DNA of 64,000 nt, from NCBI GenBank assembly GCA_008012115.1, contig SSEB01000003.1:186001-250000 (forward strand). The letters are read 5' to 3'. The position numbers and the translations under genes were made by a program. The DNA is from Nevskiaceae bacterium. Lineage in GTDB: Bacteria > Pseudomonadota > Gammaproteobacteria > Nevskiales > Nevskiaceae. This document shows positions 1 through 64,000 of the stretch, in pieces (positions within the stretch are counted from its first letter, which is position 1; each line of letters begins with the position of its first letter). The notes under the pieces are model-generated. The model was not told the origin of the DNA, ran no database searches, and saw only the letters and a program-made list of their open reading frames with translations.

Positions 1-1270
1 CGTGCAGTACCGTCGTGTGATCCTTGCCAAAAGCCTCGCCGATTTCCGGCAGGCTGTGCTGCGTCAGCTCTTTCGCCAGTGCCATCGCGATCTGACGGGG
101 CCGCGCCAGGGAACGCGTACGCCGCGGCGAGCTGAGGTCGGCGAGACGGATGTTGAAGTAGCCACTGACGGTGCGCTTGATATTGTCGATCGTCACCATC
201 CGCTCGTAAGCCGCGAGGCGGTCCTTGAGCGTGGCACGGGCAAAGTCGGCGGTTAGGGTCTCGCCCTTCAGGCGCGCCGTGGCCGACAGCGTCGCGAGGG
301 CGCCTTCGAGATCGCGGACGTTGGAGCGAATGCGCTGTGCGACGAAAAACGCGACATCCTCCGGCAACTTCACCTTGGCCTGCTCAGCCTTGGCGAGCAA
401 GATGGCCACGCGGGTTTCCAGCTCCGGCGGTTCCACCGCCACCGACAGGCCCCAGGTGAAGCGCGACTTCAGGCGCTCGTCGATACCGTCGACATCCTTC
501 GGATACCGGTCGCAGGTCAGCACGATCTGCTTGCGGTTGTCGATCAGTGCATTGAAGGTGTGGAAAAACTCTTCCTGGGTCCGTTCTTTGTTGGCGAAGA
601 ACTGGATGTCGTCAATCAGCAGCGCATCCACCGACCGGAAGAAAGAGCGGAACTCGTCGGCGCGGCCGTGCCGGATGGCCATCACCATGTGATTCATCCA
701 CTGCTCGGCACCCAAGTAAGCAATGCGGGCCCGCGGATTATGCGCCAGCACGGCATTGCCGACCGAATGCATCAAGTGTGTTTTGCCCAGGCCGGATTGC
801 CCGTAGATCAGTAGCGGGTTGTAAGCGGCGCCAGGCGTCTCGACGACGTGCTGGGCAGCGGCGCGCGCATGTGCGTTGGACTTGCCCTCGATGAAGTTCT
901 CGAGCGTGAACTGTGGGTTGAGCTTGGCCGTGAAGGCGGTCGGAACGTCCTCGTAAGTCGCCGCCACCGGTGGCGCTTTGCGCGACGGGGCCTCAGGAGC
1001 TTCGCTGGGCGCCGGCCGCGTTTCGGCGGTGCCGACCGCCAGCTCCACCTCCATCGGATCGGTGCCGGCATTGGCCTTGACCGCACGCCGGATCGGTCCA
1101 AGGAAGTCGCTGCGTACGCGATCCAGCACAATGCGGTTGGGCGCCAGCAGCAACAGCCGTTCACGCGTCGCTACTGGATGCAGTGGACGGATCCAGGTGT
1201 TGATGTCCTTGTCTGGAAGCTCGCCTTCCAGCCAGCGCACGCATTGCGTCCAGATATCTTCGCTGTACAT
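1..1270 (-). CDS. dnaA: Chromosomal replication initiator DnaA (3' end cut by window edge)
   Basis: DnaA is the AAA+ ATPase that binds DnaA boxes and opens oriC. The reading frame starts MYSEDIWTQCVRWLEGEL at an ATG whose complement is the CAT at 1268-1270. It is absent from the ORF track because its stop lies outside the window. Visible are domain I, a variable Pro/Ala linker, Walker A (GQSGLGKTH), Walker B (LLIDDIQF), and the start of the domain IV helix-turn-helix up to KDHTTVLH. Only the last residues are missing. It is transcribed divergently from rpmH, the usual bacterial order, and a perfect DnaA box lies in the shared gap, consistent with autoregulation. Confidence 0.97.
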   Translation of the reverse strand, partial: MYSEDIWTQCVRWLEGELPDKDINTWIRPLHPVATRERLLLLAPNRIVLDRVRSDFLGPIRRAVKANAGTDPMEVELAVGTAETRPAPSEAPEAPSRKAPPVAATYEDVPTAFTAKLNPQFTLENFIEGKSNAHARAAAQHVVETPGAAYNPLLIYGQSGLGKTHLMHSVGNAVLAHNPRARIAYLGAEQWMNHMVMAIRHGRADEFRSFFRSVDALLIDDIQFFANKERTQEEFFHTFNALIDNRKQIVLTCDRYPKDVDGIDERLKSRFTWGLSVAVEPPELETRVAILLAKAEQAKVKLPEDVAFFVAQRIRSNVRDLEGALATLSATARLKGETLTADFARATLKDRLAAYERMVTIDNIKRTVSGYFNIRLADLSSPRRTRSLARPRQIAMALAKELTQHSLPEIGEAFGKDHTTVLH

Positions 1271-1346
1271 GTATCGATTAATAGTTATTGTCGGGCCTTC
1301 GCGTACGCTCTAGGCCGGCCGTGGAGTCTATCGCCTTGCCGCCGAC

Positions 1347-1355
1347 TTATCCACA
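1347..1355 (+). promoter_or_regulatory. Consensus DnaA box
   Basis: The 9-mer TTATCCACA is the perfect high-affinity DnaA box. It lies in the 157-bp gap between dnaA and rpmH, 15 bp before the predicted rpmH promoter. It is the only perfect box I see in this gap, so the gap looks like a regulatory site more than a complete oriC. Confidence 0.8.
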
Positions 1356-1361
1356 GTTCTC

Positions 1362-1390
1362 TTGTCGTCATCGAGTCGACGCGCTAGAAT
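1362..1390 (+). promoter_or_regulatory. Sigma-70 promoter of the rpmH operon
   Basis: TTGTCG (1362-1367) and TAGAAT (1385-1390) are separated by 17 bp and match a sigma-70 promoter well. The expected start near 1397 gives a leader of about 30 nt before rpmH. It would drive rpmH-rnpA-yidD-yidC. Confidence 0.6.
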
Positions 1391-1427
1391 CCGCGCCCTT
1401 TTGTGGTTTTCAAGCTTTGGTATCGTC

Positions 1428-1562
1428 ATGAAACGCACATTTCAGCCGTCGAATCTGCGCCGCGCCCGTACGCACGGCTTCCGCGCCCGTATGGCCACCA
1501 AGGGCGGCCGTCTCGTGCTGTCCCGTCGTCGCGCCAAGGGCCGCAAGCGCCTGATCCCGTAA
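1428..1562 (+). CDS. rpmH: 50S ribosomal protein L34
   Basis: A 44-residue basic protein, [18 protein letters not shown]..., carrying the full L34 signature. L34 is a small 23S rRNA-binding protein of the large subunit. The ORF track begins upstream at 1362, but the conserved N-terminus MKRTFQPS fixes the start at 1428. It is the first gene of the rpmH-rnpA-yidD-yidC cluster, behind a good sigma-70 promoter. Confidence 0.98.
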
Positions 1563-1588
1563 CACGGCCTGTTGCGCAAGGTGCATCC

Positions 1589-1942
1589 ATGGCGCGCTTT
1601 CCCCGGCGCGCCCGCCTGCTCAGGCCCGACGACTTCAAGGCGGCCTTTGAGAGCGGGCAACGCGAGCAGCTTCCCCTGTTTACTGCCGTCGTTCGCGGCA
1701 ACGAGACCCAGCAGCCGCGGCTCGGACTAGCCGTGGCGCGCAAGGCGGTTCCCCTGGCCATCACGCGCAACCGCATCAAGCGCCACGTGCGTGAAAGTTT
1801 CCGGCTGCATCAGGACCGTTTGCCGGATGTCGATCTCGTGATCCTCCCGCGGCCCGCGGCCGGCAAGGCGACCGCAGCGGAGCTGCGTCATCAGCTGGAG
1901 CGGCTCTGGACACGCCTGGCGGAAAAATGGCCCAAGTCCTGA
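1589..1942 (+). CDS. rnpA: Ribonuclease P protein component
   Basis: The protein subunit of RNase P helps the catalytic RNA cleave the 5' leader from pre-tRNA. The 117-aa product starts [20 protein letters not shown] and carries the RNase P core [21 protein letters not shown] with its RNR motif. The ORF track extends upstream to 1403, overlapping rpmH, and that part is non-coding in this frame. The start at 1589 lies 26 bp after rpmH. The 3' end overlaps yidD by 16 bp, which suggests translational coupling. Confidence 0.95.
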
Positions 1943-2145
1943 TTTTCCTGATCCGCCTCTACCAGCGCCTGCTGAGCCCCCTGCTCGGCCCACGCTGCCG
2001 TTTTCATCCATCTTGTTCACAATACGCCGCCGAAGCGATCGAACGCTTCGGACCCTGGCGCGGTGGCTGGCTGGCCCTGCGCCGCCTGAGCCGCTGCCAT
2101 CCGCTGAATCCTGGCGGCATCGACCCCGTACCTGACAAGCCATAA
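1927..2145 (+). CDS. yidD: Membrane protein insertion efficiency factor YidD
   Basis: A 72-aa protein of the YidD (haemolytic domain) family. The family hallmark [17 protein letters not shown] and the tail [18 protein letters not shown] are intact. YidD is a peripheral inner-membrane protein that aids membrane protein insertion. It sits between rnpA and yidC as in most proteobacteria and overlaps rnpA. Confidence 0.94.
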
Positions 2146-2165
2146 GAGCAACGAGACTTCACGCG

Positions 2166-3830
2166 ATGGAAAACCGCCGCTTCATCCTGATCGCCCTGCT
2201 GGGCGCCGTTCTCTTCTTCATCTACCAGGCCTGGCTCAAGGATTTCGCGCCACCGCCGGAAACACCGGTCGCCGCCGCCAGCGCGCCGGCGGTCTCCGAC
2301 GAAGCGCCGGCCGGCACGGCAGCGCTCGCCACGACACCTGCGGCGACGACGCCAGCCGCGGGCGCACCGGCAGCGCGCATCAAGGTGCGCACCGATGTGC
2401 TGGCGGTTGAAATTTCGCTGGCCGGCGGCGAAGTGCGCCGCGCCGCGCTGGTGGGCTATCCCGTCGCCAAGGACCAGCCTGATATTGACTATGCCCTGCT
2501 GGATGATCGCGACAACCACTGGTTCGTGCTGCAGAGCGGGCTGGCCACGCCGCAGGAAACGCTGTCCGGACCGCAGACGCTATTCCAGGCGGCGCAGGCC
2601 AGCTATGAACTGGCGGCCGGTGCCGACAGCCTCGAAGTCCCGCTGACCTACACCGGCGCCAACGGCGACGTGATCCGCAAGACCTACCGCTTCAAGCGCG
2701 GCAGCTACAGTGTCGAGCTGGTGCAAAGCGTCAAGAACGCCGAGGGCGCCGATCTCGCGGTGAGCCCCTACGTACGCCTGTGGCGCACGCCGCCCGCAAA
2801 TGTCAGCAGCCACCACATGGGCGCCAGCACCTTCACCGGCATGGCGTTCTACGAGCAGAAGCCGGATTCCAGCAACTACCGCTTCCGCAAGCTCAAGTTC
2901 GAGGACGTCGCCAAGGAGCCGCTCAACGCCAAGCAGCAGGGCGGATGGCTGGCGATGATGGAACACTACTTCATCGCCGCGGTGATTCCGCCGCATGAAG
3001 AGACCAACACGTTTTCCGCCAAGCCCAGCACCAGCCAGGGCTATCTCGGCCAGTACGTCGGCGCCGCAGCCGCGGTCGCGCCGCAGGCCGAGCACAGCTT
3101 CAGCACGCAGATCTACATGGGGCCGCTGCTGCAGAAGACGCTGGAGGGCGTGGCCCCCGGCTTCGATCTGGCCGTGGACTACGGCGTGCTGACGCCGATC
3201 GCGCATCCGCTGTTCCTGTTCCTCAACTGGCTGCACGGCCTCACCCACAACTGGGGCGTGGCCATCATCTTGCTGACGCTGTCGGTCAAGGGCCTGATGT
3301 TCAAGCTCTCCGAGGCACAGTACCGCTCGATGGCGAAGATGAAAAAATTCGCGCCGCGCATCCAGGAGCTCAAGGAGCGTTACGCCGACGACCGTGAGCG
3401 CATGAGCAAGGCGATGATGGAGCTGTACAAGAAAGAAGGCTTCAACCCGCTCGCCGGCTGCTGGCCGCTGGTGGTGCAGTTCCCGGTGTTCATCGCCTTG
3501 TATTGGGTGCTGCTGCAGAGCGTGGAACTGCGCCAGGCCCCGTTCATGCTGTGGATCAACGATCTCTCCGCCGCCGATCCCTATTTCGTGCTGCCGGTGC
3601 TGTTCGGCCTGAGCATGTTCGTGCAGCAGAAGCTCTCCGGTCAGCAGGTCGCTGACCCGATGCAGCAGAAGGTGATGCAGATCATGCCGATCATCATGAC
3701 GGCGTTCTTCGCCTTCTTCCCGGCGGGCCTGGTGCTCTACTGGTTCGTGTCCAACCTCACCGGCATTGCCCAGCAGTGGTACATCACGCGCAAGCTGGAC
3801 AAGGAAGGCCTTGGCCGCAAGGCTGCCTGA
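2166..3830 (+). CDS. yidC: Membrane protein insertase YidC
   Basis: A 554-aa YidC/Oxa1-type insertase. The N-terminal membrane anchor (RRFILIALLGAVLFFIYQAW) is followed by an Ala/Pro/Thr-rich linker, the large periplasmic P1 domain (about residues 70-345), and the five-TM insertase core with GFNPLAGCWPLVVQFPVFIALY. Length matches other gammaproteobacterial YidC proteins. It acts with or without SecYEG in inner-membrane insertion. It ends 12 bp before repeat element copy 1. Confidence 0.97.
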   Translation: MENRRFILIALLGAVLFFIYQAWLKDFAPPPETPVAAASAPAVSDEAPAGTAALATTPAATTPAAGAPAARIKVRTDVLAVEISLAGGEVRRAALVGYPVAKDQPDIDYALLDDRDNHWFVLQSGLATPQETLSGPQTLFQAAQASYELAAGADSLEVPLTYTGANGDVIRKTYRFKRGSYSVELVQSVKNAEGADLAVSPYVRLWRTPPANVSSHHMGASTFTGMAFYEQKPDSSNYRFRKLKFEDVAKEPLNAKQQGGWLAMMEHYFIAAVIPPHEETNTFSAKPSTSQGYLGQYVGAAAAVAPQAEHSFSTQIYMGPLLQKTLEGVAPGFDLAVDYGVLTPIAHPLFLFLNWLHGLTHNWGVAIILLTLSVKGLMFKLSEAQYRSMAKMKKFAPRIQELKERYADDRERMSKAMMELYKKEGFNPLAGCWPLVVQFPVFIALYWVLLQSVELRQAPFMLWINDLSAADPYFVLPVLFGLSMFVQQKLSGQQVADPMQQKVMQIMPIIMTAFFAFFPAGLVLYWFVSNLTGIAQQWYITRKLDKEGLGRKAA

Positions 3831-3842
3831 AGCCTCTGGAAC

Positions 3843-3958
3843 CGCCACCCGCTCGGCGGCGAAGGGCGACTGCAATTGTTAATAAATATTTACCGAAAAT
3901 AAAATCGATAGATATATTTTAACAATCTGGAGCCGCCGGAGGTCGAGAGCGGGTGACG
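3843..3958. repeat. 116-bp dyad-symmetric AT-core element, copy 1
   Basis: Left arm CGCCACCCGCTC (3843-3854) and right arm GAGCGGGTGACG (3947-3958) are inverted copies with one mismatch. Each arm is followed inward by a 20-bp variable spacer. The inner arms ATTGTTAA (3875-3882) and TTAACAAT (3919-3926) are perfect inverted repeats. From the GTT at 3878 to the AAC ending at 3923, the two halves match at 15 of 19 positions about the exact centre of the element. It lies between yidC and mnmE, 12 bp after the yidC stop. There is no flanking direct repeat and no U-tract. Confidence 0.85.
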
Positions 3959-3971
3959 GCACAATGGGCCC

Positions 3972-5324
3972 ATGAGCATCGCCACCGACACCATCGCCGC
4001 CATCGCCACGCCGGCCGGGCGTGGGGCCTTGGGCATCCTGCGCCTGTCGGGCCCGCTGGCCCCCCACATTGCCGAACGGATCGCCGGTGCGCTGCCTCCG
4101 CCGCGTCAGGCGGCATTGCGACATTTTCGCGATGCCGACGGCAGCGTGATCGATCAGGGCCTGGTGCTGGTGTTTCCGGGTCCGCACTCCTTCACCGGCG
4201 AAGACGTGGTCGAGCTGCAAGGGCACGGTGGCCCGGTGCTGCTGGACCTGCTGCTGCGCAGCGCCTGTGCGCATGGCGCGCGCGTGGCGCGGCCGGGAGA
4301 ATTCTCCGAGCGCGCTTTTCTGAATGATCGCATCGACCTGGCGCAGGCCGAAGCCATCGCCGATCTCATCGATGCCGCCAGCGTGCAGGCCGCACGCGCC
4401 GCGTCGCGCTCGCTCGATGGCGAGTTCTCGCGTCGCGTCAACGCACTGGTCGAAGAACTGATCCAGCTGCGGGTGTTCGTCGAAGGCGCGCTGGACTTCT
4501 CCGACGAGGACGTCGACTGGCTTGCCGACGCGCGTCTGCGTGAACGGCTCGACGCACTCGATGCCCACCTGCGCGGCCTGCTGGCGCAGGCGGCCCAGGG
4601 CCGCCGCCTGCGCGAGGGCATCACGGTGACACTGACCGGCGCGCCCAACGTCGGCAAATCCACCCTGCTCAACCGGCTGGCGGGCACCGACGCCGCCATC
4701 GTCACCGACATCGCCGGCACCACGCGCGATGTGCTGCGCGAAAGCCTGGTGCTCGACGGCATGCCGCTGACCCTGGTCGATACCGCCGGCTTGCGCGAAT
4801 CCGACGATCCGGTCGAGCGCGAGGGCATCCGCCGTGCCTGGCAGGCGCTGGCGCAGGCCGAGATCGCCCTTTACCTGATCGACGACACCGCCGGCTGGAC
4901 GCCGCAGGACGAGGCGCTGGCGGCGCAGCTGCCGCCGCAGGCGCGGGTGCTGGTGCTGGCCAACAAATGCGACCTCAGCGGCCGCAAGGCGCAGCGGCTG
5001 CAGATCGGCGGCCGCGACGCGCTAAGGCTCAGCGCCGCCGATGGCAGCGGCGTGCCGTTGCTGATCGCCGCCATCCGCGAGATCGCCGGCCTGGGCGATG
5101 CGACGGAACACGCGTTCTCCGCCCGCACCCGTCACGTCGACGCCCTGCGTCGCGCCCAGGCATCCGTACACGACGCGCGCAAGCGCCTCGACGAAGGCGC
5201 CACGCCGGAACTCGCCGCCGAGGAACTGCGGCTCGCGCAGGACGCCTTGTCGGAAATCACCGGCGCATTCGGCAGCGACGACCTGCTCGGCCGCGTATTC
5301 AGCCAGTTCTGTATCGGCAAGTGA
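3972..5324 (+). CDS. mnmE: tRNA modification GTPase MnmE (TrmE)
   Basis: A 450-aa three-domain protein. It has an N-terminal tetrahydrofolate-binding domain (AAIATPAGRGALGILRLSG), a helical domain, and an inserted G domain from about residue 215 with GAPNVGKST, DIAGTTRD, DTAGLRE and NKCDL. The C-terminal FCIGK motif is present. With MnmG it installs the (carboxymethyl)aminomethyl group on wobble U34 of several tRNAs. It follows yidC as usual but is separated from it by repeat copy 1. MnmG is not in the window. Confidence 0.97.
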   Translation: MSIATDTIAAIATPAGRGALGILRLSGPLAPHIAERIAGALPPPRQAALRHFRDADGSVIDQGLVLVFPGPHSFTGEDVVELQGHGGPVLLDLLLRSACAHGARVARPGEFSERAFLNDRIDLAQAEAIADLIDAASVQAARAASRSLDGEFSRRVNALVEELIQLRVFVEGALDFSDEDVDWLADARLRERLDALDAHLRGLLAQAAQGRRLREGITVTLTGAPNVGKSTLLNRLAGTDAAIVTDIAGTTRDVLRESLVLDGMPLTLVDTAGLRESDDPVEREGIRRAWQALAQAEIALYLIDDTAGWTPQDEALAAQLPPQARVLVLANKCDLSGRKAQRLQIGGRDALRLSAADGSGVPLLIAAIREIAGLGDATEHAFSARTRHVDALRRAQASVHDARKRLDEGATPELAAEELRLAQDALSEITGAFGSDDLLGRVFSQFCIGK

Positions 5325-5336
5325 GCCGTCAGCCGT

Positions 5337-5771
5337 CTACTTGCTGACTTCGCGCTCGATCGCCACCACCACCCGGCGGTCATCGAAGAACACGCGGATA
5401 CGGTCGCCTGCCGGTTGCGCGTTGTTGATGACCACCGGCGCGAAGGCCGGGAAGAAATACGGGTTGTAGTAGCCGACGTAATCGACCGTCGCGACGGTTG
5501 AATCGCGGTTCTTGTAGTGCCAGACGCGAACCACACCCTTGGCTTCGGTGCGCTCGGTGATGCTGTCCGGGCGGCCGAGCGCCATCTCGACGCCGAAGTC
5601 CGGCATGCCGATGCCGATGTCGCCGTTGTGCACCAGCGCCTGCTGCGCGGGCGTCAGCCGGGCGTAGCCTTCCGGGTTGTCGCGGATGCGGGTCTCCGGC
5701 GAGGCGCAGGCGCCGAGCAGGGCGGTGACGAGCAACAACACGAAAGTGGTGATGCGAACGCTGGGTTTCAT
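5337..5771 (-). CDS. Putative lipoprotein
   Basis: A 144-aa protein with an N-terminal hydrophobic stretch (TTFVLLLVTALLGAC) ending in a lipobox (LLGAC), so it is expected to be lipid-anchored in the envelope. The rest is small and polar, with a Tyr/Pro/Phe-rich patch (YVGYYNPYFFPAFAP). The ATG at 5771 was chosen because it places the signal peptide at the N-terminus, whereas the ORF track starts far upstream at 6395. I do not recognise a family. It converges on mnmE with a 12-bp gap and is divergent from the gene at 5946. Confidence 0.75.
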   Translation of the reverse strand: MKPSVRITTFVLLLVTALLGACASPETRIRDNPEGYARLTPAQQALVHNGDIGIGMPDFGVEMALGRPDSITERTEAKGVVRVWHYKNRDSTVATVDYVGYYNPYFFPAFAPVVINNAQPAGDRIRVFFDDRRVVVAIEREVSK

Positions 5772-5945
5772 GACGCAATCCTCCTGGCCAGACTTCGACA
5801 ATGCGCCATGCCATTGGTGCGATGCCGACGCCCTTTTCTGCAACGATACCGCGTATACGAAACGGCGGCAGGAACCGTTGCAGCCGACCCCACAGCGCGA
5901 AGCCGCCGCGCCCGGTATGCTGCAGGCCCCTGATGGAAATGCATC

Positions 5946-6365
5946 GTGTCCAAGACCCTGCTCGACAGCGTGTTCAACGGCGGCCGCTCCAGCCGCAACG
6001 GTGATCTGGTGGTGGTGATGCTGCCGTCGCAGAGTTTCGTCACCAGCGCGCAGGAGTTCATGCAGGCGCAGCAATGGGCGCGCTCCAAGCAGTCCAACGG
6101 CTTTCCCAACCGCGACCGCGCGGCGTTCATCGAGCGCTTCGACACGCTGGTGGCGCGCAACGGCGCCGGCGTGGCCACGCGCGGGCATCCCAAGGTGCTC
6201 AAGCGCATGGTGGCGCTGATGGAGCAACAGGGCATGGCGATGGAAGACTGGATGATTCCGCGCTTCGTCGACGACGAGATCAAGCGCAAGGAAAAACCCG
6301 AGGACGAGGCCGAAGCGCCGGCCGCGGCGCCGGACCCGGACTCGCCAAAGCTTCCGCAGGACTGA
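5946..6365 (+). CDS. Hypothetical protein
   Basis: A 139-aa soluble protein with a GTG start (MSKTLLDSVFNGGRSSRNGD...). Its middle is basic and helical (FPNRDRAAFIERFDTLVARNG), and its C-terminal tail is acidic, Pro/Ala-rich and probably disordered. I do not recognise the family. Support comes from a codon pattern typical of its neighbours and from position: divergent from the lipoprotein gene and followed by repeat copy 2. The GTG is the only plausible start near the predicted N-terminus, because nearby ATGs are out of frame. Confidence 0.6.
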   Translation: MSKTLLDSVFNGGRSSRNGDLVVVMLPSQSFVTSAQEFMQAQQWARSKQSNGFPNRDRAAFIERFDTLVARNGAGVATRGHPKVLKRMVALMEQQGMAMEDWMIPRFVDDEIKRKEKPEDEAEAPAAAPDPDSPKLPQD

Positions 6366-6438
6366 TCGTGCCGGCAGACGCGGACACCGCCGCATCCGCA
6401 GCGGTGTACGGGCTGCGGGAATTCGTCTACATTCGCGC

Positions 6439-6554
6439 TCGCTTCCGCCGCCGCTACGCCCACGCCGCCGCGCGTTATTAAATATACGCAGATTACTTTG
6501 GATGTTAATTAATTGTAACGCCCGGTCGGGTCACGACGCGGAGAGCGGGTGGCG
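6439..6554. repeat. 116-bp element, copy 2 (left arm degenerate)
   Basis: The right arm GAGCGGGTGGCG (6543-6554) is perfect. Counting back 116 bp puts GTT at positions 36-38 (6474-6476) and AAC at positions 79-81 (6517-6519), in register with the other copies, around an AT-rich core. The expected left arm is not recognisable, so this copy is half-eroded. It lies between two co-directional genes, and its right arm ends 6 bp before the next start codon. Confidence 0.6.
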
Positions 6555-6560
6555 CTGCCG

Positions 6561-7610
6561 ATGCCAGGATCGATGCCTGTGAAGCCCCTGCAACACGACG
6601 CGGTGCCCTATCGGCTGGAGACCGTCGAGGCCATCAGGGCGCAGCCGGACGAGCGCACCCTGGCTCTGGTGCGTTATGGCCGTGATCTGCCGGTGACGGA
6701 CGATCCGCGGGTCATCGACATCGGACTGGACCTGCTGGGCGGGGTCTCTCTGGCGCAGCACTGGCGCAGCCCGACCCCGGTACGTATCGGACAGGACGAA
6801 GGGCTGCGCTACGCCTGCAATGGGGAGGTGCTGATCGGCAGCCTGCGACTTGAAGAGCGCGAACTGGGCGACATGGCCGAAGCCGCGTTCCAGGCCTATC
6901 TGCGCATGGACCGCCTGCTGCAGGCACAGGGGTATCCGGGTTGCCTGCGCGTCTGGATCTACATGGGCGGCATCACCCGTGGTGAGGGCGACGACGAGCG
7001 CTACCGGCAGTTCACCCTGGGCCGGCATCGTGCGCTGTCGCTCAAGCCGGATTTCGAGCGCAACCTGCCGGCCGCCACGGCGATCGGCACGCATGGCGAA
7101 GGCCTGACCATTTATTTCCTCGCGGCGCCCACGGCCGGCATCCAGATCGAGAATCCGCGACAGGTCAGCGCCTTCCATTACCCGCGCGCCTACGGGCCGC
7201 GCAGCCCGAGCTTTTCCCGAGCCACGCTCAAGCGCTGGGCGGAGGGCGCGCATCTCTACGTGTCCGGCACCGCCAGCATCGTTGGCCACGAGAGCCGTCA
7301 TCCCGGCGATCCCGCCCTGCAACTGGAAGAGATCGCCCACAACCTGCGCGAACTGGTGCAAGGCGCGCTCGACCGGCACCCGACTGCGCGCTCATTCAAC
7401 GAGTGCCGCGCACTGGGCCTCAAGCTGTACCTGCGTCAGCGCCATCTGCTGGCCGGCCTGCGCCAGCAGCTGCCTCGCCTGTTCGGCGCCGACACGCCGA
7501 TCCTGTGCTTGGAGGGCGACATCTGCCGCGACGAGTTGCTGGTGGAAGTCGAAGGCATTTATACCCTGGTGCCGCGCGAAACAGATGCGGCACCGCGTCT
7601 CGTTGAGTGA
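6561..7610 (+). CDS. Chorismatase, XanB2/FkbO/Hyg5-type
   Basis: A protein of about 349 aa of the chorismatase family, whose members convert chorismate to hydroxybenzoates or dihydroxycyclohexadiene carboxylate. Family marks in the C-terminal half are FSRATLKRW, SGTASIVGHES and the C-terminal CLEGDICRDELLVEVEGIY. The Xanthomonas homologue XanB2 makes 3- and 4-hydroxybenzoate for xanthomonadin pigment and ubiquinone. A role in ubiquinone precursor supply is therefore likely here, but no pigment genes are visible. The start is uncertain: ATG 6561 or 6573 are both plausible, and the track start (GTG 6549) lies inside the repeat arm. Confidence 0.85.
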   Translation: MPGSMPVKPLQHDAVPYRLETVEAIRAQPDERTLALVRYGRDLPVTDDPRVIDIGLDLLGGVSLAQHWRSPTPVRIGQDEGLRYACNGEVLIGSLRLEERELGDMAEAAFQAYLRMDRLLQAQGYPGCLRVWIYMGGITRGEGDDERYRQFTLGRHRALSLKPDFERNLPAATAIGTHGEGLTIYFLAAPTAGIQIENPRQVSAFHYPRAYGPRSPSFSRATLKRWAEGAHLYVSGTASIVGHESRHPGDPALQLEEIAHNLRELVQGALDRHPTARSFNECRALGLKLYLRQRHLLAGLRQQLPRLFGADTPILCLEGDICRDELLVEVEGIYTLVPRETDAAPRLVE

Positions 7611-7724
7611 AGCGGCAATATTTCTTTCGCCCATGAATTGGGCTATGTTGGGGCACGGTGGTTGTGCCCAACTGCCGGAGCCTGGGGCTAGGGCTCAATC
7701 CAACAAGACGCAAGGAGAATCAAC

Positions 7725-8207
7725 ATGATGAAAAAAGCAGCGGTGGTTGCTGTGCTCGCGCTCGCGCCGGTCGTCAATGCTTTTGCGGATCACGATGCGG
7801 GTTGCGGCGCCGGCAGCATGATCTGGGCCGGACAGAAGGGCCTCGTGTTCAAGGTGCTCGCCGCGACCACCAACGGCATCTTCGGCAACCAGACCTTCGG
7901 CATGACCTCTGGGACCCTGGGCTGCTCGCAGGATGGCGTCGTCACCGCCTCCAGCCGCGTGCCGATGTTCGCCAGCGCCAACCTCGATCAGCTGTCCGCC
8001 GATATGGCCGCCGGCCACGGTGAAACGCTGACCGCGCTGGCCTCGCTCTACAACGTCGCCGACGCCGATCGCAGCGCGTTCTACGCCAAGCTGCAGTCCA
8101 GCTACGGCAGCATCTTCGCGCGCGCCGACGTGACGTCGAACGAAGTCGTTGCCGCGATGGAAGCCGCGCTCAAGAGCGACGCCCGCCTCGCGCACTACGT
8201 CGCCTAA
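7725..8207 (+). CDS. DUF3015 family secreted protein
   Basis: A 160-aa protein with a cleavable signal peptide (MMKKAAVVAVLALAPVVNAFA) followed by the DUF3015 pattern AGCGAGSMIWAGQKG and TTNGIFGNQTFGMTSGTLGC. Two conserved cysteines may form a disulfide. Function is unknown. A ribosome site AAGGAG sits just upstream. It is paired with a DUF4105 gene, and a strong intrinsic terminator separates the two. Confidence 0.85.
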   Translation: MMKKAAVVAVLALAPVVNAFADHDAGCGAGSMIWAGQKGLVFKVLAATTNGIFGNQTFGMTSGTLGCSQDGVVTASSRVPMFASANLDQLSADMAAGHGETLTALASLYNVADADRSAFYAKLQSSYGSIFARADVTSNEVVAAMEAALKSDARLAHYVA

Positions 8208-8225
8208 GCATCACCGCTCGCAAAG

Positions 8226-8256
8226 GACGGCGGCTGCAAGGCCGCCGTCTTTTTTT
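8226..8256 (+). terminator. Intrinsic terminator after the DUF3015 gene
   Basis: GACGGCGGC (8226-8234) pairs perfectly with GCCGCCGTC (8241-8249) across a 6-nt loop and is followed by seven T residues. It ends only 5 bp before the ATG of the DUF4105 gene. Confidence 0.9.
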
Positions 8257-8261
8257 GCCCG

Positions 8262-10175
8262 ATGAAACGTCTCCTGTTCCTGTTGTGTCTGGCCTGCTCC
8301 GGCGTGGCGGATGCCGCCGGCGATCCTGCGTATCTTGCTGAACTGCAGGCGCAGGCAAAGGTCCGTCAGCTCGCGCAGGCGCGGCCCTGGCAGCGGCTGC
8401 TGCATCTCCAGCCGGATCGCATCGGGCAGGGCTACACCAGCACCATTTCCTTCGCGGGCTTTTTCAACGCACCCGAAGGCCGCGACCACCCCGCCGCGGA
8501 ACTCGATGCGACGCTGGCGGTGTTTTTCAGTGATACCGACATCGCCGGCGAGCCGCCACAGTGCCGCTTCAAGGCGCGTTATGAATGGCTCAAGTCGCAA
8601 CTCGACTTCGACGACGCACGTCTGCCGCCGCAACCGTGCACGCGTTACGACGCCTGGGCGGCGGGCCTCAATGCGCGACACCTCGCCGTGGTGTTCGCAT
8701 CGAACGATCTCAACAGCCCGTCGTCGATGTTCGGCCACACGCTGCTGCGCGTCGACGCGCCCGGCCAGGGGCGCGACGAACGCCTGCTGGCCTACGCGCT
8801 CAACTATGCCGCCACCGACATCGACGACAACGGTGCGGTCTACGCCTGGCGCGGCATCACGGGTTCTTACACCGGTTATTTCTCGATCTATCCGTACTAC
8901 GAGAAGGTCAAGGAGTACGCGCGCTTCGAGCACCGCGATCTCTGGGAATATCCCCTCGAGCTTTCGCCGCAGGACACGCAGCGCCTGCTGTGGCATGTGT
9001 GGGAGCTGCGCGGCGTCGGTTCCAACTACTACTTCTTCTCGCAGAACTGTTCATTCCAGTTGCTGAGCCTGATCGAGGCGGCGCGTCCCGATCTCGATCT
9101 GACGCATCGCTTCCTCTATCGCGGCGTGCCCTACGCCATTCCCATCGATACCATCCGCCAGTTGCGCGACGCCGGCGTGCTCGGCGCGCCCGACTACCGC
9201 CCGGCCAATGCCAAGCGTCTGCAGCACGAGCTGGCGCAGCTCGGCGAGGCGCAGCGCATCTGGGTGCTGGCCTATGCGCGCGGTGACACGGACCTCGCTG
9301 CAGCAACCTATATGCAGGCGGAGGAGCGGGATCGCGCGCGCATGCTCGAGACCGCGCACGAGCTGCTGTACTTCCGCTTCCAGGAAGGCGAACTGAGCCG
9401 CGAGGCCGGACTGCCGCGCGACCGCGCCGCGCTGCTCGCGCGCAGCCGCATCGCCACGCCGGCAGATTTCGCGCCCGTGCCGCAGCCGGAGACACCTCCC
9501 GATGCCGGGCACGACAGCGGCCGGCTGAGCATGGGCCTGCGTGCCGATGCGCATCACGTCGCGGCACTGCTGCGACTGCGACCTGCCTATCACGACCGGC
9601 TCGATCCGCCCGCCGGTTATCTCGCTGGCGGCGAGCTGGAGTTTTTCGATCTCGGCCTGCTCGCCAACCGCAAGGGCGTGCAGCTTGACGACCTGCGCCT
9701 GCTCAGCGTGCAGGCGGTGTCGCCGCGCAGCGACGTCTTCAAGCCCTGGTCCTGGCAGGCGTCCACCGGCCTGCGCCGCAGCGAGCCGCAGACCCTGTCG
9801 GCTGATCCGCAGGGGCGCTACGGCCCCTACGTCGACGGTGGCGGCGGCATGGCCTGGGCGCCGTGGTCCAATACGCAGGTCTATGGATTCGCGTTCGGCA
9901 GCGCCGACCTCAACGCCGACGCTGCCAAGGGTTACCTGCTGCGTGGCGGCCTGCGCACTGGCGCCGCCGTGCAGTGGTCATCGCGATGGACCCAGCAACT
10001 GGAGCTCGATGAACTGGCTGGCCTGTCACCGCAGACGCGGGCGCGTCACGAGGCCCGCCTCGGCACCCAGTGGCAGTGGTGTCATTCGAAGGGGCTGCGC
10101 CTCAACCTGCACTACACCCGCCTCGGCGACCAGACCTGGCGCAGCGGCGAACTGCTCTGGCAGATTTATTTCTGA
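8262..10175 (+). CDS. DUF4105 (Lnb-type N-terminal) envelope protein
   Basis: A 637-aa exported protein. The signal peptide (MKRLLFLLCLACSGVADA) precedes the DUF4105 region with its hallmark NDLNSPSSMFGHTLLRVD and later NCSFQLLSLIEAARP. The invariant His and Cys in these motifs suggest a papain-like hydrolase core, which is inference. The C-terminal 200 residues have alternating aromatic patterns that could form an outer-membrane-like beta domain. The start at 8262 is fixed by the signal peptide, although the preceding U-tract leaves no room for a Shine-Dalgarno site. It pairs with the DUF3015 gene. Confidence 0.85.
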   Translation: MKRLLFLLCLACSGVADAAGDPAYLAELQAQAKVRQLAQARPWQRLLHLQPDRIGQGYTSTISFAGFFNAPEGRDHPAAELDATLAVFFSDTDIAGEPPQCRFKARYEWLKSQLDFDDARLPPQPCTRYDAWAAGLNARHLAVVFASNDLNSPSSMFGHTLLRVDAPGQGRDERLLAYALNYAATDIDDNGAVYAWRGITGSYTGYFSIYPYYEKVKEYARFEHRDLWEYPLELSPQDTQRLLWHVWELRGVGSNYYFFSQNCSFQLLSLIEAARPDLDLTHRFLYRGVPYAIPIDTIRQLRDAGVLGAPDYRPANAKRLQHELAQLGEAQRIWVLAYARGDTDLAAATYMQAEERDRARMLETAHELLYFRFQEGELSREAGLPRDRAALLARSRIATPADFAPVPQPETPPDAGHDSGRLSMGLRADAHHVAALLRLRPAYHDRLDPPAGYLAGGELEFFDLGLLANRKGVQLDDLRLLSVQAVSPRSDVFKPWSWQASTGLRRSEPQTLSADPQGRYGPYVDGGGGMAWAPWSNTQVYGFAFGSADLNADAAKGYLLRGGLRTGAAVQWSSRWTQQLELDELAGLSPQTRARHEARLGTQWQWCHSKGLRLNLHYTRLGDQTWRSGELLWQIYF

Positions 10176-10265
10176 ACGGCGAGACGGCTGCCCACGAACG
10201 TTTGCGTCGCAGCGGTCGTCACGCGCTGCATCGCGGATGCCCACGTCTTCGGATTGCGTGCAGGC

Positions 10266-11738
10266 TCAGCTGGATTTGACGCGCCGCACCGCGTGCTGCC
10301 AGCCCTCGTAAAGAGCGTCCGCTGTCGCGGCGGGACGCTCCGGCGCGAAGCGGCGTTCGGCACGCCAGAGCCGCGCGATATCGTCCAGCGAGGCATAGAC
10401 GCCGCGTTGCAGGCCGGCGAGGAAGGCCGCGCCCAGCGCCGTGGTCTCCACGGTCTGCGGGCGCACCACCGGAATTTTCAGGATGTCGCTCAGGCTCTGC
10501 GTGAGCCAGTCGTTGACCACCATGCCGCCATCGACGCGCAGTTCCGTGGGCGGCAGCGCGTCCTGCGCCATCGCCGTCAGCAAGTCGCGGGTCTGGTAAC
10601 AGACCGACTCCAGCGCCGCGCGCACGATGTGGGCGATGCCGGAGTCGCGCGTGAGGCCGAAGATCGCGCCGCGCGCCTCCGGATCCCAATACGGCGCGCC
10701 CAGGCCAGTGAACGCCGGTACGAGATAAACGCCCTGCGTGTCGGGGATCGACTTCGCCAGACCCTCGGTCTCGCCGGCGGCGCGGATCAGGTGCACGGCA
10801 TCGCGCAGCCACTGCACGGCGGCGCCGGCAACGAAGATGCTGCCTTCCAGCGCGTAAGTCGTTTCGCCGTTCAGCCGATAGGCGACGGTCGACAGCAGGC
10901 GGTTCTTCGACAGCACGAACTGTGCGCCGGTGTTCAGCACCATGAAGCAGCCGGTGCCGTAGGTGCTCTTGATCATGCCCGGCGCGAAGCAGGCCTGGCC
11001 GACGGTGGCCGCCTGCTGGTCGCCGGCGATGCCGGCGATGGCGACCGGGCCGCCGAGCAAGGCGGGATCGGTGCTGCCGAAGTCGGCGGCGCAGTCGCGC
11101 ACTTCCGGCAGCAGCGCCGCGGGCACCTTGAAGAAGGCCAGCAGCTCGTCGTCCCAGCGCTGGGTGCGCACATTGAACAGCGCGGTGCGCGAGGCATTGG
11201 TGGCGTCGGTGGCGTGAACCCTGCCGCCGGTGAGATTCCACAGCAGCCAACTGTCGATGGTGCCGAATGCCAGCTCGCCTTTCTCGGCGCGCCCGCGCGC
11301 ACCGGGGACGCGGTCGAGGATCCAGGCGATCTTGGTGGCGGAGAAATAAGGGTCCAGCAACAGGCCGGTCTTTTCAGACAGCCAGGCGCTGCGGTCCTGG
11401 TGCTGGCGGCAGAACTCGGCCGTGCGGCGATCCTGCCAGACGATGGCGGGATGGATCGGCTTGCCGCTGGCGCGCTCCCACAGCACGGTGGTCTCGCGCT
11501 GGTTGGTGATGCCCAGGCCGACCAGATCGGCGGCACCGAGACCGGCCGCCGCCAGCGCGTCACGCGCCACGCTCAGCGTGTCGTTCCAGATGGTGACGGG
11601 ATCGTGTTCCACCCAGCCCGGCTGCGGGTACGACTGTGGCAGCTCGCGCTGGGCGACGCCCAGCTTGGCGCCATCGCGCGCAAACACGATGGCGCGCGTG
11701 CTGGTGGTGCCCTGGTCGATGGCCAGTATCGCGCTCAT
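10266..11738 (-). CDS. glpK: Glycerol kinase
   Basis: A 490-aa FGGY-family kinase that phosphorylates glycerol to sn-glycerol 3-phosphate with ATP. It has the N-terminal phosphate loop ([12 protein letters not shown]), [24 protein letters not shown] and GGMVVNDWL. Length is that of E. coli GlpK. It stands alone, with no glpF or glpD beside it, and is divergent from a monoacylglycerol-lipase-like hydrolase 51 bp away. Lipase-released glycerol would feed this kinase, which is an inference from proximity. Confidence 0.96.
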
Positions 11739-11789
11739 TGGCGCTCTCCCCCGGTTTTATGTCAACGTCCGTCCGGGGGGAAACTACAC

Positions 11790-12713
11790 GTGCAAACCGA
11801 ACAATTCCAGTTCGCACTCGCGGGCGGCGCCAGTGCGCACGTCCATCGCTGGCTGCCGGATCAAGCGCCGCGCGCCGCGCTGCAGATCGTGCACGGCATG
11901 GCCGAGCACGGCGGTCGCTACGCGCGATTGGCGCAAGCGCTGACCGCCGAGGGCTTTGCCGTTTACGCACAGGATCTGCCCGGACACGGCCGTACCGCAC
12001 GCGCGCCCGACGAGCTGGGCCACTTCGCCAACCGCGATGGCTGGCAGGTCGCGCTGGGCCAGATACACCAGGTGCGCCAGCGCATCGCCGTGGAGCAGCA
12101 GCGCGCGCCGCTGTTTCTCCTGGGACACAGCATGGGTTCGTTCCTGCTGCAGGACTACCTCGTGCATCACGGCAGCGGCCTGGCCGGAGCGGTGTTTTCC
12201 GCCGCCAGCGGCGACCCCGGCCCGCTGCGCCTGATCGGCCTGAACCTCATGCGGCTGGAAACGCTGTGGTTTGGCGCGCGCCACCGCAGCGCCCTGGCCG
12301 AGGCGCTGACCTTCAAGGATTTCAACCGCCGCTATCGACCGGCGCGCACGGACTTCGACTGGCTGTCGCGCGATACCGACGAGGTGGACCGCTACGTCAA
12401 GGACCCCCGCTGCGGCTTCCGCTGCAGCGCCAGCCTGTGGCTGGAACTGCTGACGGCCATCGGCGCGCAGGCCGATCCGCAGCGGCTTGCGGCGGTACCC
12501 AAGTCGCTGCCGGTGCTGATCGTCAATGGCGATGACGATGCGGCGACGCGGGGCGCCAAGGGGCCGCGCGCACTGGAGCGCAATTACCGCCGGGCGGGAT
12601 TGAAGGACGTAAGCCTGCGCCTGTATCCGCAGGCGCGGCACGAACTGTTCAACGATCTCTGCCGCGACGAGGTGACCCGCGACCTGATCGCCTGGCTGCG
12701 CGCTCGGCGCTGA
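11790..12713 (+). CDS. Alpha/beta hydrolase, monoacylglycerol lipase-like
   Basis: A 307-aa serine hydrolase of the Hydrolase_4 group. It has the oxyanion motif VHGMAEHGGRYARLA, the nucleophile elbow GHSMGS, the acid region VNGDDDAATRG and the catalytic His in PQARHELFND. Family members release fatty acids from monoacylglycerols or lysophospholipids. The GTG at 11790 follows a G-rich ribosome site. The ORF track start at 10254 is a long antisense extension through glpK and is rejected. It diverges from glpK and converges on degV with a 3-bp gap. Confidence 0.88.
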   Translation: MQTEQFQFALAGGASAHVHRWLPDQAPRAALQIVHGMAEHGGRYARLAQALTAEGFAVYAQDLPGHGRTARAPDELGHFANRDGWQVALGQIHQVRQRIAVEQQRAPLFLLGHSMGSFLLQDYLVHHGSGLAGAVFSAASGDPGPLRLIGLNLMRLETLWFGARHRSALAEALTFKDFNRRYRPARTDFDWLSRDTDEVDRYVKDPRCGFRCSASLWLELLTAIGAQADPQRLAAVPKSLPVLIVNGDDDAATRGAKGPRALERNYRRAGLKDVSLRLYPQARHELFNDLCRDEVTRDLIAWLRARR

Positions 12714-12716
12714 GCT

Positions 12717-13664
12717 TCAGCCTTCGAAATCGCCGCCGTCGCGCGCGCAGTAGGCCAGCGACACCGCGCCGCTGCCAATGTTGACCGCCGTGGCCGGCGC
12801 CATCATCGACAGCATCAGCTCCACGCCGTGCGCCGCCGCCATGCTCGCCAGCGCCTCGTAGCCCGGCATGGCTTTCAGCTTCTCCGGATCGCCGCCGTAG
12901 CTGATGCCGACCATGGGCACCAGGAGGCCGCGGCGGATCTGCGCGGCGCCGTGCTGGAACAGCCACTCGACTGCGCGGGCGTGGTGGCGCACCTTGGCCA
13001 CGGTGCGCGTCGTGCCGCGGTTGGCGCGGATGATCGGCCGCAGTTGCAAGGCATTGCCGAGGAAGTACGAGAAATAGCCGACGGTGCTGTCGCCGCGCGC
13101 GGTGGCGCGCGTCAGCAGATATTGCAGGTCGTGCGGCACCAGGTAGGCGTAGGTGCGCGGCGCCAGTTCATCGAGCCGCTGCCGGATTTCCACCGGCGTG
13201 TGCCCGGCCTTGACCATGCGTGCCGCTTCCCAGGCCAGCACGCCGGGGCCGGTGAACAGGCTCTGTGAATCGACCACGCGCAACGCGAAGGGGCCGGGCA
13301 CGCGGTGTGCGGCGCGCACCTGGGTGTAGCTCTGCAGAATCGTGAACGAGGCCTTGTGCGCGTTTTCGAAGGTCAGGCTGCGGGCGCTGGTCAGGGTGAT
13401 CAGGAAGATGTAGTCGAAGTCCAGCACCAGCCGGCGCAGGAACAGATCCTCGATTTCCTTGACCGAGAGGGGCGTCGTCTCCGAGGCCGGGCCCTTGTCG
13501 GCCAGGTGGTCGCGATAGAACGCGACTGCACGCTCCGGGTCGCGGTCGTAGACCACGCTCTGGTCGCCCATGTGGATGGTGCTGGGCAGCACGTAAATCC
13601 CGTTTTGAACCAGGAACTCGTGGGAAATATCGGTGCTGACGTCGATGGCGATGCCGACCCGCAT
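12717..13664 (-). CDS. DegV family fatty-acid-binding protein
   Basis: A protein of about 315 aa with the DegV fold. It starts MRVGIAIDVSTDISHEFLVQNG and contains DSQSLFTGPGVLAWEAARM and a typical C-terminal EDD domain. DegV proteins bind a fatty acid between two domains, and some (FakB) present it to a fatty acid kinase. No FakA-like kinase is visible here. An upstream ATG at 13700 is in frame and cannot be excluded. Repeat copy 3 lies upstream, between it and the anti-sigma gene. Confidence 0.88.
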   Translation of the reverse strand: MRVGIAIDVSTDISHEFLVQNGIYVLPSTIHMGDQSVVYDRDPERAVAFYRDHLADKGPASETTPLSVKEIEDLFLRRLVLDFDYIFLITLTSARSLTFENAHKASFTILQSYTQVRAAHRVPGPFALRVVDSQSLFTGPGVLAWEAARMVKAGHTPVEIRQRLDELAPRTYAYLVPHDLQYLLTRATARGDSTVGYFSYFLGNALQLRPIIRANRGTTRTVAKVRHHARAVEWLFQHGAAQIRRGLLVPMVGISYGGDPEKLKAMPGYEALASMAAAHGVELMLSMMAPATAVNIGSGAVSLAYCARDGGDFEG

Positions 13665-13753
13665 GCGTGTTATAGGCTTTTTCGCGGTATGGATTCGCAT
13701 TTTGACAGCACCCGGTGTCAATGTTCTACCGGAAACCTGACAGTGCTGTCGGA

Positions 13754-13869
13754 AAAATCACCCAGTGCGATGTGGCCAGCCGCAGAATGTTATTAATTAT
13801 CAATTAAAAATCAATTTAATTGACAATTAATAACGCATCGGATCGTCTGCAAGGCCCGAGCGGGTGGCG
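13754..13869. repeat. 116-bp element, copy 3 (left arm degenerate, best core hairpin)
   Basis: The right arm GAGCGGGTGGCG (13858-13869) is perfect, while the left arm is reduced to a shifted TCACCC near 13758. The core is the most symmetric of all copies: 13789-13808 and 13815-13834 are inverted repeats at 19 of 20 positions with a 6-nt loop. GTT and AAC fall in the common register. It lies after the stop of the anti-sigma gene and upstream of degV. Confidence 0.7.
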
Positions 13870-13904
13870 GACGCCGCGTCAGCGCGCGGCGCTATGCGCA
13901 ACGC

Positions 13905-14645
13905 CTAGGCGGGGCGTACGGCCGGCGCCGCCAGCAGCACGGGGCCGGTGGGCTTGCCGGTGGGCGAGCCGCCGTGCGGCTCCAGGCTGACCGCCAGCGT
14001 GGCGTCGCCGTCCATCTTCAGGCCGGGCGGCATCGGCATCTCGCCGTCGCCGCTGGCGGGCAGCAGACCCAGCGAGTGCGGGCCGTCGGCCGCGACCACC
14101 CACAGTTCCAGGCTCTTGGCCTGTTCGTCGATGGCGTAGCGCCCGGTGGTGGCGACCTTGATCAGGCCCTTGTCGGGATAGATGCTGACCTTCCAATGCG
14201 CCTCCGACTTGGCCGGCTGCAGCACCGCGACGTAGGGCATCGGCGCCGGCACCGGCACTTCGACGCGGACCGTCTCGGTGCGGGTCACGATCTGCGGCGG
14301 CTGGTGCATCTGCTGCCACAGGCCCAGGGCCAGCAGCAGGGCTGCGGCGGTCGACACCGCCGCCCAGTTGCGCCAGAGCGTGCCGCGCGGCGCACGGTGC
14401 AGCGGCACGACGGTATTGGCATTGATGCGCTGGTCCAGCGCGGCCCAGACCACAGGGCGCGGCGGCACCGGCTTGAACCCGCCGTTGAGCCCGGCGAGGC
14501 GCTGCTCCCAGTAACGCACCTCGGCGCGTAGCGCCGGGTCGCGCGCCTGCAGCCGGCGGAAACGGCTGCGCGCCCGTCCTTGCAGGGTGCCGAGCACGTA
14601 CTCGGCGGCGAGCATGCGGCGGAGCTGAGGCTGCTGGTAGTTCAT
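13905..14645 (-). CDS. Anti-sigma factor, RskA-like
   Basis: A 246-aa single-pass membrane protein. It has an N-terminal cytosolic helical sigma-binding region (MNYQQPQLRRMLAAEYVLGTLQGRARSRF), one TM segment (WAAVSTAAALLLALGLW), then a periplasmic RskA-type domain. This is the layout of anti-sigma-K factors. The start overlaps the sigma gene stop by 4 bp (ATGA), so the pair is translationally coupled. It would hold the ECF sigma at the membrane until an envelope signal releases it, and that signal is unknown. Confidence 0.88.
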   Translation of the reverse strand: MNYQQPQLRRMLAAEYVLGTLQGRARSRFRRLQARDPALRAEVRYWEQRLAGLNGGFKPVPPRPVVWAALDQRINANTVVPLHRAPRGTLWRNWAAVSTAAALLLALGLWQQMHQPPQIVTRTETVRVEVPVPAPMPYVAVLQPAKSEAHWKVSIYPDKGLIKVATTGRYAIDEQAKSLELWVVAADGPHSLGLLPASGDGEMPMPPGLKMDGDATLAVSLEPHGGSPTGKPTGPVLLAAPAVRPA

Positions 14646-15196
14646 TGTTCGAGACACTCGCGCAGCCGCGCCAGACCGCGGCGCACCCAACTCTTGACGG
14701 TGCCCAGCGGCGCCTGCAGCCGCTCCGCCAGCTCCTGGTGCGTGTAGCCTTCGTAGTAGGCGAGCAGCACGCTCTGGCGCTGCTCCTGCTGCAAGCCTTC
14801 CATACAGTTTTCCAGCCGCCCGATGCCCTCACCTTCGACGGCGCGGTCTTCGGGGCTCTGCGTTTCATCGGCAAACGTGAGCGGCTGCTCCTCGCCCTCC
14901 TCGGGCATTTCCACTTCCGGCCGCTTCACGCGCAGCAGGTCCAGTGCACGGTAGCGGGCCACGGTCATCAGCCAGGTCATGGGCGCTCCCTTGTCGGGAG
15001 CGTAGGTCTCGGCCTTCTGCCAGACCTTGAGGAAGCAGTCCTGCAGCGCTTCCTCGGCCCAATCCCTGCGCTTGAGCATACGCAGCAGCAGGCCGAACAG
15101 ATGCGAAGCGGTGGCGTCGTACAGTTCGCGGAACGCGCGCTGGTTGCCCGCCGCGGTGGCAGCCAGGAGGTGACTGAGGTCTGCAACGTCGGCCAT
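14642..15196 (-). CDS. ECF RNA polymerase sigma factor (SigK-like)
   Basis: A 184-aa ECF sigma factor with region 2 (FRELYDATASHLFGLLLRML, RDWAEEALQDCFLKVW) and region 4 (RQSVLLAYYEGYTHQELAERLQAPLGTVKSWVRRGLARL). The start MADVADLSHLL at 15196 was preferred over the upstream track start because it gives the normal ECF length. It is paired with the RskA-like anti-sigma factor. It is divergent from hemB. Confidence 0.93.
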   Translation of the reverse strand: MADVADLSHLLAATAAGNQRAFRELYDATASHLFGLLLRMLKRRDWAEEALQDCFLKVWQKAETYAPDKGAPMTWLMTVARYRALDLLRVKRPEVEMPEEGEEQPLTFADETQSPEDRAVEGEGIGRLENCMEGLQQEQRQSVLLAYYEGYTHQELAERLQAPLGTVKSWVRRGLARLRECLEQ

Positions 15197-15335
15197 GGGT
15201 CTTATAGGTCTGCGCGCGGCGGCCCCGAGATGATAGCGGCATCCGGGGGCGGAAGCATCGGCCGATGCGGCGGGCGGGGTCCGCGTAGCCGCCGGCTTAT
15301 AATCGTCGCGCCTCTTTCGTCGATCGGAAAATCTC

Positions 15336-16328
15336 GTGAGTCTCGGTTCCTTTCCCGCCGTCCGTCCCCGCCGCCTACGGCAGGCCGAATTCCTGCGCGC
15401 GATGGTGCGCGAAACACGCCTCGTGCCGCAGCAGCTGATCCAGCCGCTGTTCGTCGCCGAGGGCGCGCTCAAGGGCGCGATCGGCTCCATGCCCGGTGTT
15501 GCACGTCTCGATCTCGAGGAACTGGCGCGCGAGGCCGTGGCCCTGCACCGGCTCGGGGTCGGCTGCATCGCGCTGTTTCCGGTGATCCCGCCGGCGCGCA
15601 AGAACGACGAGGGCAGCGAGGCGCTCAACCCCGAGGGGCTGGTGCCGCGCGCCATCGCCGCGGTGAAGCGGGCCTGCCCGGAGATCGGCGTGATGGTCGA
15701 CATCGCGCTCGATCCCTACACCACACACGGTCACGACGGCCTGCTCGATGCCGACGGTCTTGTCGACAACGACGCCACCGTCGAGATCCTGCGCCGCCAG
15801 GCGCTGCTCTATGCTCGCGCCGGCGCCGACATCGTCGCGCCCAGCGACATGATGGACGGCCGCGTTGGCCAGATCCGCCAGGTGCTGGAGCGCGACAGCC
15901 AGAAGAACACCGTGATCCTGTCCTACGCCGCCAAGTACGCCTCGGCGTTCTACGGGCCGTTCCGCGATGCCGTCGGCACCGCGTCGGCGCTCAAGGGCGA
16001 CAAGCGCAACTACCAGATGGACCCGGCCAACACCGACGAGGCACTGCGCGAGGTCGAGCTGGATCTCGCCGAGGGCGCCGATATCGTCATGGTCAAACCC
16101 GGCATGCCGTATCTCGACATCATCCGCCGCGTGAAGGAGCGTTTCGAGGTGCCGGTGGCCGCCTACCAAGTGAGCGGCGAGTACGCGATGTTGCGCGCCG
16201 CCATCGCCAACGGCTGGCTCGACGAACAGAAGGCGCTGATGGAAGCGCTGCTGTGCTTCCGCCGCGCCGGTGCCGACCTGATTCTCAGCTACTACGCCAA
16301 GCAGGCGGCGCAGTGGCTGCAGGCGTGA
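15336..16328 (+). CDS. hemB: Delta-aminolevulinic acid dehydratase (porphobilinogen synthase)
   Basis: A 330-aa enzyme that condenses two 5-aminolevulinates to porphobilinogen in haem synthesis. The Schiff-base lysines are visible in MVKPGMPYLDI and SYAAKYASAFYGPFRDA. The metal loop is of the cysteine-free type (LDPYTTHGHDG), which in this family points to Mg-dependent rather than Zn-dependent enzymes. It begins with GTG, and a TATAAT at 15298-15303 with no clear -35 partner is the likely promoter. Its stop overlaps the aroE start by 1 bp. Confidence 0.97.
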   Translation: MSLGSFPAVRPRRLRQAEFLRAMVRETRLVPQQLIQPLFVAEGALKGAIGSMPGVARLDLEELAREAVALHRLGVGCIALFPVIPPARKNDEGSEALNPEGLVPRAIAAVKRACPEIGVMVDIALDPYTTHGHDGLLDADGLVDNDATVEILRRQALLYARAGADIVAPSDMMDGRVGQIRQVLERDSQKNTVILSYAAKYASAFYGPFRDAVGTASALKGDKRNYQMDPANTDEALREVELDLAEGADIVMVKPGMPYLDIIRRVKERFEVPVAAYQVSGEYAMLRAAIANGWLDEQKALMEALLCFRRAGADLILSYYAKQAAQWLQA

Positions 16329-17233
16329 TGGCCATGGATCGCTACGCCGTCATCGGGCAGCCCATCGCCCACAGCAAATCGCCCTTCATCCACGCGCAGT
16401 TCGCGCGCCAGACCGGGCAGGATCTCAGCTACGACGCCATCGAGGTGGCACCGGAGGCGCTGGCCGACGCCATCAAGCGTCTGCACGCCGAGGGCTATCG
16501 CGGTCTCAATGTCACGCTGCCGCACAAGATCGCGGTGGCCAAGCTCTGCGAGGCGGTCAGCGAACGCGCGCAGCTCGCCGCTGCGGTCAACACGCTGGTG
16601 CGCACCGACAGCGGCTGGCGCGGCGACAACACCGACGGCGAGGGCCTGGTGCGCGACCTCACGCAGCACCTGGGTCTGACCATCGCCGGCAAGCGGGTGC
16701 TGGTGCTGGGTGCGGGTGGCGCGGCGCGCGGCATTCTCAAGCCGCTGCTCGACCAGAAACCGGCGGAGCTGGCCGTATCCGGCCGCAATCCCTGGAAGCC
16801 GGAGGAGCTCGCCGAGCAGTTCAAGGCGGTCGGCACCATCCGCCCGGCGACGCACCTCGCGCTCAAGGGCGATGTCTTCGACCTGATCATCAACGCCACC
16901 TCCGTCGGCCACAGCGGCGCGCAGCTGCGCCTGCCCGGCCAGCTGCTGGCCGAAGGCGGCGCCTGCTACGACCTCAGCTACGGCAAGGCCTTCGCGCCGT
17001 TCGCGGCCTGGGCGTGCACACAGGGCGCGGCGCGCGTCAGCGATGGCCTCGGCATGTTGGTCGAGCAGGCGGCGGCGGCGTTCGAGATCTGGCGCGGCGT
17101 GAAGCCGGAAACCGCGTCGGTGCTGCAGCGCGTGCGCCAGCCGCAGGCGGGCGAAGGCCCGCTGGAGACCGCGACGCTGGACAGCGGCAAGGCGCGCGAG
17201 AAGGCCACGCACCTGGTCAACGGTCAGGACTGA
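16328..17233 (+). CDS. aroE: Shikimate dehydrogenase
   Basis: A 301-aa NADP-dependent enzyme that reduces 3-dehydroshikimate to shikimate. It shows GQPIAHSKSPFIHAQF, the catalytic-lysine motif NVTLPHK, DNTDGEG and the dinucleotide loop GAGGAARGI. The ATG at 16328 overlaps the hemB stop; the second ATG at 16334 is an alternative. The C-terminus carries about 30 residues beyond the usual core. The 3' end overlaps the convergent DUF1415 gene by 10 bp, so the two transcripts are antisense there. Confidence 0.95.
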   Translation: MAMDRYAVIGQPIAHSKSPFIHAQFARQTGQDLSYDAIEVAPEALADAIKRLHAEGYRGLNVTLPHKIAVAKLCEAVSERAQLAAAVNTLVRTDSGWRGDNTDGEGLVRDLTQHLGLTIAGKRVLVLGAGGAARGILKPLLDQKPAELAVSGRNPWKPEELAEQFKAVGTIRPATHLALKGDVFDLIINATSVGHSGAQLRLPGQLLAEGGACYDLSYGKAFAPFAAWACTQGAARVSDGLGMLVEQAAAAFEIWRGVKPETASVLQRVRQPQAGEGPLETATLDSGKAREKATHLVNGQD

Positions 17234-17787
17234 GCCCGCTCCGCGAACAGCGCATCCCAGCCTTCGCGCCCCAGCTTCTGCAGCGTCAGCACGTTGCGCT
17301 GATAGATGCTGTCGATCTCCGGATAGGTCGCCACCGCACGCTCGACGCTGGCCTCGCGCAGCAGGTGCAGCGTTGGGTACGGCGAACGGTTGCTGTAATT
17401 GGAGATCTCGTCCGGTGCGGTGCCTTCGAACTGGTACTGCGGATGGAAGCTGGCGATCTGCAGCACGCCGTCCAGTTCCAGCTCCTCGACCACGCCGTCG
17501 GCGAGGTCGAGGAAATCGTTGTAGTCGAGGAAATCCTGCAGCAGCTGCGGGTGGATCAGCAGCGTGGTTTCGCAGACCGCGGGGTCGGCGTCGTGGAGGG
17601 CGCGCAGCTCGCGCTCCAGCTCGTCGAGCAGGCCGTCGAGATGTTTCGCGGTGCTGACGACGTAGCGGATACGGCCGTGGACGTGCACCGCCTTGGCGAA
17701 GGGGCAGAGGTTGAGGCCGATCACCGCGCGCTCCACCCAGCGCTGGGTCGCGGCGATCACCGCATCGGGATCGACCGCCGCGCTCAC
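17224..17787 (-). CDS. DUF1415 family protein
   Basis: A 187-aa cytosolic protein of the DUF1415 family, with the marks RWVERAVIGLNLCPFAKAV and ISNYSNRSPYPTLHLLRE. Function is unknown. It starts within the SDR gene's 3' end (4-bp overlap), so both are probably one transcript. It converges on aroE. Confidence 0.88.
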   Translation of the reverse strand: MSAAVDPDAVIAATQRWVERAVIGLNLCPFAKAVHVHGRIRYVVSTAKHLDGLLDELERELRALHDADPAVCETTLLIHPQLLQDFLDYNDFLDLADGVVEELELDGVLQIASFHPQYQFEGTAPDEISNYSNRSPYPTLHLLREASVERAVATYPEIDSIYQRNVLTLQKLGREGWDALFAERAQS

Positions 17788-18599
17788 TGGCCCATGCGCT
17801 TCATCAGCGCCTGCATCGGCTTCCAGTAGTTCACCGGCATCAGGCGCTGGATCAGATCGATCAGTTTGGCGTCGCCGCCAATCAACACGCGCTCGCGGTT
17901 ATGTTCGATGCCGTCGACGATGGTCTGCGCCGCCTGTTCGGGCGTGGTGCGCGCCATCTTGGCAAAGTGGGCAGCGGCCTTGCGGTGATCGGACACGCCG
18001 TCGGGATCGACGTAGAAGCGCGCCGCCGCGGCGATGTTGGTCTTGATGCCACCGGGGTGCACGCAGATGGCTTTGACGCCGCTGCCGGCCAGCTCGTGCC
18101 GCAGCGCCTCGGTGAAGCCGCGCACGGCGAACTTGGCGGCGTTGTAGGCGCCCTGCGTCGGCACCGCGATGATGCCGAAGACGCTGGAGACGTTAACGAT
18201 GACGCCGTCGTTCTGCGCCTGCAGCATCGGCAGGAAGGCCTTGGTGCCGTGCACCACGCCCCAGAAGTTGATGTTCATCAGCCACTCGAAATCGTCGTAG
18301 CTGAGATCGGCCACGGTCTGCGACACCGCGACACCGGCGTTGTTGATCACCGCGTGCGCGGTGCCCAGTTCGCGCTGCACGCGCTCGGCGAAGGCGAACA
18401 CGGCGGCGCGATCCGCCACGTCCAGCCGCTGCAACAGGGCCGGCGACGGCAGCGTCGCGGCGGTCTCGCGCAGGCCGATCTCGTTGACGTCGGCCAGCGC
18501 CAGCCGGCAGCCCTTGGCCGCGAGCAACTGCGCCAGCGCCCGCCCGATGCCCGAGCCGGCGCCGGTGACCACTGCAACCTTGTCCTTGAGCGCGTACAT
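17784..18599 (-). CDS. Short-chain dehydrogenase/reductase
   Basis: A 271-aa classical SDR with the cofactor motif TGAGSGIGRALA, NNAGVA, the catalytic serine in VNVSSVFG, YxxxK in YNAAKFAVRG, and HPGGIKTNIA. An Asp after beta-2 (ALADVNE) suggests NAD rather than NADP preference. Substrate is unknown. It forms a two-gene operon with DUF1415. Repeat copy 4 lies between it and tatC. Confidence 0.9.
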   Translation of the reverse strand: MYALKDKVAVVTGAGSGIGRALAQLLAAKGCRLALADVNEIGLRETAATLPSPALLQRLDVADRAAVFAFAERVQRELGTAHAVINNAGVAVSQTVADLSYDDFEWLMNINFWGVVHGTKAFLPMLQAQNDGVIVNVSSVFGIIAVPTQGAYNAAKFAVRGFTEALRHELAGSGVKAICVHPGGIKTNIAAAARFYVDPDGVSDHRKAAAHFAKMARTTPEQAAQTIVDGIEHNRERVLIGGDAKLIDLIQRLMPVNYWKPMQALMKRMGQ

Positions 18600-18652
18600 G
18601 CCTGTCTTCCCCGTTGTGGACGCTGCGAGGGTGTCGAGCGGAGGCGGTGGAA

Positions 18653-18768
18653 CGCCACCCGCTCACGCTGCCATCGCGGCGCAGATTGTTATAAAAAATA
18701 ATCCGAAAAATAATTCAGTAAATAATTAAAAACACATTCTTCGCCGCAGTGACCGAGAGCGGGTGGCG
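18653..18768. repeat. 116-bp element, copy 4
   Basis: Left arm CGCCACCCGCTC (18653-18664) and right arm GAGCGGGTGGCG (18757-18768) are perfect inverted repeats. Spacers of 20 bp flank an AT-rich core with GTT at 18688-18690 and AAC ending at 18733. Core halves match at 12 of 19 positions, weaker than in copies 3, 6 and 7. It lies 19 bp after the tatC stop and upstream of the SDR gene. Confidence 0.85.
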
Positions 18769-18787
18769 TCTCCGGCAGCCACGGCGG

Positions 18788-19564
18788 TCATGCCGCCGGC
18801 TTGTCCGCCGTCGCGTCGTTGGCAACGGCTTGGCCCGGCCCGATCCAGCGCGACACCAGGATGCCCACTTCGTAGAGCAGATAGGCCGGCACCGCCAGCA
18901 GCGTCTGCGACAGCACGTCCGGCGGCGTCAGCACCGCCGCCACCACGAACACGCCGACCAGCACGTAATCACGCCGCGCCGCGAGCTGCGCCGGCGTGAC
19001 GAAGCCGGTGCGCACCAGCAGGACGATCGCCACCGGCGTCTCGAACGCGAGGCCGAAGGCCAGGAACAGCGTCAGAATGAAATCGAGATACTTGTTGATG
19101 TCGGTCATCACCGCCACGCCTTCCGGCGCGATGCCGACCAGGAAGCGGAAGACATTGGGCAGCACCAGGAAGTAGGCGAAGGCGACGCCGGCATAGAACA
19201 GCAGCGTGCTCGACACCAGCAGCGGCCCGACCAGCCGTCGCTCGCTGCGGTACAGGCCCGGCGCGACGAAGGCCCAGACCTGGTAGAGGATCCACGGCAT
19301 CGCGCCGGCGATGGCGAGGATGCCGGCGAGCTTGATCGGTGCGAAGAACGGCGCCGCCACCTCGGTGGCGATCATGCTGGAGCCGGCCGGCAGCAGCCGC
19401 AGCAGCGGCTTGGCCATCCAGGTGTAGATTTCCTTGGAGAAATACGCCAGCGGCAGAAAGCAGATGGCGATGCCGGTGATGATGCGCAGCAGCCGCAGGC
19501 GCAGCTCCAGCAGGTGGGCGATCAGCGGCTGCTCGTTGCCGCCGGGTGCGGACTCCTCGCTCAC
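18788..19564 (-). CDS. tatC: Sec-independent translocase subunit TatC
   Basis: A 258-aa polytopic protein with the TatC signature (LIAHLLELRLRLLRI, then FVAPGLYRSERRLVGPLL) and about six TM helices. It is the twin-arginine signal receptor of the Tat pathway for folded proteins. It is last in hisE-tatA-tatB-tatC and overlaps tatB by 4 bp. Likely clients nearby include the metallophosphatase at 22354. Confidence 0.97.
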   Translation of the reverse strand: MSEESAPGGNEQPLIAHLLELRLRLLRIITGIAICFLPLAYFSKEIYTWMAKPLLRLLPAGSSMIATEVAAPFFAPIKLAGILAIAGAMPWILYQVWAFVAPGLYRSERRLVGPLLVSSTLLFYAGVAFAYFLVLPNVFRFLVGIAPEGVAVMTDINKYLDFILTLFLAFGLAFETPVAIVLLVRTGFVTPAQLAARRDYVLVGVFVVAAVLTPPDVLSQTLLAVPAYLLYEVGILVSRWIGPGQAVANDATADKPAA

Positions 19565-19869
19565 GGTTTTTCGGTGTCCTTGCCGATGTCCTTACCAATG
19601 TCCCCGACGTGATCGGCGGTCTTGCGTGCCTCGGCCTGGATCGCCTCGGTGTGCTCGCGCATGCTGCGTTGCACGTCCTCGAGCTGCTTCTTCATCTCGG
19701 CCAGCTGCGTTTCGCGTTCCAGTTCCGCCGAGAGATTGCGCATGTAGGCGCGTGCCTGCCCGGTCCAGCGGCCGAGCGCACGCGCCACTGCCGGCAGGCG
19801 CTGCGGGCCGAGCACGACCAGCGCGACGATGAAGCAGAGAACAATCTCGGAAAAGCCGACTTCGAACAT
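19561..19869 (-). CDS. tatB: Sec-independent translocase subunit TatB
   Basis: A 102-aa protein with one N-terminal TM helix (MFEVGFSEIVLCFIVALVVLGPQRLPAVAR) holding the TatB Glu and the GPQRLP hinge, followed by an amphipathic helix and a long charged tail. It receives Tat substrates together with TatC. It lies between tatA and tatC in one transcript. Confidence 0.95.
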   Translation of the reverse strand: MFEVGFSEIVLCFIVALVVLGPQRLPAVARALGRWTGQARAYMRNLSAELERETQLAEMKKQLEDVQRSMREHTEAIQAEARKTADHVGDIGKDIGKDTEKP

Positions 19870-19891
19870 GGCGCCGTCCGCGCGGGCGGGC

Positions 19892-20092
19892 TCAGGCCTT
19901 GGGCGTCTTGTCCTGCGACAACGCGTCGCTGGCCTTTTTCTCGCCCTCGGCCTCGCCGTCCTTCATGGCCTGCTTGAAGTTCTTGACCGCGCTGCCGAGG
20001 TCGCCGCCGGCGTCACGCAGTTTGCGCGTGCCGAACACGAGGACGACGATGCCCAGGACGATCAACCAGTGCCAGATGCTGAAACTGCCCAT
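19892..20092 (-). CDS. tatA: Sec-independent translocase subunit TatA
   Basis: A 66-aa pore-forming Tat component with a short TM helix ([15 protein letters not shown]), the FGTRKLR hinge and an amphipathic helix. A good ribosome site (AGGAG) precedes the ATG. It directly follows hisE, an arrangement familiar from betaproteobacteria and some gammaproteobacteria. Confidence 0.95.
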
Positions 20093-20107
20093 GATGTGCT
20101 CCTGAAA

Positions 20108-20449
20108 TTACTTGGCGCGCGCCGCTTTCTCGGCGAGCCCGGATGTACCCATGCGCCGCGCCAGCTCGTCGGTGACCGCGCTGACCGGGATGTCCTTGGC
20201 GGCCAGCAGCACCAGCGCGTGATACCAGAGATCCGCCATCTCGTAGACCAGCGCCGCCGGGTCCGCGTTCTTGGCCGCGATGATGGTCTCGGCCGCTTCC
20301 TCGCCCAGCTTCTTCAGGATCGTGTCGAGACCCTTGGCGTAGAGGCTGGCAGCGTAGGATTTTTCCGCCGGCGCGGACTTGCGCTGCTGCAGGACATCCT
20401 GCAGGCGCAGCAAAACGTCGGAGGGGGTTGGCGCGACCGGTGATTCCAT
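20108..20449 (-). CDS. hisE: Phosphoribosyl-ATP pyrophosphatase
   Basis: A 113-aa MazG-fold enzyme that hydrolyses phosphoribosyl-ATP in histidine synthesis. The metal-binding region KKLGEEAAETIIAAKNAD and YEMADLWYHALVLL are present. It stands alone, not fused to HisI, and heads the tatABC transcript. The rest of the his block (hisF-A-H-B) lies 4.3 kb upstream on the same strand, and hisI is not in the window. Confidence 0.94.
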   Translation of the reverse strand: MESPVAPTPSDVLLRLQDVLQQRKSAPAEKSYAASLYAKGLDTILKKLGEEAAETIIAAKNADPAALVYEMADLWYHALVLLAAKDIPVSAVTDELARRMGTSGLAEKAARAK

Positions 20450-20557
20450 GCCGCTAGTGTAACGCTTTGACCGGCGTCACACGGCAGCGCCGGAGGCGTT
20501 GCCTGGAAAAAGCCGAGGCCGCAGGATGGCGCTCCCCGTCTCTCCGGAAAAAGCAGC

Positions 20558-20911
20558 ATGGTCGTGGTCTACGGCATCAGGAACTGCGATACGGTCCAGC
20601 GTGCGCGTGAGCGTCTCGACGCGGCCGGCATCGCCTACCGCTTCCACGATTTCAAGGCCCAGGGCTTGAGTCCCGAACTGGCGCAGACGTGGATCGCCGC
20701 GCTGGGCATGGATGCGGTGGTCAACCGCAAGGGCACCACCTGGCGCCGGCTGGACCAGGCCACGCGTGAAAGCCTGGACGCGCGCACTGCCGCCGCGCTG
20801 CTGTCGCGCGAGCCCTCGCTGGTCAAACGTCCGGTGATCGCCTGGCCCGGCGGTCTCGTCGCCGGCTTCGCCAAGGGTGACGAGGCGGCCATCCTCGAGC
20901 GCCTGCGCTGA
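20558..20911 (+). CDS. ArsC/Spx/YffB family thioredoxin-fold protein
   Basis: A 117-aa protein of the ArsC/Spx superfamily, closest by eye to YffB-type proteins. It begins VVYGIRNCDTVQRARERLD, with a single cysteine in the N-terminal loop, and contains LVKRPVI, the usual phosphate/glutathione loop. YffB-type proteins are thought to be thiol reductases; the true substrate is not known. It is divergent from hisE and 7 bp upstream of the DUF72 gene. Confidence 0.88.
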   Translation: MVVVYGIRNCDTVQRARERLDAAGIAYRFHDFKAQGLSPELAQTWIAALGMDAVVNRKGTTWRRLDQATRESLDARTAAALLSREPSLVKRPVIAWPGGLVAGFAKGDEAAILERLR

Positions 20912-20918
20912 CCGCGCC

Positions 20919-21953
20919 ATGCAGAACCCGCTGTTCCCCGAAGACGAGAAAAGCGCCGCGCCCGCCGCGACCCGTCACGACGCGCGCGGCGTCGAACCGG
21001 CCGTGCCGGCGCCCGGTCTGCAGGCCCTGCGTGAGGCACTGCCGGAGGCGCTGCGACTGGGGACTTCGTCGTGGAGCTACCCGGGCTGGGTCGGCACGGT
21101 GTGGGCGCGCGACTACCCGGAGACGCGGCTGTCGAAACAGGGTCTGCGCGCCTACGCGCGGCATCCGCTGCTGCGCACCGTCAGCCTGGACCGCGCTTTC
21201 TACCGGTCGCTAGACGCTTCGCAGTATGCGGCCTATGCGGCCCAGGTGCCGGAGGATTTCCGCTTCGTGGTCAAGGCACCGGGCCTGGTTGCCGACGCGC
21301 TGGTGCGCGACGAATCGGGCCGAGGCCTGCAAGCCAACCGCAGCTATCTCGATCCCGATCTCGCGGTGCGCGCGTTCGCCGAGCCGGCGCTCGAAGGCCT
21401 GCGGCACCGGCTCGGCGCCCTCGTGTTCCAGCTCAGCCCCGTGCCGGATGAAATGCTGCGCGACCTGCCTGCGCTGCTGCGCCGGCTCGGCGCGATGCTG
21501 CGGGCTTTGCCGGCGCTGCGGCCAACGGCGCCCGATGCCGTTGTGGCGGTCGAGGTACGCAATCCGCAATGGCTGACGCCGGCCTTCGCCGCGACGCTGC
21601 GCGAAGCGGGCGCGACCTACTGCCTCGGGCTGCACGCGAAAATGCCGCCCATCGAGGACCAGCTGCCGACGCTGCGCGCGCTGTGGCCCGGCCCGCTGGT
21701 GTGCCGCTGGAACCTGCATCGCAAACATGGCGCTTACGGTTACGAGGATGCCAAACGCCTGTACGGAGACTTCGATCGTCTGGTCGATCCGGACCCGGAA
21801 ACGCGCGCCGCACTGGCCCGCGTCATCGCCGGCACCACCGGTGCGGGGCATCCCGCCTACGTCACGCTCGGCAACAAGGCGGAAGGCTCGGCGCCGTTGT
21901 CGGCCGTCGCGCTGGCGCAAGCGGTGGCGGCCCTGCAGGCGCCTCGCGCCTAG
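20919..21953 (+). CDS. DUF72 family protein
   Basis: A 344-aa DUF72 TIM-barrel-like protein, with LRLGTSSWSYPGWVGTVW, FRFVVKAPG and VAVEVRNPQWL. The start MQNPLFPEDEK at 20919 was chosen; the track start lies inside the previous gene. Function is unproven. It follows the YffB-like gene in the same direction and converges on a cytochrome c gene with a 15-bp gap. Confidence 0.88.
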   Translation: MQNPLFPEDEKSAAPAATRHDARGVEPAVPAPGLQALREALPEALRLGTSSWSYPGWVGTVWARDYPETRLSKQGLRAYARHPLLRTVSLDRAFYRSLDASQYAAYAAQVPEDFRFVVKAPGLVADALVRDESGRGLQANRSYLDPDLAVRAFAEPALEGLRHRLGALVFQLSPVPDEMLRDLPALLRRLGAMLRALPALRPTAPDAVVAVEVRNPQWLTPAFAATLREAGATYCLGLHAKMPPIEDQLPTLRALWPGPLVCRWNLHRKHGAYGYEDAKRLYGDFDRLVDPDPETRAALARVIAGTTGAGHPAYVTLGNKAEGSAPLSAVALAQAVAALQAPRA

Positions 21954-21968
21954 CGGAACGTACCCTGT

Positions 21969-22343
21969 TCACTTCGGCTTCTGGCCGGCCAGATAGGCGA
22001 TCAGATCGGCGCGATCCTGCGGCTGGGCGATGGAGAAGTACATCTTCGATCCCGGCACCAGCGCCTGGGGATTGCTCAGCCAGCGGTCCAGCGTGGTCGC
22101 GTCCCAGGTCAGCCCGGACGCCTTCAGCGCTGACGAGTAGGCGTAATCGGAGACCGTACCGGCCTTGCGCCCGACCACGCCACGGTGCATCGGGCCGACG
22201 TCGTTCTCGTCGAGCGAGTGACAGCCCATGCAGCTCTGGTACAGGCGCTGGCCGCGGACCGGATCGCCGGGAGGCGGTGCGGCGAAGGCAGGCGCGGCGG
22301 CGATCACGGACAGCGTCAGCAGAAAACGGCGGGTGATGGTCAT
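21969..22343 (-). CDS. Periplasmic class I cytochrome c
   Basis: A 124-aa protein with a signal peptide (RRFLLTLSVIAAAPAFA), one haem site CMGCH and an axial Met in GSKMYFSIA. It resembles small mitochondrial-type c2/c552 electron carriers (DVGPMHRGVVGRKAG). It lies 10 bp downstream of the Tat-exported metallophosphatase and is probably co-transcribed, so it may be controlled by the same ECF promoter. Confidence 0.92.
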   Translation of the reverse strand: MTITRRFLLTLSVIAAAPAFAAPPPGDPVRGQRLYQSCMGCHSLDENDVGPMHRGVVGRKAGTVSDYAYSSALKASGLTWDATTLDRWLSNPQALVPGSKMYFSIAQPQDRADLIAYLAGQKPK

Positions 22344-22353
22344 CGTGCGCACC

Positions 22354-23304
22354 TCAGGCATCCGCCAGCGCGGTGTCGATCAGGGCCAGCGGTGCGTCGC
22401 TGGTGCGCAGGGTCACGGAGCGCAGGCCAATGGTCGCGCGCAGCTTTTCGGCCGGCACCACCAGGGGTCCCGGGCCGGGTCCTTCGCCAGGCGCGGGCTG
22501 GGGGAAGGCCGTGGAACGGGCGGCGTAGAAACGCAGGTTGCCCTCGACCTTCTGCTGGACCTGGTGAATGTGGCCGTTGAGCGCCGTCACCGAGCCGAAG
22601 CGGCGCAGCAGGCTCATCGCCTCCAGCGCGTCCTGCGTGCCCCAGCCCCAGTCGGGCATCAGCGCCCAGAGCGGGAAGTGCGAATACACCACGATCGGCG
22701 TGGAGTCGGAGCGTCCGGCGAGGTCGTCGCGCAGCCAGGCCAGCTGCTCCGCTCCCAATGTGCCCATGCCGCGGTCGCCCAGGCGCACCACGTTCACCAG
22801 CGCGACGAAATGCACGCCACCGGCGTCGAAGCTGTACCAGCCGTCGCCGCGCGCGTCCCGGCTGGCGAAGCGTGCCAGGTAAGGCCGGGGATCGTTGCCG
22901 TCGACCAGATCGTGTTCGCCCGGCACGCAGAACATCGGCAGCCCGATTTCCGACAGCAGCGACTGCGCCTGGTCGAACTGCTCCGGCGTCGCCAGCTGCG
23001 TGATGTCGCCGGTATGCAGGATGAATGCCGGCTGCACGGGCAGGGCGCGGATCCTGGCGATGGTTTCCCGCAGTGTTCCCGCCGGATCGGGATTGGCGGC
23101 CTTCCGGAAGCCGATATGGGTGTCGCTGATCTGCACGAAGCTCAGGCCGCCCGACGGCTTCACCGGCGCCGGCGCGCAGCCGGCCAGCACTGACGACGCC
23201 ACGCCGCCGCCCAGGGTCCAGACCACGCCGCTGCCGGCCCAGGCCATGCACTTGAGCAGGTCGCGGCGGCCGATGCCGCGGCGGGAATGATCGGAGTCGC
23301 TCAT
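22354..23304 (-). CDS. Tat-exported lipoprotein metallophosphatase
   Basis: A 316-aa calcineurin-like phosphoesterase with metal motifs DTHIG, GDITQL, GEHD (in place of GNHD), HFPLW and GHIHQ. The N-terminus holds a twin-arginine signal (RRDLLK) and then a lipobox (VLAGC), predicting Tat export and lipid anchoring. The start MSDSDHSRRG at 23304 fits the predicted ECF-type promoter 34 bp upstream. It is divergent from the ECF sigma gene and probably part of that regulon. Confidence 0.9.
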   Translation of the reverse strand: MSDSDHSRRGIGRRDLLKCMAWAGSGVVWTLGGGVASSVLAGCAPAPVKPSGGLSFVQISDTHIGFRKAANPDPAGTLRETIARIRALPVQPAFILHTGDITQLATPEQFDQAQSLLSEIGLPMFCVPGEHDLVDGNDPRPYLARFASRDARGDGWYSFDAGGVHFVALVNVVRLGDRGMGTLGAEQLAWLRDDLAGRSDSTPIVVYSHFPLWALMPDWGWGTQDALEAMSLLRRFGSVTALNGHIHQVQQKVEGNLRFYAARSTAFPQPAPGEGPGPGPLVVPAEKLRATIGLRSVTLRTSDAPLALIDTALADA

Positions 23305-23337
23305 AGGGTTGCTCGTTTCCTTGGAAGTGGTACCAAG

Positions 23338-23367
23338 ACATACTCGCCGCGGCACCGGCTTATTCCC
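23338..23367 (-). promoter_or_regulatory. Predicted ECF promoter of the metallophosphatase-cytochrome c genes
   Basis: Read on the minus strand, GGGAATA (23361-23367) is followed after exactly 17 bp by GTATGT (23338-23343). The same bipartite pattern occurs on the other strand in front of the ECF sigma gene. A transcript start near 23331 would leave a leader of about 27 nt. Confidence 0.5.
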
Positions 23368-23401
23368 GCCCGCCGTGCACGAAAGGGAATATTTCCGCGG
23401 C

Positions 23402-23431
23402 GGGAATAAAATCACCGGTGCCGCGGTACTG
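23402..23431 (+). promoter_or_regulatory. Predicted autoregulatory ECF promoter of the sigma gene
   Basis: GGGAATA (23402-23408), 17 bp, then GTACTG (23426-23431), matching the pattern on the opposite strand. The expected transcript start falls on or next to the ATG at 23438, implying a leaderless mRNA. A second GGGAATA at 23385-23391 is an alternative -35 site. Confidence 0.45.
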
Positions 23432-23437
23432 CACAGG

Positions 23438-23974
23438 ATGGAGCCCGCTTTGACAGCCGCGCCGTTCGCACGGGAGTTCGACCGCGTCACCACGCCGCAC
23501 CTGGACGCGGCGTACAACCTTGCGCGCTGGCTCACCCGCGACCCGCACGACGCCGAGGACGTGGTGCAGGAAGCCTATCTGCGCGCCTACCGCTTTTTCT
23601 CGGGCTTCCGCGGCGGCGACGGCCGCGCCTGGCTGCTCGCCATCGTGCGCAATACCTGCCACAGCTGGCTGGCGCGGCATCGCCGCCCGCAGGCGTTTCA
23701 GGATTTTTCGGAATTGGAGGAGGAGCTGGCCGCGCCACAGGACGATGGTCCGGAGCAGCAACTGCTGCGCGAATGCGACCGTCAGCAACTGGTGCGGGCA
23801 CTGACGCAGTTGCCGCTGGATTTCCGCGAGGTGCTGGTGCTCCGCGAACTCGAGGAGCTGTCCTACCAGGAGATCGCCGACATCGCGGCGGTTCCCATCG
23901 GCACGGTGATGTCGCGCCTGTCGCGTGGGAGACGGCTGCTGCGGGCCCGGCTCGAAGGGCACGGTGAGGGATGA
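23438..23974 (+). CDS. ECF RNA polymerase sigma factor
   Basis: A 178-aa ECF sigma with region 2 (DAAYNLARWLTRDPHDAEDVVQEAYLRAYRFF) and region 4 (LPLDFREVLVLRELEELSYQEIADIAAVPIGTVMSRLSRGR). The start MEPALTAAPF at 23438 gives the standard length; the track start at 23309 runs through the divergent promoter. It is coupled to a zinc-finger anti-sigma gene through an ATGA overlap. The divergent arrangement with the metallophosphatase suggests that gene is its target. Confidence 0.93.
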   Translation: MEPALTAAPFAREFDRVTTPHLDAAYNLARWLTRDPHDAEDVVQEAYLRAYRFFSGFRGGDGRAWLLAIVRNTCHSWLARHRRPQAFQDFSELEEELAAPQDDGPEQQLLRECDRQQLVRALTQLPLDFREVLVLRELEELSYQEIADIAAVPIGTVMSRLSRGRRLLRARLEGHGEG

Positions 23975-24759
23975 ATATGGAATGTCAGGATGCTGCCCCG
24001 CTGCTGGCTGCCCGCGCTGATGGCCAGGCCCTGACGGCCGCGCAGGCGCGTGAACTCGATGAACACCTGGACGGCTGCGGCCCCTGCCGCGCCCGGCTGC
24101 GCGAGCAGCGGGCGGTCAGCGCGGCACTGCGCCAGTCGGTGCCGCGGTACCCCATGCCTGAAGACCTGCGGACACGCCTGCGCGCCGGCCTGCCGGCCGG
24201 AGAGGCGGCGCCGGCGCGATCACGGTGGCGCGATTTGCTGCAGGGTGCGACGCGCTTCGATGGTCTGCGCCTGGGCGGCGCCTTTGCCGCTGGCGCGGCG
24301 CTGGCCCTGGGGCTGCAGCTTTTCGTCGCGACCGGCGGGCGCGGCGACCGCCTGGCCGACGAGGTGGTGTCCGGGCATGTGCGCTCGCTGATGGCGCAGC
24401 ATCTGGCCGACGTCGCGTCCAGCGATCATCACACGGTCAAGCCCTGGTTTGCGGGCAAGCTGGATTTCTCGCCGCCAGTGACCGATCTCGCCGCGCAGGG
24501 TTATCCGCTCACCGGTGGCCGGCTCGACTATCTCGACTCACGCGCGGTGGCGGCGCTGGTCTATCGGCACGGGCCGCATCTCATCAATCTGTTCGTGTGG
24601 CCGGCGGACCGGCCGGGAAGCGCGCCGCTGGCCGCGGGCACGTCCCGCGGGTACAACGTGCTGCACTGGCAGCGCGACGGCATGAACTACTGGGCGGTGT
24701 CCGATCTCAATGCCGGCGAGCTGAAAACCTTCGCCGGGGCGTTGCAGGCGGGTGCTTAG
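23971..24759 (+). CDS. Zinc-finger anti-sigma factor
   Basis: A 262-aa membrane protein with an N-terminal zf-HC2 (ZAS) motif HLDGCGPC, i.e. HX3CX2C. A TM segment follows ([16 protein letters not shown]), and then a periplasmic domain of about 150 residues with [18 protein letters not shown], a pattern common in the periplasmic part of such anti-sigma factors. It overlaps the sigma gene by 4 bp. Its 3' end overlaps the convergent hisF by 4 bp. Confidence 0.9.
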
Positions 24760-25526
24760 AGGCGCACGCGCACGCCGTGACCGGCGAGGAACTGCTTGGC
24801 CTGGCCGACGGTGTAGGTGCCCTGGTGGAAGATGCTGGCGGCGAGCACGGCGTCGGCACCGCCCTGGTCGAGCCCTTCGTAGAGATGCTCCAGTGAACCG
24901 ACGCCGCCGCTGGCGACGATCGGCACCGGCACCGCGTCGCTGACCGCACGCAGAAACTCGACGTCGTAGCCGGCCTTGGTGCCGTCGCGATCCATGCTGG
25001 TCAGCAGCAGTTCGCCGGCACCCTTCTCGACCATCTTCGCGGCCCATTCCACCGCGTCGATGCCGGTGGCCTTGCGGCCACCGTGGGTGAAGACCTCCCA
25101 GCGCGGCGCTTCCTTCTTCTTGTTGACGCGCTTGGCGTCGATGGCGACGACGATGCATTGCACGCCGTAGCGGTCCGCGGCCTCGGTGACGAAGTCCGGG
25201 TTGTCGACCGCGGCAGTGTTGATGCTGACCTTGTCGGCGCCGCGCGACAGCAGGGCGCGGACGTCGGCGCAGGTGCGCACGCCGCCGCCAACGGTCAGCG
25301 GGATGTAGATTTCGCGCGCCACGGCCTCAACGGTGGCGAACAGCGTCGGGCGGTCTTCCGAACTGGCGGTGATGTCGAGGAACACCAGTTCATCGGCGCC
25401 CTGCTGGTCATAGCGACGTGCCACTTCCACCGGATCGCCGGCGTCGCGGACTTCCTCGAACTTGACGCCCTTGACCACGCGGCCGCGGTCGATGTCGAGA
25501 CAGGGAATGATGCGTTTGGCGAGCAT
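24756..25526 (-). CDS. hisF: Imidazole glycerol phosphate synthase subunit HisF
   Basis: A 256-aa TIM-barrel cyclase that, with HisH, makes IGP and AICAR from PRFAR. It begins [20 protein letters not shown], with the catalytic Asp in CLDI, and contains [17 protein letters not shown] and ASGGVG. The start at 25526 is chosen over the longer track ORF. It is the last of hisB-hisH-hisA-hisF on this strand. hisI and hisE, normally next, are not adjacent. Confidence 0.97.
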
Positions 25527-25583
25527 AGGAGCTACCGCGCTGCGCCGGTCGGCGGGCACGGTGCCCGCCACGGCAGGCAGGGC

Positions 25584-26309
25584 TTAGGGATTGGCGATCT
25601 TGTTGGCTTCGGCGAGGGTGAAGCTGTTCTCGTAAAGCGCGCGGCCGATGACCGCGCCGGCGACGCCGCTGCTCTCGATTTCCTTGAGCTTACGGATGTC
25701 GTCGAGCGTGCTGACGCCGCCGCTGGCGAACACCGGCGTCTTGACCGCGTCGGCGAGCTTGCGGGTGGCATCGTCGTTGAAGCCTTTCATCATGCCGTCG
25801 CGGCCGATGTCGGTGTAGACGATGGACACCACGCCGTCGCGTTCGCAGTGCTGCGCTGCCTCGATGGCGTCGTGATGGGTCAGCTTGCTCCAGCCGTTGA
25901 GCGCCAGGCGTCCGTCCTTGGCGTCGAGGCTGACCATGATGTGGTTGGGAAACTCGATGCACAGGTCGTGCAGGAAGTGCGGCGCGTTGACCGCCTTGGT
26001 GCCGATGATCACGTACTGCACGCCGGCATCGAGGTAGCGCTGCACGGTTTCCTCGTCGCGGATGCCACCGCCGACCTGCACCGGCACCTTCACCGCGGCG
26101 GCGATCTGCTCCACCGCCTTGAGGTTGCCGGGCACGCCCTTGAAGGCGCCGTCGAGGTCGACGACGTGGATGCGCTGCGCGCCCTCGTCCGCCCATCGCT
26201 TGGCCATCGAGACCGGGTCGTTGGAAAACACGGTGACGTCGTCGAGACGCCCTTGGCGCAGGCGCACGCACTGGCCGTTCTTGAGATCGATGGCGGGGAT
26301 TAACAGCAT
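25584..26309 (-). CDS. hisA: Phosphoribosylformimino-5-aminoimidazole carboxamide ribotide isomerase
   Basis: A 241-aa TIM-barrel isomerase (ProFAR to PRFAR), starting MLLIPAIDLKNGQCVRL and containing QVGGGIRDEETV, YTDIGRDGMMKG and FASGGVSTLDDI. It sits between hisH and hisF. The 137-bp gap before it is unusual within the operon; I see no gene or obvious structure there. Confidence 0.97.
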   Translation of the reverse strand: MLLIPAIDLKNGQCVRLRQGRLDDVTVFSNDPVSMAKRWADEGAQRIHVVDLDGAFKGVPGNLKAVEQIAAAVKVPVQVGGGIRDEETVQRYLDAGVQYVIIGTKAVNAPHFLHDLCIEFPNHIMVSLDAKDGRLALNGWSKLTHHDAIEAAQHCERDGVVSIVYTDIGRDGMMKGFNDDATRKLADAVKTPVFASGGVSTLDDIRKLKEIESSGVAGAVIGRALYENSFTLAEANKIANP

Positions 26310-26446
26310 GAGCTGTGGTTCAACGGGTCAGGTGGAGAGGGTTATGCGTATTCCGGAAATGCGGCGGCGGAGCGGGCTTTATTGGAATTCCTGACGTTGC
26401 GTAAAACTCTGCCCGAATCGCAGGGGCAAGGCAAGCGCGGTGCGGA

Positions 26447-27121
26447 TCAGGGCGTCCAGTTGACGAAATTGGACAACAGCGTCATGCCCACGCCCTGGCT
26501 TTTCTCCGGGTGAAACTGGAAGGCGACGATGTTGTCGCGCGCGATCGCCGAGGCGAACGGGTGAATGTAGTCGGTGGTGCCCAGGGTGTGGGCCGGGTTC
26601 TGCGGCAGCGCGTGGTAGCTGTGCACGAAATAGAACCAGCTGTCGTCCGGCACGCCCTGCCAGACCGGGTGGGGCCTCGTCTGGCGGACGCGGTTCCAGC
26701 CCATGTGCGGCACCTTGAGCCGGTCGCCGTGGTGTGCCGGCGATGGGCCATCGGCGGCCGGCGAGGGTTCCGCCGGCTGGGGATCGGGAAAACGCACGAC
26801 ATTGCCCGGGAACAGGCCCAGCGCGGCGACACCGCCGTTCTCGTCGCTGTGCTCCAGCATCACCTGCATGCCCAGGCAGATGCCGAGCAGCGGTTTCTTG
26901 CGCGCCACTTCCATGACCAGCTCGTTGAGCTCGAGGCGGCGCAGCTCGTTCATGCAGGCACGCACACCGCCAACGCCCGGCAGCACCAGGTGATCGCACT
27001 TGAGCAGCTTGTCCGGGTCGTAGCTGATTTCCACGCGGCGGCCTTCCGCGACGCGCTCCAGCGACTTGCCGAGCGAGTGCAGGTTGCCCATGCCGTAATC
27101 GATAACGCCAATGGCCGACAT
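26447..27121 (-). CDS. hisH: Imidazole glycerol phosphate synthase glutaminase subunit HisH
   Basis: A 224-aa class I glutamine amidotransferase with nucleophile motif LLGICLGMQ, VPHMGWN and the catalytic His/Glu in FQFHPEKS. It supplies ammonia to HisF. About 20 Pro/Ala-rich residues (DPQPAEPSPAADGPSPAHHG) sit before LKVPHMGWN, where most HisH proteins have a short loop. Confidence 0.96.
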   Translation of the reverse strand: MSAIGVIDYGMGNLHSLGKSLERVAEGRRVEISYDPDKLLKCDHLVLPGVGGVRACMNELRRLELNELVMEVARKKPLLGICLGMQVMLEHSDENGGVAALGLFPGNVVRFPDPQPAEPSPAADGPSPAHHGDRLKVPHMGWNRVRQTRPHPVWQGVPDDSWFYFVHSYHALPQNPAHTLGTTDYIHPFASAIARDNIVAFQFHPEKSQGVGMTLLSNFVNWTP

Positions 27122-27144
27122 CAGTTCAACACACCCGGATTTTC

Positions 27145-27747
27145 TTAGAGGCTGCCCTTGGTCGAAGGCAGGATGTCGCCCAGGCGCGGATCTGGCGTGG
27201 TTGCCATGCGCAGGGCGCGGCCGAAGGCCTTGAAGCAGGTTTCGGCGATGTGGTGCGCATTGCGGCCGCGCAGGGTGTCGATGTGCAGCGTCGCCTTGGC
27301 GTGGTTGACGAAGCCCTGGAAGAACTCGCGGAACAGGTCGACGTCAAACTCGCCGATGCGTGCGCGCGGGAATTCGACGAAATATTCCAGGCCGGGACGG
27401 CCGGACAGGTCGATCACCACCCGCGACAGCGCCTCGTCCAGCGGCACGTAGCTGTAGCCGTAGCGGACGATGCCCTTCTTGTCGCCCACCGCCTGGTCGA
27501 AAGCCTGGCCGAGGGTGATGCCGATGTCCTCCACCGAGTGGTGGTCATCGATGTGGCGGTCGCCCTCGCAGCTGATGCTCAGGTCGATCAGCCCGTGGCG
27601 GGCGACCTGGTCGAGCATGTGGTCGAGGAAGGGGATATTGGTTTTGAGACGTGCGGCGCCCGTGCCGTCGAGATTGATCTCGACGTGGATACGGGTCTCC
27701 TTGGTCTCGCGCGTGACGGCAGCGCGACGGGCGGCTTGGACGGACAA
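27145..27747 (-). CDS. hisB: Imidazoleglycerol-phosphate dehydratase
   Basis: A 200-aa monofunctional dehydratase with the two metal-binding signatures [13 protein letters not shown] and [14 protein letters not shown], and later the third histidine cluster [13 protein letters not shown]. It converts IGP to imidazole acetol phosphate. No phosphatase domain is fused, unlike E. coli HisB. It is the first his gene in the visible block, with a promoter probably in the divergent gap with the DUF3617 gene. Confidence 0.97.
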
Positions 27748-27894
27748 GACGGCAACCGGCGGTCAAAAGGGCGGCTAGGATACTCCGCAGTGCAGCAAAT
27801 TTGAATCCGCCGGCTGCGGACCTGCCTGTTCGTCCAGTTGACCGGCCCCCGGCGAAGTGGTGGGATGCCGCCACCGTTCCATCGGGAGCCCTCC

Positions 27895-28392
27895 ATGCGC
27901 CACCTGTTCGCTGTGACCGCCGCCGCCTGTCTCGCCCTGCCCCTCTGCGCCGTCGCCGGGATGAAGGCCGGCCAGTGGGAAATCACCACCAAGATGGACC
28001 TGGGCAAGAACGCCCCGCAGATGCCGCAGATTCCCCCCGAGCAGCTGGAAAAGATGAAGGCGATGGGCATCACGCCGCCCAGCATCGGGATCGGCGCGCC
28101 GCACAGCTTCAAGACCTGCGTCTCGCCGCAGGACGCCGATGCCGGCCAGCCGCCGATGGACGAGCGCTCCCAGCGCAGCTGCAAGGCGCAGGACATCAAG
28201 CACGACGGCCCGCGCACCACGCTCAAGATCGTCTGCACCGGCGAGATGAACGGCACCGGCGAGATCGAGTCGGTCTACGACAGCCCGGAGCACTACACCT
28301 CGAAGATGCACTTCACCGGCAGCGCCCACGGCCATGACGTCGACATGACCAACAGCTCCGAGGGCCGCTGGCTCGGCGCCAGCTGCAACTGA
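27895..28392 (+). CDS. DUF3617 family secreted protein
   Basis: A 165-aa protein with a signal peptide (MRHLFAVTAAACLALPLCAVAG). The DUF3617 pattern follows (MKAGQWEITTKMD, KTCVSPQDA, ending GRWLGASCN), with paired cysteines. Function is unknown. The start at 27895 puts the signal sequence at the N-terminus. It is divergent from hisB and converges on dtd with a 12-bp gap. Confidence 0.85.
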   Translation: MRHLFAVTAAACLALPLCAVAGMKAGQWEITTKMDLGKNAPQMPQIPPEQLEKMKAMGITPPSIGIGAPHSFKTCVSPQDADAGQPPMDERSQRSCKAQDIKHDGPRTTLKIVCTGEMNGTGEIESVYDSPEHYTSKMHFTGSAHGHDVDMTNSSEGRWLGASCN

Positions 28393-28404
28393 CCGGGGCG
28401 CGGC

Positions 28405-28842
28405 TCAGGCTTCCAGCCAGAACGTCACCGGGCCCTCGTTGACTAGGGCCACCCGCATGTCGGCGCCGAACACACCGCTGCCGACGCGGCCGTGGACGGC
28501 GCGGGCCTCATTCACCAGGTGCTCGAACAGCCGGCGCGCCTGCTCCGGCGCCGCCGCGGTGGTGAAGCTGGCGCGGCTGCCGGAAGCGGTGTCGGCGGCC
28601 AGCGTGAACTGTGGCACCAGCAGCAGGCCGCCGCCGGTATCGCGCAGCGAGCGGTTCATGCGGCCCTGAGCGTCGGCAAACACGCGATAGCCGAGCAGGC
28701 GCTCCAGCAGCCGCCGGCCCCGCGCCTCGTCGTCCTGCGGCTGCACGCCGACCAGTACCAGCAGGCCGCCATCGATGGCCGCGACTTCGGTGCCATCGAC
28801 GTGGACGCTGGCGCGGCTGACGCGCTGTAACAAAGCGATCAT
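28405..28842 (-). CDS. dtd: D-aminoacyl-tRNA deacylase
   Basis: A 145-aa DTD that removes D-amino acids from mischarged tRNA. The Gly-cisPro motif is present in NEGPVTFWLEA. The other signature reads PQFTLAADT where many family members have SQFTL, so the Ser is replaced by Pro; I am not certain how common this variant is. The start MIALLQRVSRASV is canonical and follows an AGGA ribosome site. Confidence 0.95.
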   Translation of the reverse strand: MIALLQRVSRASVHVDGTEVAAIDGGLLVLVGVQPQDDEARGRRLLERLLGYRVFADAQGRMNRSLRDTGGGLLLVPQFTLAADTASGSRASFTTAAAPEQARRLFEHLVNEARAVHGRVGSGVFGADMRVALVNEGPVTFWLEA

Positions 28843-28854
28843 TACGGCATATTC

Positions 28855-29006
28855 CTACAGGACGTGTCGGCGTCGGGGGACGCCGGGTTTTCGGGGCGGC
28901 ACAGATACTACCCTCGCTGGTGACGCTGTGGTCCTCCTTTCCGCAACGCCGCCAGCACATGGTTTTTCCTCCTCCCAATACCCGGCTCCCCAGCCGGGTT
29001 TTTTTT
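28855..29006 (+). ncRNA. Candidate small RNA ending in an intrinsic terminator
   Basis: No plus-strand gene precedes the strong terminator at 28981-29006, so a short transcript is implied within the 365-bp gap between dtd and the acyltransferase. The region holds a perfect hairpin (GGCGTC-gggg-GACGCC, 28869-28884). It also holds a possible GGCGGC/GCCGCC stem and two unpaired C-rich tracts complementary to Shine-Dalgarno sequences (TCCTCC near 28932 and CCTCCTCCC near 28968). No convincing promoter is seen, so the 5' end is a guess. I see nothing recognisable in the remaining 29007-29207. Confidence 0.35.
28981..29006 (+). terminator. Intrinsic terminator with no upstream plus-strand gene
   Basis: CCCGGCT (28981-28987) pairs with AGCCGGG (28992-28998) over a 4-nt loop and is followed by eight T residues. 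It points along the plus strand. Confidence 0.85.
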
Positions 29007-29207
29007 GGGCAGGATGCCCGAACGCTGCGGGCGCAGGGACGCGCCGGAGCAGCGCGGTGGGATCAAGGTGGAACCTCGCATGGCAGCGAAGCGCGCCAGA
29101 AGTCGGCGCGGCGTCTCTCCGAGATGCGCCAGGCGGAACGCCCGCGGCGACCGGCCCGGGCATGATCGGCTAGACTGCCGCCGTTCCCGCGACCCCGAGC
29201 AGGCCCC

Positions 29208-30071
29208 ATGCGTCTCGCGTTCCATGTGCTGGCCTGGCTGCCGCTGCTCGTCTTGCAGGCGCTCGGCGCCCTCGTCGGCGGGCTGCTGTGGGTGACGCAC
29301 TCCTCGCGTCGCAAGGTCGCGCTGCGCAACCTTGCCGCCTGCATGCCGGAGCTGGATGCCGCGGCGCGCACACGCATCGCCCGCGCCGCCATCACCAACG
29401 AGATGACCACGTATATCGAGACCGCGCGCGTCTGGCTGGGTCCAGGGCGGGCGGTGCGCAACGCGGTGCGCGAATGGCGCGGCATCGAGGCCCTGGACCG
29501 CGCCTTCGCGCAGGGCAAGGGCGTGATCCTGCTGACGCTGCACCAGGGGGCGTTCGAGGCCGTGGCGATTCCGATGTCGGCGAGCTACCCGTTCTACGGG
29601 CTGTACAAGCCGCAGCGCGGCGCGCTCAACGATCTCTCGCTGATCGGCCGCTGCCGCTTCGGTGGGCGCATGGTCAAGGCCGAGGCCGGTGTGCGCAAGG
29701 CGGCGCTGCCGCTGCTGGCGCAGCGATTCGGTGTCTACTACATGCCCGACCACGATCCGCCGGAAGGCCGCGGCGTGTTCGTGCCGTTCATGGGCGTGAT
29801 GGCGCATACGCCGACGCTGATTGCGCGCCTGGTGCGCGAATCCGGCGCGCCGGTGGTGTTCATGTTCGGCGAGCGCCTGCCTTGGGCGCGCGGGTACATC
29901 GCGCATTACTTCGACGCGCCGGCCGAGATTTACAGCGAGGACATCGCCGTCTCCACCGCAGCGATGAACCAGGGCCTGGAACGTTGCGTGCGCGCCTGCC
30001 CGGAGCAGTACTGGTGGGGCTACAAGCGTTTCCGCCGGCAGCCGCCGGGCCAGCCGAATTTCTATTGTTGA
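29208..30071 (+). CDS. LpxL/HtrB-type lysophospholipid acyltransferase
   Basis: A 287-aa member of the lipid A biosynthesis acyltransferase family (PF03279). It has an N-terminal hydrophobic anchor, the catalytic HX4E motif in LHQGAFEA, MPDHDPPEGRGVFVPF and PEQYWWGYKRFR. These enzymes add secondary acyl chains to lipid A or related lipids. A second paralogue follows 56 bp downstream. Substrate order cannot be told from sequence. Confidence 0.9.
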   Translation: MRLAFHVLAWLPLLVLQALGALVGGLLWVTHSSRRKVALRNLAACMPELDAAARTRIARAAITNEMTTYIETARVWLGPGRAVRNAVREWRGIEALDRAFAQGKGVILLTLHQGAFEAVAIPMSASYPFYGLYKPQRGALNDLSLIGRCRFGGRMVKAEAGVRKAALPLLAQRFGVYYMPDHDPPEGRGVFVPFMGVMAHTPTLIARLVRESGAPVVFMFGERLPWARGYIAHYFDAPAEIYSEDIAVSTAAMNQGLERCVRACPEQYWWGYKRFRRQPPGQPNFYC

Positions 30072-30127
30072 GCGGACGGCGGCACCCCGCTGCAGACCGG
30101 CAGCGCGGGAAATAAAATAGTGCCCGC

Positions 30128-31006
30128 ATGACCGGGCTTTTGCGACTTCTGCTGATCCTCGCCGGCACTCTGCCGCTGATGCTGACCCACGCGCTTGGTG
30201 CGCTGCTGGGCAACGTTCTCTGGTGCCTGCCCATCGGCCTCAAGCGCCGCACGCTGCGGCATCTGGAGCTGTGCCTGCCGGAACTGGATGCCGCCGGGCG
30301 CCGCCGCATCGCGCGCCGGAGCCTGGTGCACAGCGCCAAGGCGGTGCTGGAAGTGCCGGCGATCTGGTTCGGGCCGCGCTGGCGCCTGCGCCGCTGGCTG
30401 ACGGACGCTGCGACGCAGGCGCAGATGCAGGCGCTGATCGACGGCGGCCGCGGCGTGATCCTGCTGTGCCCGCACCTCGGCGCCTGGGAGCTGGCCGGCC
30501 TGTTCTGTGCCGCCGTCGGCCCGATGACCACGCTCTACAAGCCGCAGAAGGGCGCGATGAACGCGCTGATTCTCGAAGGCCGCCGCCGCAACGGCGCACA
30601 GCTGGTGCCGACCAGCACCGGCGGCGTCAAGGCGCTGCTGCAGGCGCTGCGACGGCGCGGCATGGTCGGCATCCTGCCGGATCACGATCCGCCGGAGGGC
30701 TCCGGCGCCTTCGCGCCGTTCTTCGGGCGGCCGGCGCACACCACCACGCTGGTCAGCAAGCTGGCGTCACGCAGCGCCGTGCCGGTGTGGTTCTTCTACG
30801 CCGAGCGCCTGCCCTGGGGCCGTGGCTTCCGCTTCCACCTGCGGCCGGCGCCGGAGGGCATCGACGACGCCGGCGAGCGCGGCCTGGCGGCGCTCAATCT
30901 TGGCGTCGAGCAGGTGATCCGCCATCTGCCCGAGCAATACTGGTGGAGCTACAAGCGCTACCGGCGCCTGCCGGCGGGCGCGCCCGATCCCTATCACGGG
31001 CTCTAG
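30128..31006 (+). CDS. LpxL/HtrB-type lysophospholipid acyltransferase (second copy)
   Basis: A 292-aa paralogue of the upstream gene, with HX4E in CPHLGAWELAG, LPDHDPPEGSGAFAPFFG and PEQYWWSYKRYR. The shared motifs DHDPPEG and PEQYWW in the same order point to tandem duplication. Two acyltransferases would fit a hexa-acyl lipid A, but this is inference. Repeat copy 5 begins 96 bp after its stop. Confidence 0.9.
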   Translation: MTGLLRLLLILAGTLPLMLTHALGALLGNVLWCLPIGLKRRTLRHLELCLPELDAAGRRRIARRSLVHSAKAVLEVPAIWFGPRWRLRRWLTDAATQAQMQALIDGGRGVILLCPHLGAWELAGLFCAAVGPMTTLYKPQKGAMNALILEGRRRNGAQLVPTSTGGVKALLQALRRRGMVGILPDHDPPEGSGAFAPFFGRPAHTTTLVSKLASRSAVPVWFFYAERLPWGRGFRFHLRPAPEGIDDAGERGLAALNLGVEQVIRHLPEQYWWSYKRYRRLPAGAPDPYHGL

Positions 31007-31102
31007 GGCAGCGCCGCCGCATTCGTCGTTCCGAGGTCTCTCTATATGCATCAGCGCGGCCTCGGATCGCACAGCGAAAGACGCATCAAATCGCCGTAAA
31101 GG

Positions 31103-31218
31103 CGCCACCCGCTCCCGGCAACATGCACGGCGGGTTAGTTATATTTTATATATCATGATTTAAATCATAATATAATAAATAACATTTTCCCTAGGGAAAT
31201 TCGCCACAGCGGGTGACG
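31103..31218. repeat. 116-bp element, copy 5
   Basis: Left arm CGCCACCCGCTC (31103-31114), right arm CAGCGGGTGACG (31207-31218). GTT (31138-31140) and AAC (31181-31183) are in register. The core contains the perfect 14-bp palindrome ATGATTTAAATCAT (31155-31168), within 1 bp of the element centre. It occupies part of the 332-bp gap between the acyltransferase and ABC genes. The rest of that gap holds a promoter and no visible gene. Confidence 0.85.
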
Positions 31219-31240
31219 GTCACAGGTCGCGGGAAACGGC

Positions 31241-31268
31241 TTGCAGGCAAGGTTCGAGCCCGTACAAT
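31241..31268 (+). promoter_or_regulatory. Sigma-70 promoter of the ABC exporter operon
   Basis: TTGCAG (31241-31246) and TACAAT (31263-31268) with a 16-bp spacer. It lies 22 bp beyond repeat copy 5 and about 70 bp before the ABC ATPase start. Confidence 0.5.
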
Positions 31269-31338
31269 GCCGCCGCACGGAACTCGCCGCGAGGCGCGCG
31301 AGTCTGTAAACCGCTTTGTCCCACCAGAACAGAACACC

Positions 31339-32283
31339 ATGGAAAGCGAAATCCTGATCGAGGCGCGCGGCCTCACCCGCCGCTACGGCCCCACCGTGGC
31401 CGTGTCGGATCTGAGCCTGACGCTGCGCAAGGGCGAGATCCTCGGCCTGCTCGGCCCCAACGGCGCCGGCAAGTCCACCACCATGAAGATGCTCACCGGC
31501 AATCTCGCGCCCAGCGCTGGCGAGGCGCGCATCAAGGGCATCAGCCTGCACGATGCGCCGACGGCGGCGAAGCAGCATCTCGGCTACCTGCCGGAGCAGC
31601 CGCCGGTGTATCCGGAGCTGACCGTCGACGAATACCTGCGCTACTGCGCCGGCCTGCACGGCATCGCCAGCAAGGCGCGCGCCGAGGCCGTGCGCCTGGC
31701 CAAGCAATCCTGCGGTCTCGCCGATGTCGGCGGCCGCCTGATCGGCAATCTGTCGAAGGGCTACCAGCAGCGCGTCGGTCTGGCGCAGGCCATCATCCAT
31801 CGCCCGCCGGTGATCGTGCTCGACGAGCCCACCGTCGGCCTCGATCCGATCCAGATCCGCGAGATCCGCGCCCTGATTGCGGAGTTGGGCAAGAGCCACA
31901 GCGTGATCCTGTCCAGCCACATCCTGCCGGAGATTCAGGCGGTGTGTTCGCGCGTGATGATCATCAACCGCGGTCGCGCGGTCTACGACCAGCCGGTGAC
32001 GGCGACGCGCAACGCGCAGATCGAATCGCTGCTGGTGACGCTCAAGCGCGCGCCGTCGGTCGAGGCGCTGACGCGCATCGTCGGCATCGCCCGCGCCGAA
32101 GATCTCGGCGGCGGACGCTTCCGCCTGGCGCTCGCCGGCGGCAACGATCCGCGCGAAGTGCTGGTGGACGCCGCGGTCAACGGCAACTGGGGCCTGATCG
32201 AACTGGCGCCGGAAGTGAAAACCCTGGAAGAAATCTTTGTCGAACTGACCTCCGGCGACGAGCAGGAGAGGAAAGCCGCATGA
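31339..32283 (+). CDS. ABC transporter ATPase, GldA/YadG-like
   Basis: A 314-aa ATPase with Walker A (GPNGAGKST), signature (LSKGYQQRVGLAQA), Walker B (VIVLDEPTVGLDP) and the switch His (LSSHILPE). It is of the DrrA/GldA exporter type with a C-terminal extension. The start MESEILIEARGL was chosen over the longer track ORF. It overlaps the permease gene by 4 bp and begins a four-gene operon: ATPase, GldF-like, GldG-like and DUF4340. Confidence 0.94.
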   Translation: MESEILIEARGLTRRYGPTVAVSDLSLTLRKGEILGLLGPNGAGKSTTMKMLTGNLAPSAGEARIKGISLHDAPTAAKQHLGYLPEQPPVYPELTVDEYLRYCAGLHGIASKARAEAVRLAKQSCGLADVGGRLIGNLSKGYQQRVGLAQAIIHRPPVIVLDEPTVGLDPIQIREIRALIAELGKSHSVILSSHILPEIQAVCSRVMIINRGRAVYDQPVTATRNAQIESLLVTLKRAPSVEALTRIVGIARAEDLGGGRFRLALAGGNDPREVLVDAAVNGNWGLIELAPEVKTLEEIFVELTSGDEQERKAA

Positions 32284-33026
32284 ACAACATCCTGACCATC
32301 GCCGGCAACGAAGCCCGGCGCATCTTCGTCTCGCCGCTGGCCTGGGCGGTGCTGGGCGTGGTGCAACTGATCCTCGCCATCGTCTTCGTGCTGTCGCTGC
32401 TCGACTACGCGCGCTTCTCCGAGCAGGCCGGCGACGCCTTCGGCGTGTCGGACTATGTCGGCGGCTCGCTGTTCGGCTTCGCCGTGATCGTGCTGCTGCT
32501 GGTGATGCCGCTGATGACCATGCGGCTGTTCGCGGAGGAGCGCAAATCCGGTTCGCTGACGCTGCTGTTCTCGGCGCCGGTGTCGCTGACGCAGGTGGTG
32601 CTCGGCAAGTTTCTCGGCCTGCTGGTGTTCGTGTTCGCGCTGCTGGCGCTGCTCGCGGCCATGCCGCTGTCGCTGCTGCCGGCCACCGCGCTCGACCTCG
32701 GCCGCGTCGCCGCCGGCCTGCTCGGCCTGTTCCTGCTGATGGCTTCGTTTGGCGCCGCCGGCCTGTTCGTGTCGTCGCTGACGCGCGAGCCGACCATCGC
32801 CGCCGTCGGCAGCTTCGGCCTGCTGCTGGTGATCTGGCTGATGAACATGCTGGCCTACAACGACAGCATCCCGTTCACCGCGCTGTTCGGCTACCTGTCG
32901 CTGATCGGTCATTTCGAAAGCCTGCGCCGCGGCATTTTCAGCAGCGCCGACGCGATTTACTACGTCCTGTTCACCGGCCTGTTCCTGTGGCTCACGGTGC
33001 AGCGCCTGGACATGGAACGGAACTGA
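32280..33026 (+). CDS. ABC transporter permease, GldF-like
   Basis: A 248-aa inner-membrane permease with six predicted TM helices. It begins MNNILTIAGNEARRIFVSPLAWAVLG and contains MRLFAEERKSGSLTLLFSAPVSLTQVVLGKF, typical of ABC-2-type GldF permeases. Translationally coupled to the ATPase. The transported substrate is unknown. Confidence 0.92.
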   Translation: MNNILTIAGNEARRIFVSPLAWAVLGVVQLILAIVFVLSLLDYARFSEQAGDAFGVSDYVGGSLFGFAVIVLLLVMPLMTMRLFAEERKSGSLTLLFSAPVSLTQVVLGKFLGLLVFVFALLALLAAMPLSLLPATALDLGRVAAGLLGLFLLMASFGAAGLFVSSLTREPTIAAVGSFGLLLVIWLMNMLAYNDSIPFTALFGYLSLIGHFESLRRGIFSSADAIYYVLFTGLFLWLTVQRLDMERN

Positions 33027-33042
33027 AACGGACGCCAGTGAC

Positions 33043-34401
33043 ATGACCAAGAAACAAACACTCATTCAGCAACTCATCGCCGGCGTGCTGTTCATCGCCG
33101 TGCTCGTGATGCTCGGCTGGCTGTCGGTGCGCTACAAGACCGACATCGACTGGACCGCCGGCAAGCGCAACAGCATCTCCGCCGCCAGCATCAGGCAGCT
33201 CGATGCGATGCCGGACCCGATCACCTTCACCGCCTTCGTGGCCTCGGGCGACGCCGATATCCGCAACAGCCTGCAGTTCGACATCGCGCGCTACCAGCGG
33301 CACAAGAAGAACGTGAAGCTGGAGTTCGTCGATCCCGCCGCGCAGCCGCAGAAGGCGCGCGCGATGAACGTCAACGCCAGCGGCGAGATCGTCGTCGAAT
33401 ACCAGGGCCGCCACGAGAATCTCCAGGCCAGCACCGAGCCGGTGATCACCGGCGCGCTGCAGCGCCTGACCTATGCCGGCGAGCAGTGGGTGGTGTTCCT
33501 GGAAGGCCACGGCGAGCGTTCGATCAGCGACGCCCAGAGCCAGGCGTCGATCAGCAAGTTCGCCGGCGTGTTGCGCAGCAAGGGCCTGAAGGTGCAGGGA
33601 CTCAACCTCGCCAAGACGCCGAAGGTGCCGGACAACACCTCGGTGCTGGTCATCGCCAGCCCCAGCAGCCGCCTGCTCGACGGCGAGGTGAAGCTGGTCG
33701 AGGACTACGTCGCCAAGGGTGGCAACCTGCTGTGGCTGGCCGACCCGGACTATCCGCCCGGTGCCGAGGCGCTGGCCAGGGATCTCGGCATCACCTGGCA
33801 GAACGGCTACGCCATCTTCCCCGAGTACAAGGTGCTGGGCACCGGGCACCCGGGCTTCTTCGCCGCCACCGACTATCCGCCGAACCCGGTGACGCAGGGC
33901 CTGGACCAGATCACGCTGTTCCCGCTGGTGCGTTCGCTGGTCGCCGACGCCAAGTCGGGCTGGACGGCGGAGCCGCTGCTCAAGACCAGCGATCTGTCGT
34001 GGCTGGAGACCGGCAACATCGAGTCCGGCACGGTCAAGCAGGATCCGGAGGACATTCCCGGCCCGCTCAACATCGGCATGACGCTGACGCGCGACTACAA
34101 GGACTCGGCCGACAAGGACGGCAAGCCCAAGCCGCAGCGCGTGGCGCTGATCGGCGACGCCGACTTCATCGCCAACGCCTATCTCGACCAGCTCGGCAAC
34201 CAGCAGCTCGGCCTCAACCTGATCCAGTGGCTGGCCTCGCGCGACGCGCAGCTCAACATCGACGTGCCCAAGGCGCCGGATACCGCGCTGGTGATGCCGG
34301 GCTGGGCCGTGGTGCTCGTTGCCGGCGGCTTCGTCGTGGTGCTGCCGCTGCTGCTGATCGGCTGGGGCGTGGGCCGCTGGATCGTGCGGCGCAGGAAGTA
34401 A
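33043..34401 (+). CDS. GldG-like ABC-type auxiliary transport protein
   Basis: A 452-aa protein with an N-terminal TM helix, a long periplasmic part of the GldG/ABC_transp_aux type (SISAASIRQLDAMPDPITFTAFV, FLEGHGERSI, LVEDYVAKGGNLLWLADPD) and a C-terminal TM helix (VVLVAGGFVVVLPLLLIGWG) with a basic tail. In Bacteroidetes GldA/F/G supports gliding. In proteobacteria the module is widespread with an unknown substrate. Confidence 0.9.
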   Translation: MTKKQTLIQQLIAGVLFIAVLVMLGWLSVRYKTDIDWTAGKRNSISAASIRQLDAMPDPITFTAFVASGDADIRNSLQFDIARYQRHKKNVKLEFVDPAAQPQKARAMNVNASGEIVVEYQGRHENLQASTEPVITGALQRLTYAGEQWVVFLEGHGERSISDAQSQASISKFAGVLRSKGLKVQGLNLAKTPKVPDNTSVLVIASPSSRLLDGEVKLVEDYVAKGGNLLWLADPDYPPGAEALARDLGITWQNGYAIFPEYKVLGTGHPGFFAATDYPPNPVTQGLDQITLFPLVRSLVADAKSGWTAEPLLKTSDLSWLETGNIESGTVKQDPEDIPGPLNIGMTLTRDYKDSADKDGKPKPQRVALIGDADFIANAYLDQLGNQQLGLNLIQWLASRDAQLNIDVPKAPDTALVMPGWAVVLVAGGFVVVLPLLLIGWGVGRWIVRRRK

Positions 34402-34404
34402 GCC

Positions 34405-35301
34405 ATGCAACGCCAGTCGCTGAATCTCGTGCTGGGCGCCGCCGCGCTGGCGCTGGGCGCGGCGGTCTTCTTCAGCCAGAAGAAGGAAGCCAAGGGCCCG
34501 CCGCTGACGCCGTATACCGGCGCCACGCTCAACCATGTCGTGCTCGATCATCCCGGTTCGCCGGCGATCGTGCTCGACAAGCAGAACGGTCGCTGGCAAC
34601 TCACCGCGCCGGTGAAGACCGCGGCCGATCCCTTCGAGACCAACGCCTTTCCGTCGCTGGCCACGCTGGAGGTGAAGTCCACGCTCGATCCGGCGCAGGT
34701 CAGCCTGAAGGAGCTGGGCCTCGATCCGCCGGCCTACACCGTCACGCTCAACGACCAGAAGCTGGCCTTTGGCGGCACCGATCCCATCCAGTCGCGCCGC
34801 TACATTCTCAGCAACGGCAAGATCGCGCTGGTGGACGATCCGCCGGGCGAAGCGCTGGACGCCGACGATTCCGACCTGATCGACAAGGCGCTGCTACCGG
34901 ACGGCGCGCAGATCGCGTCCATCGCGCTGCCGGGCCTGACGGTGACGCGCGCCGCCGACGGCAAGGGCTGGACGCTGACGCCGGATCGTCCCGACGTGGG
35001 CGCCGACGCGCGCCAGAAGTTGGTCGACGGCTGGCTGCACGCCCGCGCGATGTGGAACGCCGCGCTGGGCAAGGACGAGGCCCAGGGCGACGCAGTCACC
35101 ATCACGCTCAAGGACGGCACGGCGCTCAAGTTCATCGTCGCCGCGCGCGATCCGCAGCTCAAGCTGGCGCGGCCGGACCTCAACGTGACCTACACCTTGT
35201 CCAAGCAACTGGTGGATGAGCTGCTCAAGCTGCCGGAGCCCACCAAGGCCGCGCCGCCGGACACCAAGTCCGCCGCCGCGGGCGACGCGCCGAAAAAGTA
35301 G
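34405..35301 (+). CDS. DUF4340 domain-containing protein
   Basis: A 298-aa protein anchored by an N-terminal TM helix (LVLGAAALALGAAVFF). Its periplasmic DUF4340 repeats each begin with a variant of LNHVVLDHPGSPAIVLDKQNGRWQLTAPVKTAADP. The domain is regularly encoded next to GldG-like proteins. It ends the exporter operon at a terminator. The Ala/Pro/Lys-rich tail is low-complexity. Confidence 0.88.
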   Translation: MQRQSLNLVLGAAALALGAAVFFSQKKEAKGPPLTPYTGATLNHVVLDHPGSPAIVLDKQNGRWQLTAPVKTAADPFETNAFPSLATLEVKSTLDPAQVSLKELGLDPPAYTVTLNDQKLAFGGTDPIQSRRYILSNGKIALVDDPPGEALDADDSDLIDKALLPDGAQIASIALPGLTVTRAADGKGWTLTPDRPDVGADARQKLVDGWLHARAMWNAALGKDEAQGDAVTITLKDGTALKFIVAARDPQLKLARPDLNVTYTLSKQLVDELLKLPEPTKAAPPDTKSAAAGDAPKK

Positions 35302-35330
35302 CGCGTCCCGCCGGAAGCCGGTACAACACC

Positions 35331-35359
35331 AGCCCGCAGCCCCTCGCTGCGGGCTTTTT
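35331..35359 (+). terminator. Intrinsic terminator after the exporter operon
   Basis: AGCCCGCAG (35331-35339) pairs with CTGCGGGCT (35347-35355) and runs into TTTTT. It lies 12 bp before the mutM start, so mutM must have a promoter elsewhere or rely on read-through. Confidence 0.85.
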
Positions 35360-35371
35360 CATTCGAGACCC

Positions 35372-36190
35372 ATGCCGGAATTACCCGAAGTCGAAACCGT
35401 CCGTCGCGGCATCGAGCCGCATGTGCTCGGCCGCAGGATCGTCCAGGTGACCGTGCGCGACACGCGCCTGCGCTGGCCGGTGCCGGCCGACCTGCACGCG
35501 CGCATCGGCGGCAAAGAAATCGTCGGCACCGCGCGCCGCGGCAAATACCTGCTGCTGCAGCTCGCCGGTGGCGACCGGCTGATCGTGCATCTGGGCATGA
35601 CCGGCCGCCTGTTCGTTCTCAAGCCCGGGCAGCCGGTGAAAAAGCACGATCACGTGGACCTCGAGCTCTCCGGCGGTGTGCTGCTGCGTTTCCACGATCC
35701 GCGCCGCTTCGGCGCCGTGCTGCCGTGGCCGGCGAGCGAACCGACACATGCGCTGATCGCGGGCATGGGCCCGGAGCCGTTCGGCGAGGACTTCGACGGC
35801 GATTATCTTTTCGAGCTGTCGCGCCGCCGCAGCGCGCCGGTGAAGAATTTCATCATGGACGGTCGCGTCGTCGTCGGCGCCGGCAACATCTACGCGGCGG
35901 AGTCGCTGTTCCGCGCCGGCATCCGCCCGACCAGGGCCGCCGGCAAAATCACGCGGCCGCAGTACCGCCTGCTGGCCGAAAAAATCCGCGAGGTGCTGGA
36001 GGAAGCGGTGCAGCAGGGCGGCACCACGCTGCGCGACTTCGCCGGCGCCGACGGCGCACCGGGCTACTTCCAGCAAAAACTGTTCGTCTATGGACGCGAG
36101 GGCGAGCCCTGCCTCGTCTGCGGCGCCACGATCCGCAAGGTCGTACTCGGCGCGCGTGCGTCCTGCTACTGTCCGCACTGTCAGAAATAA
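35372..36190 (+). CDS. mutM: Formamidopyrimidine-DNA glycosylase
   Basis: A 272-aa bifunctional glycosylase/AP-lyase that removes 8-oxoguanine and FaPy lesions. The catalytic N-terminus is MPELPEVETVRRG (Pro1, Glu2). The lysine region GKYLLL, the H2TH region (GRVVVGAGNIYAAESLF) and the C-terminal zinc finger CLVC...CYCPHC are all present. The start is fixed by the processed Pro1. It is followed 15 bp later by an Old Yellow Enzyme gene. Confidence 0.97.
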   Translation: MPELPEVETVRRGIEPHVLGRRIVQVTVRDTRLRWPVPADLHARIGGKEIVGTARRGKYLLLQLAGGDRLIVHLGMTGRLFVLKPGQPVKKHDHVDLELSGGVLLRFHDPRRFGAVLPWPASEPTHALIAGMGPEPFGEDFDGDYLFELSRRRSAPVKNFIMDGRVVVGAGNIYAAESLFRAGIRPTRAAGKITRPQYRLLAEKIREVLEEAVQQGGTTLRDFAGADGAPGYFQQKLFVYGREGEPCLVCGATIRKVVLGARASCYCPHCQK

Positions 36191-36205
36191 CGGAGTGACC
36201 TGTCC

Positions 36206-37528
36206 ATGAGTTTGCTCGCCCAACCCTTCCGTCTCCCCTGCGGCGCCACGCTGCCCAACCGACTGTGCAAGGCGGCGATGACCGAGGGCCTGGCGGATGA
36301 ACAGTTGCGCGCCACCGGACGGCATGTCGAGCTCTACCGTCGCTGGTCGGAAGGTGGCGCCGGGCTGCTGGTCACCGGCAACGTGATGATCGACCGCCGC
36401 GTGCTGGAGCGGCCGGGCAATGTCGCCATCGACCCTGCGCCGACGGACGCCGAGTCGATGCGCCGCCTGCGCGAGTGGGCGAAGGCCGGCACCAGCGCCG
36501 GCAATCACCTGTGGATGCAGATTTCGCATGCGGGCCGGCAGTCGCCGCGTTATGTCACCGGCGAGCCGATGGGGCCGTCGGCGGTGCAGCTCGAACTGCT
36601 CGGCAACTACGCGCGGCCGCGCGCGCTGCGCGAGGAGGAGATCCTCGACTTCATCCAGCGCTACGCGCGCGTGGCGGTGACGGCGCGCGAGGCCGGCTTC
36701 ACCGGCGTGCAGATCCACGCCGCGCACGGCTACCTGCTGTCGAGCTTCCTGTCGCCGATCACCAACCAGCGCACGGATGCCTGGGGCGGCTCGCTGCAGA
36801 ACCGCGCGCGCATGCTGATCGAGACGATCCGCGCCACGCGCAAGGCCGTGGGCGCGGATTTCCCCGTCGGCGTGAAGCTCAACTCCGACGACTTCCGCAA
36901 GGGCGGCTTCAGTCACGCCGAGTGCCTGCAGGTGGTGGAGTGGCTCAACGCCGAAGGGCTGGACCTGCTGGAGATCTCCGGCGGCACCTACGAGCAGCCG
37001 CGCCTGCTGGGCTTTGACGGCAAGGCCGGCTCGAAGGCGGAAGAGCCACAGCGCGAGAGCACGAAAAAGCGCGAGGCGTATTTCCTCGACTACGCGGTGG
37101 CGATCCGCAAGATCGCGAAGATGCCGCTGATGGTGGTCGGCGGCTTCCGCACGCGCGCGGCGATGGAGGCGACGCTGGCCGCCGGCGAGTGCGATGTGAT
37201 CGGCCTCGCGCGGCCGCTGTGCACGCACGCCGACACGCCGCGTCAGCTGCTGGCCGGCGAGATGGCGGTGGCGCCGGCGTTCGAGAAAACGCTCAAGCTC
37301 GGCCCCGGCAAGCTGTTTTCCGGCGTCAGCCCGGTGTTCCTGTTCAAGATCCTGCACGTGCTGGGCACGCAGGGCTGGTACTACCAGCAGATCGCGCACC
37401 TGGCCGACGGTGGCCGTGAGCCGCTGCAGCGCAGCGTGATCGGGGCGTTCTTCGCCTACCTGTGGGACGAATACACGACGGCGTTCCGCATGCGGCGTGC
37501 GCGCCGGGCGGCGAAAACAGGCGCTTGA
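36206..37528 (+). CDS. NADH:flavin oxidoreductase (Old Yellow Enzyme family)
   Basis: A 440-aa FMN-dependent ene-reductase-type protein. It shows LPNRLCKAAMTEGL, WMQISHAGRQ, the active-site HAAHGYLLSSFLSPITNQRTDAWGG, GVKLNSDDF and GGFRTRAAME. Length fits the single-domain NADH:flavin oxidoreductases, with a helical C-terminal extension of about 60 residues. Substrate is unknown. Repeat copy 6 begins 12 bp after its stop. Confidence 0.92.
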   Translation: MSLLAQPFRLPCGATLPNRLCKAAMTEGLADEQLRATGRHVELYRRWSEGGAGLLVTGNVMIDRRVLERPGNVAIDPAPTDAESMRRLREWAKAGTSAGNHLWMQISHAGRQSPRYVTGEPMGPSAVQLELLGNYARPRALREEEILDFIQRYARVAVTAREAGFTGVQIHAAHGYLLSSFLSPITNQRTDAWGGSLQNRARMLIETIRATRKAVGADFPVGVKLNSDDFRKGGFSHAECLQVVEWLNAEGLDLLEISGGTYEQPRLLGFDGKAGSKAEEPQRESTKKREAYFLDYAVAIRKIAKMPLMVVGGFRTRAAMEATLAAGECDVIGLARPLCTHADTPRQLLAGEMAVAPAFEKTLKLGPGKLFSGVSPVFLFKILHVLGTQGWYYQQIAHLADGGREPLQRSVIGAFFAYLWDEYTTAFRMRRARRAAKTGA

Positions 37529-37540
37529 ACCCGTTTCAGG

Positions 37541-37656
37541 CGTCACCCGCTCTCCCTCGTCGGGAACCTGAAAACGTTATAAATTATTTATTGATTTTAA
37601 ATTCAATAAATAAAATATAACGACCTGTCCAGGGAAACGGGCAGGAGCGGGTGGCC
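37541..37656. repeat. 116-bp element, copy 6
   Basis: Left arm CGTCACCCGCTC (37541-37552), right arm GAGCGGGTGGCC (37645-37656). The core halves 37575-37594 and 37603-37622 are inverted at 18 of 20 positions, with an 8-bp centre, and are exactly symmetric about the element midpoint. It fills the gap between two convergent genes: 12 bp after the oxidoreductase stop and 21 bp before the apaG stop. Confidence 0.88.
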
Positions 37657-37677
37657 GGTTTTGCGCCCGCAAGACGC

Positions 37678-38061
37678 TCAGTTGAGCGCGCGCGGCACCG
37701 CGAGGCGGAAGGGGTCGATCCTGGCGTCGAACGGCAGGCCGTCCGCAGTCACCATCTGGAAGCTGCCGTGCATGGTGCCGACCGGCGTGTTGAGCGGGCA
37801 GCCGCTGGTGTACTCGAACGCCTCGCCGGGCTTGAGCACCGGCTGCTGGCCGACCACGCCGGGGCCGCGCACTTCCTCGACGCGGCCCTCGCCATTGGTG
37901 ATGACCCAGTGGCGCGTCAGCAGTTGCACGGTCTCCGCGCCTTCGTTGCGGATGGTGATGTGGTAGGCGAACAGGTAGCGCGACGAGCCCGGCTCCGACT
38001 GGTCCGGCAGGTAGCTGGGCTTGACCAGGATGCGCACGCCGCGGGTGGTGGTGTCGGACAC
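37678..38061 (-). CDS. apaG: ApaG family protein
   Basis: A 127-aa beta-sandwich protein (ApaG/DUF525) with YLFAYHITIRNEG, LLTRHWVITNGEG, GPGVVGQQPVLKPGEAFEYTSGCPL and GTMHGSF. Its role is not settled; members are linked to Co/Mg sensitivity and bind pyrophosphate in some reports. It is encoded 10 bp after sufT, not in the usual ksgA-apaG-apaH order. Confidence 0.95.
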   Translation of the reverse strand: MSDTTTRGVRILVKPSYLPDQSEPGSSRYLFAYHITIRNEGAETVQLLTRHWVITNGEGRVEEVRGPGVVGQQPVLKPGEAFEYTSGCPLNTPVGTMHGSFQMVTADGLPFDARIDPFRLAVPRALN

Positions 38062-38071
38062 GCGCCGCGCC

Positions 38072-38620
38072 TCAGAACATGCCGGTCTGCAGGCGCGCGG
38101 CCTCGGACATCATGTCCTGCGTCCACGGCGGGTCGAACACCAGCTGCACGTCGGTCTCGGCGATGGTCGGCAGTTGCGAGACCTTGCTCTTGACGTCGTT
38201 GACCAGCACATCGCCCATGCCGCAGCCGGGCGCGGTCAGGGTCATCTTGATCGAGGCCTTGCGCTGGCCGCTGTCCAGCGTCTCGACGCGGCAGCCGTAG
38301 ACCAGGCCCAGCTCGACGATGTTGATCGGGATTTCCGGGTCGTAGCAGGTCTTGAGCGCGTCCCACACCGCCTGCTCCAGTTCGGTCTCGCTGGCGTTGT
38401 CCGGCACCTGCGGCACCTGCGTGACGGTCTTGCCGAGCGAATCGGCGTCCTTGCCGTCGATGCGGAACAGGTGGCCCTCGACCTGGACGGTGTAGCTGCC
38501 GCCGAGCGCCTGCGTGATCGCGGCCTGCGCGCCTTCGGGCAACTCCACCTTGGTGCCGGCCGGGATGAGGATGCCGATCACGTCACGCGTCAGGGTGACG
38601 GTTTCGTAGGAATGACCCAT
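38072..38620 (-). CDS. sufT: Fe-S cluster maturation protein SufT
   Basis: A 182-aa SufT-type protein: an N-terminal DUF59-associated region (VTLTRDVIGILIPAGTKVELPEG), then a MIP18/DUF59 domain with CYDPEIPINIVELGLVYG and LTAPGCGMGDVLVNDVK. SufT assists Fe-S protein maturation. It is usually inside a suf operon, but here it pairs with apaG. Confidence 0.92.
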   Translation of the reverse strand: MGHSYETVTLTRDVIGILIPAGTKVELPEGAQAAITQALGGSYTVQVEGHLFRIDGKDADSLGKTVTQVPQVPDNASETELEQAVWDALKTCYDPEIPINIVELGLVYGCRVETLDSGQRKASIKMTLTAPGCGMGDVLVNDVKSKVSQLPTIAETDVQLVFDPPWTQDMMSEAARLQTGMF

Positions 38621-38728
38621 GGGGAAAGCGCTGGTGCCCGCTGAACTTGGGAACCAATTTTAAACGCCCGGGGTCATCAGCGCACGCTGTGCTTCAATAG
38701 GCGCCGCCGTCCCACCCGGAGAACCGAC

Positions 38729-39457
38729 ATGAAACCCGCCCTTCTGCTGTTGCCGCTGTTCCTGTTCGCCGCCGCCGTGCAGGCCAACGACGATCCTGCC
38801 GCGCAGCGCCGCAGCGTCAACGTCAATGGCCAGGGCGAGGTCACCACGCAGCCGGACCGCGCGCGCCTGTCGCTGGGCGTGGAAGCATCCAACGTCGAGC
38901 TGAAAGCCGCCGAGGCGGACGTCAACAAAGCGGTGCGCGCCTACCTCGTCGAGGCCAAGTCGCTGGGGCTCAAGGATGAGCAGATTTCCACCGCCGGCGT
39001 CACCATCAATCCCGAATACGTCTGGGACGACAAGGCGCGGCGGCAGAAATTCACCGGCTACAAGGCGCGCCGCCAGATCGACCTGCGCGTGGACGACCTC
39101 ACCGTGCTCGGCGACCTGATCCTGCGTGCCACCAAGGTCGGCATCAACCAGGTCAATTCGCCGGTGCTGGAATCGAGCAAGGCCAAGGAGCTGACGCGCC
39201 AGGCGCTGGTCAAGGCCACCGAGGACGCCCGCTCCAAGGCGCAACTGCTGGCGGACACGCTCAATGTAAAGCTCGGCGCCATCCGCAGCCTGTCCGCCAA
39301 CGACAGCGCGCCGCCGCCGGTGATGTACAAGGTGATGGCGATGCGCGCCATGGCCGCGCCCGAGGCCGACGGCGGCAATGCCGAGATGGGCTTTTCCGGC
39401 GGCGAGATCAAGTACAGCGCCAACGTCAGCGCCGATTTCGACCTGATCGCGCCGTAA
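38729..39457 (+). CDS. SIMPL domain (DUF541) secreted protein
   Basis: A 242-aa protein with a signal peptide (ALLLLPLFLFAAAVQA) and a SIMPL/DUF541 domain: SVNVNGQGEVTTQPDRARLSLGVE, ISTAGVTINPEY, GYKARRQIDLRV, then a helical core. Periplasmic or outer-membrane associated members exist; a role in oxidative stress has been proposed for some. It stands alone, divergent from sufT. Confidence 0.9.
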   Translation: MKPALLLLPLFLFAAAVQANDDPAAQRRSVNVNGQGEVTTQPDRARLSLGVEASNVELKAAEADVNKAVRAYLVEAKSLGLKDEQISTAGVTINPEYVWDDKARRQKFTGYKARRQIDLRVDDLTVLGDLILRATKVGINQVNSPVLESSKAKELTRQALVKATEDARSKAQLLADTLNVKLGAIRSLSANDSAPPPVMYKVMAMRAMAAPEADGGNAEMGFSGGEIKYSANVSADFDLIAP

Positions 39458-39529
39458 GCGCGCAGGGCATGCGCTTTCCGTCAGTTATGGGATAATCCAC
39501 CACTTTCCCGCCTGAACTAGGCCGAGAAA

Positions 39530-40036
39530 GTGGCGAAAAAGAAGCGTATCCAGGTTGGCGTCATCATGGGTTCCCGGTCCGACTGGGAGACGATGTCGCA
39601 CGCGGCCCAGACTCTCGAAGACCTTGGCGTGCCTTACGAGGCGCGCGTGGTCTCGGCCCATCGCACACCCGATCTCCTCTTCGACTACGCCGAGAAGGCG
39701 GCCGGTCGGGGCATCCAGGTGATCATCGCCGGTGCCGGTGGTGCGGCCCACCTGCCGGGCATGTGCGCGGCCAAGACCGCGCTGCCGGTGATCGGCGTGC
39801 CGGTGCAGTCGAAGGCGCTCAACGGGCTGGATTCGCTGCTGTCCATCGTGCAGATGCCGGCGGGCATCCCCGTGGCCACCGTCGCCATCGGCCGCGCCGG
39901 CGCCACCAATGCGGCGCTGCTGGCGGCGGCCATCCTCGCCAACCACGAGCCGGCGCTGGCCAAGCGGCTCGCCAAGTTCCGCACCGACCAGACCGCCAAG
40001 GTCCTCAACGACGAACCGCTGAAGCTGCCCTCATGA
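39530..40036 (+). CDS. purE: N5-carboxyaminoimidazole ribonucleotide mutase
   Basis: A 168-aa class I PurE with [25 protein letters not shown] and [11 protein letters not shown]. It moves the carboxylate from N5-CAIR to CAIR in purine synthesis. It starts with GTG. A GATAAT at 39491-39496 is a plausible -10 without a clear -35. It is coupled to purK by a 4-bp ATGA overlap. Confidence 0.97.
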
Positions 40037-41124
40037 AAATCGGCATCCTCGGTGCCGGCCAGCTCGGACGCATGCTGGCCCTGGCGGGGTATCCCCTCGA
40101 TTTCGATTTCGTGTTCCTCGATCCGGCGACCGAGGCCTGTGCCGCGCCGCTGGGCGAGCACATCCACGCCGGCTACGACGACGAGCGCGCATTGTCCGAG
40201 TTTTGCGTCTCGGTCGACCTGGCCACCTACGAGTTCGAGAACGTGCCGGCGAAGACCGCCGAGTTCGTCGCCTCGCGCATTCCGCTGCTGCCGGGGCCGT
40301 CGGCGCTGACCGCCGGGCAGGACCGGCTGTCTGAAAAGCAGATGTTCGACCGTCTCGGCATCCCGGTGCCGCGTTACGTGCCGGTGGCGACGCGGGAGGC
40401 GCTGGAACTGGCGGTGAAGATGACCGGCCTGCCGGCGGTGCTCAAGACGCGCCGCATGGGCTATGACGGCAAGGGCCAGGCCGTGCTGCGCGAAGCGCAG
40501 GATCTCGATGCCGCCTGGGCGCGGCTCGGCGGCCAGCCGCTGATCCTGGAGGCCTTCGTGCCCTTCGAGCGCGAACTGTCCTGCTTGGCCGTGCGCTCGC
40601 GCAGCGGCGAGACCGCGTTCTACCCGGTGGTGGAGAACGTCCACCGCGACGGCATCCTGCGCACGGCCACGCCGCGGCTGAGCGATCCGCTGCAGCGCGA
40701 GGCAGAGGACTATGCCGGCCGTGTCCTGGCGCATCTCGATTACGTCGGCGTGCTCGCCTTCGAATTCTTTGTCGCTGGCGGCCGGCTGCTGGCCAACGAG
40801 ATCGCGCCGCGCGTGCACAACTCCGGGCACTGGACCATCGAGGGCGCGGTCTGCTCGCAGTTCGAGAACCACCTGCGCGCCATCACCGGCCTGCCGCTGG
40901 GATCGACGGCATTGCGCGCGCCTTGCGTGATGGTCAATTTCATCGGCGATGCGCCGAAGAATACCGATCTGGCGGCGATTCCCGACCTGCATATCCACCA
41001 CTATGGCAAAACGCCCAAGCCGCAACGCAAGGTCGGTCACGCCACGCTGCTGGCCGGCGGTGACGACGACCTGCGAACGCAGCTCGACCGGCTGCAACAG
41101 CTGGTGAGGATCAGCGAGGGCTGA
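40033..41124 (+). CDS. purK: 5-(carboxyamino)imidazole ribonucleotide synthase
   Basis: A 363-aa ATP-grasp enzyme forming N5-CAIR from AIR, bicarbonate and ATP. It begins [19 protein letters not shown] and contains [34 protein letters not shown] and [15 protein letters not shown]. It is coupled to purE and converges on the DUF3106 gene 6 bp away. Confidence 0.97.
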
Positions 41125-41130
41125 ACGGCC

Positions 41131-41625
41131 TCAATGCGCCGGCACGACTCCGCCGACCGGCTGCGGCGAGCTGAGCGAGGGCAGGCCTAGCGACGGCGTG
41201 CTGCTGGACGGCGCCGACTGATTCTGCTGCGACTGCTCGAACTGCTGCCGCAACATGTCCTGCTCGGAAGTCGGCAGCGAGCGGAACAGGTCGACGCTCT
41301 GCTGCAGCTTCAACTTTTGCGCCGCCGTCATGCGGCGGTACTCGTCCCGCTTGCGCAGCAACTCGCGCTGCTCGTCGGGTGTGTACTGCTTCCAGACCTG
41401 CAGCCGCGCGCGCGCCTGCTCGCGCTGCGCCGGCGTCATCTGCAGCCAGCGTTGCGCGCCGAGCGCCAGCTGGTCCTGGCGCGCCGAGGGCAGTTGCGCC
41501 CAATCCTTCTGCATGGCCTTGAGCAGGTCCTGCTGCTGGGGGCTGAGTTGCGTCCAGGTGACCGCGGCCAGTGCCGGTTGGGCCAGGCCCAACAACAGGG
41601 CGACCAAAAGCAATTTAACGTTCAT
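41131..41625 (-). CDS. DUF3106 family secreted protein
   Basis: A 164-aa protein with a signal peptide (MNVKLLLVALLLGLAQPALA) followed by a helical Gln/Arg-rich DUF3106 region with repeated W..L....R patterns (WTQLSPQQQDLLKAMQKDW, LGAQRWLQMTPAQREQ). The tail is Ser/Pro-rich. It is the last gene of a sigma-led operon. The start at 41625 is fixed by the signal peptide. Function is unknown. Confidence 0.85.
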   Translation of the reverse strand: MNVKLLLVALLLGLAQPALAAVTWTQLSPQQQDLLKAMQKDWAQLPSARQDQLALGAQRWLQMTPAQREQARARLQVWKQYTPDEQRELLRKRDEYRRMTAAQKLKLQQSVDLFRSLPTSEQDMLRQQFEQSQQNQSAPSSSTPSLGLPSLSSPQPVGGVVPAH

Positions 41626-41848
41626 GACCGTGATCCTTGGTCGGTCGACCGGTGCTGCTGCTGCCGAGGGTGGGCAGCGGTACATCGCCCCGCGGATGGG
41701 GGTCGAGAAATTGGTGGGCTTCGTCGTCGCGCCAGTTCGCCAGAAATTCCAGCATTTCCGGATCTGGAGCCACGTTGGCAGCAGGCTGCGGCATGGCGTG
41801 CGGCTTGGCGAGCGCGACGCCAACGGCGCAGAGCAGTGCCTCAAGCAT
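41615..41848 (-). CDS. Small exported protein of the sigma/DUF3619/DUF3106 operon
   Basis: A 77-aa ORF beginning MLEALLCAVGVALAKPHAMPQ, a short signal-like hydrophobic stretch, then DPEMLEFLANWRDDEAHQFLDPHPRG. It overlaps the upstream DUF3619-like gene by 8 bp and the downstream DUF3106 gene by 11 bp, a tight spacing that supports translation. I do not recognise a family. Confidence 0.6.
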   Translation of the reverse strand: MLEALLCAVGVALAKPHAMPQPAANVAPDPEMLEFLANWRDDEAHQFLDPHPRGDVPLPTLGSSSTGRPTKDHGHER

Positions 41849-42194
41849 GGCGCTGGTGCTTTTCCAGCCACTTGTAAAACTCCAGATCCCGGTAGAACTG
41901 CGGATCCTTGTCGTCAGTCAGCAGGTCCAGCGCATCGGCAGCCTGCAGTTCGGGTGCCGGCTGCGAGGTCGGCACGGCGTGGCGAAGGCTCAATACCATG
42001 GCGATCGCCGCCGCGACGGCGCCTGCCGGGACCAGCCAGTGAAAGGTCGACGCCGGCTGCGCGGCAACGATCGCGCGCGCGCGCGCCTGTGCCAAGCGCC
42101 GTGCTGTCCTGCGGTCCACAGATTCCGAGCTTCGCAGCAACTTGCGCAGCGACTGCGCAAAGTCGTCTTGATCGGGTCCTTCCTGCTGGTTCAT
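41841..42194 (-). CDS. DUF3619-like membrane protein, putative anti-sigma partner
   Basis: A 117-aa protein with an N-terminal cytosolic helical part (FAQSLRKLLRSSESVDRRTARRLAQARARAI), one TM helix (WLVPAGAVAAAIAMVLSL) and a short acidic periplasmic tail. The pattern suits DUF3619, which is usually encoded directly after a sigma factor. An anti-sigma role is inferred from position and topology. It overlaps the sigma gene by 4 bp. Confidence 0.75.
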   Translation of the reverse strand: MNQQEGPDQDDFAQSLRKLLRSSESVDRRTARRLAQARARAIVAAQPASTFHWLVPAGAVAAAIAMVLSLRHAVPTSQPAPELQAADALDLLTDDKDPQFYRDLEFYKWLEKHQRHA

Positions 42195-42739
42195 GGCCAG
42201 ACTCCTTGCAAATCATCCTTCAACGTCGCGAGAGCGCGGAACAGGTGCGTTTTCACGCTCCCGGTCGAACAGCCCATCGCCTGCGCCGTTTCCTCGACGC
42301 TCAGCCCTTGCCAGATGCGCAGCTCGAAGGCCTCGCGCTGGCGGCGCGGCAATCGCGCCAGGGCCGATTCCAACTTCCGCAGCGCTTGTTCGCGCTGCAG
42401 CACATCCTGCGCATCGGGCTGTCCGGGATCGGCAATCCCTTCGAACCCATCCTTTTCCGCGTCCTCGTCCTCCGCGCGGGGGCGCCAGAAAAACAGCCGT
42501 TGCGTCACGGCCCGCCGTCGCTGCCAATCCCGGATCTTGTTTTCCAGAATCCGGTAGAACAGCGGCGGCCATTCTTCTGCAGGCCGCTGGCCGTAACTGC
42601 GGGCCAGTTGCAGCATGGCGTCCTGCACCACATCCAGGGCCTCGTCGCGGTCGCGGGTGGCGATCTCGGCAATGCGCAACGCACGCCGTTCGACACCGGC
42701 CAGAAAGGCATCCAGATTGCAGAAATTGGGATTCACCAC
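42191..42739 (-). CDS. Sigma-70 family (ECF-like) RNA polymerase sigma factor
   Basis: A 182-aa sigma factor with region 2 (ALRIAEIATRDRDEALDVVQDAMLQLARSY) and region 4 (LPRRQREAFELRIWQGLSVEETAQAMGCSTGSVKTHLFRALATL). It begins a four-gene operon with the DUF3619-like, small exported and DUF3106 genes, an arrangement also seen in betaproteobacteria and xanthomonads. Confidence 0.9.
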   Translation of the reverse strand: MVNPNFCNLDAFLAGVERRALRIAEIATRDRDEALDVVQDAMLQLARSYGQRPAEEWPPLFYRILENKIRDWQRRRAVTQRLFFWRPRAEDEDAEKDGFEGIADPGQPDAQDVLQREQALRKLESALARLPRRQREAFELRIWQGLSVEETAQAMGCSTGSVKTHLFRALATLKDDLQGVWP

Positions 42740-42998
42740 TGCAGTCTAGCCTGCATAATCAACGCAGCCGAGCTTCATCGGTTTACAAGGGCGCGACGAC
42801 CTGTCGCCGGGGTTTATGCACAGTATCGCCGCTGCATGGATCGGGCCGCCGGTCAACGGTTCGGTCATAAGCGACTTTAAGAGTCAATTTTAATTTATTG
42901 TTTAACAAGGATAAATAGGCATTGATTCATTTCAGCGCCCGCCGCGGCCATTTTCGGGCTCCGCCCACAAAATATGCCATGCGGTTCTATCCCCACGG

Positions 42999-43007
42999 TT
43001 ATCCACA
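42999..43007 (+). promoter_or_regulatory. Consensus DnaA box in front of priA
   Basis: A perfect TTATCCACA ends 9 bp before the priA ATG, and a near-match (CTATCCCCA) lies 12 bp upstream. About 100 bp further upstream is an AT-rich tract (42890-42920) that lacks the arms of the 116-bp element. No gene is visible in 42740-43016. Confidence 0.55.
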
Positions 43008-43016
43008 GGCTGACGG

Positions 43017-45203
43017 ATGAGCCGCGAACTGGTCCCGGTGGCCGTGCCGGCGCCTTTGCACCGCCTGTTCGACTACGCCGTGCCGGCATCGCTGGCAGGC
43101 CGGCTCGCGCCCGGCCTGCGGGTGCGTGTGCCCTTTGGACGTCGTCGCCTCGTCGGTGTGGTGGCGGGCGCTGCGCACGCGGGCGAGCCTGGGCGCGATT
43201 ACAAGCTGATTGAGGCGGCGCTGGATGACCGGCCCGTGTTTGCGCCGGAACTGTGGGCGCTGTGCCGCTGGGCTTCGGAGTACTACCAGTATCCACTCGG
43301 CGAGGTGCTCGCCGCGGCCCTGCCGGGCCCGTTGCGCCGCGGCGATGCCGCCGCCATCCGTCGCGAAATCCGGCTGGAGTTGAGCGATGGCGGCCGTGCG
43401 GCGCTGGCGACGCTGCCGGCGCGGGCCACGGCGCAGCGCGCCGTGCTTGCCGCCCTGGACCGCGCGCCGGTCTCGCGCGATGCATTGCTGGCGCAGCTGC
43501 CGAAGGCCGTCGCCGCGCTGCGCAAGGCGCAGGCCGAGGGCTGGGTGGTGCAGGTCGAACAGGCTGCGCCGGTGCCATCGGCCGCCATCGCTGCGGCTCC
43601 GCCGGCGACGGTGGAACAGGCGACGGTACTGGAGGCGCTGCGACGCGCCGATGTGGGGTTCTCCGTCACCCTGCTGGAGGGCGTCACCGGCAGCGGCAAG
43701 ACTGAAATCTATCTGCGACGCGCCGCCGACCTGCTCGATGGCGGCCGTCAGGTGCTGGTGCTGGTGCCGGAAATCGGACTGACGCCGCAGCTCCAGGCCC
43801 GCTTCGTTGAGCGCTTCGGCGGCGTGGTGGCCAGCTTTCATTCGGGCCTGAGCGAGCCGGAGCGCGCCGATACCTGGCTGCGAGCGGCCGCCGGCGAGGT
43901 GCGCATCGTCATCGGCACACGTTCGGCGGTATTCGTGCCGTTCGCCGACCTGGGCCTGGTGGTGATCGACGAGGAGCATGACGCCTCCTTCAAGCAACAG
44001 GATGGCTTCCGCTACTCGGCGCGCGACCTCGCGATCGTCCGCGCGCAAAAGCTCGGCGTGCCGGTGCTGCTGGGCAGCGCCACGCCTTCGCTGGAGACCC
44101 TGCACAATGCACTGAGCGGCCGCTACCGGCATTTGCGTCTGGAGCGTCGGGTGCATCAGGGCGCACCGCCGCGCGTGCATGCGCTGGACGTGCGTGGCCG
44201 CACGCTCGATCACGGGCTGTCGCCGCCGCTGCTGGACGCCGTCGGCCGGCATCTCGAAGCGCGCGGCCAGGTGCTGCTGTTCCTCAACCGCCGCGGCTTT
44301 GCGCCGGTGCTGCTATGCCACGACTGTGGCTGGAGCGCGCCCTGCACGCGCTGCGATGCGCACATGACCGTGCACCGCAGCCGCGCGCGTCTGGTCTGCC
44401 ACCACTGCGGCGCGCAGCAGCCGCTGCCGGCGGCTTGTCCGGCCTGCAGCTCGAAATCCCTGGTGCCGGTGGGCCAGGGTACGGAACGCATCGAGGAAGC
44501 CCTGCGCGCAAAGTTTCCGAAGCACCGCGTCGAGCGCTTCGACTCCGACCGGCTGCGCCGAGCCGGCGAGTTGAACCGTCTGCTCGCCGACATCCGCAGC
44601 GGCGCCATCGACATCCTGGTCGGCACGCAGGTGTTGGCCAAGGGGCACGACTTTCCCGGGTTGTCCCTGGTGGGCATCGTCAGTGCCGACCAGGCGCTGT
44701 ACGGCGCCGACTTTCGCGCCATCGAGCGCATGGGGCAGCTTGTGACCCAGGTGGCGGGCCGCGCCGGGCGCGGCGGCACCGGCGGCGAAGTGATCTTGCA
44801 GACGCACGAACCGGAGCATCCGCTGCTTCGCACGCTGGTCCAGAAGGGCTACATCGCGCTGTGCCAGGCGCTGCTGGAGGAGCGGCGCATGACCGGCCTG
44901 CCGCCGTTCTCGCACCTGGCGCTGCTGCGCGCCGAATCGACCCAGCCTGCCGCGCCCCTGCGCTTCCTGCGCGAGGCCCGGGCGCGGATGGAGGCCGACG
45001 GCAGCGGCGTGATGATCTCCGACGCGATTCCGGCCAGCATGGAGCGCCGCGCCGGTCATACGCGCGCGCAGGTGCTCCTGCAGTCGCGCAGCCGTGCCGA
45101 ACTGCAGCGCAGGCTGGCCGCGTGGGTCACGCAGCTCGATGGCCTGCCCTCGGCGCGACAGGTGCGCTGGTCCCTGGACGTCGACCCGGCCGACCTGTTC
45201 TGA
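43017..45203 (+). CDS. priA: Primosomal protein N' (PriA helicase)
   Basis: A 728-aa superfamily 2 helicase that restarts stalled forks. It has an N-terminal DNA-binding domain (VAVPAPLHRLFDYAVP), Walker A (GVTGSGKTEIY), DEEH box (VIDEEHDASFKQQDGFRYSARD), zinc-binding cysteines (CHDCGWSAPCTRCD, CHHC, CPAC) and the C-terminal helicase motifs (GTQVLAKGHDFPGLSLVG, QVAGRAGR). The start lies 9 bp after a DnaA box. Confidence 0.97.
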   Translation: MSRELVPVAVPAPLHRLFDYAVPASLAGRLAPGLRVRVPFGRRRLVGVVAGAAHAGEPGRDYKLIEAALDDRPVFAPELWALCRWASEYYQYPLGEVLAAALPGPLRRGDAAAIRREIRLELSDGGRAALATLPARATAQRAVLAALDRAPVSRDALLAQLPKAVAALRKAQAEGWVVQVEQAAPVPSAAIAAAPPATVEQATVLEALRRADVGFSVTLLEGVTGSGKTEIYLRRAADLLDGGRQVLVLVPEIGLTPQLQARFVERFGGVVASFHSGLSEPERADTWLRAAAGEVRIVIGTRSAVFVPFADLGLVVIDEEHDASFKQQDGFRYSARDLAIVRAQKLGVPVLLGSATPSLETLHNALSGRYRHLRLERRVHQGAPPRVHALDVRGRTLDHGLSPPLLDAVGRHLEARGQVLLFLNRRGFAPVLLCHDCGWSAPCTRCDAHMTVHRSRARLVCHHCGAQQPLPAACPACSSKSLVPVGQGTERIEEALRAKFPKHRVERFDSDRLRRAGELNRLLADIRSGAIDILVGTQVLAKGHDFPGLSLVGIVSADQALYGADFRAIERMGQLVTQVAGRAGRGGTGGEVILQTHEPEHPLLRTLVQKGYIALCQALLEERRMTGLPPFSHLALLRAESTQPAAPLRFLREARARMEADGSGVMISDAIPASMERRAGHTRAQVLLQSRSRAELQRRLAAWVTQLDGLPSARQVRWSLDVDPADLF

Positions 45204-45262
45204 ACCCCGCCGCACCGTCGCCGGAGGCGCCGGCAGCGCTGTACCTGGCGCGGAATACAAAA

Positions 45263-45281
45263 TATAATGATTCTCAATTAA
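45263..45281 (+). promoter_or_regulatory. Predicted Fur box over a -10 element
   Basis: TATAATGATTCTCAATTAA matches the 19-bp Fur consensus at 12 positions and includes a TATAAT -10 hexamer (45263-45268). It lies 19 bp before the iron permease start, the right place for iron repression. Confidence 0.6.
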
Positions 45282-45300
45282 CCAAGTGTCGAGATTGACG

Positions 45301-47229
45301 ATGCACCCGTTCCTGCGAGCCCTGTATCTGTCGATGCTGCTGCTGGCCGGCCTGTTTTCAATGCAGGCCCGGGCGGCGGCCGATCCGCGCACCCTCTGGC
45401 GTCTGCTCGATTACCTCTCGGTGGACTATGCCGGTGCGGTCGAGAATGGCCAGGTCAAACGCGCCAGCGAATTCGCGGAAATGAACGAGTTTGCCGGCAC
45501 CGTGCGCAAGGGCCTGGACGAGTTGCCGGCCAACCCGGCGTTGGGGAATCTCAAGCTCGGCGCCGAACAGTTGCAGGCCGCGATTGCCGCCAAGCAGTCG
45601 CCCGAGGTCGTGGCCCGACAGGCGCGCACCCTGGCCGCCGATCTGCTGCGGGCCTATCCGGTGCCGCTGGCGCCTAAGACGCCGCCTGACCTGGCGCGTG
45701 GCGCGAAGCTCTACACTGAAAATTGCGCCGCCTGCCACGGTGCGAGCGGACACGGCGACGGCCCGCTGGCGGCCCGGCTGGACCCGCCGCCGATGGCGTT
45801 TGCCAAGATTGACCGCGCCCGTGAGCGCAGCACCTTCGCGCTGTACCAGGTCATCGGCCAGGGCCTCGAAGGCACCAGCATGGCCAGCTTCGCCTCGCTG
45901 CCGGACGACGACCGCTGGGCGCTGGCGCTGTATGTCGGCCAGTTCGCGTTTCCGGACGCGCAGGCGGAACAGGGCCGCGCGTTGTGGCAGAACGATCCCT
46001 CGCTGCACAGCCTGCTGCCCAATCTCGAGGCCTTGCTGACGCGCACGCCGGCCTCGCTGGCCGCCGACGTCGGCGAAGACAAGGCGCGCGCGCTGACCGC
46101 GTACCTGCGGCGCCACCCCGAGGCGGTGCTGCCGAGCAGCGGCGGCTCCCTGACGCTGACACGCACGCGTCTGGCGGAGAGCGTGAAGGTGTACGCTACT
46201 GGCGATACGCAAAAGGCGGCGCAACTGGCGCTGTCGGCGTATCTCGACGGCTTCGAGCCGGTGGAGCCGGTGCTGGGTGCCAGGGACGAAGCCCTGATGC
46301 GCCGTATCGAAAGCGCGATGGGCGAGCTGCGTTCGCGCATCGGCAGCAAGGCGCCGGCGGCGCAGGTCGAGGCGCAGGCCAGTGAACTGCAGGGCCTGTT
46401 CGCGCAGGCGGAATCGGTGCTGGACAACAACGAAGCCAGCGAGGCATCTGCCTTCGCCGGCGCCGCCACCATTCTGCTGCGCGAGGGGCTGGAGGCGCTG
46501 CTGATCGTGGTGGCGATCATTGCCTTCCTGCGCAAGGCCGAGCGCGGCGACCTGCTGCGCTACGTCCACATCGGCTGGATCGGCGCGCTGCTCGCCGGCG
46601 CCGTGACCTGGGCAGTGGCCACTTACCTGGTGGGCGTCAGCGGCGCCAGTCGCGAGCTGACCGAGGGCTTCGGCTCCCTGTTTGCGGCGGTGGTGCTGAT
46701 CTTCGTCGGCATCTGGATGCACGGCAAAAGCCAGGCCGGCGCCTGGCAGCGCTACATCCGCGACAAGCTGAACGTGGCGCTGTCGCGCAGCGGCTCCGGC
46801 GGTTTCCTGTTCACGCTGGCGTTTGTGGTGGTCTACCGCGAGGTGTTCGAGACCATCCTGTTCTACGCCGCGTTGTGGAACCAGGGCAACGGTCACGCCA
46901 TCCTCGGTGGCGCCGGCCTTGCGGTCGCCGTGCTGGCGGCGCTGGCCTGGTTGATGCTGGCCTACACGCGCAAGCTGCCGGTCGCGCAGTTCTTCTCCTT
47001 CAGCTCTGCGCTCATGGCGGTGCTGACGGTGGTGCTGGCCGGCAAGGGCATTGCCGCGTTGCAGGAGGCCGGCGTGATCGGCACGCACACGTTAGCCCTG
47101 CCGAAATTCATCTGGCTGGGTCTGTATCCGACGCTGCAGGGCATCGGCGCGCAGGCGGTGGCGCTGCTGGTCCTGATCGCGGGGTTTGCCTGGAACCGCA
47201 AGGCGGCGCGCCGCGCTTCGTTCGCCTGA
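45301..47229 (+). CDS. Cytochrome c-FTR1 family iron permease
   Basis: A 642-aa fusion. The signal peptide (FLRALYLSMLLLAGLFSMQARA) precedes a periplasmic region with a haem-c site CAACH (about residue 142) and a Met-rich ligand loop (GTSMASFASLPD). An FTR1 permease domain with about seven TM helices follows from about residue 385. Both iron-exchange motifs are present: REGLEALLIV and YREVFETILFY. FTR1 permeases import ferric iron coupled to oxidation, and the fused cytochrome likely handles the electron. Fur control is suggested by the box upstream. The start at 45301 is preferred over GTG 45286. Confidence 0.93.
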   Translation: MHPFLRALYLSMLLLAGLFSMQARAAADPRTLWRLLDYLSVDYAGAVENGQVKRASEFAEMNEFAGTVRKGLDELPANPALGNLKLGAEQLQAAIAAKQSPEVVARQARTLAADLLRAYPVPLAPKTPPDLARGAKLYTENCAACHGASGHGDGPLAARLDPPPMAFAKIDRARERSTFALYQVIGQGLEGTSMASFASLPDDDRWALALYVGQFAFPDAQAEQGRALWQNDPSLHSLLPNLEALLTRTPASLAADVGEDKARALTAYLRRHPEAVLPSSGGSLTLTRTRLAESVKVYATGDTQKAAQLALSAYLDGFEPVEPVLGARDEALMRRIESAMGELRSRIGSKAPAAQVEAQASELQGLFAQAESVLDNNEASEASAFAGAATILLREGLEALLIVVAIIAFLRKAERGDLLRYVHIGWIGALLAGAVTWAVATYLVGVSGASRELTEGFGSLFAAVVLIFVGIWMHGKSQAGAWQRYIRDKLNVALSRSGSGGFLFTLAFVVVYREVFETILFYAALWNQGNGHAILGGAGLAVAVLAALAWLMLAYTRKLPVAQFFSFSSALMAVLTVVLAGKGIAALQEAGVIGTHTLALPKFIWLGLYPTLQGIGAQAVALLVLIAGFAWNRKAARRASFA

Positions 47230-47230
47230 G

Positions 47231-47827
47231 TCAGGCGAGGAAGCCCGGCAGGGCCGCGGCAGAGGGACTGCGCGCCAGTTCGATGGCCTTGCGCAGCGCC
47301 TGCTCGAAGCCGTCCTCGGTCCTGGCAATGACGATGCGCGTGCGGAAGAAGTTTGCCCAGGTGAATTCGGTGAACGGCACCGTGCTCTTGGCATAGGCCC
47401 CGGCGTTGCGGGCGTAGGCCGCGAGACTGCGATAGGGATCGTCGATCAGTCCGGCCGCATGCGTCGGCAGCTCCGAGCAGGGGCGCAGCTGGCCGTGCTG
47501 GTCGTGCGGATAGACCCAGTGGCGTTTCTCCATCTCCTTCCAGAAGGCCGCGCCCTCGTGAGACGAGAGGTCGGCGACGGTTTCGCACCAGGCATGTTCG
47601 AAGCCATCGTCGTGCAGTGCGCGGGCGAGATGGTGGTGGTCGATCAGGAACCGCTTGCCGCCGGGGCCGATCACCACCGGAATCACGTGGTGGCGCAGGA
47701 ACTCGTGGCGCTCGTCCTTGGATTCCTTGGCCAGTTCACGGCGCTTGTCGGCGACCTCGCGCATGCCGACCGTGATCTGCGTGGGGTGGAGGTCCGAAAC
47801 GCTCAGCTTCTCGGGCGTCGACGACAT
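47231..47827 (-). CDS. ParB-like (ParBc_2) protein
   Basis: A 198-aa protein resembling the ParBc_2 family: LHPTQITVGMREVADKRREL, then VIPVVIGPGGKRFLIDHHHLARAL, which matches the ParB/sulfiredoxin-fold core with the HHH cluster. It lacks the helix-turn-helix of chromosomal ParB, so a segregation role is unlikely. It is encoded 4 bp after mgtC and probably co-transcribed. Confidence 0.82.
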   Translation of the reverse strand: MSSTPEKLSVSDLHPTQITVGMREVADKRRELAKESKDERHEFLRHHVIPVVIGPGGKRFLIDHHHLARALHDDGFEHAWCETVADLSSHEGAAFWKEMEKRHWVYPHDQHGQLRPCSELPTHAAGLIDDPYRSLAAYARNAGAYAKSTVPFTEFTWANFFRTRIVIARTEDGFEQALRKAIELARSPSAAALPGFLA

Positions 47828-47831
47828 CGGC

Positions 47832-48275
47832 TCAGTCCTGTGGTTCGCTGCCCGGCGGCCACGACATGACGGTGTGCTCCAGCCAGTGCAGCAGGATATT
47901 GGCCAGCAGGATCACGCCGGCGGTGACCAGCGCGATTTCGGTCATGCCCGCGCCGGCGAGCACGCCCACGGCCGCCGAGCACCAGACTGTCGCGGCGGTG
48001 TTGAGGCCGCGCACGGTGGCGCCCTGACGCATGATCACGCCGCCGCAGAGGAAGCCGATGCCGGTGGTGATCTGCGCCATCACGCGCGCCGGGCTGTCGC
48101 CGGCGCTACCGGTCGCGGCGACCATGTAGGCGGCCGAGCCCAGCGCCACCAGTGCGTTGGTGTGCAGGCCGGCCGGATGCCGCCGCAGCTGGCGCTCGAT
48201 GCCGATCAGCGCGCCAAGCAACAGCGCCAGCACCAGGAGGGCGATGGGTTCGTGCAAGAGGTCGATGCCGGGCAT
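47832..48275 (-). CDS. MgtC/SapB family inner-membrane protein
   Basis: A 147-aa protein with four TM helices and the MgtC core: LLGALIGIERQLRRHPAGLHTNALVALGSA and GIGFLCGGVIMR, then TAATVWCSAAVGVLAGAG. Family members support survival in low Mg2+ and inhibit ATP synthase in Salmonella. It lacks the C-terminal ACT-like domain of Salmonella MgtC. A 46-codon ORF with an excellent ribosome site sits just upstream. Confidence 0.9.
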   Translation of the reverse strand: MPGIDLLHEPIALLVLALLLGALIGIERQLRRHPAGLHTNALVALGSAAYMVAATGSAGDSPARVMAQITTGIGFLCGGVIMRQGATVRGLNTAATVWCSAAVGVLAGAGMTEIALVTAGVILLANILLHWLEHTVMSWPPGSEPQD

Positions 48276-48279
48276 GGGA

Positions 48280-48420
48280 CTAAGTCCTGTTCACGCCCAG
48301 CTCGCGTCGGCGGCGGCAGGCGCAGCAGGCGCCAACGGCCACACCCGCTTGGTGGTGCGAAGGCGCCGTGCCGCCGGCGCTCCGCCTCGGGCTCCCATCG
48401 CAAGATTCGCCATGCGTCAT
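48280..48420 (-). CDS. Possible 46-aa leader peptide upstream of mgtC
   Basis: An ORF too short for the track: MTHGESCDGSPRRSAGGT..., stopping 4 bp before the mgtC ATG. Its ATG (48420) follows AAGGAGGA at ideal spacing, a better ribosome site than mgtC itself has. The product is Cys- and Arg-rich near its end (CCACRRRRELG). In Salmonella, mgtCB is governed by leader ORFs, so a regulatory role is conceivable. The remaining 48421-48602 holds no gene; TAGAAT on the minus strand near 48542 could be a -10. Confidence 0.4.
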   Translation of the reverse strand: MTHGESCDGSPRRSAGGTAPSHHQAGVAVGACCACRRRRELGVNRT

Positions 48421-48602
48421 TGCTCCTCCTTCGTCCTTTGCCATCAGCCGATGCTCTCAGCCCGCCGCAACGCCGACTCGATGCCCGAGCTTAACGGGGC
48501 CGTTTCAGGAAGCGGGGCCGCCGCGATGCGGGTGTTTATGAATTCTAGTCTAGCCATTCCGGAACTGGCGGCTCCACCGGCGTTGCGATAGGGTTCGGCG
48601 CG

Positions 48603-49040
48603 ATGACGCCCGACGCTTACACCGACTACCTGCACCGCGAAATTCCTCTGACCGCGGCGATGGGCGTGCGCGTGCTGCGCCGCCTGCCGGGCGAAGTCGA
48701 GATCGCGGCGCCGCTGGCGCCCAATCTCAATGTCCACGGCACCGCCTTTGCGGGCAGCCTGGCGACGCTGGGCCTGATCTGCGGCTGGATCGCGCTGGAT
48801 ACGGCTTTGCGCGACGCAGGGCTCAAGGCGCACCTCGTTGCGCAGAAGAGCGAGTGTGCTTTTCTCGCACCGGCGACGCAGGAATTGCACGCCTCTGCAC
48901 GCCTGCCGGCCGACGAGTGGACACACTTCGCCACGACTCTGCGGCACAAGGGCCGCGCGCGCATCGGCGTCGTCACCGAAATCCGCGCCGGCGATACGCA
49001 GGCCGTCACCCATACCGGTACTTACGCTGCACGACTATGA
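48603..49040 (+). CDS. YiiD C-terminal-type thioesterase
   Basis: A 145-aa hot-dog-fold protein of the YiiD_C thioesterase group: IPLTAAMGVRVLRRLPGEVEIAAPLAPNLNVHGTAFAGSLATLG. It lacks the acetyltransferase half of E. coli YiiD (FabY). It overlaps the Nudix gene by 4 bp. Confidence 0.85.
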   Translation: MTPDAYTDYLHREIPLTAAMGVRVLRRLPGEVEIAAPLAPNLNVHGTAFAGSLATLGLICGWIALDTALRDAGLKAHLVAQKSECAFLAPATQELHASARLPADEWTHFATTLRHKGRARIGVVTEIRAGDTQAVTHTGTYAARL

Positions 49041-49555
49041 GCCGCTCCTTCAAATTCTGTCCGCGCTGTGCGCAAGCGATGACCACCCTGCATCATGGCG
49101 GTGTCGACCGCCTGGCCTGCCCCGATCCCGCCTGCGGCTACATCCACTGGGACAACCCGGTGCCGGTGGTGGCGGCGATCGTCGAGCACGAGGGCGAGCT
49201 GATCCTCGCGCGCAACGTCGCCTGGCCCGGCCGGTTCTTCGCGCTGATCACCGGATTTCTCGAAAAGGACGATCCTTCGCCGGAGAGCGGCGTGCGCCGC
49301 GAGGTGAAGGAGGAGCTGAACCTCGATGCGCAGGCGGTGAATTTTGTCGGCCACTATCCGTTCGAGCGCATGAACCAGCTGATCATCGCCTACCACGTGG
49401 TCGCCACCGGCGAGATCCGGCTCAACGAGGAGTTGGCGGAGTACAAGCGCGTGGCGCCCGCCAAGGCGCGCTACTGGCCGGCCGCGACCGGGCTGGCGCT
49501 GCGCGACTGGCTGATCAGCCGCGGTCACCAGCCGGAACCCATCGCGCTGGCCTGA
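49037..49555 (+). CDS. Nudix hydrolase with N-terminal zinc ribbon
   Basis: A 172-aa NudC-like Nudix protein lacking the long N-terminal NudC domain. The zinc ribbon (FCPRCAQ...ACPDPACGYIHWDNPVPVVAAIV) is followed by a Nudix box, GFLEKDDPSPESGVRREVKEEL, which has one residue more than the canonical GX5EX7REUXEE spacing. Substrate is unknown. It is coupled to the thioesterase gene. The start MSRSFKFCPRC lies inside the thioesterase stop. Confidence 0.88.
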   Translation: MSRSFKFCPRCAQAMTTLHHGGVDRLACPDPACGYIHWDNPVPVVAAIVEHEGELILARNVAWPGRFFALITGFLEKDDPSPESGVRREVKEELNLDAQAVNFVGHYPFERMNQLIIAYHVVATGEIRLNEELAEYKRVAPAKARYWPAATGLALRDWLISRGHQPEPIALA

Positions 49556-49580
49556 GCGCCGCATGTTCACGGCTGGCGAA

Positions 49581-49696
49581 CGCCACCCGCTCTCCGGTCG
49601 ATCCCAGGAGAAATCGTTTTATTTTATTTATCGATAATTAAATAGATAAATAATTTAAAACACATTTCATGGCGTCAACAGCCACAGCGGGTGGCG
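49581..49696. repeat. 116-bp element, copy 7
   Basis: Left arm CGCCACCCGCTC (49581-49592), right arm CAGCGGGTGGCG (49685-49696). The core halves 49616-49632 and 49645-49661 are inverted at 15 of 17 positions about the exact element midpoint. It lies between convergent genes: 25 bp after the Nudix stop and 13 bp before the stop of the Q/M-rich protein gene. Confidence 0.88.
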
Positions 49697-49709
49697 CTGG
49701 CGGCGGCGT

Positions 49710-50669
49710 TCAGCCCTCGCCGCCGCAGCCGGTCGGCAGCACCTGAGCCGCGGCGCGGTCGCGATCCTGCACCCAGCGCACCTCGTCGAAGGACTGCTTG
49801 TAGAACTCCAGGGCCAGTTGCGTCGCCGTGAGCGTCGCCATCCTGGCGGTGGACACCGCCTGCGCCGCCTGCTTCTGCATGGCGCCATTCCTGACCTTGG
49901 CCGCCAGCGAGACGTCGAGGTTCATGTGCTGCAGCTCGTCGCTGGCGCGCTTGCGGTATTCGCCATAGACCGGCTGCAACTGCGCCAGCAACTGATCGGA
50001 GACCGCGATGTGCTGGTTGGCGGCGGCGACGGTCAGATCCTTCTGCTTGCGCGCCACGGCGACGCAGGCGGCATCGCTGCCGGTCGGCAACTGCTGGGTC
50101 GCGGCGATGGCCTTGTCGAGTCCGGCGCGGATCTGCGCGTGCTTGGCGTCGGCGGCCTGCCGCAGCGCGATGGCCCGCTGCGTCAGCTGGAAGCCGCTCT
50201 GGGTCATCTCGTTGGTGCGCTGCGGGTCCTGCATCAGTGCGCCCATCGCCTGCTGTTCCGCCGGGTTCATGATCGCCGCCTGCATGCCCATGTTGGCCTG
50301 GATCTGCTGCTGCATCTGCATCGCCATGGCGATCTGCTGCTGCTGGCTCATGCCCTGCATCTGCTGCGCCATCGCCTGCATGCGCGCCTGCTGCGTCGCC
50401 ATATCGTCACTGCCCGGCGCCAGCCCGGTGCCCGCCATCACGCGATTGGCCTGCTCGCGGGTGACATCCTCCTGCGCCGCAGCGAGGTCCTTGTTCAGGG
50501 CCTCGGCGGTGGCGGCGCCAGCGGCCTGGCCCTGCATGGCTGCCGTGGCGTTGGCCGGCAGCGCCGCCGGCAGCCGCTGCACCAGGCTGGCGAAGGCAAC
50601 GTCCGCCGCGGGTGCGCCCTGAGCGATGGCGAGGCCCGCGAGCAGCAGGCCGATCTTGAGTGGATTCAT
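49710..50669 (-). CDS. Q/M-rich secreted coiled-coil protein of unknown function
   Basis: A 319-aa protein with a signal peptide (MNPLKIGLLLAGLAIAQGAPAA). A striking Gln/Met-rich helical stretch at about residues 90-130 (QQARMQAMAQQMQGMSQQQQ and onward) is followed by a long helical region with a single Cys pair (ACVAVARKQK ... CGGEG). I do not recognise a family. It could be a periplasmic coiled-coil protein. It stands alone downstream of the LysR gene. Confidence 0.7.
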   Translation of the reverse strand: MNPLKIGLLLAGLAIAQGAPAADVAFASLVQRLPAALPANATAAMQGQAAGAATAEALNKDLAAAQEDVTREQANRVMAGTGLAPGSDDMATQQARMQAMAQQMQGMSQQQQIAMAMQMQQQIQANMGMQAAIMNPAEQQAMGALMQDPQRTNEMTQSGFQLTQRAIALRQAADAKHAQIRAGLDKAIAATQQLPTGSDAACVAVARKQKDLTVAAANQHIAVSDQLLAQLQPVYGEYRKRASDELQHMNLDVSLAAKVRNGAMQKQAAQAVSTARMATLTATQLALEFYKQSFDEVRWVQDRDRAAAQVLPTGCGGEG

Positions 50670-50773
50670 CCCGGTCTCCTCGTGTTTTCACGCATGGCGG
50701 TCACCCTAAGCGCGCCCCCGCAGGCTGGCAATAGTACGAATAGGCCGGTGCGTGCCCCAGGCCGCAGCCGGCT

Positions 50774-51679
50774 TCAGCGTGCCCGGGCGGCACGGGCCAG
50801 TTGCCGCGCCAGCTCCAGCAGGTTGCGCAGGTGCGGCGTGTCCTGATCGTCGCGCCGGTAGAGCAGGCTTAGCCGCGCCTTGGGTGCGGGTCTGCGGATC
50901 GGGCGGTAGGCCACGCCCTCGATGTTGGCCTGCTGCATCGAGGCCGGCACGATCGACACGCCCAGCCCGGCCGCAACCAGATTGACGATCGAGGTGACCT
51001 GGGAAGTCTCCTGTACCACGCGCGGCGAAAACCCGGCCTTGCGGCAGGCGTCGATGATCTCGTCATGCAGGCCGGCGCCAACCAATCGCGGGAACAGCAC
51101 GAAGGGCTCGATCGACAGCGCCAGCAGCGGAATCCGCGCGCGGCCGCTGAGCGGATGATCCAGCGGCAGCGCCACCAGCATCTCCTCGTCCAGCAGCGGC
51201 TCCTGTGCCAGCGCGCGGTCGGTTTCCAGCAGGGGCCGCACGAAGGCGAGATCGACCGTCTCGTTGCGCACCGCCGCCGCCAACCCCGGCGTGGTGCGCT
51301 CCTCCAGCGTCAGCGCGACGTTGGGATAGCGCTTGCGGAACTCGCGCACCACCTGCGGCACCAGCGGATGGAACGGCGCCGAATTGATCATGCCGACGCG
51401 GATGCGACCCTGCTCGCCGCGCGCGACGCGGCGTGCGCGCTCGGCCGCCTGCGCGGCATCGCGCAGGATGCGTCGCGCATCCTCGAGAAACACCTGCCCC
51501 GCCTCGGTCAGCGCCACCCCGCGCGGCAGCCGCCGGAACAGCGGCGTGCCCAGTTCGCGCTCCAGGGCCTGCACCTGCTGCGACAGCGGCGGCTGGCCCA
51601 TGCCCAGTGCCTTGGCGGCGCGGGTGAAATGCCGCTCCTCGGCGACGGCGACGAAGTAGCGCAGGTGGCGCAGTTCCAT
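50774..51679 (-). CDS. LysR family transcriptional regulator, BenM/CatM-like
   Basis: A 301-aa LTTR with the winged HTH MELRHLRYFVAVAEERHFTRAAKALGMGQPPLSQQVQALERELG, the linker helix, and an effector domain (GRIRVGMINSAPFHPLVPQVVREFRKRYP, VNLVAAGLGVSIVPAS). The N-terminus is very close to BenM/CatM/CbnR types that sense aromatic-catabolism intermediates. An ATAC-N7-GTAT operator sits just upstream. No aromatic degradation genes are visible; aceE is divergent. Confidence 0.92.
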   Translation of the reverse strand: MELRHLRYFVAVAEERHFTRAAKALGMGQPPLSQQVQALERELGTPLFRRLPRGVALTEAGQVFLEDARRILRDAAQAAERARRVARGEQGRIRVGMINSAPFHPLVPQVVREFRKRYPNVALTLEERTTPGLAAAVRNETVDLAFVRPLLETDRALAQEPLLDEEMLVALPLDHPLSGRARIPLLALSIEPFVLFPRLVGAGLHDEIIDACRKAGFSPRVVQETSQVTSIVNLVAAGLGVSIVPASMQQANIEGVAYRPIRRPAPKARLSLLYRRDDQDTPHLRNLLELARQLARAARAR

Positions 51680-51683
51680 TGAG

Positions 51684-51698
51684 ATACTTATAAAGTAT
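51684..51698. promoter_or_regulatory. LysR operator ATAC-N7-GTAT
   Basis: ATACTTATAAAGTAT contains perfect 6-bp inverted arms (ATACTT/AAGTAT) and the exact ATAC-N7-GTAT motif used by BenM/CatM-type regulators. It begins 4 bp from the lysR start codon, suggesting autorepression. Confidence 0.6.
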
Positions 51699-51798
51699 GG
51701 CAAACCATTAAAACATAGATTGGACGTATGGAATGCCAGTCGGCACCATAGCCGGCATACTCCAGACAGACATCGCGCTCGACGAGGAGCACCCGAAC

Positions 51799-54480
51799 AT
51801 GAACGCCGCAACCGGCCACGCCGCGCCAGGCGCCCTCGATACCGACCCCACCGAGACCCAGGAGTGGCTGGATGCGCTCAAGGCGGTGCTCGCCAAGGAG
51901 GGACCGGAGCGGGCGCACTTCCTGCTGGAGACGCTGACCGAGAAGCTGCGTCGCAACGGCATCTTCATCCCGTTCTCGCCGAACACCGCGTACATCAACA
52001 CCATTCCGCCGCATCGGGAGGAGCGCTCGTCCGGCGACCACGCGCTGGAGTGGAAGATCCGCTCGATCATCCGCTGGAACGCGATGGCGCTGGTGGTCAA
52101 TTCCAACCGCGAGCACGCCGGCATCGGCGGCCACATCGCCAGCTTCGCGTCGGCGGCGACGCTGTACGACGTCGGCTTCAACCATTTCTGGAAAGGCCCG
52201 GAGCATCCCCAGGGCAAGGACCTGGTCTACATCCAGGGTCACTGCGCCCCCGGCATTTATGCGCGCGCCTTCCTCGAAGGCCGCATCAGCGAGGAGCAGC
52301 TGCGCAATTTCCGCATGGAGACCGGCGGCAAGGGCCTGCCGTCGTATCCGCATCCCTGGCTGATGCCGGATTTCTGGGAACTGCCGACGGTGAGCATGGG
52401 CCTGGGCCCGATCATGGCGATCTACCAGGCGCGGCTGATGAAGTATCTGCATCATCGCGGCATCGCCAATACCGAGGGCCGCAAGGTCTGGTGTTTCTGC
52501 GGCGACGGCGAGATGGACGAGCCGGAGTCGCTCGGCGCCATCGACATCGCCTCGCGCGAGAAGCTCGACAACCTGGTGTTCGTGGTCAACTGCAACCTGC
52601 AGCGTCTCGATGGCCCGGTGCGCGGCAACGGCAAGATCATCCAGGAACTGGAAGGCACCTTCCGTGGCGCCGGCTGGAACGTGCTGAAGGTGATCTGGGG
52701 CTCGCTGTGGGATCCGCTGATCGCCGCCGACCAGAGCGGCCTGCTGCTCAAGGCCTTCAACGAAACGGTCGACGGCGAGTACCAGAACTACAAGGCCAAG
52801 GGCGGCCGCTACACGCGCGAGCAGTTCTTCGGCAAATACCCGGAGCTGCTGCGCCTGGTTTCGACCATGAGCGACGACGACATCGCCAAGCTCAACCGCG
52901 GCGGCCACGATCCGCACAAGGTCTACGCCGCCTACGCGTCGGCGAGCCGGCACACCGGTTCGCCGACGGTGATTCTCGCCAAGACCATCAAGGGCTACGG
53001 CATGGGCGAGGCGGGCGAAGGCCAGAACATCACCCACCAGCAGAAGAAGATGGGCGAGGACGCGCTCAAGCAGTTCCGCGACCGCTTCCAGATTCCGATT
53101 TCCGACGACCAGATCGCCGATACGCCGTTCTACCGGCCGGCCGAGGATTCGCCGGAAATCCAGTACCTGAAGGCGCGTCGCGCCGCGCTGGGCGGCTATC
53201 TGCCGTCGCGGCGTACGCAGGGCGAGCGGCTGGAGATTCCGCCGCTGTCGGCGTTCGAGCGCATTCTCGCCGGCAGCGGCGAGCGCGAGATCAGCACGAC
53301 GATGGCCTTCGTGCAGTTCCTGCAGACGCTGCTGCGCGACAAGAACGTCGGCCCGCGCGTGGTGCCGATCATTCCCGACGAGGCGCGCACCTTCGGCATG
53401 GAAGCGATGTTCCGCAGCCTCGGCATCTACTCGGTGGTCGGCCAGAAGTACAAGCCGGAGGACGCCGAGCAGCTCGCGTTCTACAAGGAAGACCTCAAGG
53501 GCCAGATCCTCGAGGAGGGCATCACCGAGGCCGGCGCCATGTCGAGCTGGATCGCTGCCGCCACCAGCTACAGCAATCACGGCGTCAGCCTGATCCCGTT
53601 CTACACCTACTATTCGATGTTCGGCTTCCAGCGCATCGGCGATCTCGCCTGGGCCGCCGGCGACATGCGCGCGCGCGGCTTCCTGCTCGGCGCCACCGCC
53701 GGCCGCACCACGCTCAACGGCGAGGGCCTGCAGCACGAGGACGGGCACAGCCACGTCTACAGCGCCACGGTGCCCAACTGCCGCTCCTACGACCCAGCCT
53801 ACGCCTACGAGCTGGCGGTGATCGTGCGCGAGGGCATGAAGCGGATGTACCAGGACCAGGAAGACGTCTACTACTACCTGACGATCTACAACGAGAACCA
53901 CCATCACCCGGCGATGCCGGCCGGCGTCGAGAGCGGCATCGTCCGCGGCATGTATCTGCTGCGTTCGGCCGAGCACGCGTCCAAGCAGCACGTGCAGCTG
54001 CTCGGCTCCGGCAGCATCCTGCGCGAGGTGATCGCCGCCGCCGACCTGCTGGCGGCGGAATGGGGCGTGACCAGCGATGTCTGGAGCGTGCCGAGCTTCA
54101 CCGAACTGGCGCGCGACGGCGCCGAGACCGAGCGCTGGAATACGCTGCATCCGCAGGACAAGGCGCGCCAGAGCTATGTGGCGGAATGCCTGGGCGGCAT
54201 GATGGGCCCGGCCGTCGCCGCCACCGACTGGGTGCGCGCCTACGCCGAGCAGATCCGCCCCTACGTACCGATGCATTACCACGTGCTCGGCACCGACGGC
54301 TTCGGCCGTTCCGACAACCGGCCGGCGCTGCGCAACTTCTTCGAGGTGGACCGCCGCTGGATCGTGGTGCGCGCGCTCAAGGCCCTGGCCGACGAAGGCA
54401 CGGTGCCGCAGGAGCGCGTCGCGCAGGCGATGAAGATTCTCGGCGTGCGCGCCGACAAGCCCGCGCCCTGGAAGGTGTAA
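51799..54480 (+). CDS. aceE: Pyruvate dehydrogenase E1 component (homodimeric)
   Basis: An 893-aa AceE that decarboxylates pyruvate with thiamine diphosphate. It has the TPP motif CGDGEMDEPESLGAIDIASREKLDNLVFVVNCN, HPQGKDLVYIQGHCAPGIYARAF, and EDGHSHVYSATVPNC. The start MNAATGHAAP follows GAGGAG at good spacing; the track start lies 66 bp upstream. It is followed 3 bp later by aceF. A gene for E3 (lpd) is not adjacent. Confidence 0.97.
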   Translation: MNAATGHAAPGALDTDPTETQEWLDALKAVLAKEGPERAHFLLETLTEKLRRNGIFIPFSPNTAYINTIPPHREERSSGDHALEWKIRSIIRWNAMALVVNSNREHAGIGGHIASFASAATLYDVGFNHFWKGPEHPQGKDLVYIQGHCAPGIYARAFLEGRISEEQLRNFRMETGGKGLPSYPHPWLMPDFWELPTVSMGLGPIMAIYQARLMKYLHHRGIANTEGRKVWCFCGDGEMDEPESLGAIDIASREKLDNLVFVVNCNLQRLDGPVRGNGKIIQELEGTFRGAGWNVLKVIWGSLWDPLIAADQSGLLLKAFNETVDGEYQNYKAKGGRYTREQFFGKYPELLRLVSTMSDDDIAKLNRGGHDPHKVYAAYASASRHTGSPTVILAKTIKGYGMGEAGEGQNITHQQKKMGEDALKQFRDRFQIPISDDQIADTPFYRPAEDSPEIQYLKARRAALGGYLPSRRTQGERLEIPPLSAFERILAGSGEREISTTMAFVQFLQTLLRDKNVGPRVVPIIPDEARTFGMEAMFRSLGIYSVVGQKYKPEDAEQLAFYKEDLKGQILEEGITEAGAMSSWIAAATSYSNHGVSLIPFYTYYSMFGFQRIGDLAWAAGDMRARGFLLGATAGRTTLNGEGLQHEDGHSHVYSATVPNCRSYDPAYAYELAVIVREGMKRMYQDQEDVYYYLTIYNENHHHPAMPAGVESGIVRGMYLLRSAEHASKQHVQLLGSGSILREVIAAADLLAAEWGVTSDVWSVPSFTELARDGAETERWNTLHPQDKARQSYVAECLGGMMGPAVAATDWVRAYAEQIRPYVPMHYHVLGTDGFGRSDNRPALRNFFEVDRRWIVVRALKALADEGTVPQERVAQAMKILGVRADKPAPWKV

Positions 54481-54483
54481 GCG

Positions 54484-56136
54484 ATGGCCAACACACTCGA
54501 CGTGACGATTCCCGACATCGGCGACTACAAGAATGTGCCGGTGATCGAGCTGCTGGTGAAGGATGGCGACACGGTGGCGAAGGATGCGCCGCTGCTGGTG
54601 CTGGAGTCCGACAAGGCGACGCTGGAAGTGCCGTCGCCGGCAGCGGGCGTGGTGCGCGGCCTCAAACTCAAGCCCGGCGACAAGGTGTCGCAGGGCGATG
54701 CCGTGTGCCAGCTCGAGACCACCGCCGCGCCGGCGCCCACGGCCCCGGCGACGCCGAAGCAGGAGGCGCCGCCGAAGCCCGCTGCCGTGCCACCCGCTCC
54801 TGCTGCCGTCAAGCCAGCGCCGCCTACGCCGTCGCCAGCGGCTGGCTCCAATACGACGGTCGCCGTGACCATTCCCGATATCGGTGACTACAAGAACGTG
54901 CCAGTGATCGAGCTGCTGGTGAAGGATGGCGACACGGTGGCGAAGGATGCGCCGCTGCTGGTGCTGGAGTCCGACAAGGCGACGCTGGAAGTGCCGTCGC
55001 CGGCGGCGGGCGTGGTGCGCGGCCTCAAACTCAAGCCCGGCGACAAGGTGTCGCAGGGCGACGCCGTTTGCGAGCTCGCGGTTGCTGGCGCGGCGTCGTC
55101 CGCGCCCGCGGCCGTAGCGGATGTTGCGCCCACGCCGGCATCAGCGCCCGCACCCGCTGCTGCCGCGACCGCACCGGTCAGCGATGCCGCGCCCTTGCCG
55201 CCCCCGGCGGCCTCGGCGGCAAGCGCCGACGTGGTCTACGCCGGCCCGGCGACGCGCAAGTTCGCGCGTCAGCTGGGCGTCGATCTCACGCAGGTGCGCG
55301 GCAGCGGCGCACGCGGCCGCATCGTCATCGGGGACGTGCAGGCGCACGTCAAGAAAGCGCTGGCGGCACCGGCGGCCGTGGCGGTTGCGGCGGCACCAAC
55401 GACGGGTAGCGGTATTCCGGCCATTCCCGCCGTGGACTTCGCGCAGTTCGGTCCGGTCGAGAAGAAGCCGCTGGCGCGCATCCGCAAGCTTTCCGCCGCG
55501 CATCTGCACCGCTCCTGGCTCAATGTGCCGCACGTGACGCAGTTCGACGAGGCCGACATCACCGAGGCCGAGGCCTTCCGCAAGGCCGCGTCCGAGGACG
55601 GCGGCGTCAAGCTGACGATGCTGCCGTTCATCATGAAGGCGGTGGCCAAGGCGCTGGCGGCCTATCCCGAATTCAACAGTTCGCTGGCGCCGGATGGCGA
55701 GAGCCTGATCCTGAAGCAGTACTGCCACATCGGCTTCGCCGCCGATACCGAGAACGGCCTCGTCGTGCCGGTGATCCGCGACGTCGACAAGAAGGGCGTG
55801 GCGCAGCTGGCCAAGGAGTGCGGCGAGCTGGCATCGAGGGCGCGCGACGGCAAGCTCAAGGCCGATGACATGAAGGGCGGCTGCTTCTCGATCTCGTCGC
55901 TGGGCGGCATCGGCGGCAGTCACTTCACGCCCATCGTCAATGCGCCGGAAGTCGCCATCCTCGGCGCCTCGCGCGCGCAGATGAAGCCGGTGTGGGACGG
56001 CAAGGCGTTCCAGCCGCGACTGATGCTGCCGCTGTCGCTGTCCTACGATCACCGCGTGATCGACGGCGCCGCCGCCGCGCGCTTCATCGTGTTGCTGGTC
56101 AAGCTGCTGAGCGATGTGCGCCGTCTGGCGCTGTGA
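54484..56136 (+). CDS. aceF: Pyruvate dehydrogenase E2, dihydrolipoyl acetyltransferase
   Basis: A 550-aa E2 with two nearly identical lipoyl domains (about residues 7-78 and 128-199; lipoyl-lysine in LESDKATLEVPSPA), joined by Ala/Pro linkers. A peripheral subunit-binding domain follows (ATRKFARQLGVDLTQVRGSGARGRI), and then the catalytic domain with the active-site DHRVIDG near the C-terminus. The paired lipoyl repeats are also conserved in DNA. Repeat copy 8 begins 15 bp after the stop. Confidence 0.97.
   Translation: MANTLDVTIPDIGDYKNVPVIELLVKDGDTVAKDAPLLVLESDKATLEVPSPAAGVVRGLKLKPGDKVSQGDAVCQLETTAAPAPTAPATPKQEAPPKPAAVPPAPAAVKPAPPTPSPAAGSNTTVAVTIPDIGDYKNVPVIELLVKDGDTVAKDAPLLVLESDKATLEVPSPAAGVVRGLKLKPGDKVSQGDAVCELAVAGAASSAPAAVADVAPTPASAPAPAAAATAPVSDAAPLPPPAASAASADVVYAGPATRKFARQLGVDLTQVRGSGARGRIVIGDVQAHVKKALAAPAAVAVAAAPTTGSGIPAIPAVDFAQFGPVEKKPLARIRKLSAAHLHRSWLNVPHVTQFDEADITEAEAFRKAASEDGGVKLTMLPFIMKAVAKALAAYPEFNSSLAPDGESLILKQYCHIGFAADTENGLVVPVIRDVDKKGVAQLAKECGELASRARDGKLKADDMKGGCFSISSLGGIGGSHFTPIVNAPEVAILGASRAQMKPVWDGKAFQPRLMLPLSLSYDHRVIDGAAAARFIVLLVKLLSDVRRLAL
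54502..55080 (+). repeat. Internal direct repeat encoding the two AceF lipoyl domains
   Basis: The units 54502-54717 and 54865-55080 are each 216 bp with a 363-bp period. They differ at only a handful of positions, mostly near the ends, and share an uninterrupted identical tract of about 100 bp in the middle. This is more similar than separate protein domains need to be. Confidence 0.9.
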
Positions 56137-56151
56137 AAAGGACCGCCACGA

Positions 56152-56267
56152 CGCCACCCGCTGGATGCTCTCGATAGGCCCGATGAGTTAATAAAAATAG
56201 TACATATTTACTTTTGATAAATAAAATATAACAATCTCTCCCAGCCAATGCACCACAGCGGGTGACG
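56152..56267. repeat. 116-bp element, copy 8
   Basis: Left arm CGCCACCCGCTG (56152-56163), right arm CAGCGGGTGACG (56256-56267). GTT (56187-56189) and AAC (56230-56232) are in register, although core halves match only weakly. Its right end shares CACAGCGGGTGACGGTCA with copy 5. It lies between aceF and the gene at 56453. The remaining 56268-56452 holds a ribosome site and no other visible feature. Confidence 0.85.
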
Positions 56268-56452
56268 GTCATGGGGAGTGGAAAAATCGGGAACGGGCAC
56301 CGCGGCAGCCGGCGGCGCCGCTCATCGGGCGCACCGCGCCTGCCGTCTCTCGCGGATGCGGAAAGTAAATCTTGTCTAGCGCCGGCGCATAGCGCCTCTG
56401 CTCCAATCCCTGACCGGATGGTCGTGTGGGCCATCATGCAAGGAGTGCAGGG

Positions 56453-56758
56453 ATGATCATCGCCGACAACGTGTTGGAAGCGGCACTGGCCCAGGTCTTC
56501 GCCGGGCAGGCCGCCGGACACCGGATGAGTTTTGCCGCCATCGCCGACGCCTGGGGCGGCACCGGGCTGCGGCTCTCCGATCTGCGCGATGCCATCCGCG
56601 AGGCCGTGGACCAGCATCACCTGAGCAGCCGCGAAACGGCGGACGGGCTCGCGTTCGAGCTCACTGCTGGCGGCCGCGACCGCTACGACCGCCACGCCCG
56701 CGACGACAGTCCGGCGCAGTGGCTGCGCCAACACCGGCGTCTGGCGCCGACCGGGTAG
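56453..56758 (+). CDS. Hypothetical protein
   Basis: A 101-aa soluble protein starting MIIADNVLEAALAQVFAGQ, preceded by a strong AAGGAG ribosome site 7 nt upstream. Helical pattern (LRLSDLRDAIREAVDQHHLSSRET) followed by FELTAGGRDRYDRHARD may suggest a small winged-helix-like fold, but this is only impression. No family recognised. Confidence 0.65.
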   Translation: MIIADNVLEAALAQVFAGQAAGHRMSFAAIADAWGGTGLRLSDLRDAIREAVDQHHLSSRETADGLAFELTAGGRDRYDRHARDDSPAQWLRQHRRLAPTG

Positions 56759-56854
56759 CGTCATTCCCGGCGCGTAGGAAAATCCCGCGCCGTGCGTCGC
56801 CGGCCTTGATGCGCTGCGACGCTTTCAATACTTTTGTCACGCCTACCTGACAGG

Positions 56855-57865
56855 ATGTTCGGCGTGCAGACCCCCAAGAAAAAATCGCGGTCCCTGCTGC
56901 GTCTCCTCGTGCTGCTGCTGGCGCTGGTGGCGAGCGTCGTCGCCTGGGCCTTCCTGGTGCGCCCCGGCATGGAGCAGGTGGCGGAACACCGCTACGTCGA
57001 GCCGGCCGGCGATGCGGCGGCGCCGACGCTGCGTGCGGCCTGGTTCGGCACCACCGGCGTGCTGCTCAGTGACGGCCAGCACGCGATCATGGTTGATCCC
57101 TTCTTCACGCGGCCGCCGGGCTTCCTCAACCTGCTGACCAACCAGAAGATCGCGCCGGACGAGGCGCTGATCCGCCGCTGGCTCGAACGCGCCGGCGTGC
57201 AGAAGCTCGACGCCGTGCTGGTCTCGCACTCGCATTACGACCACGCCATGGATGCCGGCGTCGTGGCGCGGCTCACCGGCGCGACGCTCGCCGGTTCCGC
57301 CAGCACCGCCTTCATCGGCCGCGGCAGCGGCCTGCCGATCGCGCAACTGCGCGTGGTCAAGGTGGGCGCGCCGATGCAGTTCGGCCGTTTCACCGTCACC
57401 TTCATCCGCAGCCAGCACGCGGGCGCCACCGGCGGCACGCCGGTCGGCGATATCGACGCGCCGCTGGCGCCGCCTGCGCGCTACATGGACTACAAGCAGG
57501 GCGGCACCTACTCGATCCTGGTCGAGCACCCGCTGGGCAACGTCCTGCTGCACGGCAGCGCCGGCTTCGTGCCGGGCGCGCTGGCCGGACGCAAGGCCGA
57601 CGTGGTGTTCCTCGGCATCGCCATCCGCCGCGACATGGAAAGCTACCTGCGCGAAACCGTCGATACGGTCGGCGCCACGCGCGTGATCCCCACGCACTGG
57701 GATGATTTCACCCTGCCGCTCGACGAACCGCTGCAGCCGATGCCGGTGGGCGTGCGCCTCGCGGGGTTCTTCGACGAGATGGCGCGACTGCGGCCGGAGG
57801 TGAAGGTGGAAACCCTGGAAGCAGGCCGCAGCGTCGTGCTGTTCCGCGGCAAGCGGCCCGGCTGA
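56855..57865 (+). CDS. Membrane-anchored MBL-fold metallohydrolase
   Basis: A 336-aa protein with an N-terminal TM anchor (LLRLLVLLLALVASVVAWAFLV) and a metallo-beta-lactamase-fold domain, UlaG/NAPE-PLD-like. The metal motif is SHSHYDHAMD (HXHXDH), with later His ligands in RSQHAG and PTHWDDF. The start MFGVQTPKKKSRS at 56855 was chosen over the TTG in the track. Substrate is unknown. It is not clearly in an operon. Confidence 0.85.
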   Translation: MFGVQTPKKKSRSLLRLLVLLLALVASVVAWAFLVRPGMEQVAEHRYVEPAGDAAAPTLRAAWFGTTGVLLSDGQHAIMVDPFFTRPPGFLNLLTNQKIAPDEALIRRWLERAGVQKLDAVLVSHSHYDHAMDAGVVARLTGATLAGSASTAFIGRGSGLPIAQLRVVKVGAPMQFGRFTVTFIRSQHAGATGGTPVGDIDAPLAPPARYMDYKQGGTYSILVEHPLGNVLLHGSAGFVPGALAGRKADVVFLGIAIRRDMESYLRETVDTVGATRVIPTHWDDFTLPLDEPLQPMPVGVRLAGFFDEMARLRPEVKVETLEAGRSVVLFRGKRPG

Positions 57866-58102
57866 CGGCGTACCGGGCGGACGGCGGGTCGCGCAGGCGC
57901 TAGGATGACGCCTGGGCCCGGCTTTCGGGCCGGTTCGCATTGCACGGTCCGCGGGCTGCGGGCGTGCAAGGCGGTGATCAGAGCATCCCTGGAGCGGCCA
58001 GGCTTCCGGAGGCTCGCGGCCTTGCCCGCCGCGGTTCCGGCGATCACGTTTTGACCCGCTGGCCGCTCCGAAAAAATCCGGCGCCACGACGCCGTAGGGA
58101 CC

Positions 58103-58747
58103 ATGCTCATGTCACAACCGTATTCGGGCGAAGCCGTTGCGCCCGCCCCCCTGATCCCCGCCACCGCGCGCGGCGAAGCCACCCGCCGCAAGCTGCTCCA
58201 TGCCGCCGAGGAAGAGTTCGGCAGCAAGGGCTTTCACATGGCGTCGGTCAGTTCCGTCACCCAGCGCGCCGGCGTCGGCCAGGGGACCTTCTATCTCTAC
58301 TTCCATAGCAAGGAGGAGATTTTCACGACGCTGGTGCGCGAGATCGGCCACGCCCTGCGCAAGCAGGTGACCGAGGCGATGGCGACGCACCCGGACCGCC
58401 TCGACGCCGAGCGCGCCGGACTCGACAGCTTTCTCGCATTCGCGGCCGCGCACCCGGGCCTGTATCGCATCGTGCAGGAGGCACAGTTCGTCGACGAACC
58501 GGTGTTCCGCGACTACTACGAGCGCATCGCCAACGGCTACACGCTGGGCCTGGCCGCCGGCGTCGGCCGTGGCGAGATCAGCGAGGGTAACGCCGAACTG
58601 CGCGCCTGGCTGCTGATGGGCATCGGCCATTTCCTCGGCATGCGCTACTGCCTGTGGGAAGGCAAGCGGCCCGATGCCGCAGCCATGGACCAGGTGATGG
58701 ACTTCATCCGCCACGGGCTCATGCCGAGAGGCAAGGCGAAAAAGTAG
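58103..58747 (+). CDS. TetR family transcriptional regulator
   Basis: A 214-aa TetR-type repressor with the HTH ATRRKLLHAAEEEFGSKGFHMASVSSVTQRAGVGQGTFYLYFHSKEEIF and a helical ligand domain. The target is unknown. The upstream 237-bp gap contains GGAGCGGCCAG and CTGGCCGCTCC, an 11-bp inverted repeat pair (near 57991 and 58059) that could serve as operator or structure. It lies between the MBL gene and the FimV-like gene, both on the same strand. Confidence 0.9.
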   Translation: MLMSQPYSGEAVAPAPLIPATARGEATRRKLLHAAEEEFGSKGFHMASVSSVTQRAGVGQGTFYLYFHSKEEIFTTLVREIGHALRKQVTEAMATHPDRLDAERAGLDSFLAFAAAHPGLYRIVQEAQFVDEPVFRDYYERIANGYTLGLAAGVGRGEISEGNAELRAWLLMGIGHFLGMRYCLWEGKRPDAAAMDQVMDFIRHGLMPRGKAKK

Positions 58748-59028
58748 GCGGGTCATGCGGCGGCGTGGCGGCAATGCCCCGTGCCGTCGCGCCTCGTTCG
58801 ACGTCGCCGGCAGCGCCCGCCGCGGTGAGCCTCCCGGCGGGCGCGCGGCGCACGGGTGGCGGCGGGGCTGGCCGCAAATTTATCCCGTCCCGCTAGTGGA
58901 TCTTGTCCCGTTGTCGCCACGTCAGATTTTGCTTACGGTGCAATGTGCATCCGATTGACCCGCCGCCACGTACGCGCGTCATGGAGAGGCCTCGGCAAGG
59001 CCATGCAACAGGACGTTGGGAGTCGAGG

Positions 59029-61494
59029 ATGAGCAGACCGCAGGTTTCACGCAGGGCCTTGGCGTTCGCCACAGCCCTGATCGCCAGCTGTCAGGCCTCC
59101 GCCATGGGCATTGGCGACATCGAACGCCAGTCCACGCTGGGCAACCCGCTCGATATCCTGATCCCGCTCAGTGTCGCGGACGAGGACGAACTGCATGGCG
59201 CCGTTGCGCGCATCGCCGCAGATGAGCTGTACGAGCACAGTCATCTCCAGCGCCTCGGGTTGCTGGACCGTGCCCGCGTCGACGTCGTCGCGCGCGACGG
59301 GCAGTCCTATCTCCGCGTAACGACGGCAGAGCCGGTGCGTGAACCGATCCTGGATCTGGTGATCGAGCTGGTCGGGCTCGACGGCGCCACGGTGCGCCGC
59401 ACGTTCAGCGTGCTGCTCGATCCGCCCGACCCGGCGGCAGCATCGGTGCCGGCGGCGGTGCGCGAGGCACCGCCTGCGGCCAAGCGTGCGGCGCCGGTGG
59501 CGCCGGTTGCCGTGGCGCCGCTTGCGGCCCCCGCTGCCGCATCCGCCCCGCCCGAGCGGTCGGTGGCTGCGCCGCGGCATCACGCTGCGCGCCGGAACGC
59601 GTCGGCCGCCGCCGGTCCGCGGCCGTCACGGCCTCTGCGCGAGGCGTCGGTCAATACCGCGCCCAGGCTGTTCACCCCGGTGCTGAAGTTGTCCGAAACG
59701 CTGGCGGAAGTGCCGGCGCCGCCCGCCAGTGCCGCGCCGCCACCCCAACCGGTGGCGCCACAGCCGCCGGTTCCGGCGCCGATGCCTGCGCCATCGGCGG
59801 CGCCGTCGCCGGTCGCGACACCGGCGCGCGAGCTCCCCGACGAGCAGACCTGGTCGACGTGGCTGTTGGCGGCGCTGCTGGCCCTGGTCGTCGCGGCCGC
59901 GGCATGGCTGCGCCGGCGGCGGGGCCGCGAGCCGGGAGACGATGCGGCGGCGCGAATGATGAGCGAGATGCGTCGGAGTCTGCAGGCGATCCGCAGCCAG
60001 TCGTCCGACGCTGCGGATACCGAAGTGGTGCCGTCCCCCGTGGTCATGCCGGCCGTCGCCGTGGTCGAGGCCAAGCCCGCCTACGTGCCGCCGCCGCGGG
60101 AGCAAACCGTGCAGGCCGAGGCGCCGCTGGAGCAGCATCCGGATCAGGCGATGAACTTCTACCAGGATGTCGCCGCGCTGCTGCTGGGCGAACTGGAGAA
60201 GGACCCCGGCCGCCGCGACCTGCGCTACAAGCTGATCGAGGTCTACTACGCCGCCAATCTCAAGGAAGAGTTCCGCGAGCAGACCCGTTTCTATCTGGAG
60301 CAGCTGCAGGGCCGCAGCGACGAGCACTGGCCGGAAATCGTGCGCATGGGTCGCCAGCTGCTGCCGGACAGCGGCCTTTACAGCGAAACGCCGCAGCTGA
60401 TGACGCGTACGGTGGTGCAGCCGCTGCCGATTGCGCAGGTCAAGGTGCAGAGCTTCCAGCGCTATTACGAAGCCGTGAACCAGGCGCGCCTCAGCGCGCG
60501 ACAGAGCGAACTGGAGAAGGCCTGGGACTACGCCACGCGCGACCCCGAATTCCAGTCGGCGTTCAAGACGGAGATGCATCGGCTGCTGCAACGTCCGACG
60601 CCGCTGGAGGTCGCCGAGAAGCTCAGCGCCGAATTCGGCGGTGCGCAACTGCTGCGCAAGTTCGAGGATCGCCGCGGCGCGGAGGATATTCCGCAGATCA
60701 ATGCCATCGGCCAAGTGCTGCTGGCGCGTCACATGGGCAAGAAGCGCGTGGTGACGGCGACCATCACGGGGCAGCACGGCGTTGCGGTGGCCGGCGCCGC
60801 GAGAGACCTGGGCATCGACTGCGCCATCTACATGAAGGACAGCGACCAGATCAAGCAGGCCGAGCGCGTGCGCCGCATGCGCGACCTCGGCGCCAGTGTG
60901 TTGTCCACCCAGGCCTCGATGATTGCCATCAACGACGACGTCCGCGTGCGCGCGCTCGAGGACTGGATGGTGGATGGCGACCACACGCTGTACATCAACA
61001 GCCTCGATGCCGGTCCCTATCCCTACCCGGCGATCGTGCTCTACTTCCAGGGCGTGGTCGGTCGCGAAGTGAAGGCGCAGATGCGCGAACGCGATGGCGC
61101 CCTGCCGGACGCCGTGATCGTCAGCAATGCCGACGGCCTGAGCGCCATCGGCCTGCTGGAGGGCCTGCTCAAGGAGAAGGCGATCCGCCTGTACTGCGTC
61201 GAGACGGGTGCGGCGGTGGCATCCGACAACACGCGCCATCGCTTCGGCCGCGAGCACTCCTGGCTCAAGGCGTCCGGGCGTGTCACCTATCTGTCGGTGC
61301 CGGAGTCGGACAGCCGCCAGGCCATGGACCTGGCGGGCTTGAGCGAGGGCTGGACGCTGGAGCTGGCCGCCGGCGAAGTGCTGGCCCAGGCGCGCCGCGT
61401 GGCCAAGGAACTGGGCCCGGACAAGCGGGTGGTGGCGATGCTGCCGAAGGCCGAGACAGCGGCCTGGGAGGCGGCACTGCGCGTCAACGGCTGA
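59029..61494 (+). CDS. FimV N-terminal protein fused to a TrpB-like pseudoenzyme domain
   Basis: An 821-aa protein. Signal peptide (about 1-25); FimV N-terminal domain (GIGDIERQSTLGNPLDILIPLSV, residues 25-130); Ala/Pro-rich linker (140-270); TM helix near 274-294 (WLLAALLALVVAAAAWL). A TPR-like cytosolic helix follows (KDPGRRDLRYKLIEVYYAANLKEEF), and then, from about residue 505, a tryptophan synthase beta-like domain: RPTPLEVAEKLSAEFGGAQ, AIGQVLLARHMGKKRVV, GQHGVAVAGA, GPYPYPAIVLYFQ. The TrpB catalytic lysine and glutamate and the GGGSN phosphate loop are all replaced. FimV organises the cell pole and type IV pili in relatives. The fusion's role is unknown. Confidence 0.88.
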   Translation: MSRPQVSRRALAFATALIASCQASAMGIGDIERQSTLGNPLDILIPLSVADEDELHGAVARIAADELYEHSHLQRLGLLDRARVDVVARDGQSYLRVTTAEPVREPILDLVIELVGLDGATVRRTFSVLLDPPDPAAASVPAAVREAPPAAKRAAPVAPVAVAPLAAPAAASAPPERSVAAPRHHAARRNASAAAGPRPSRPLREASVNTAPRLFTPVLKLSETLAEVPAPPASAAPPPQPVAPQPPVPAPMPAPSAAPSPVATPARELPDEQTWSTWLLAALLALVVAAAAWLRRRRGREPGDDAAARMMSEMRRSLQAIRSQSSDAADTEVVPSPVVMPAVAVVEAKPAYVPPPREQTVQAEAPLEQHPDQAMNFYQDVAALLLGELEKDPGRRDLRYKLIEVYYAANLKEEFREQTRFYLEQLQGRSDEHWPEIVRMGRQLLPDSGLYSETPQLMTRTVVQPLPIAQVKVQSFQRYYEAVNQARLSARQSELEKAWDYATRDPEFQSAFKTEMHRLLQRPTPLEVAEKLSAEFGGAQLLRKFEDRRGAEDIPQINAIGQVLLARHMGKKRVVTATITGQHGVAVAGAARDLGIDCAIYMKDSDQIKQAERVRRMRDLGASVLSTQASMIAINDDVRVRALEDWMVDGDHTLYINSLDAGPYPYPAIVLYFQGVVGREVKAQMRERDGALPDAVIVSNADGLSAIGLLEGLLKEKAIRLYCVETGAAVASDNTRHRFGREHSWLKASGRVTYLSVPESDSRQAMDLAGLSEGWTLELAAGEVLAQARRVAKELGPDKRVVAMLPKAETAAWEAALRVNG

Positions 61495-62953
61495 TCGGCG
61501 CTCCCGCGCACAGCGCCTGGTAAAGCGCGAGGTAGCCCCGCGCGCTGCGGCGCCAGGAGAAATCCTGGCTCATGCCGCCACGCTGCATCGTGTCCCACAG
61601 CCGGACATCGCGGTACAGCATCAGGGCGCGTTGCAGCGCCGCGATCATGGCGGTGGCGGTTGCCGGCTCGAACAGCACGCCGTTGGCGCGCGCGCTGTCC
61701 AGATGCTCGGGCGTCGCGTCCACCACCACGTCTGCCAGGCCGCCAGTGCGGCGCGCCACCGGCAAGGCGCCGTAGCGCAGCGCCTGCATCGCGTACTGTC
61801 CGCGTGGCGCATGCCGCGCCGGCAGCAGCCGCAGATCCGCCGCGGCCAGCAGGCGATGCTGAGCGGCCTCGTCCGCGCCGATGATCGCGATGCGCGTCGG
61901 ATGGCGTCGCGCCAGCGCGCGCAGGGCCGTCGCGAGTGCGTCTTCGCTGGCGTCGCCGACGCTGATCACGAGTTGCAGTTCGAGGCTGGCCAGTTCGTCG
62001 CCGGCCTCCAGCAGCAGGTCGGTGCCATAGGCCTCGCCGAGCCGGCCTGCCACCGCGACCAGCGGCACGTCTTCCAGCAGCGGCAGGTCCAGCTGGGTCT
62101 GCAGGACGCGCTTGGCCTCGCGCTTGCCTTCGACCGCGGTGGCGGCGTTATAGCCCGACGCCAGGTGCGGGTCCCGCGCCGGATTCCAGCGGCGCTCATC
62201 CAGGCCGCAGAGAATGCCGTGCAGCACGGTCGCGCGATCGCGCAGCAGGCCATCGAGCCCCTCGCCGCGTTCCGGCGTCTGGATCTCGCGGGCATAGGTG
62301 GGGCTGACGGTGCTGAGCGCGTCGCTGAACGTCAGGCCGCCCTTCATGAACGACCAGCCGTGGTGGAATTCCAGCGCCTCCGGCGACCACCATTCCGGCA
62401 GCAGCCAGAGATCATGGAAGGCATCGCGGCCGAACACGCCCTGCTCGGCGAGATGGTGCACGGTGAACAACGTGCGCGGGCGCGGCCACTCGCGGGTCAG
62501 CCACACCGCGGCCAGCGCCGTCTGCCAGTCGTTGAGATGCAGCAGGTCGGGTTTCCAGCGCAATCCGGCACGTCCCACCGCCAGATGCATGATCGCTTCG
62601 CTGAAGCAGCCGAAGCGCCAGGCATTGTCGCGCCAGTGCTCGCCATGCGCGTCGCGGTAGGGAGAGCCTTCGCGGCCGTAGAGCGGCGCGAAGTCGAGCA
62701 GCCAGCAGGTGGCGGCGCCATCGGGCAGGTGTCCCTCCCAGAGCGTGAACGGCTGGCCGCGCACGTCGAAGCGCGCGACGCGGCGCGGATTGCGCAATTG
62801 CTCCAGCGCACCGGGATAGGCGGGCGTGACGAGACAGAGATCGACGCCCAGTTCCACCAGCGGCACGGCCAGTCCGGCGGCCGCATCCGCGAGCGCGCCG
62901 GACGGCGCGAACGGCGCAACCTTGCTGGCGGCGTAGAGAACCTTGAGCGTCAT
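61484..62953 (-). CDS. Glycogen/starch synthase-like (GlgA-type) GT5 protein lacking key residues
   Basis: A 489-aa GT-B protein with overall GlgA homology: VLYAASKVAPFAPSGALADA, LLHLNDWQTALAAVW, FTVHHLAEQGVF and ALRYGALPVARRTGGLADVV. The ADP-glucose motif KTGGL reads PSGAL, the catalytic Glu in FEPCGL is Ala (HAPRGQ), and Lys of RLTxQKG is Tyr (RLGEAYG). These are E. coli K15, E377 and K305 by eye alignment. It may be inactive or altered. It overlaps the convergent FimV-TrpB gene by 11 bp. Confidence 0.85.
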   Translation of the reverse strand: MTLKVLYAASKVAPFAPSGALADAAAGLAVPLVELGVDLCLVTPAYPGALEQLRNPRRVARFDVRGQPFTLWEGHLPDGAATCWLLDFAPLYGREGSPYRDAHGEHWRDNAWRFGCFSEAIMHLAVGRAGLRWKPDLLHLNDWQTALAAVWLTREWPRPRTLFTVHHLAEQGVFGRDAFHDLWLLPEWWSPEALEFHHGWSFMKGGLTFSDALSTVSPTYAREIQTPERGEGLDGLLRDRATVLHGILCGLDERRWNPARDPHLASGYNAATAVEGKREAKRVLQTQLDLPLLEDVPLVAVAGRLGEAYGTDLLLEAGDELASLELQLVISVGDASEDALATALRALARRHPTRIAIIGADEAAQHRLLAAADLRLLPARHAPRGQYAMQALRYGALPVARRTGGLADVVVDATPEHLDSARANGVLFEPATATAMIAALQRALMLYRDVRLWDTMQRGGMSQDFSWRRSARGYLALYQALCAGAPISR

Positions 62954-62974
62954 CGGGCAGCGCGGGTGCGCGCG

Positions 62975-63349
62975 CTATTTCGACAGCACGTGGCTGGTGG
63001 TGAGATCGGCGAGCAGCTTGCCGCCCTCGCCGCGCACCAGCGTGCGCACCACGCTGACCGAGCGCCCCTGCTTGACGAAGGTGGACTCCGCCGTGAGCGT
63101 GCCGCCGGTCTGGTTGCCGACGAGATGGGCATTGAGGCTGATCGCCAGCGGAAAGCCCTTCATGCCCGCGCTGGCCTCGGTCGAGCCCATCGCCAGCACC
63201 GTGGCGCAGACGTCCGCGAACCAGATCATCGCGCCGGCATGCACGGTGCCGAAGGGATTGCGCATGCCGGCCTGTACCGGCATCTCGCCGACGACGCGCG
63301 TCGCCGTCTGTTCCACGATCCTGAATGCGAGGTTGCCTTCGACGTTCAT
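62975..63349 (-). CDS. PaaI-type hot-dog thioesterase
   Basis: A 124-aa hot-dog thioesterase, starting MNVEGNLAFRIVEQTATRVVGEMPVQAGMRNPFGTVHAGAMIWFADVCATVLA. The HAGAM helix start is typical of the 4HBT/PaaI family. The track ORF extends far upstream, but this start gives the standard family length. It lies 21 bp upstream of the GlgA-like gene on the same strand. Confidence 0.88.
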   Translation of the reverse strand: MNVEGNLAFRIVEQTATRVVGEMPVQAGMRNPFGTVHAGAMIWFADVCATVLAMGSTEASAGMKGFPLAISLNAHLVGNQTGGTLTAESTFVKQGRSVSVVRTLVRGEGGKLLADLTTSHVLSK

Positions 63350-63503
63350 GCGGGTTTCCGGTGCAGGTCTGCCACCGATGCTAGCGGCTTTGCGCCGGCC
63401 TTGCGCCGAGGCGCGGCTGGGCGGTGGCGCAGCGCTGCGGGATCGTCCGGAGGGGCGCAGGCCGCTGGCGGCGGCCGACGCCAGGGCGAGCATTACTTGC
63501 GCG

Positions 63504-64000
63504 TCAGGGCGTGGACGGAAGGTCTGCGGGTGTTGCGGTGGCCGAATACGCCGGCTCCGGTGCCTGCGCATCCGCCGCGGTGGCGGGCACGGTGCCGGCG
63601 GTGAGCGCGAAAGGCCGCACGCCGACATAGTTGCCGCGCGGGGCGTACTCGCAGACCCAGACTTCGCCCCTGGCGCAATGTGCGCGGCCGCAGCCGACCT
63701 CGCGCGAACGGCTCCACACCAGCTGGGTGTAGTGACCGCAGGTGCCGCCCGGCGGCGCCAGGCAGCGATTGCTGCTGGCGTCGTAGTCCGCCTTTTCCGC
63801 GGCCCAGGAATCGGTCACGAAGCGCGCCTCGCGCCGGTAGTCCGCGTAGGGCCGCGTCTGCCAGTAGCCATAGATGTTTTCGCCGTAGGTTTCCCTGCGC
63901 ACGGGGTCGAGATTGTGGCGGATTGCGCAGCCCTCACGCTGCAACTGGTCCGCCCACTGCTGGGCCGCGTCCGCGGCGCGCGACGACCAGGTGAGCGGCG
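63504..64000 (-). CDS. CAP-domain (SCP/PR-1-like) secreted protein, 5' end cut
   Basis: A partial reading frame open to the window edge, reading PLTWSSRAADAAQQWADQLQREGCAIRHN and onward, then GENIYGYW, GHYTQLVWSRSREVGCGRAHC and WVCEYAPRGNYVGVRPF. These are the CAP-domain signatures. Four cysteines would form the usual disulfides. The C-terminal 30 residues are Ala/Pro/Thr-rich. The signal peptide and start are outside the window; the track entry starts internally at a TTG. Confidence 0.88.
   Translation of the reverse strand, partial: PLTWSSRAADAAQQWADQLQREGCAIRHNLDPVRRETYGENIYGYWQTRPYADYRREARFVTDSWAAEKADYDASSNRCLAPPGGTCGHYTQLVWSRSREVGCGRAHCARGEVWVCEYAPRGNYVGVRPFALTAGTVPATAADAQAPEPAYSATATPADLPSTP

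Follow-up and report, generated by a model that had tools for sequence, protein, structure and literature searches.

Fixed-length dyad elements of a Nevskiaceae genome look like docking and wrapping sites for a putative symmetric protein complex

The 110-bp dyad element at positions 37544-37653 belongs to a large family of intergenic repeats, and the members of this family look like selected docking and DNA-wrapping sites for a putative symmetric protein complex rather than like hairpins. The window, that is, the whole stretch of 64,000 nucleotides that was analysed (C20:186001-250000), lies in a 3.25-Mb genome of 24 contigs that is 94.8% complete, and the copies that it holds are given in Table 1 together with the parts of the element at 37544-37653. 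The best reading of the family is that of regularly spaced nucleoprotein wrapping sites which would organise the chromosome, and we give this reading an even chance.

Architecture and copy number of the family

The element has the layout CACCCGCT-24-GTTAT(46-bp core)ATAAC-24-AGCGGGTG. In copy 6, for which the first-pass annotation had given the range 37541-37656, 3 bp wider on each side than the element itself, the dyad axis falls between 37598 and 37599. The pattern CACCCGCT-N{80,105}-AGCGGGTG has 331 exact matches in its own genome and the reversed pattern has none. Profile work covered 1.97 Mb, which is 61% of the genome, and there the half-site profile found 441-451 half-sites as against 0-7 in the reversed sequence. 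These form 219 half-site pairs, 214 of them exactly 110 bp long, two 109 bp, two 111 bp and one 90 bp. When degenerate copies are included there are 228 elements in the 1.97 Mb, one per ~8.6 kb, and by extrapolation the whole genome would have ~370 copies, one per roughly 8-8.6 kb. Truncated copies, solo ends, or a longer element with such ends were not seen in the 1.97 Mb.

Conservation is concentrated in a few fixed blocks. Columns 1-8 and 33-35 are near-invariant, and the conservation of the outer block extends outward as CGC. The arms (columns 9-32), on the other hand, are weakly conserved and nearly random in sequence while their length is constant; the best arm identity between copies has a median of 0.56 and is in no case above 0.75. 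From this combination of near-saturated substitution with almost no indels we infer that the spacing is under selection. A module, GTTTTCCCTGGGGAAA, is found in exactly one arm in 96 of the 214 copies (~45%) and in both arms 3 times compared to 12 expected, and this one-arm module gives the dyad element a polarity that is unrelated to gene direction. No described element of this kind was found in the literature.

Table 1. Copies of the element in the window and parts of the copy at 37544-37653. Dyad scores are matches among the 23 core pairs, centred on the exact midpoint.
Feature	Position in window	Strand	Remarks
Copy 1	3846..3955		16/23
Copy 2	6442..6551		10/23; left outer block degenerate (CTTCCGCC)
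Copy 3	13757..13866		19/23; left outer block degenerate (ATCACCCA)
Copy 4	18656..18765		13/23
Copy 5	31106..31215		13/23
Copy 6 (whole dyad element)	37544..37653		20/23; one of 214 pairs exactly 110 bp in 1.97 Mb
Copy 7	49584..49693		17/23
Copy 8	56155..56264		10/23
Parts of copy 6 and its flanks			
Left flank, A+T peaks each 10.6 bp phased to element	37434..37540		family-level property
Left outer block CACCCGCT	37544..37551	+	columns 1-8 at 97-100% family-wide; CGC conserved further outward
Left 24-nt arm	37552..37575		length fixed, sequence weakly conserved
46-bp AT-rich dyad core GTTAT...ATAAC	37576..37621		20/23 dyad matches
Covarying segment, left half (columns 45-50)	37588..37593		z=7.05 paired with columns 61-66
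Covarying segment, right half (columns 61-66)	37604..37609		covariation with columns 45-50
Right 24-nt arm	37622..37645		fixed length, conservation profile
One-arm module GTTTCCCTGGACAG (family form GTTTTCCCTGGGGAAA)	37625..37638	-	in right arm of copy 6
Right outer block AGCGGGTG	37646..37653	+	conservation profile
Right flank, A+T peaks each 10.6 bp phased to element	37657..37763		family-level property

Symmetry and covariation of the core

That the AT-rich cores are dyad-symmetric about the element midpoint had been noticed in the window, and the family confirms it because the 214 copies average 15.2 matches out of 23 while shuffling the cores within each copy yields 9.0 +- 2.3. The values of 19/20, 18/20, 15/17 and 15/19 reported earlier for copies 3, 6, 7 and 1 rank these copies about correctly but are slightly generous, the sub-windows having been chosen, and copies 2, 4 and 8, which had been called weaker, are indeed so (Table 1). 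Most of the core symmetry stems from both halves following one half-site consensus, GTTATWWWWTATTTATCRAWTTW.

Covariation between the core halves, the test proposed in the first-pass annotation, was found in six column pairs. Columns 45-50 and 61-66 have 3.38 of 6 matches within copies as compared to 2.87 expected (z=7.05, 0 of 5000 permutations), this excess vanishes when the halves are slid by 1-6 columns, and a count of structure pairs agrees (covariation score 0.169 versus 0.148 +- 0.010; 11/500 shuffles). By within-copy permutation there was no covariation in columns 33-44 (z=0.6), in columns 51-55 (z=-0.8) or in the 24-nt arms (z=-1.7). Thus, a complete lack of compensatory changes, by which the symmetry would have been dismissed, did not occur, but the excess is limited to six column pairs and does not extend to a nested symmetry of the full length. 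In columns 38-41, A and T replace each other freely in each half and the opposite half does not compensate; a hairpin or cruciform under selection should show compensating changes at these columns, which are not expected if a symmetric protein binds variant half-sites. The lack of covariation in most of the core and in the arms thus speaks for recognition by a symmetric protein rather than for a long hairpin or cruciform, and the confinement of covariation to columns 45-50 could be expected of a symmetric half-site. Of the three readings offered at the outset, namely, cruciform, long RNA hairpin and symmetric protein complex, only the last gains support, and it is favoured by the fixed conserved blocks, the fixed spacing, the near-random arms and the rotational phasing of the flanks described below. 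Single copies do fold strongly as RNA, with z from -2.3 to -8.9, and this follows from the consensus.

Correction of quasipalindromes by template switching is a known type of mutation (e.g. PMC7202029). It was rejected as the cause of the covariation because it should reach past columns 45-50 and it does not. Since copies with at least 20 matches are twice as frequent as in the permutations (11 versus 4.9), a minor contribution of template switching to the covariation is possible.

Genomic placement and spacing

Placement was examined in the first 800 kb with gene calls from a simple codon-based caller. None of 100 elements lies inside a gene, and they occupy gaps of every type, tandem, divergent and convergent. 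The elements show no orientation preference relative to genes; for this reason, and because the scanned copy has no consensus sites, a role as terminator or promoter was rejected. About half of the gaps of 200-300 bp hold an element and only one gap holds two. The copies are more evenly spaced than random intergenic picks: the coefficient of variation of the spacing is 0.71, while gaps drawn at random with matched occupancy give 0.91 +- 0.06, and spacings below 2 kb make up 3% (14% at random) and those below 4 kb 13% (33% at random). Many dispersed, evenly spaced, non-coding copies, such as would be looked for in nucleoid-organising sites, are therefore what the genome has.

Seven element-free stretches that were examined have a GC content of 0.564-0.637, below the contig values of 0.647-0.670, as acquired DNA would show. 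Four element-free stretches of 25-67 kb with a GC content of 0.56-0.62 (C5:47139-114234, C12:6884-34094, C3:18939-45941 and C20:144167-169502) are probably acquired islands.

The window also has repeats and AT-rich DNA of other kinds. A tandem duplication of 253 nt, 91% identical, occupies 54497-54749 and 54860-55112, and its translated motif, VIELLVKDGDTV, looks like the repeated lipoyl domains of an acyltransferase. The AT-rich island at 42865-42932, which is not a family member, lies just upstream of a priA-like gene (43017-45203, + strand).

Distribution in related genomes

A search of 84 further genomes of the order gave no match to the full pattern, nor did one IMG/VR scan or two GTDB r220 scans from which the own records were left out, the first of these two among the matches listed and the second with a narrower pattern. 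A stricter core pattern occurs 118 times in its own genome as against 0-1 times in 368 further genomes of the class. The core profile finds seven places in G057, a genome of the same genus (~72% identity in ApaG), and almost nothing elsewhere. One of these seven cores (L205) has the same neighbouring genes on both sides as the element at C5:197848, and another (L209) is just upstream of the ortholog of the gene that follows copy 2 in the window, to which it has a core identity of 31/46 and an arm identity near 27%; in both cases the core is conserved in part and the arms are not, and the orthology rests on gene adjacency. The gaps of G057 that are orthologous to element gaps are not enriched in core-like sequence (2/21 versus 2/37). 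Thus, the family is at least partly old, and it has been either mostly lost in G057 or mostly gained in its own genome.

One isolated core-like sequence each was seen in two more genomes, G049 (L196, E 0.0014) and G033 (L197, E 0.0086). That of G049 is exactly 46 bp long and has AGATT before it as in the family, and it is without outer blocks. In the gap downstream of apaG on C16 of G057 (L088), where the own genome has an element, there is a different repeat-like palindrome, GTCATTCCGAACGCAGTGAGGAATC...GATCCCTCGCGATGCTCGGGATGAC. On the same contig of G057, at C16:285450, a string (CTTTAAGAGTCA-TTTTAA) similar to the AT-rich island of the window was found, so that the island may be a conserved regulatory region. 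The single Y1 (RAYT-like) transposase gene of the own genome (C20:52427-53125) is followed by a repeat that looks like GGGTCGGAAC...AATTAGGGACA, and the string of this repeat is also found near C16:86729 of G057. A REP/RAYT relationship of the elements was rejected because the nearest element is 1.2 kb away from this one gene, beyond another gene.

Phased A+T in the flanking DNA

Past the ends of the element, the A+T content has maxima near -6, -17, -27, -38, -49 and -60, with weaker ones farther out. The power of this periodicity is ~200 times the null at 10.5 bp, and the maxima recur every 10.64 bp (bootstrap 10.56-10.70). From one zone of ~30 bp to the next the amplitude falls from 0.143 to 0.070, 0.031 and 0.017, and beyond about -120 it does not rise above the noise; the phased flank reaches ~110 bp on each side, from ~60 to ~170 bp off the dyad. 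AA/TT carry the signal with GC dinucleotides in antiphase, 89% of the flanks are individually positive, and the phasing is replicated in C20 and in other contigs while element-free gaps are without it. This pattern is that of DNA bent around protein.

In the 3' ends of genes that face elements, the phasing resides in codon positions 1 and 2, and fourfold sites have little of it (0.016 +- 0.017). G057 shares this phase in its orthologous codons, where positions 1 and 2 give 0.064 +- 0.015, and nearly all of the signal comes from codons whose amino acid is conserved. At codons with differing amino acids G057 has no phase (-0.006 +- 0.028) and the own genome keeps some (0.055 +- 0.026). The phasing of codon positions and its presence in G057 imply that it is, at least partly, older than the element or guided its siting, and that this part is not a later adaptation. 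Either the elements settled or survived where the DNA was already phased or they predate the split, and the codon test fits both because two G057 cores occupy orthologous places.

Proposed wrapping sites as possible organisers of the chromosome

If the best reading is correct, then each copy would be a putative site at which protein assembles on double-stranded DNA. Its four fixed and rigidly spaced blocks, namely, two outer CACCCGCT blocks and two GTTAT...ATCRA half-sites, would be read by a complex of two-fold symmetry, which would bend or wrap the DNA outward on both sides with the minor groove inward at AA/TT. Separated from each other and at a density of one per ~8.5 kb, the ~370 sites would then be regular organisers of the chromosome, acting in nucleoid folding or in supercoil pinning or partition. 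More tentatively, and with the chances rather against it, we propose that this is a lineage-specific bacterial chromatin system, in which sequence-defined dyad sites ~8 kb apart, each with a predicted complex wrapping >300 bp by a nucleosome-like AA/TT rotational code, would partition the chromosome. Against the best reading stand the lack of a fitting candidate among the DNA-organising proteins considered below, the codon-level phasing, which in part is older than the element or guided its siting, and the near-identical blocks of hundreds of copies, which must once have been copied, as fits a mobile origin.

Known DNA-organising proteins were considered as candidates. H-NS (PF00816) was not found in the own genome, which is 94.8% complete, or in G057, although 27 of the 58 family genomes encode it. 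An expansion of HU/IHF was rejected because only the usual three genes are present, and so was an archaeal-type histone because phmmer gave no histone-like match in 61% of the genome. The element would be a direct way to a candidate protein that wraps DNA with sequence specificity in a lineage lacking H-NS. If the copies are chromosome organisers, they would be rare bacterial domain organisers that can be read from sequence, counted, deleted singly and tested for effects on supercoiling and contact domains.

Alternative explanations

The main alternative is that the elements are a domesticated or still mobile family of non-autonomous, MITE-like transposons, and this we consider possible but doubtful. 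The outer blocks would then be terminal repeats, curved or protein-wrapped targets would explain the phased flanks, and target immunity would explain the spacing. Hundreds of same-ended copies that are only intergenic and avoid short spacings fit this explanation, as does the near absence of the element in relatives, and the phasing that pre-exists in the coding flanks and in the orthologous codons of G057 is what site choice predicts. However, no excess of target-site duplications was found at boundary offsets of -3 to +8 for lengths of 3-11, although these could have decayed, and 61% of the genome gave neither solo or truncated ends nor an autonomous parent with the same ends. Moreover, the arms are not common to the copies, none being above 0.75 identity, the length is fixed despite their divergence, and no element borders the only Y1 transposase gene (L219). 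If the elements are domesticated transposons, they would be an example of mobile DNA that favours rotationally phased sites and keeps its copies evenly spaced.

The other explanations account for the symmetry or the phasing by known activities. Strong sites for DNA gyrase or topoisomerase IV, with a putative gyrase on the dyad that wraps both arms and controls supercoiling every ~8 kb, would give the same AT-inward logic, with a period of 10.64 bp here and 10.75 bp in the E. coli motif. We regard this as improbable because the periodic zone is ~17-65 bp from the centre in E. coli and ~60 to ~170 bp from the dyad here, because the gyrase motif is degenerate whereas the 8-bp GC blocks of the element are nearly invariant, and because gyrase is universal whereas the element is confined to one genome. 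Still less probable is a cruciform or long RNA hairpin, serving for example as a bidirectional terminator or RNase site: the RNA folding of 37544-37653 is strong (z -8.9) and six column pairs covary, but 17 of the 23 core columns and the arms are without compensation, there is no orientation preference, the scanned copy has no terminator-like site or tail, and no Rfam family reaches the gathering score. Nucleation of an H-NS-type silencer was suggested by the core, which resembles two inverted copies of TCGATAAATT, the H-NS nucleation motif, and whose consensus has TTCGATAAATAATT in each half. The chance of this is slight, and save for an unrelated silencer it is already largely refuted, because a PF00816 protein is missing from the own genome and G057 as searched and because the flank signal is one of AA/TT rather than TA steps. 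Finally, the idea that AT richness alone produces the symmetry is refuted; AT-only alphabets do raise chance matches to 9/23, but this is far from the mean over the 214 copies, and the half-site consensus is family-wide. Wrapping by a symmetric protein complex remains our preferred reading.

Comparison with known systems

The gyrase motif of E. coli is symmetric, with a 36-bp centre, two 47-bp arms and a GC period of 10.75 bp, and has been likened to nucleosomes (PMC6379681); some intergenic repeats of E. coli (BIME-2) are gyrase sites (PMC6379681). Like this motif and the strong gyrase site of Mu, the element has a dyad, a central part with two arms and an AT/GC periodicity of ~10.7 bp that is read as wrapping. 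Unlike the element, those sites have the periodic zone much closer to the centre, are without invariant blocks and do not form a family of dispersed repeats with one constant length. BIME and REP sequences share with the element hundreds of intergenic palindromic copies and a proposed role in supercoil control, but their architecture is another one, whereas the element has a fixed length, an even spacing and a Y1 transposase gene in its genome that it does not flank.

ERIC and Correia elements are about 100-130 bp long, intergenic, imperfectly palindromic and present in many copies, with conserved interiors and truncated forms. The element is similar in size range, placement, imperfect palindromy and copy number, but its arms are close to random and truncated copies of it were not seen. 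With MITEs it shares its shortness, inverted ends and many intergenic copies, and it differs from them in having no target-site duplication, parent element or shared interior and in its fixed length. In the eukaryotic nucleosome positioning code, AA/TT alternates with GC at the period of the helical repeat, and the same alternation is seen here, but the element is bacterial and anchored by a specific 110-bp sequence, and no histone match was found in 61% of the genome. The CdbA protein of Myxococcus xanthus, a nucleoid protein, has 569 binding peaks around the chromosome, a third of them intergenic, and reads a short direct repeat (PMC7156744). Its sites, like the elements, number several hundred on the chromosome, and they differ in that a short direct repeat takes the place of the fixed 110-bp dyad element described here.
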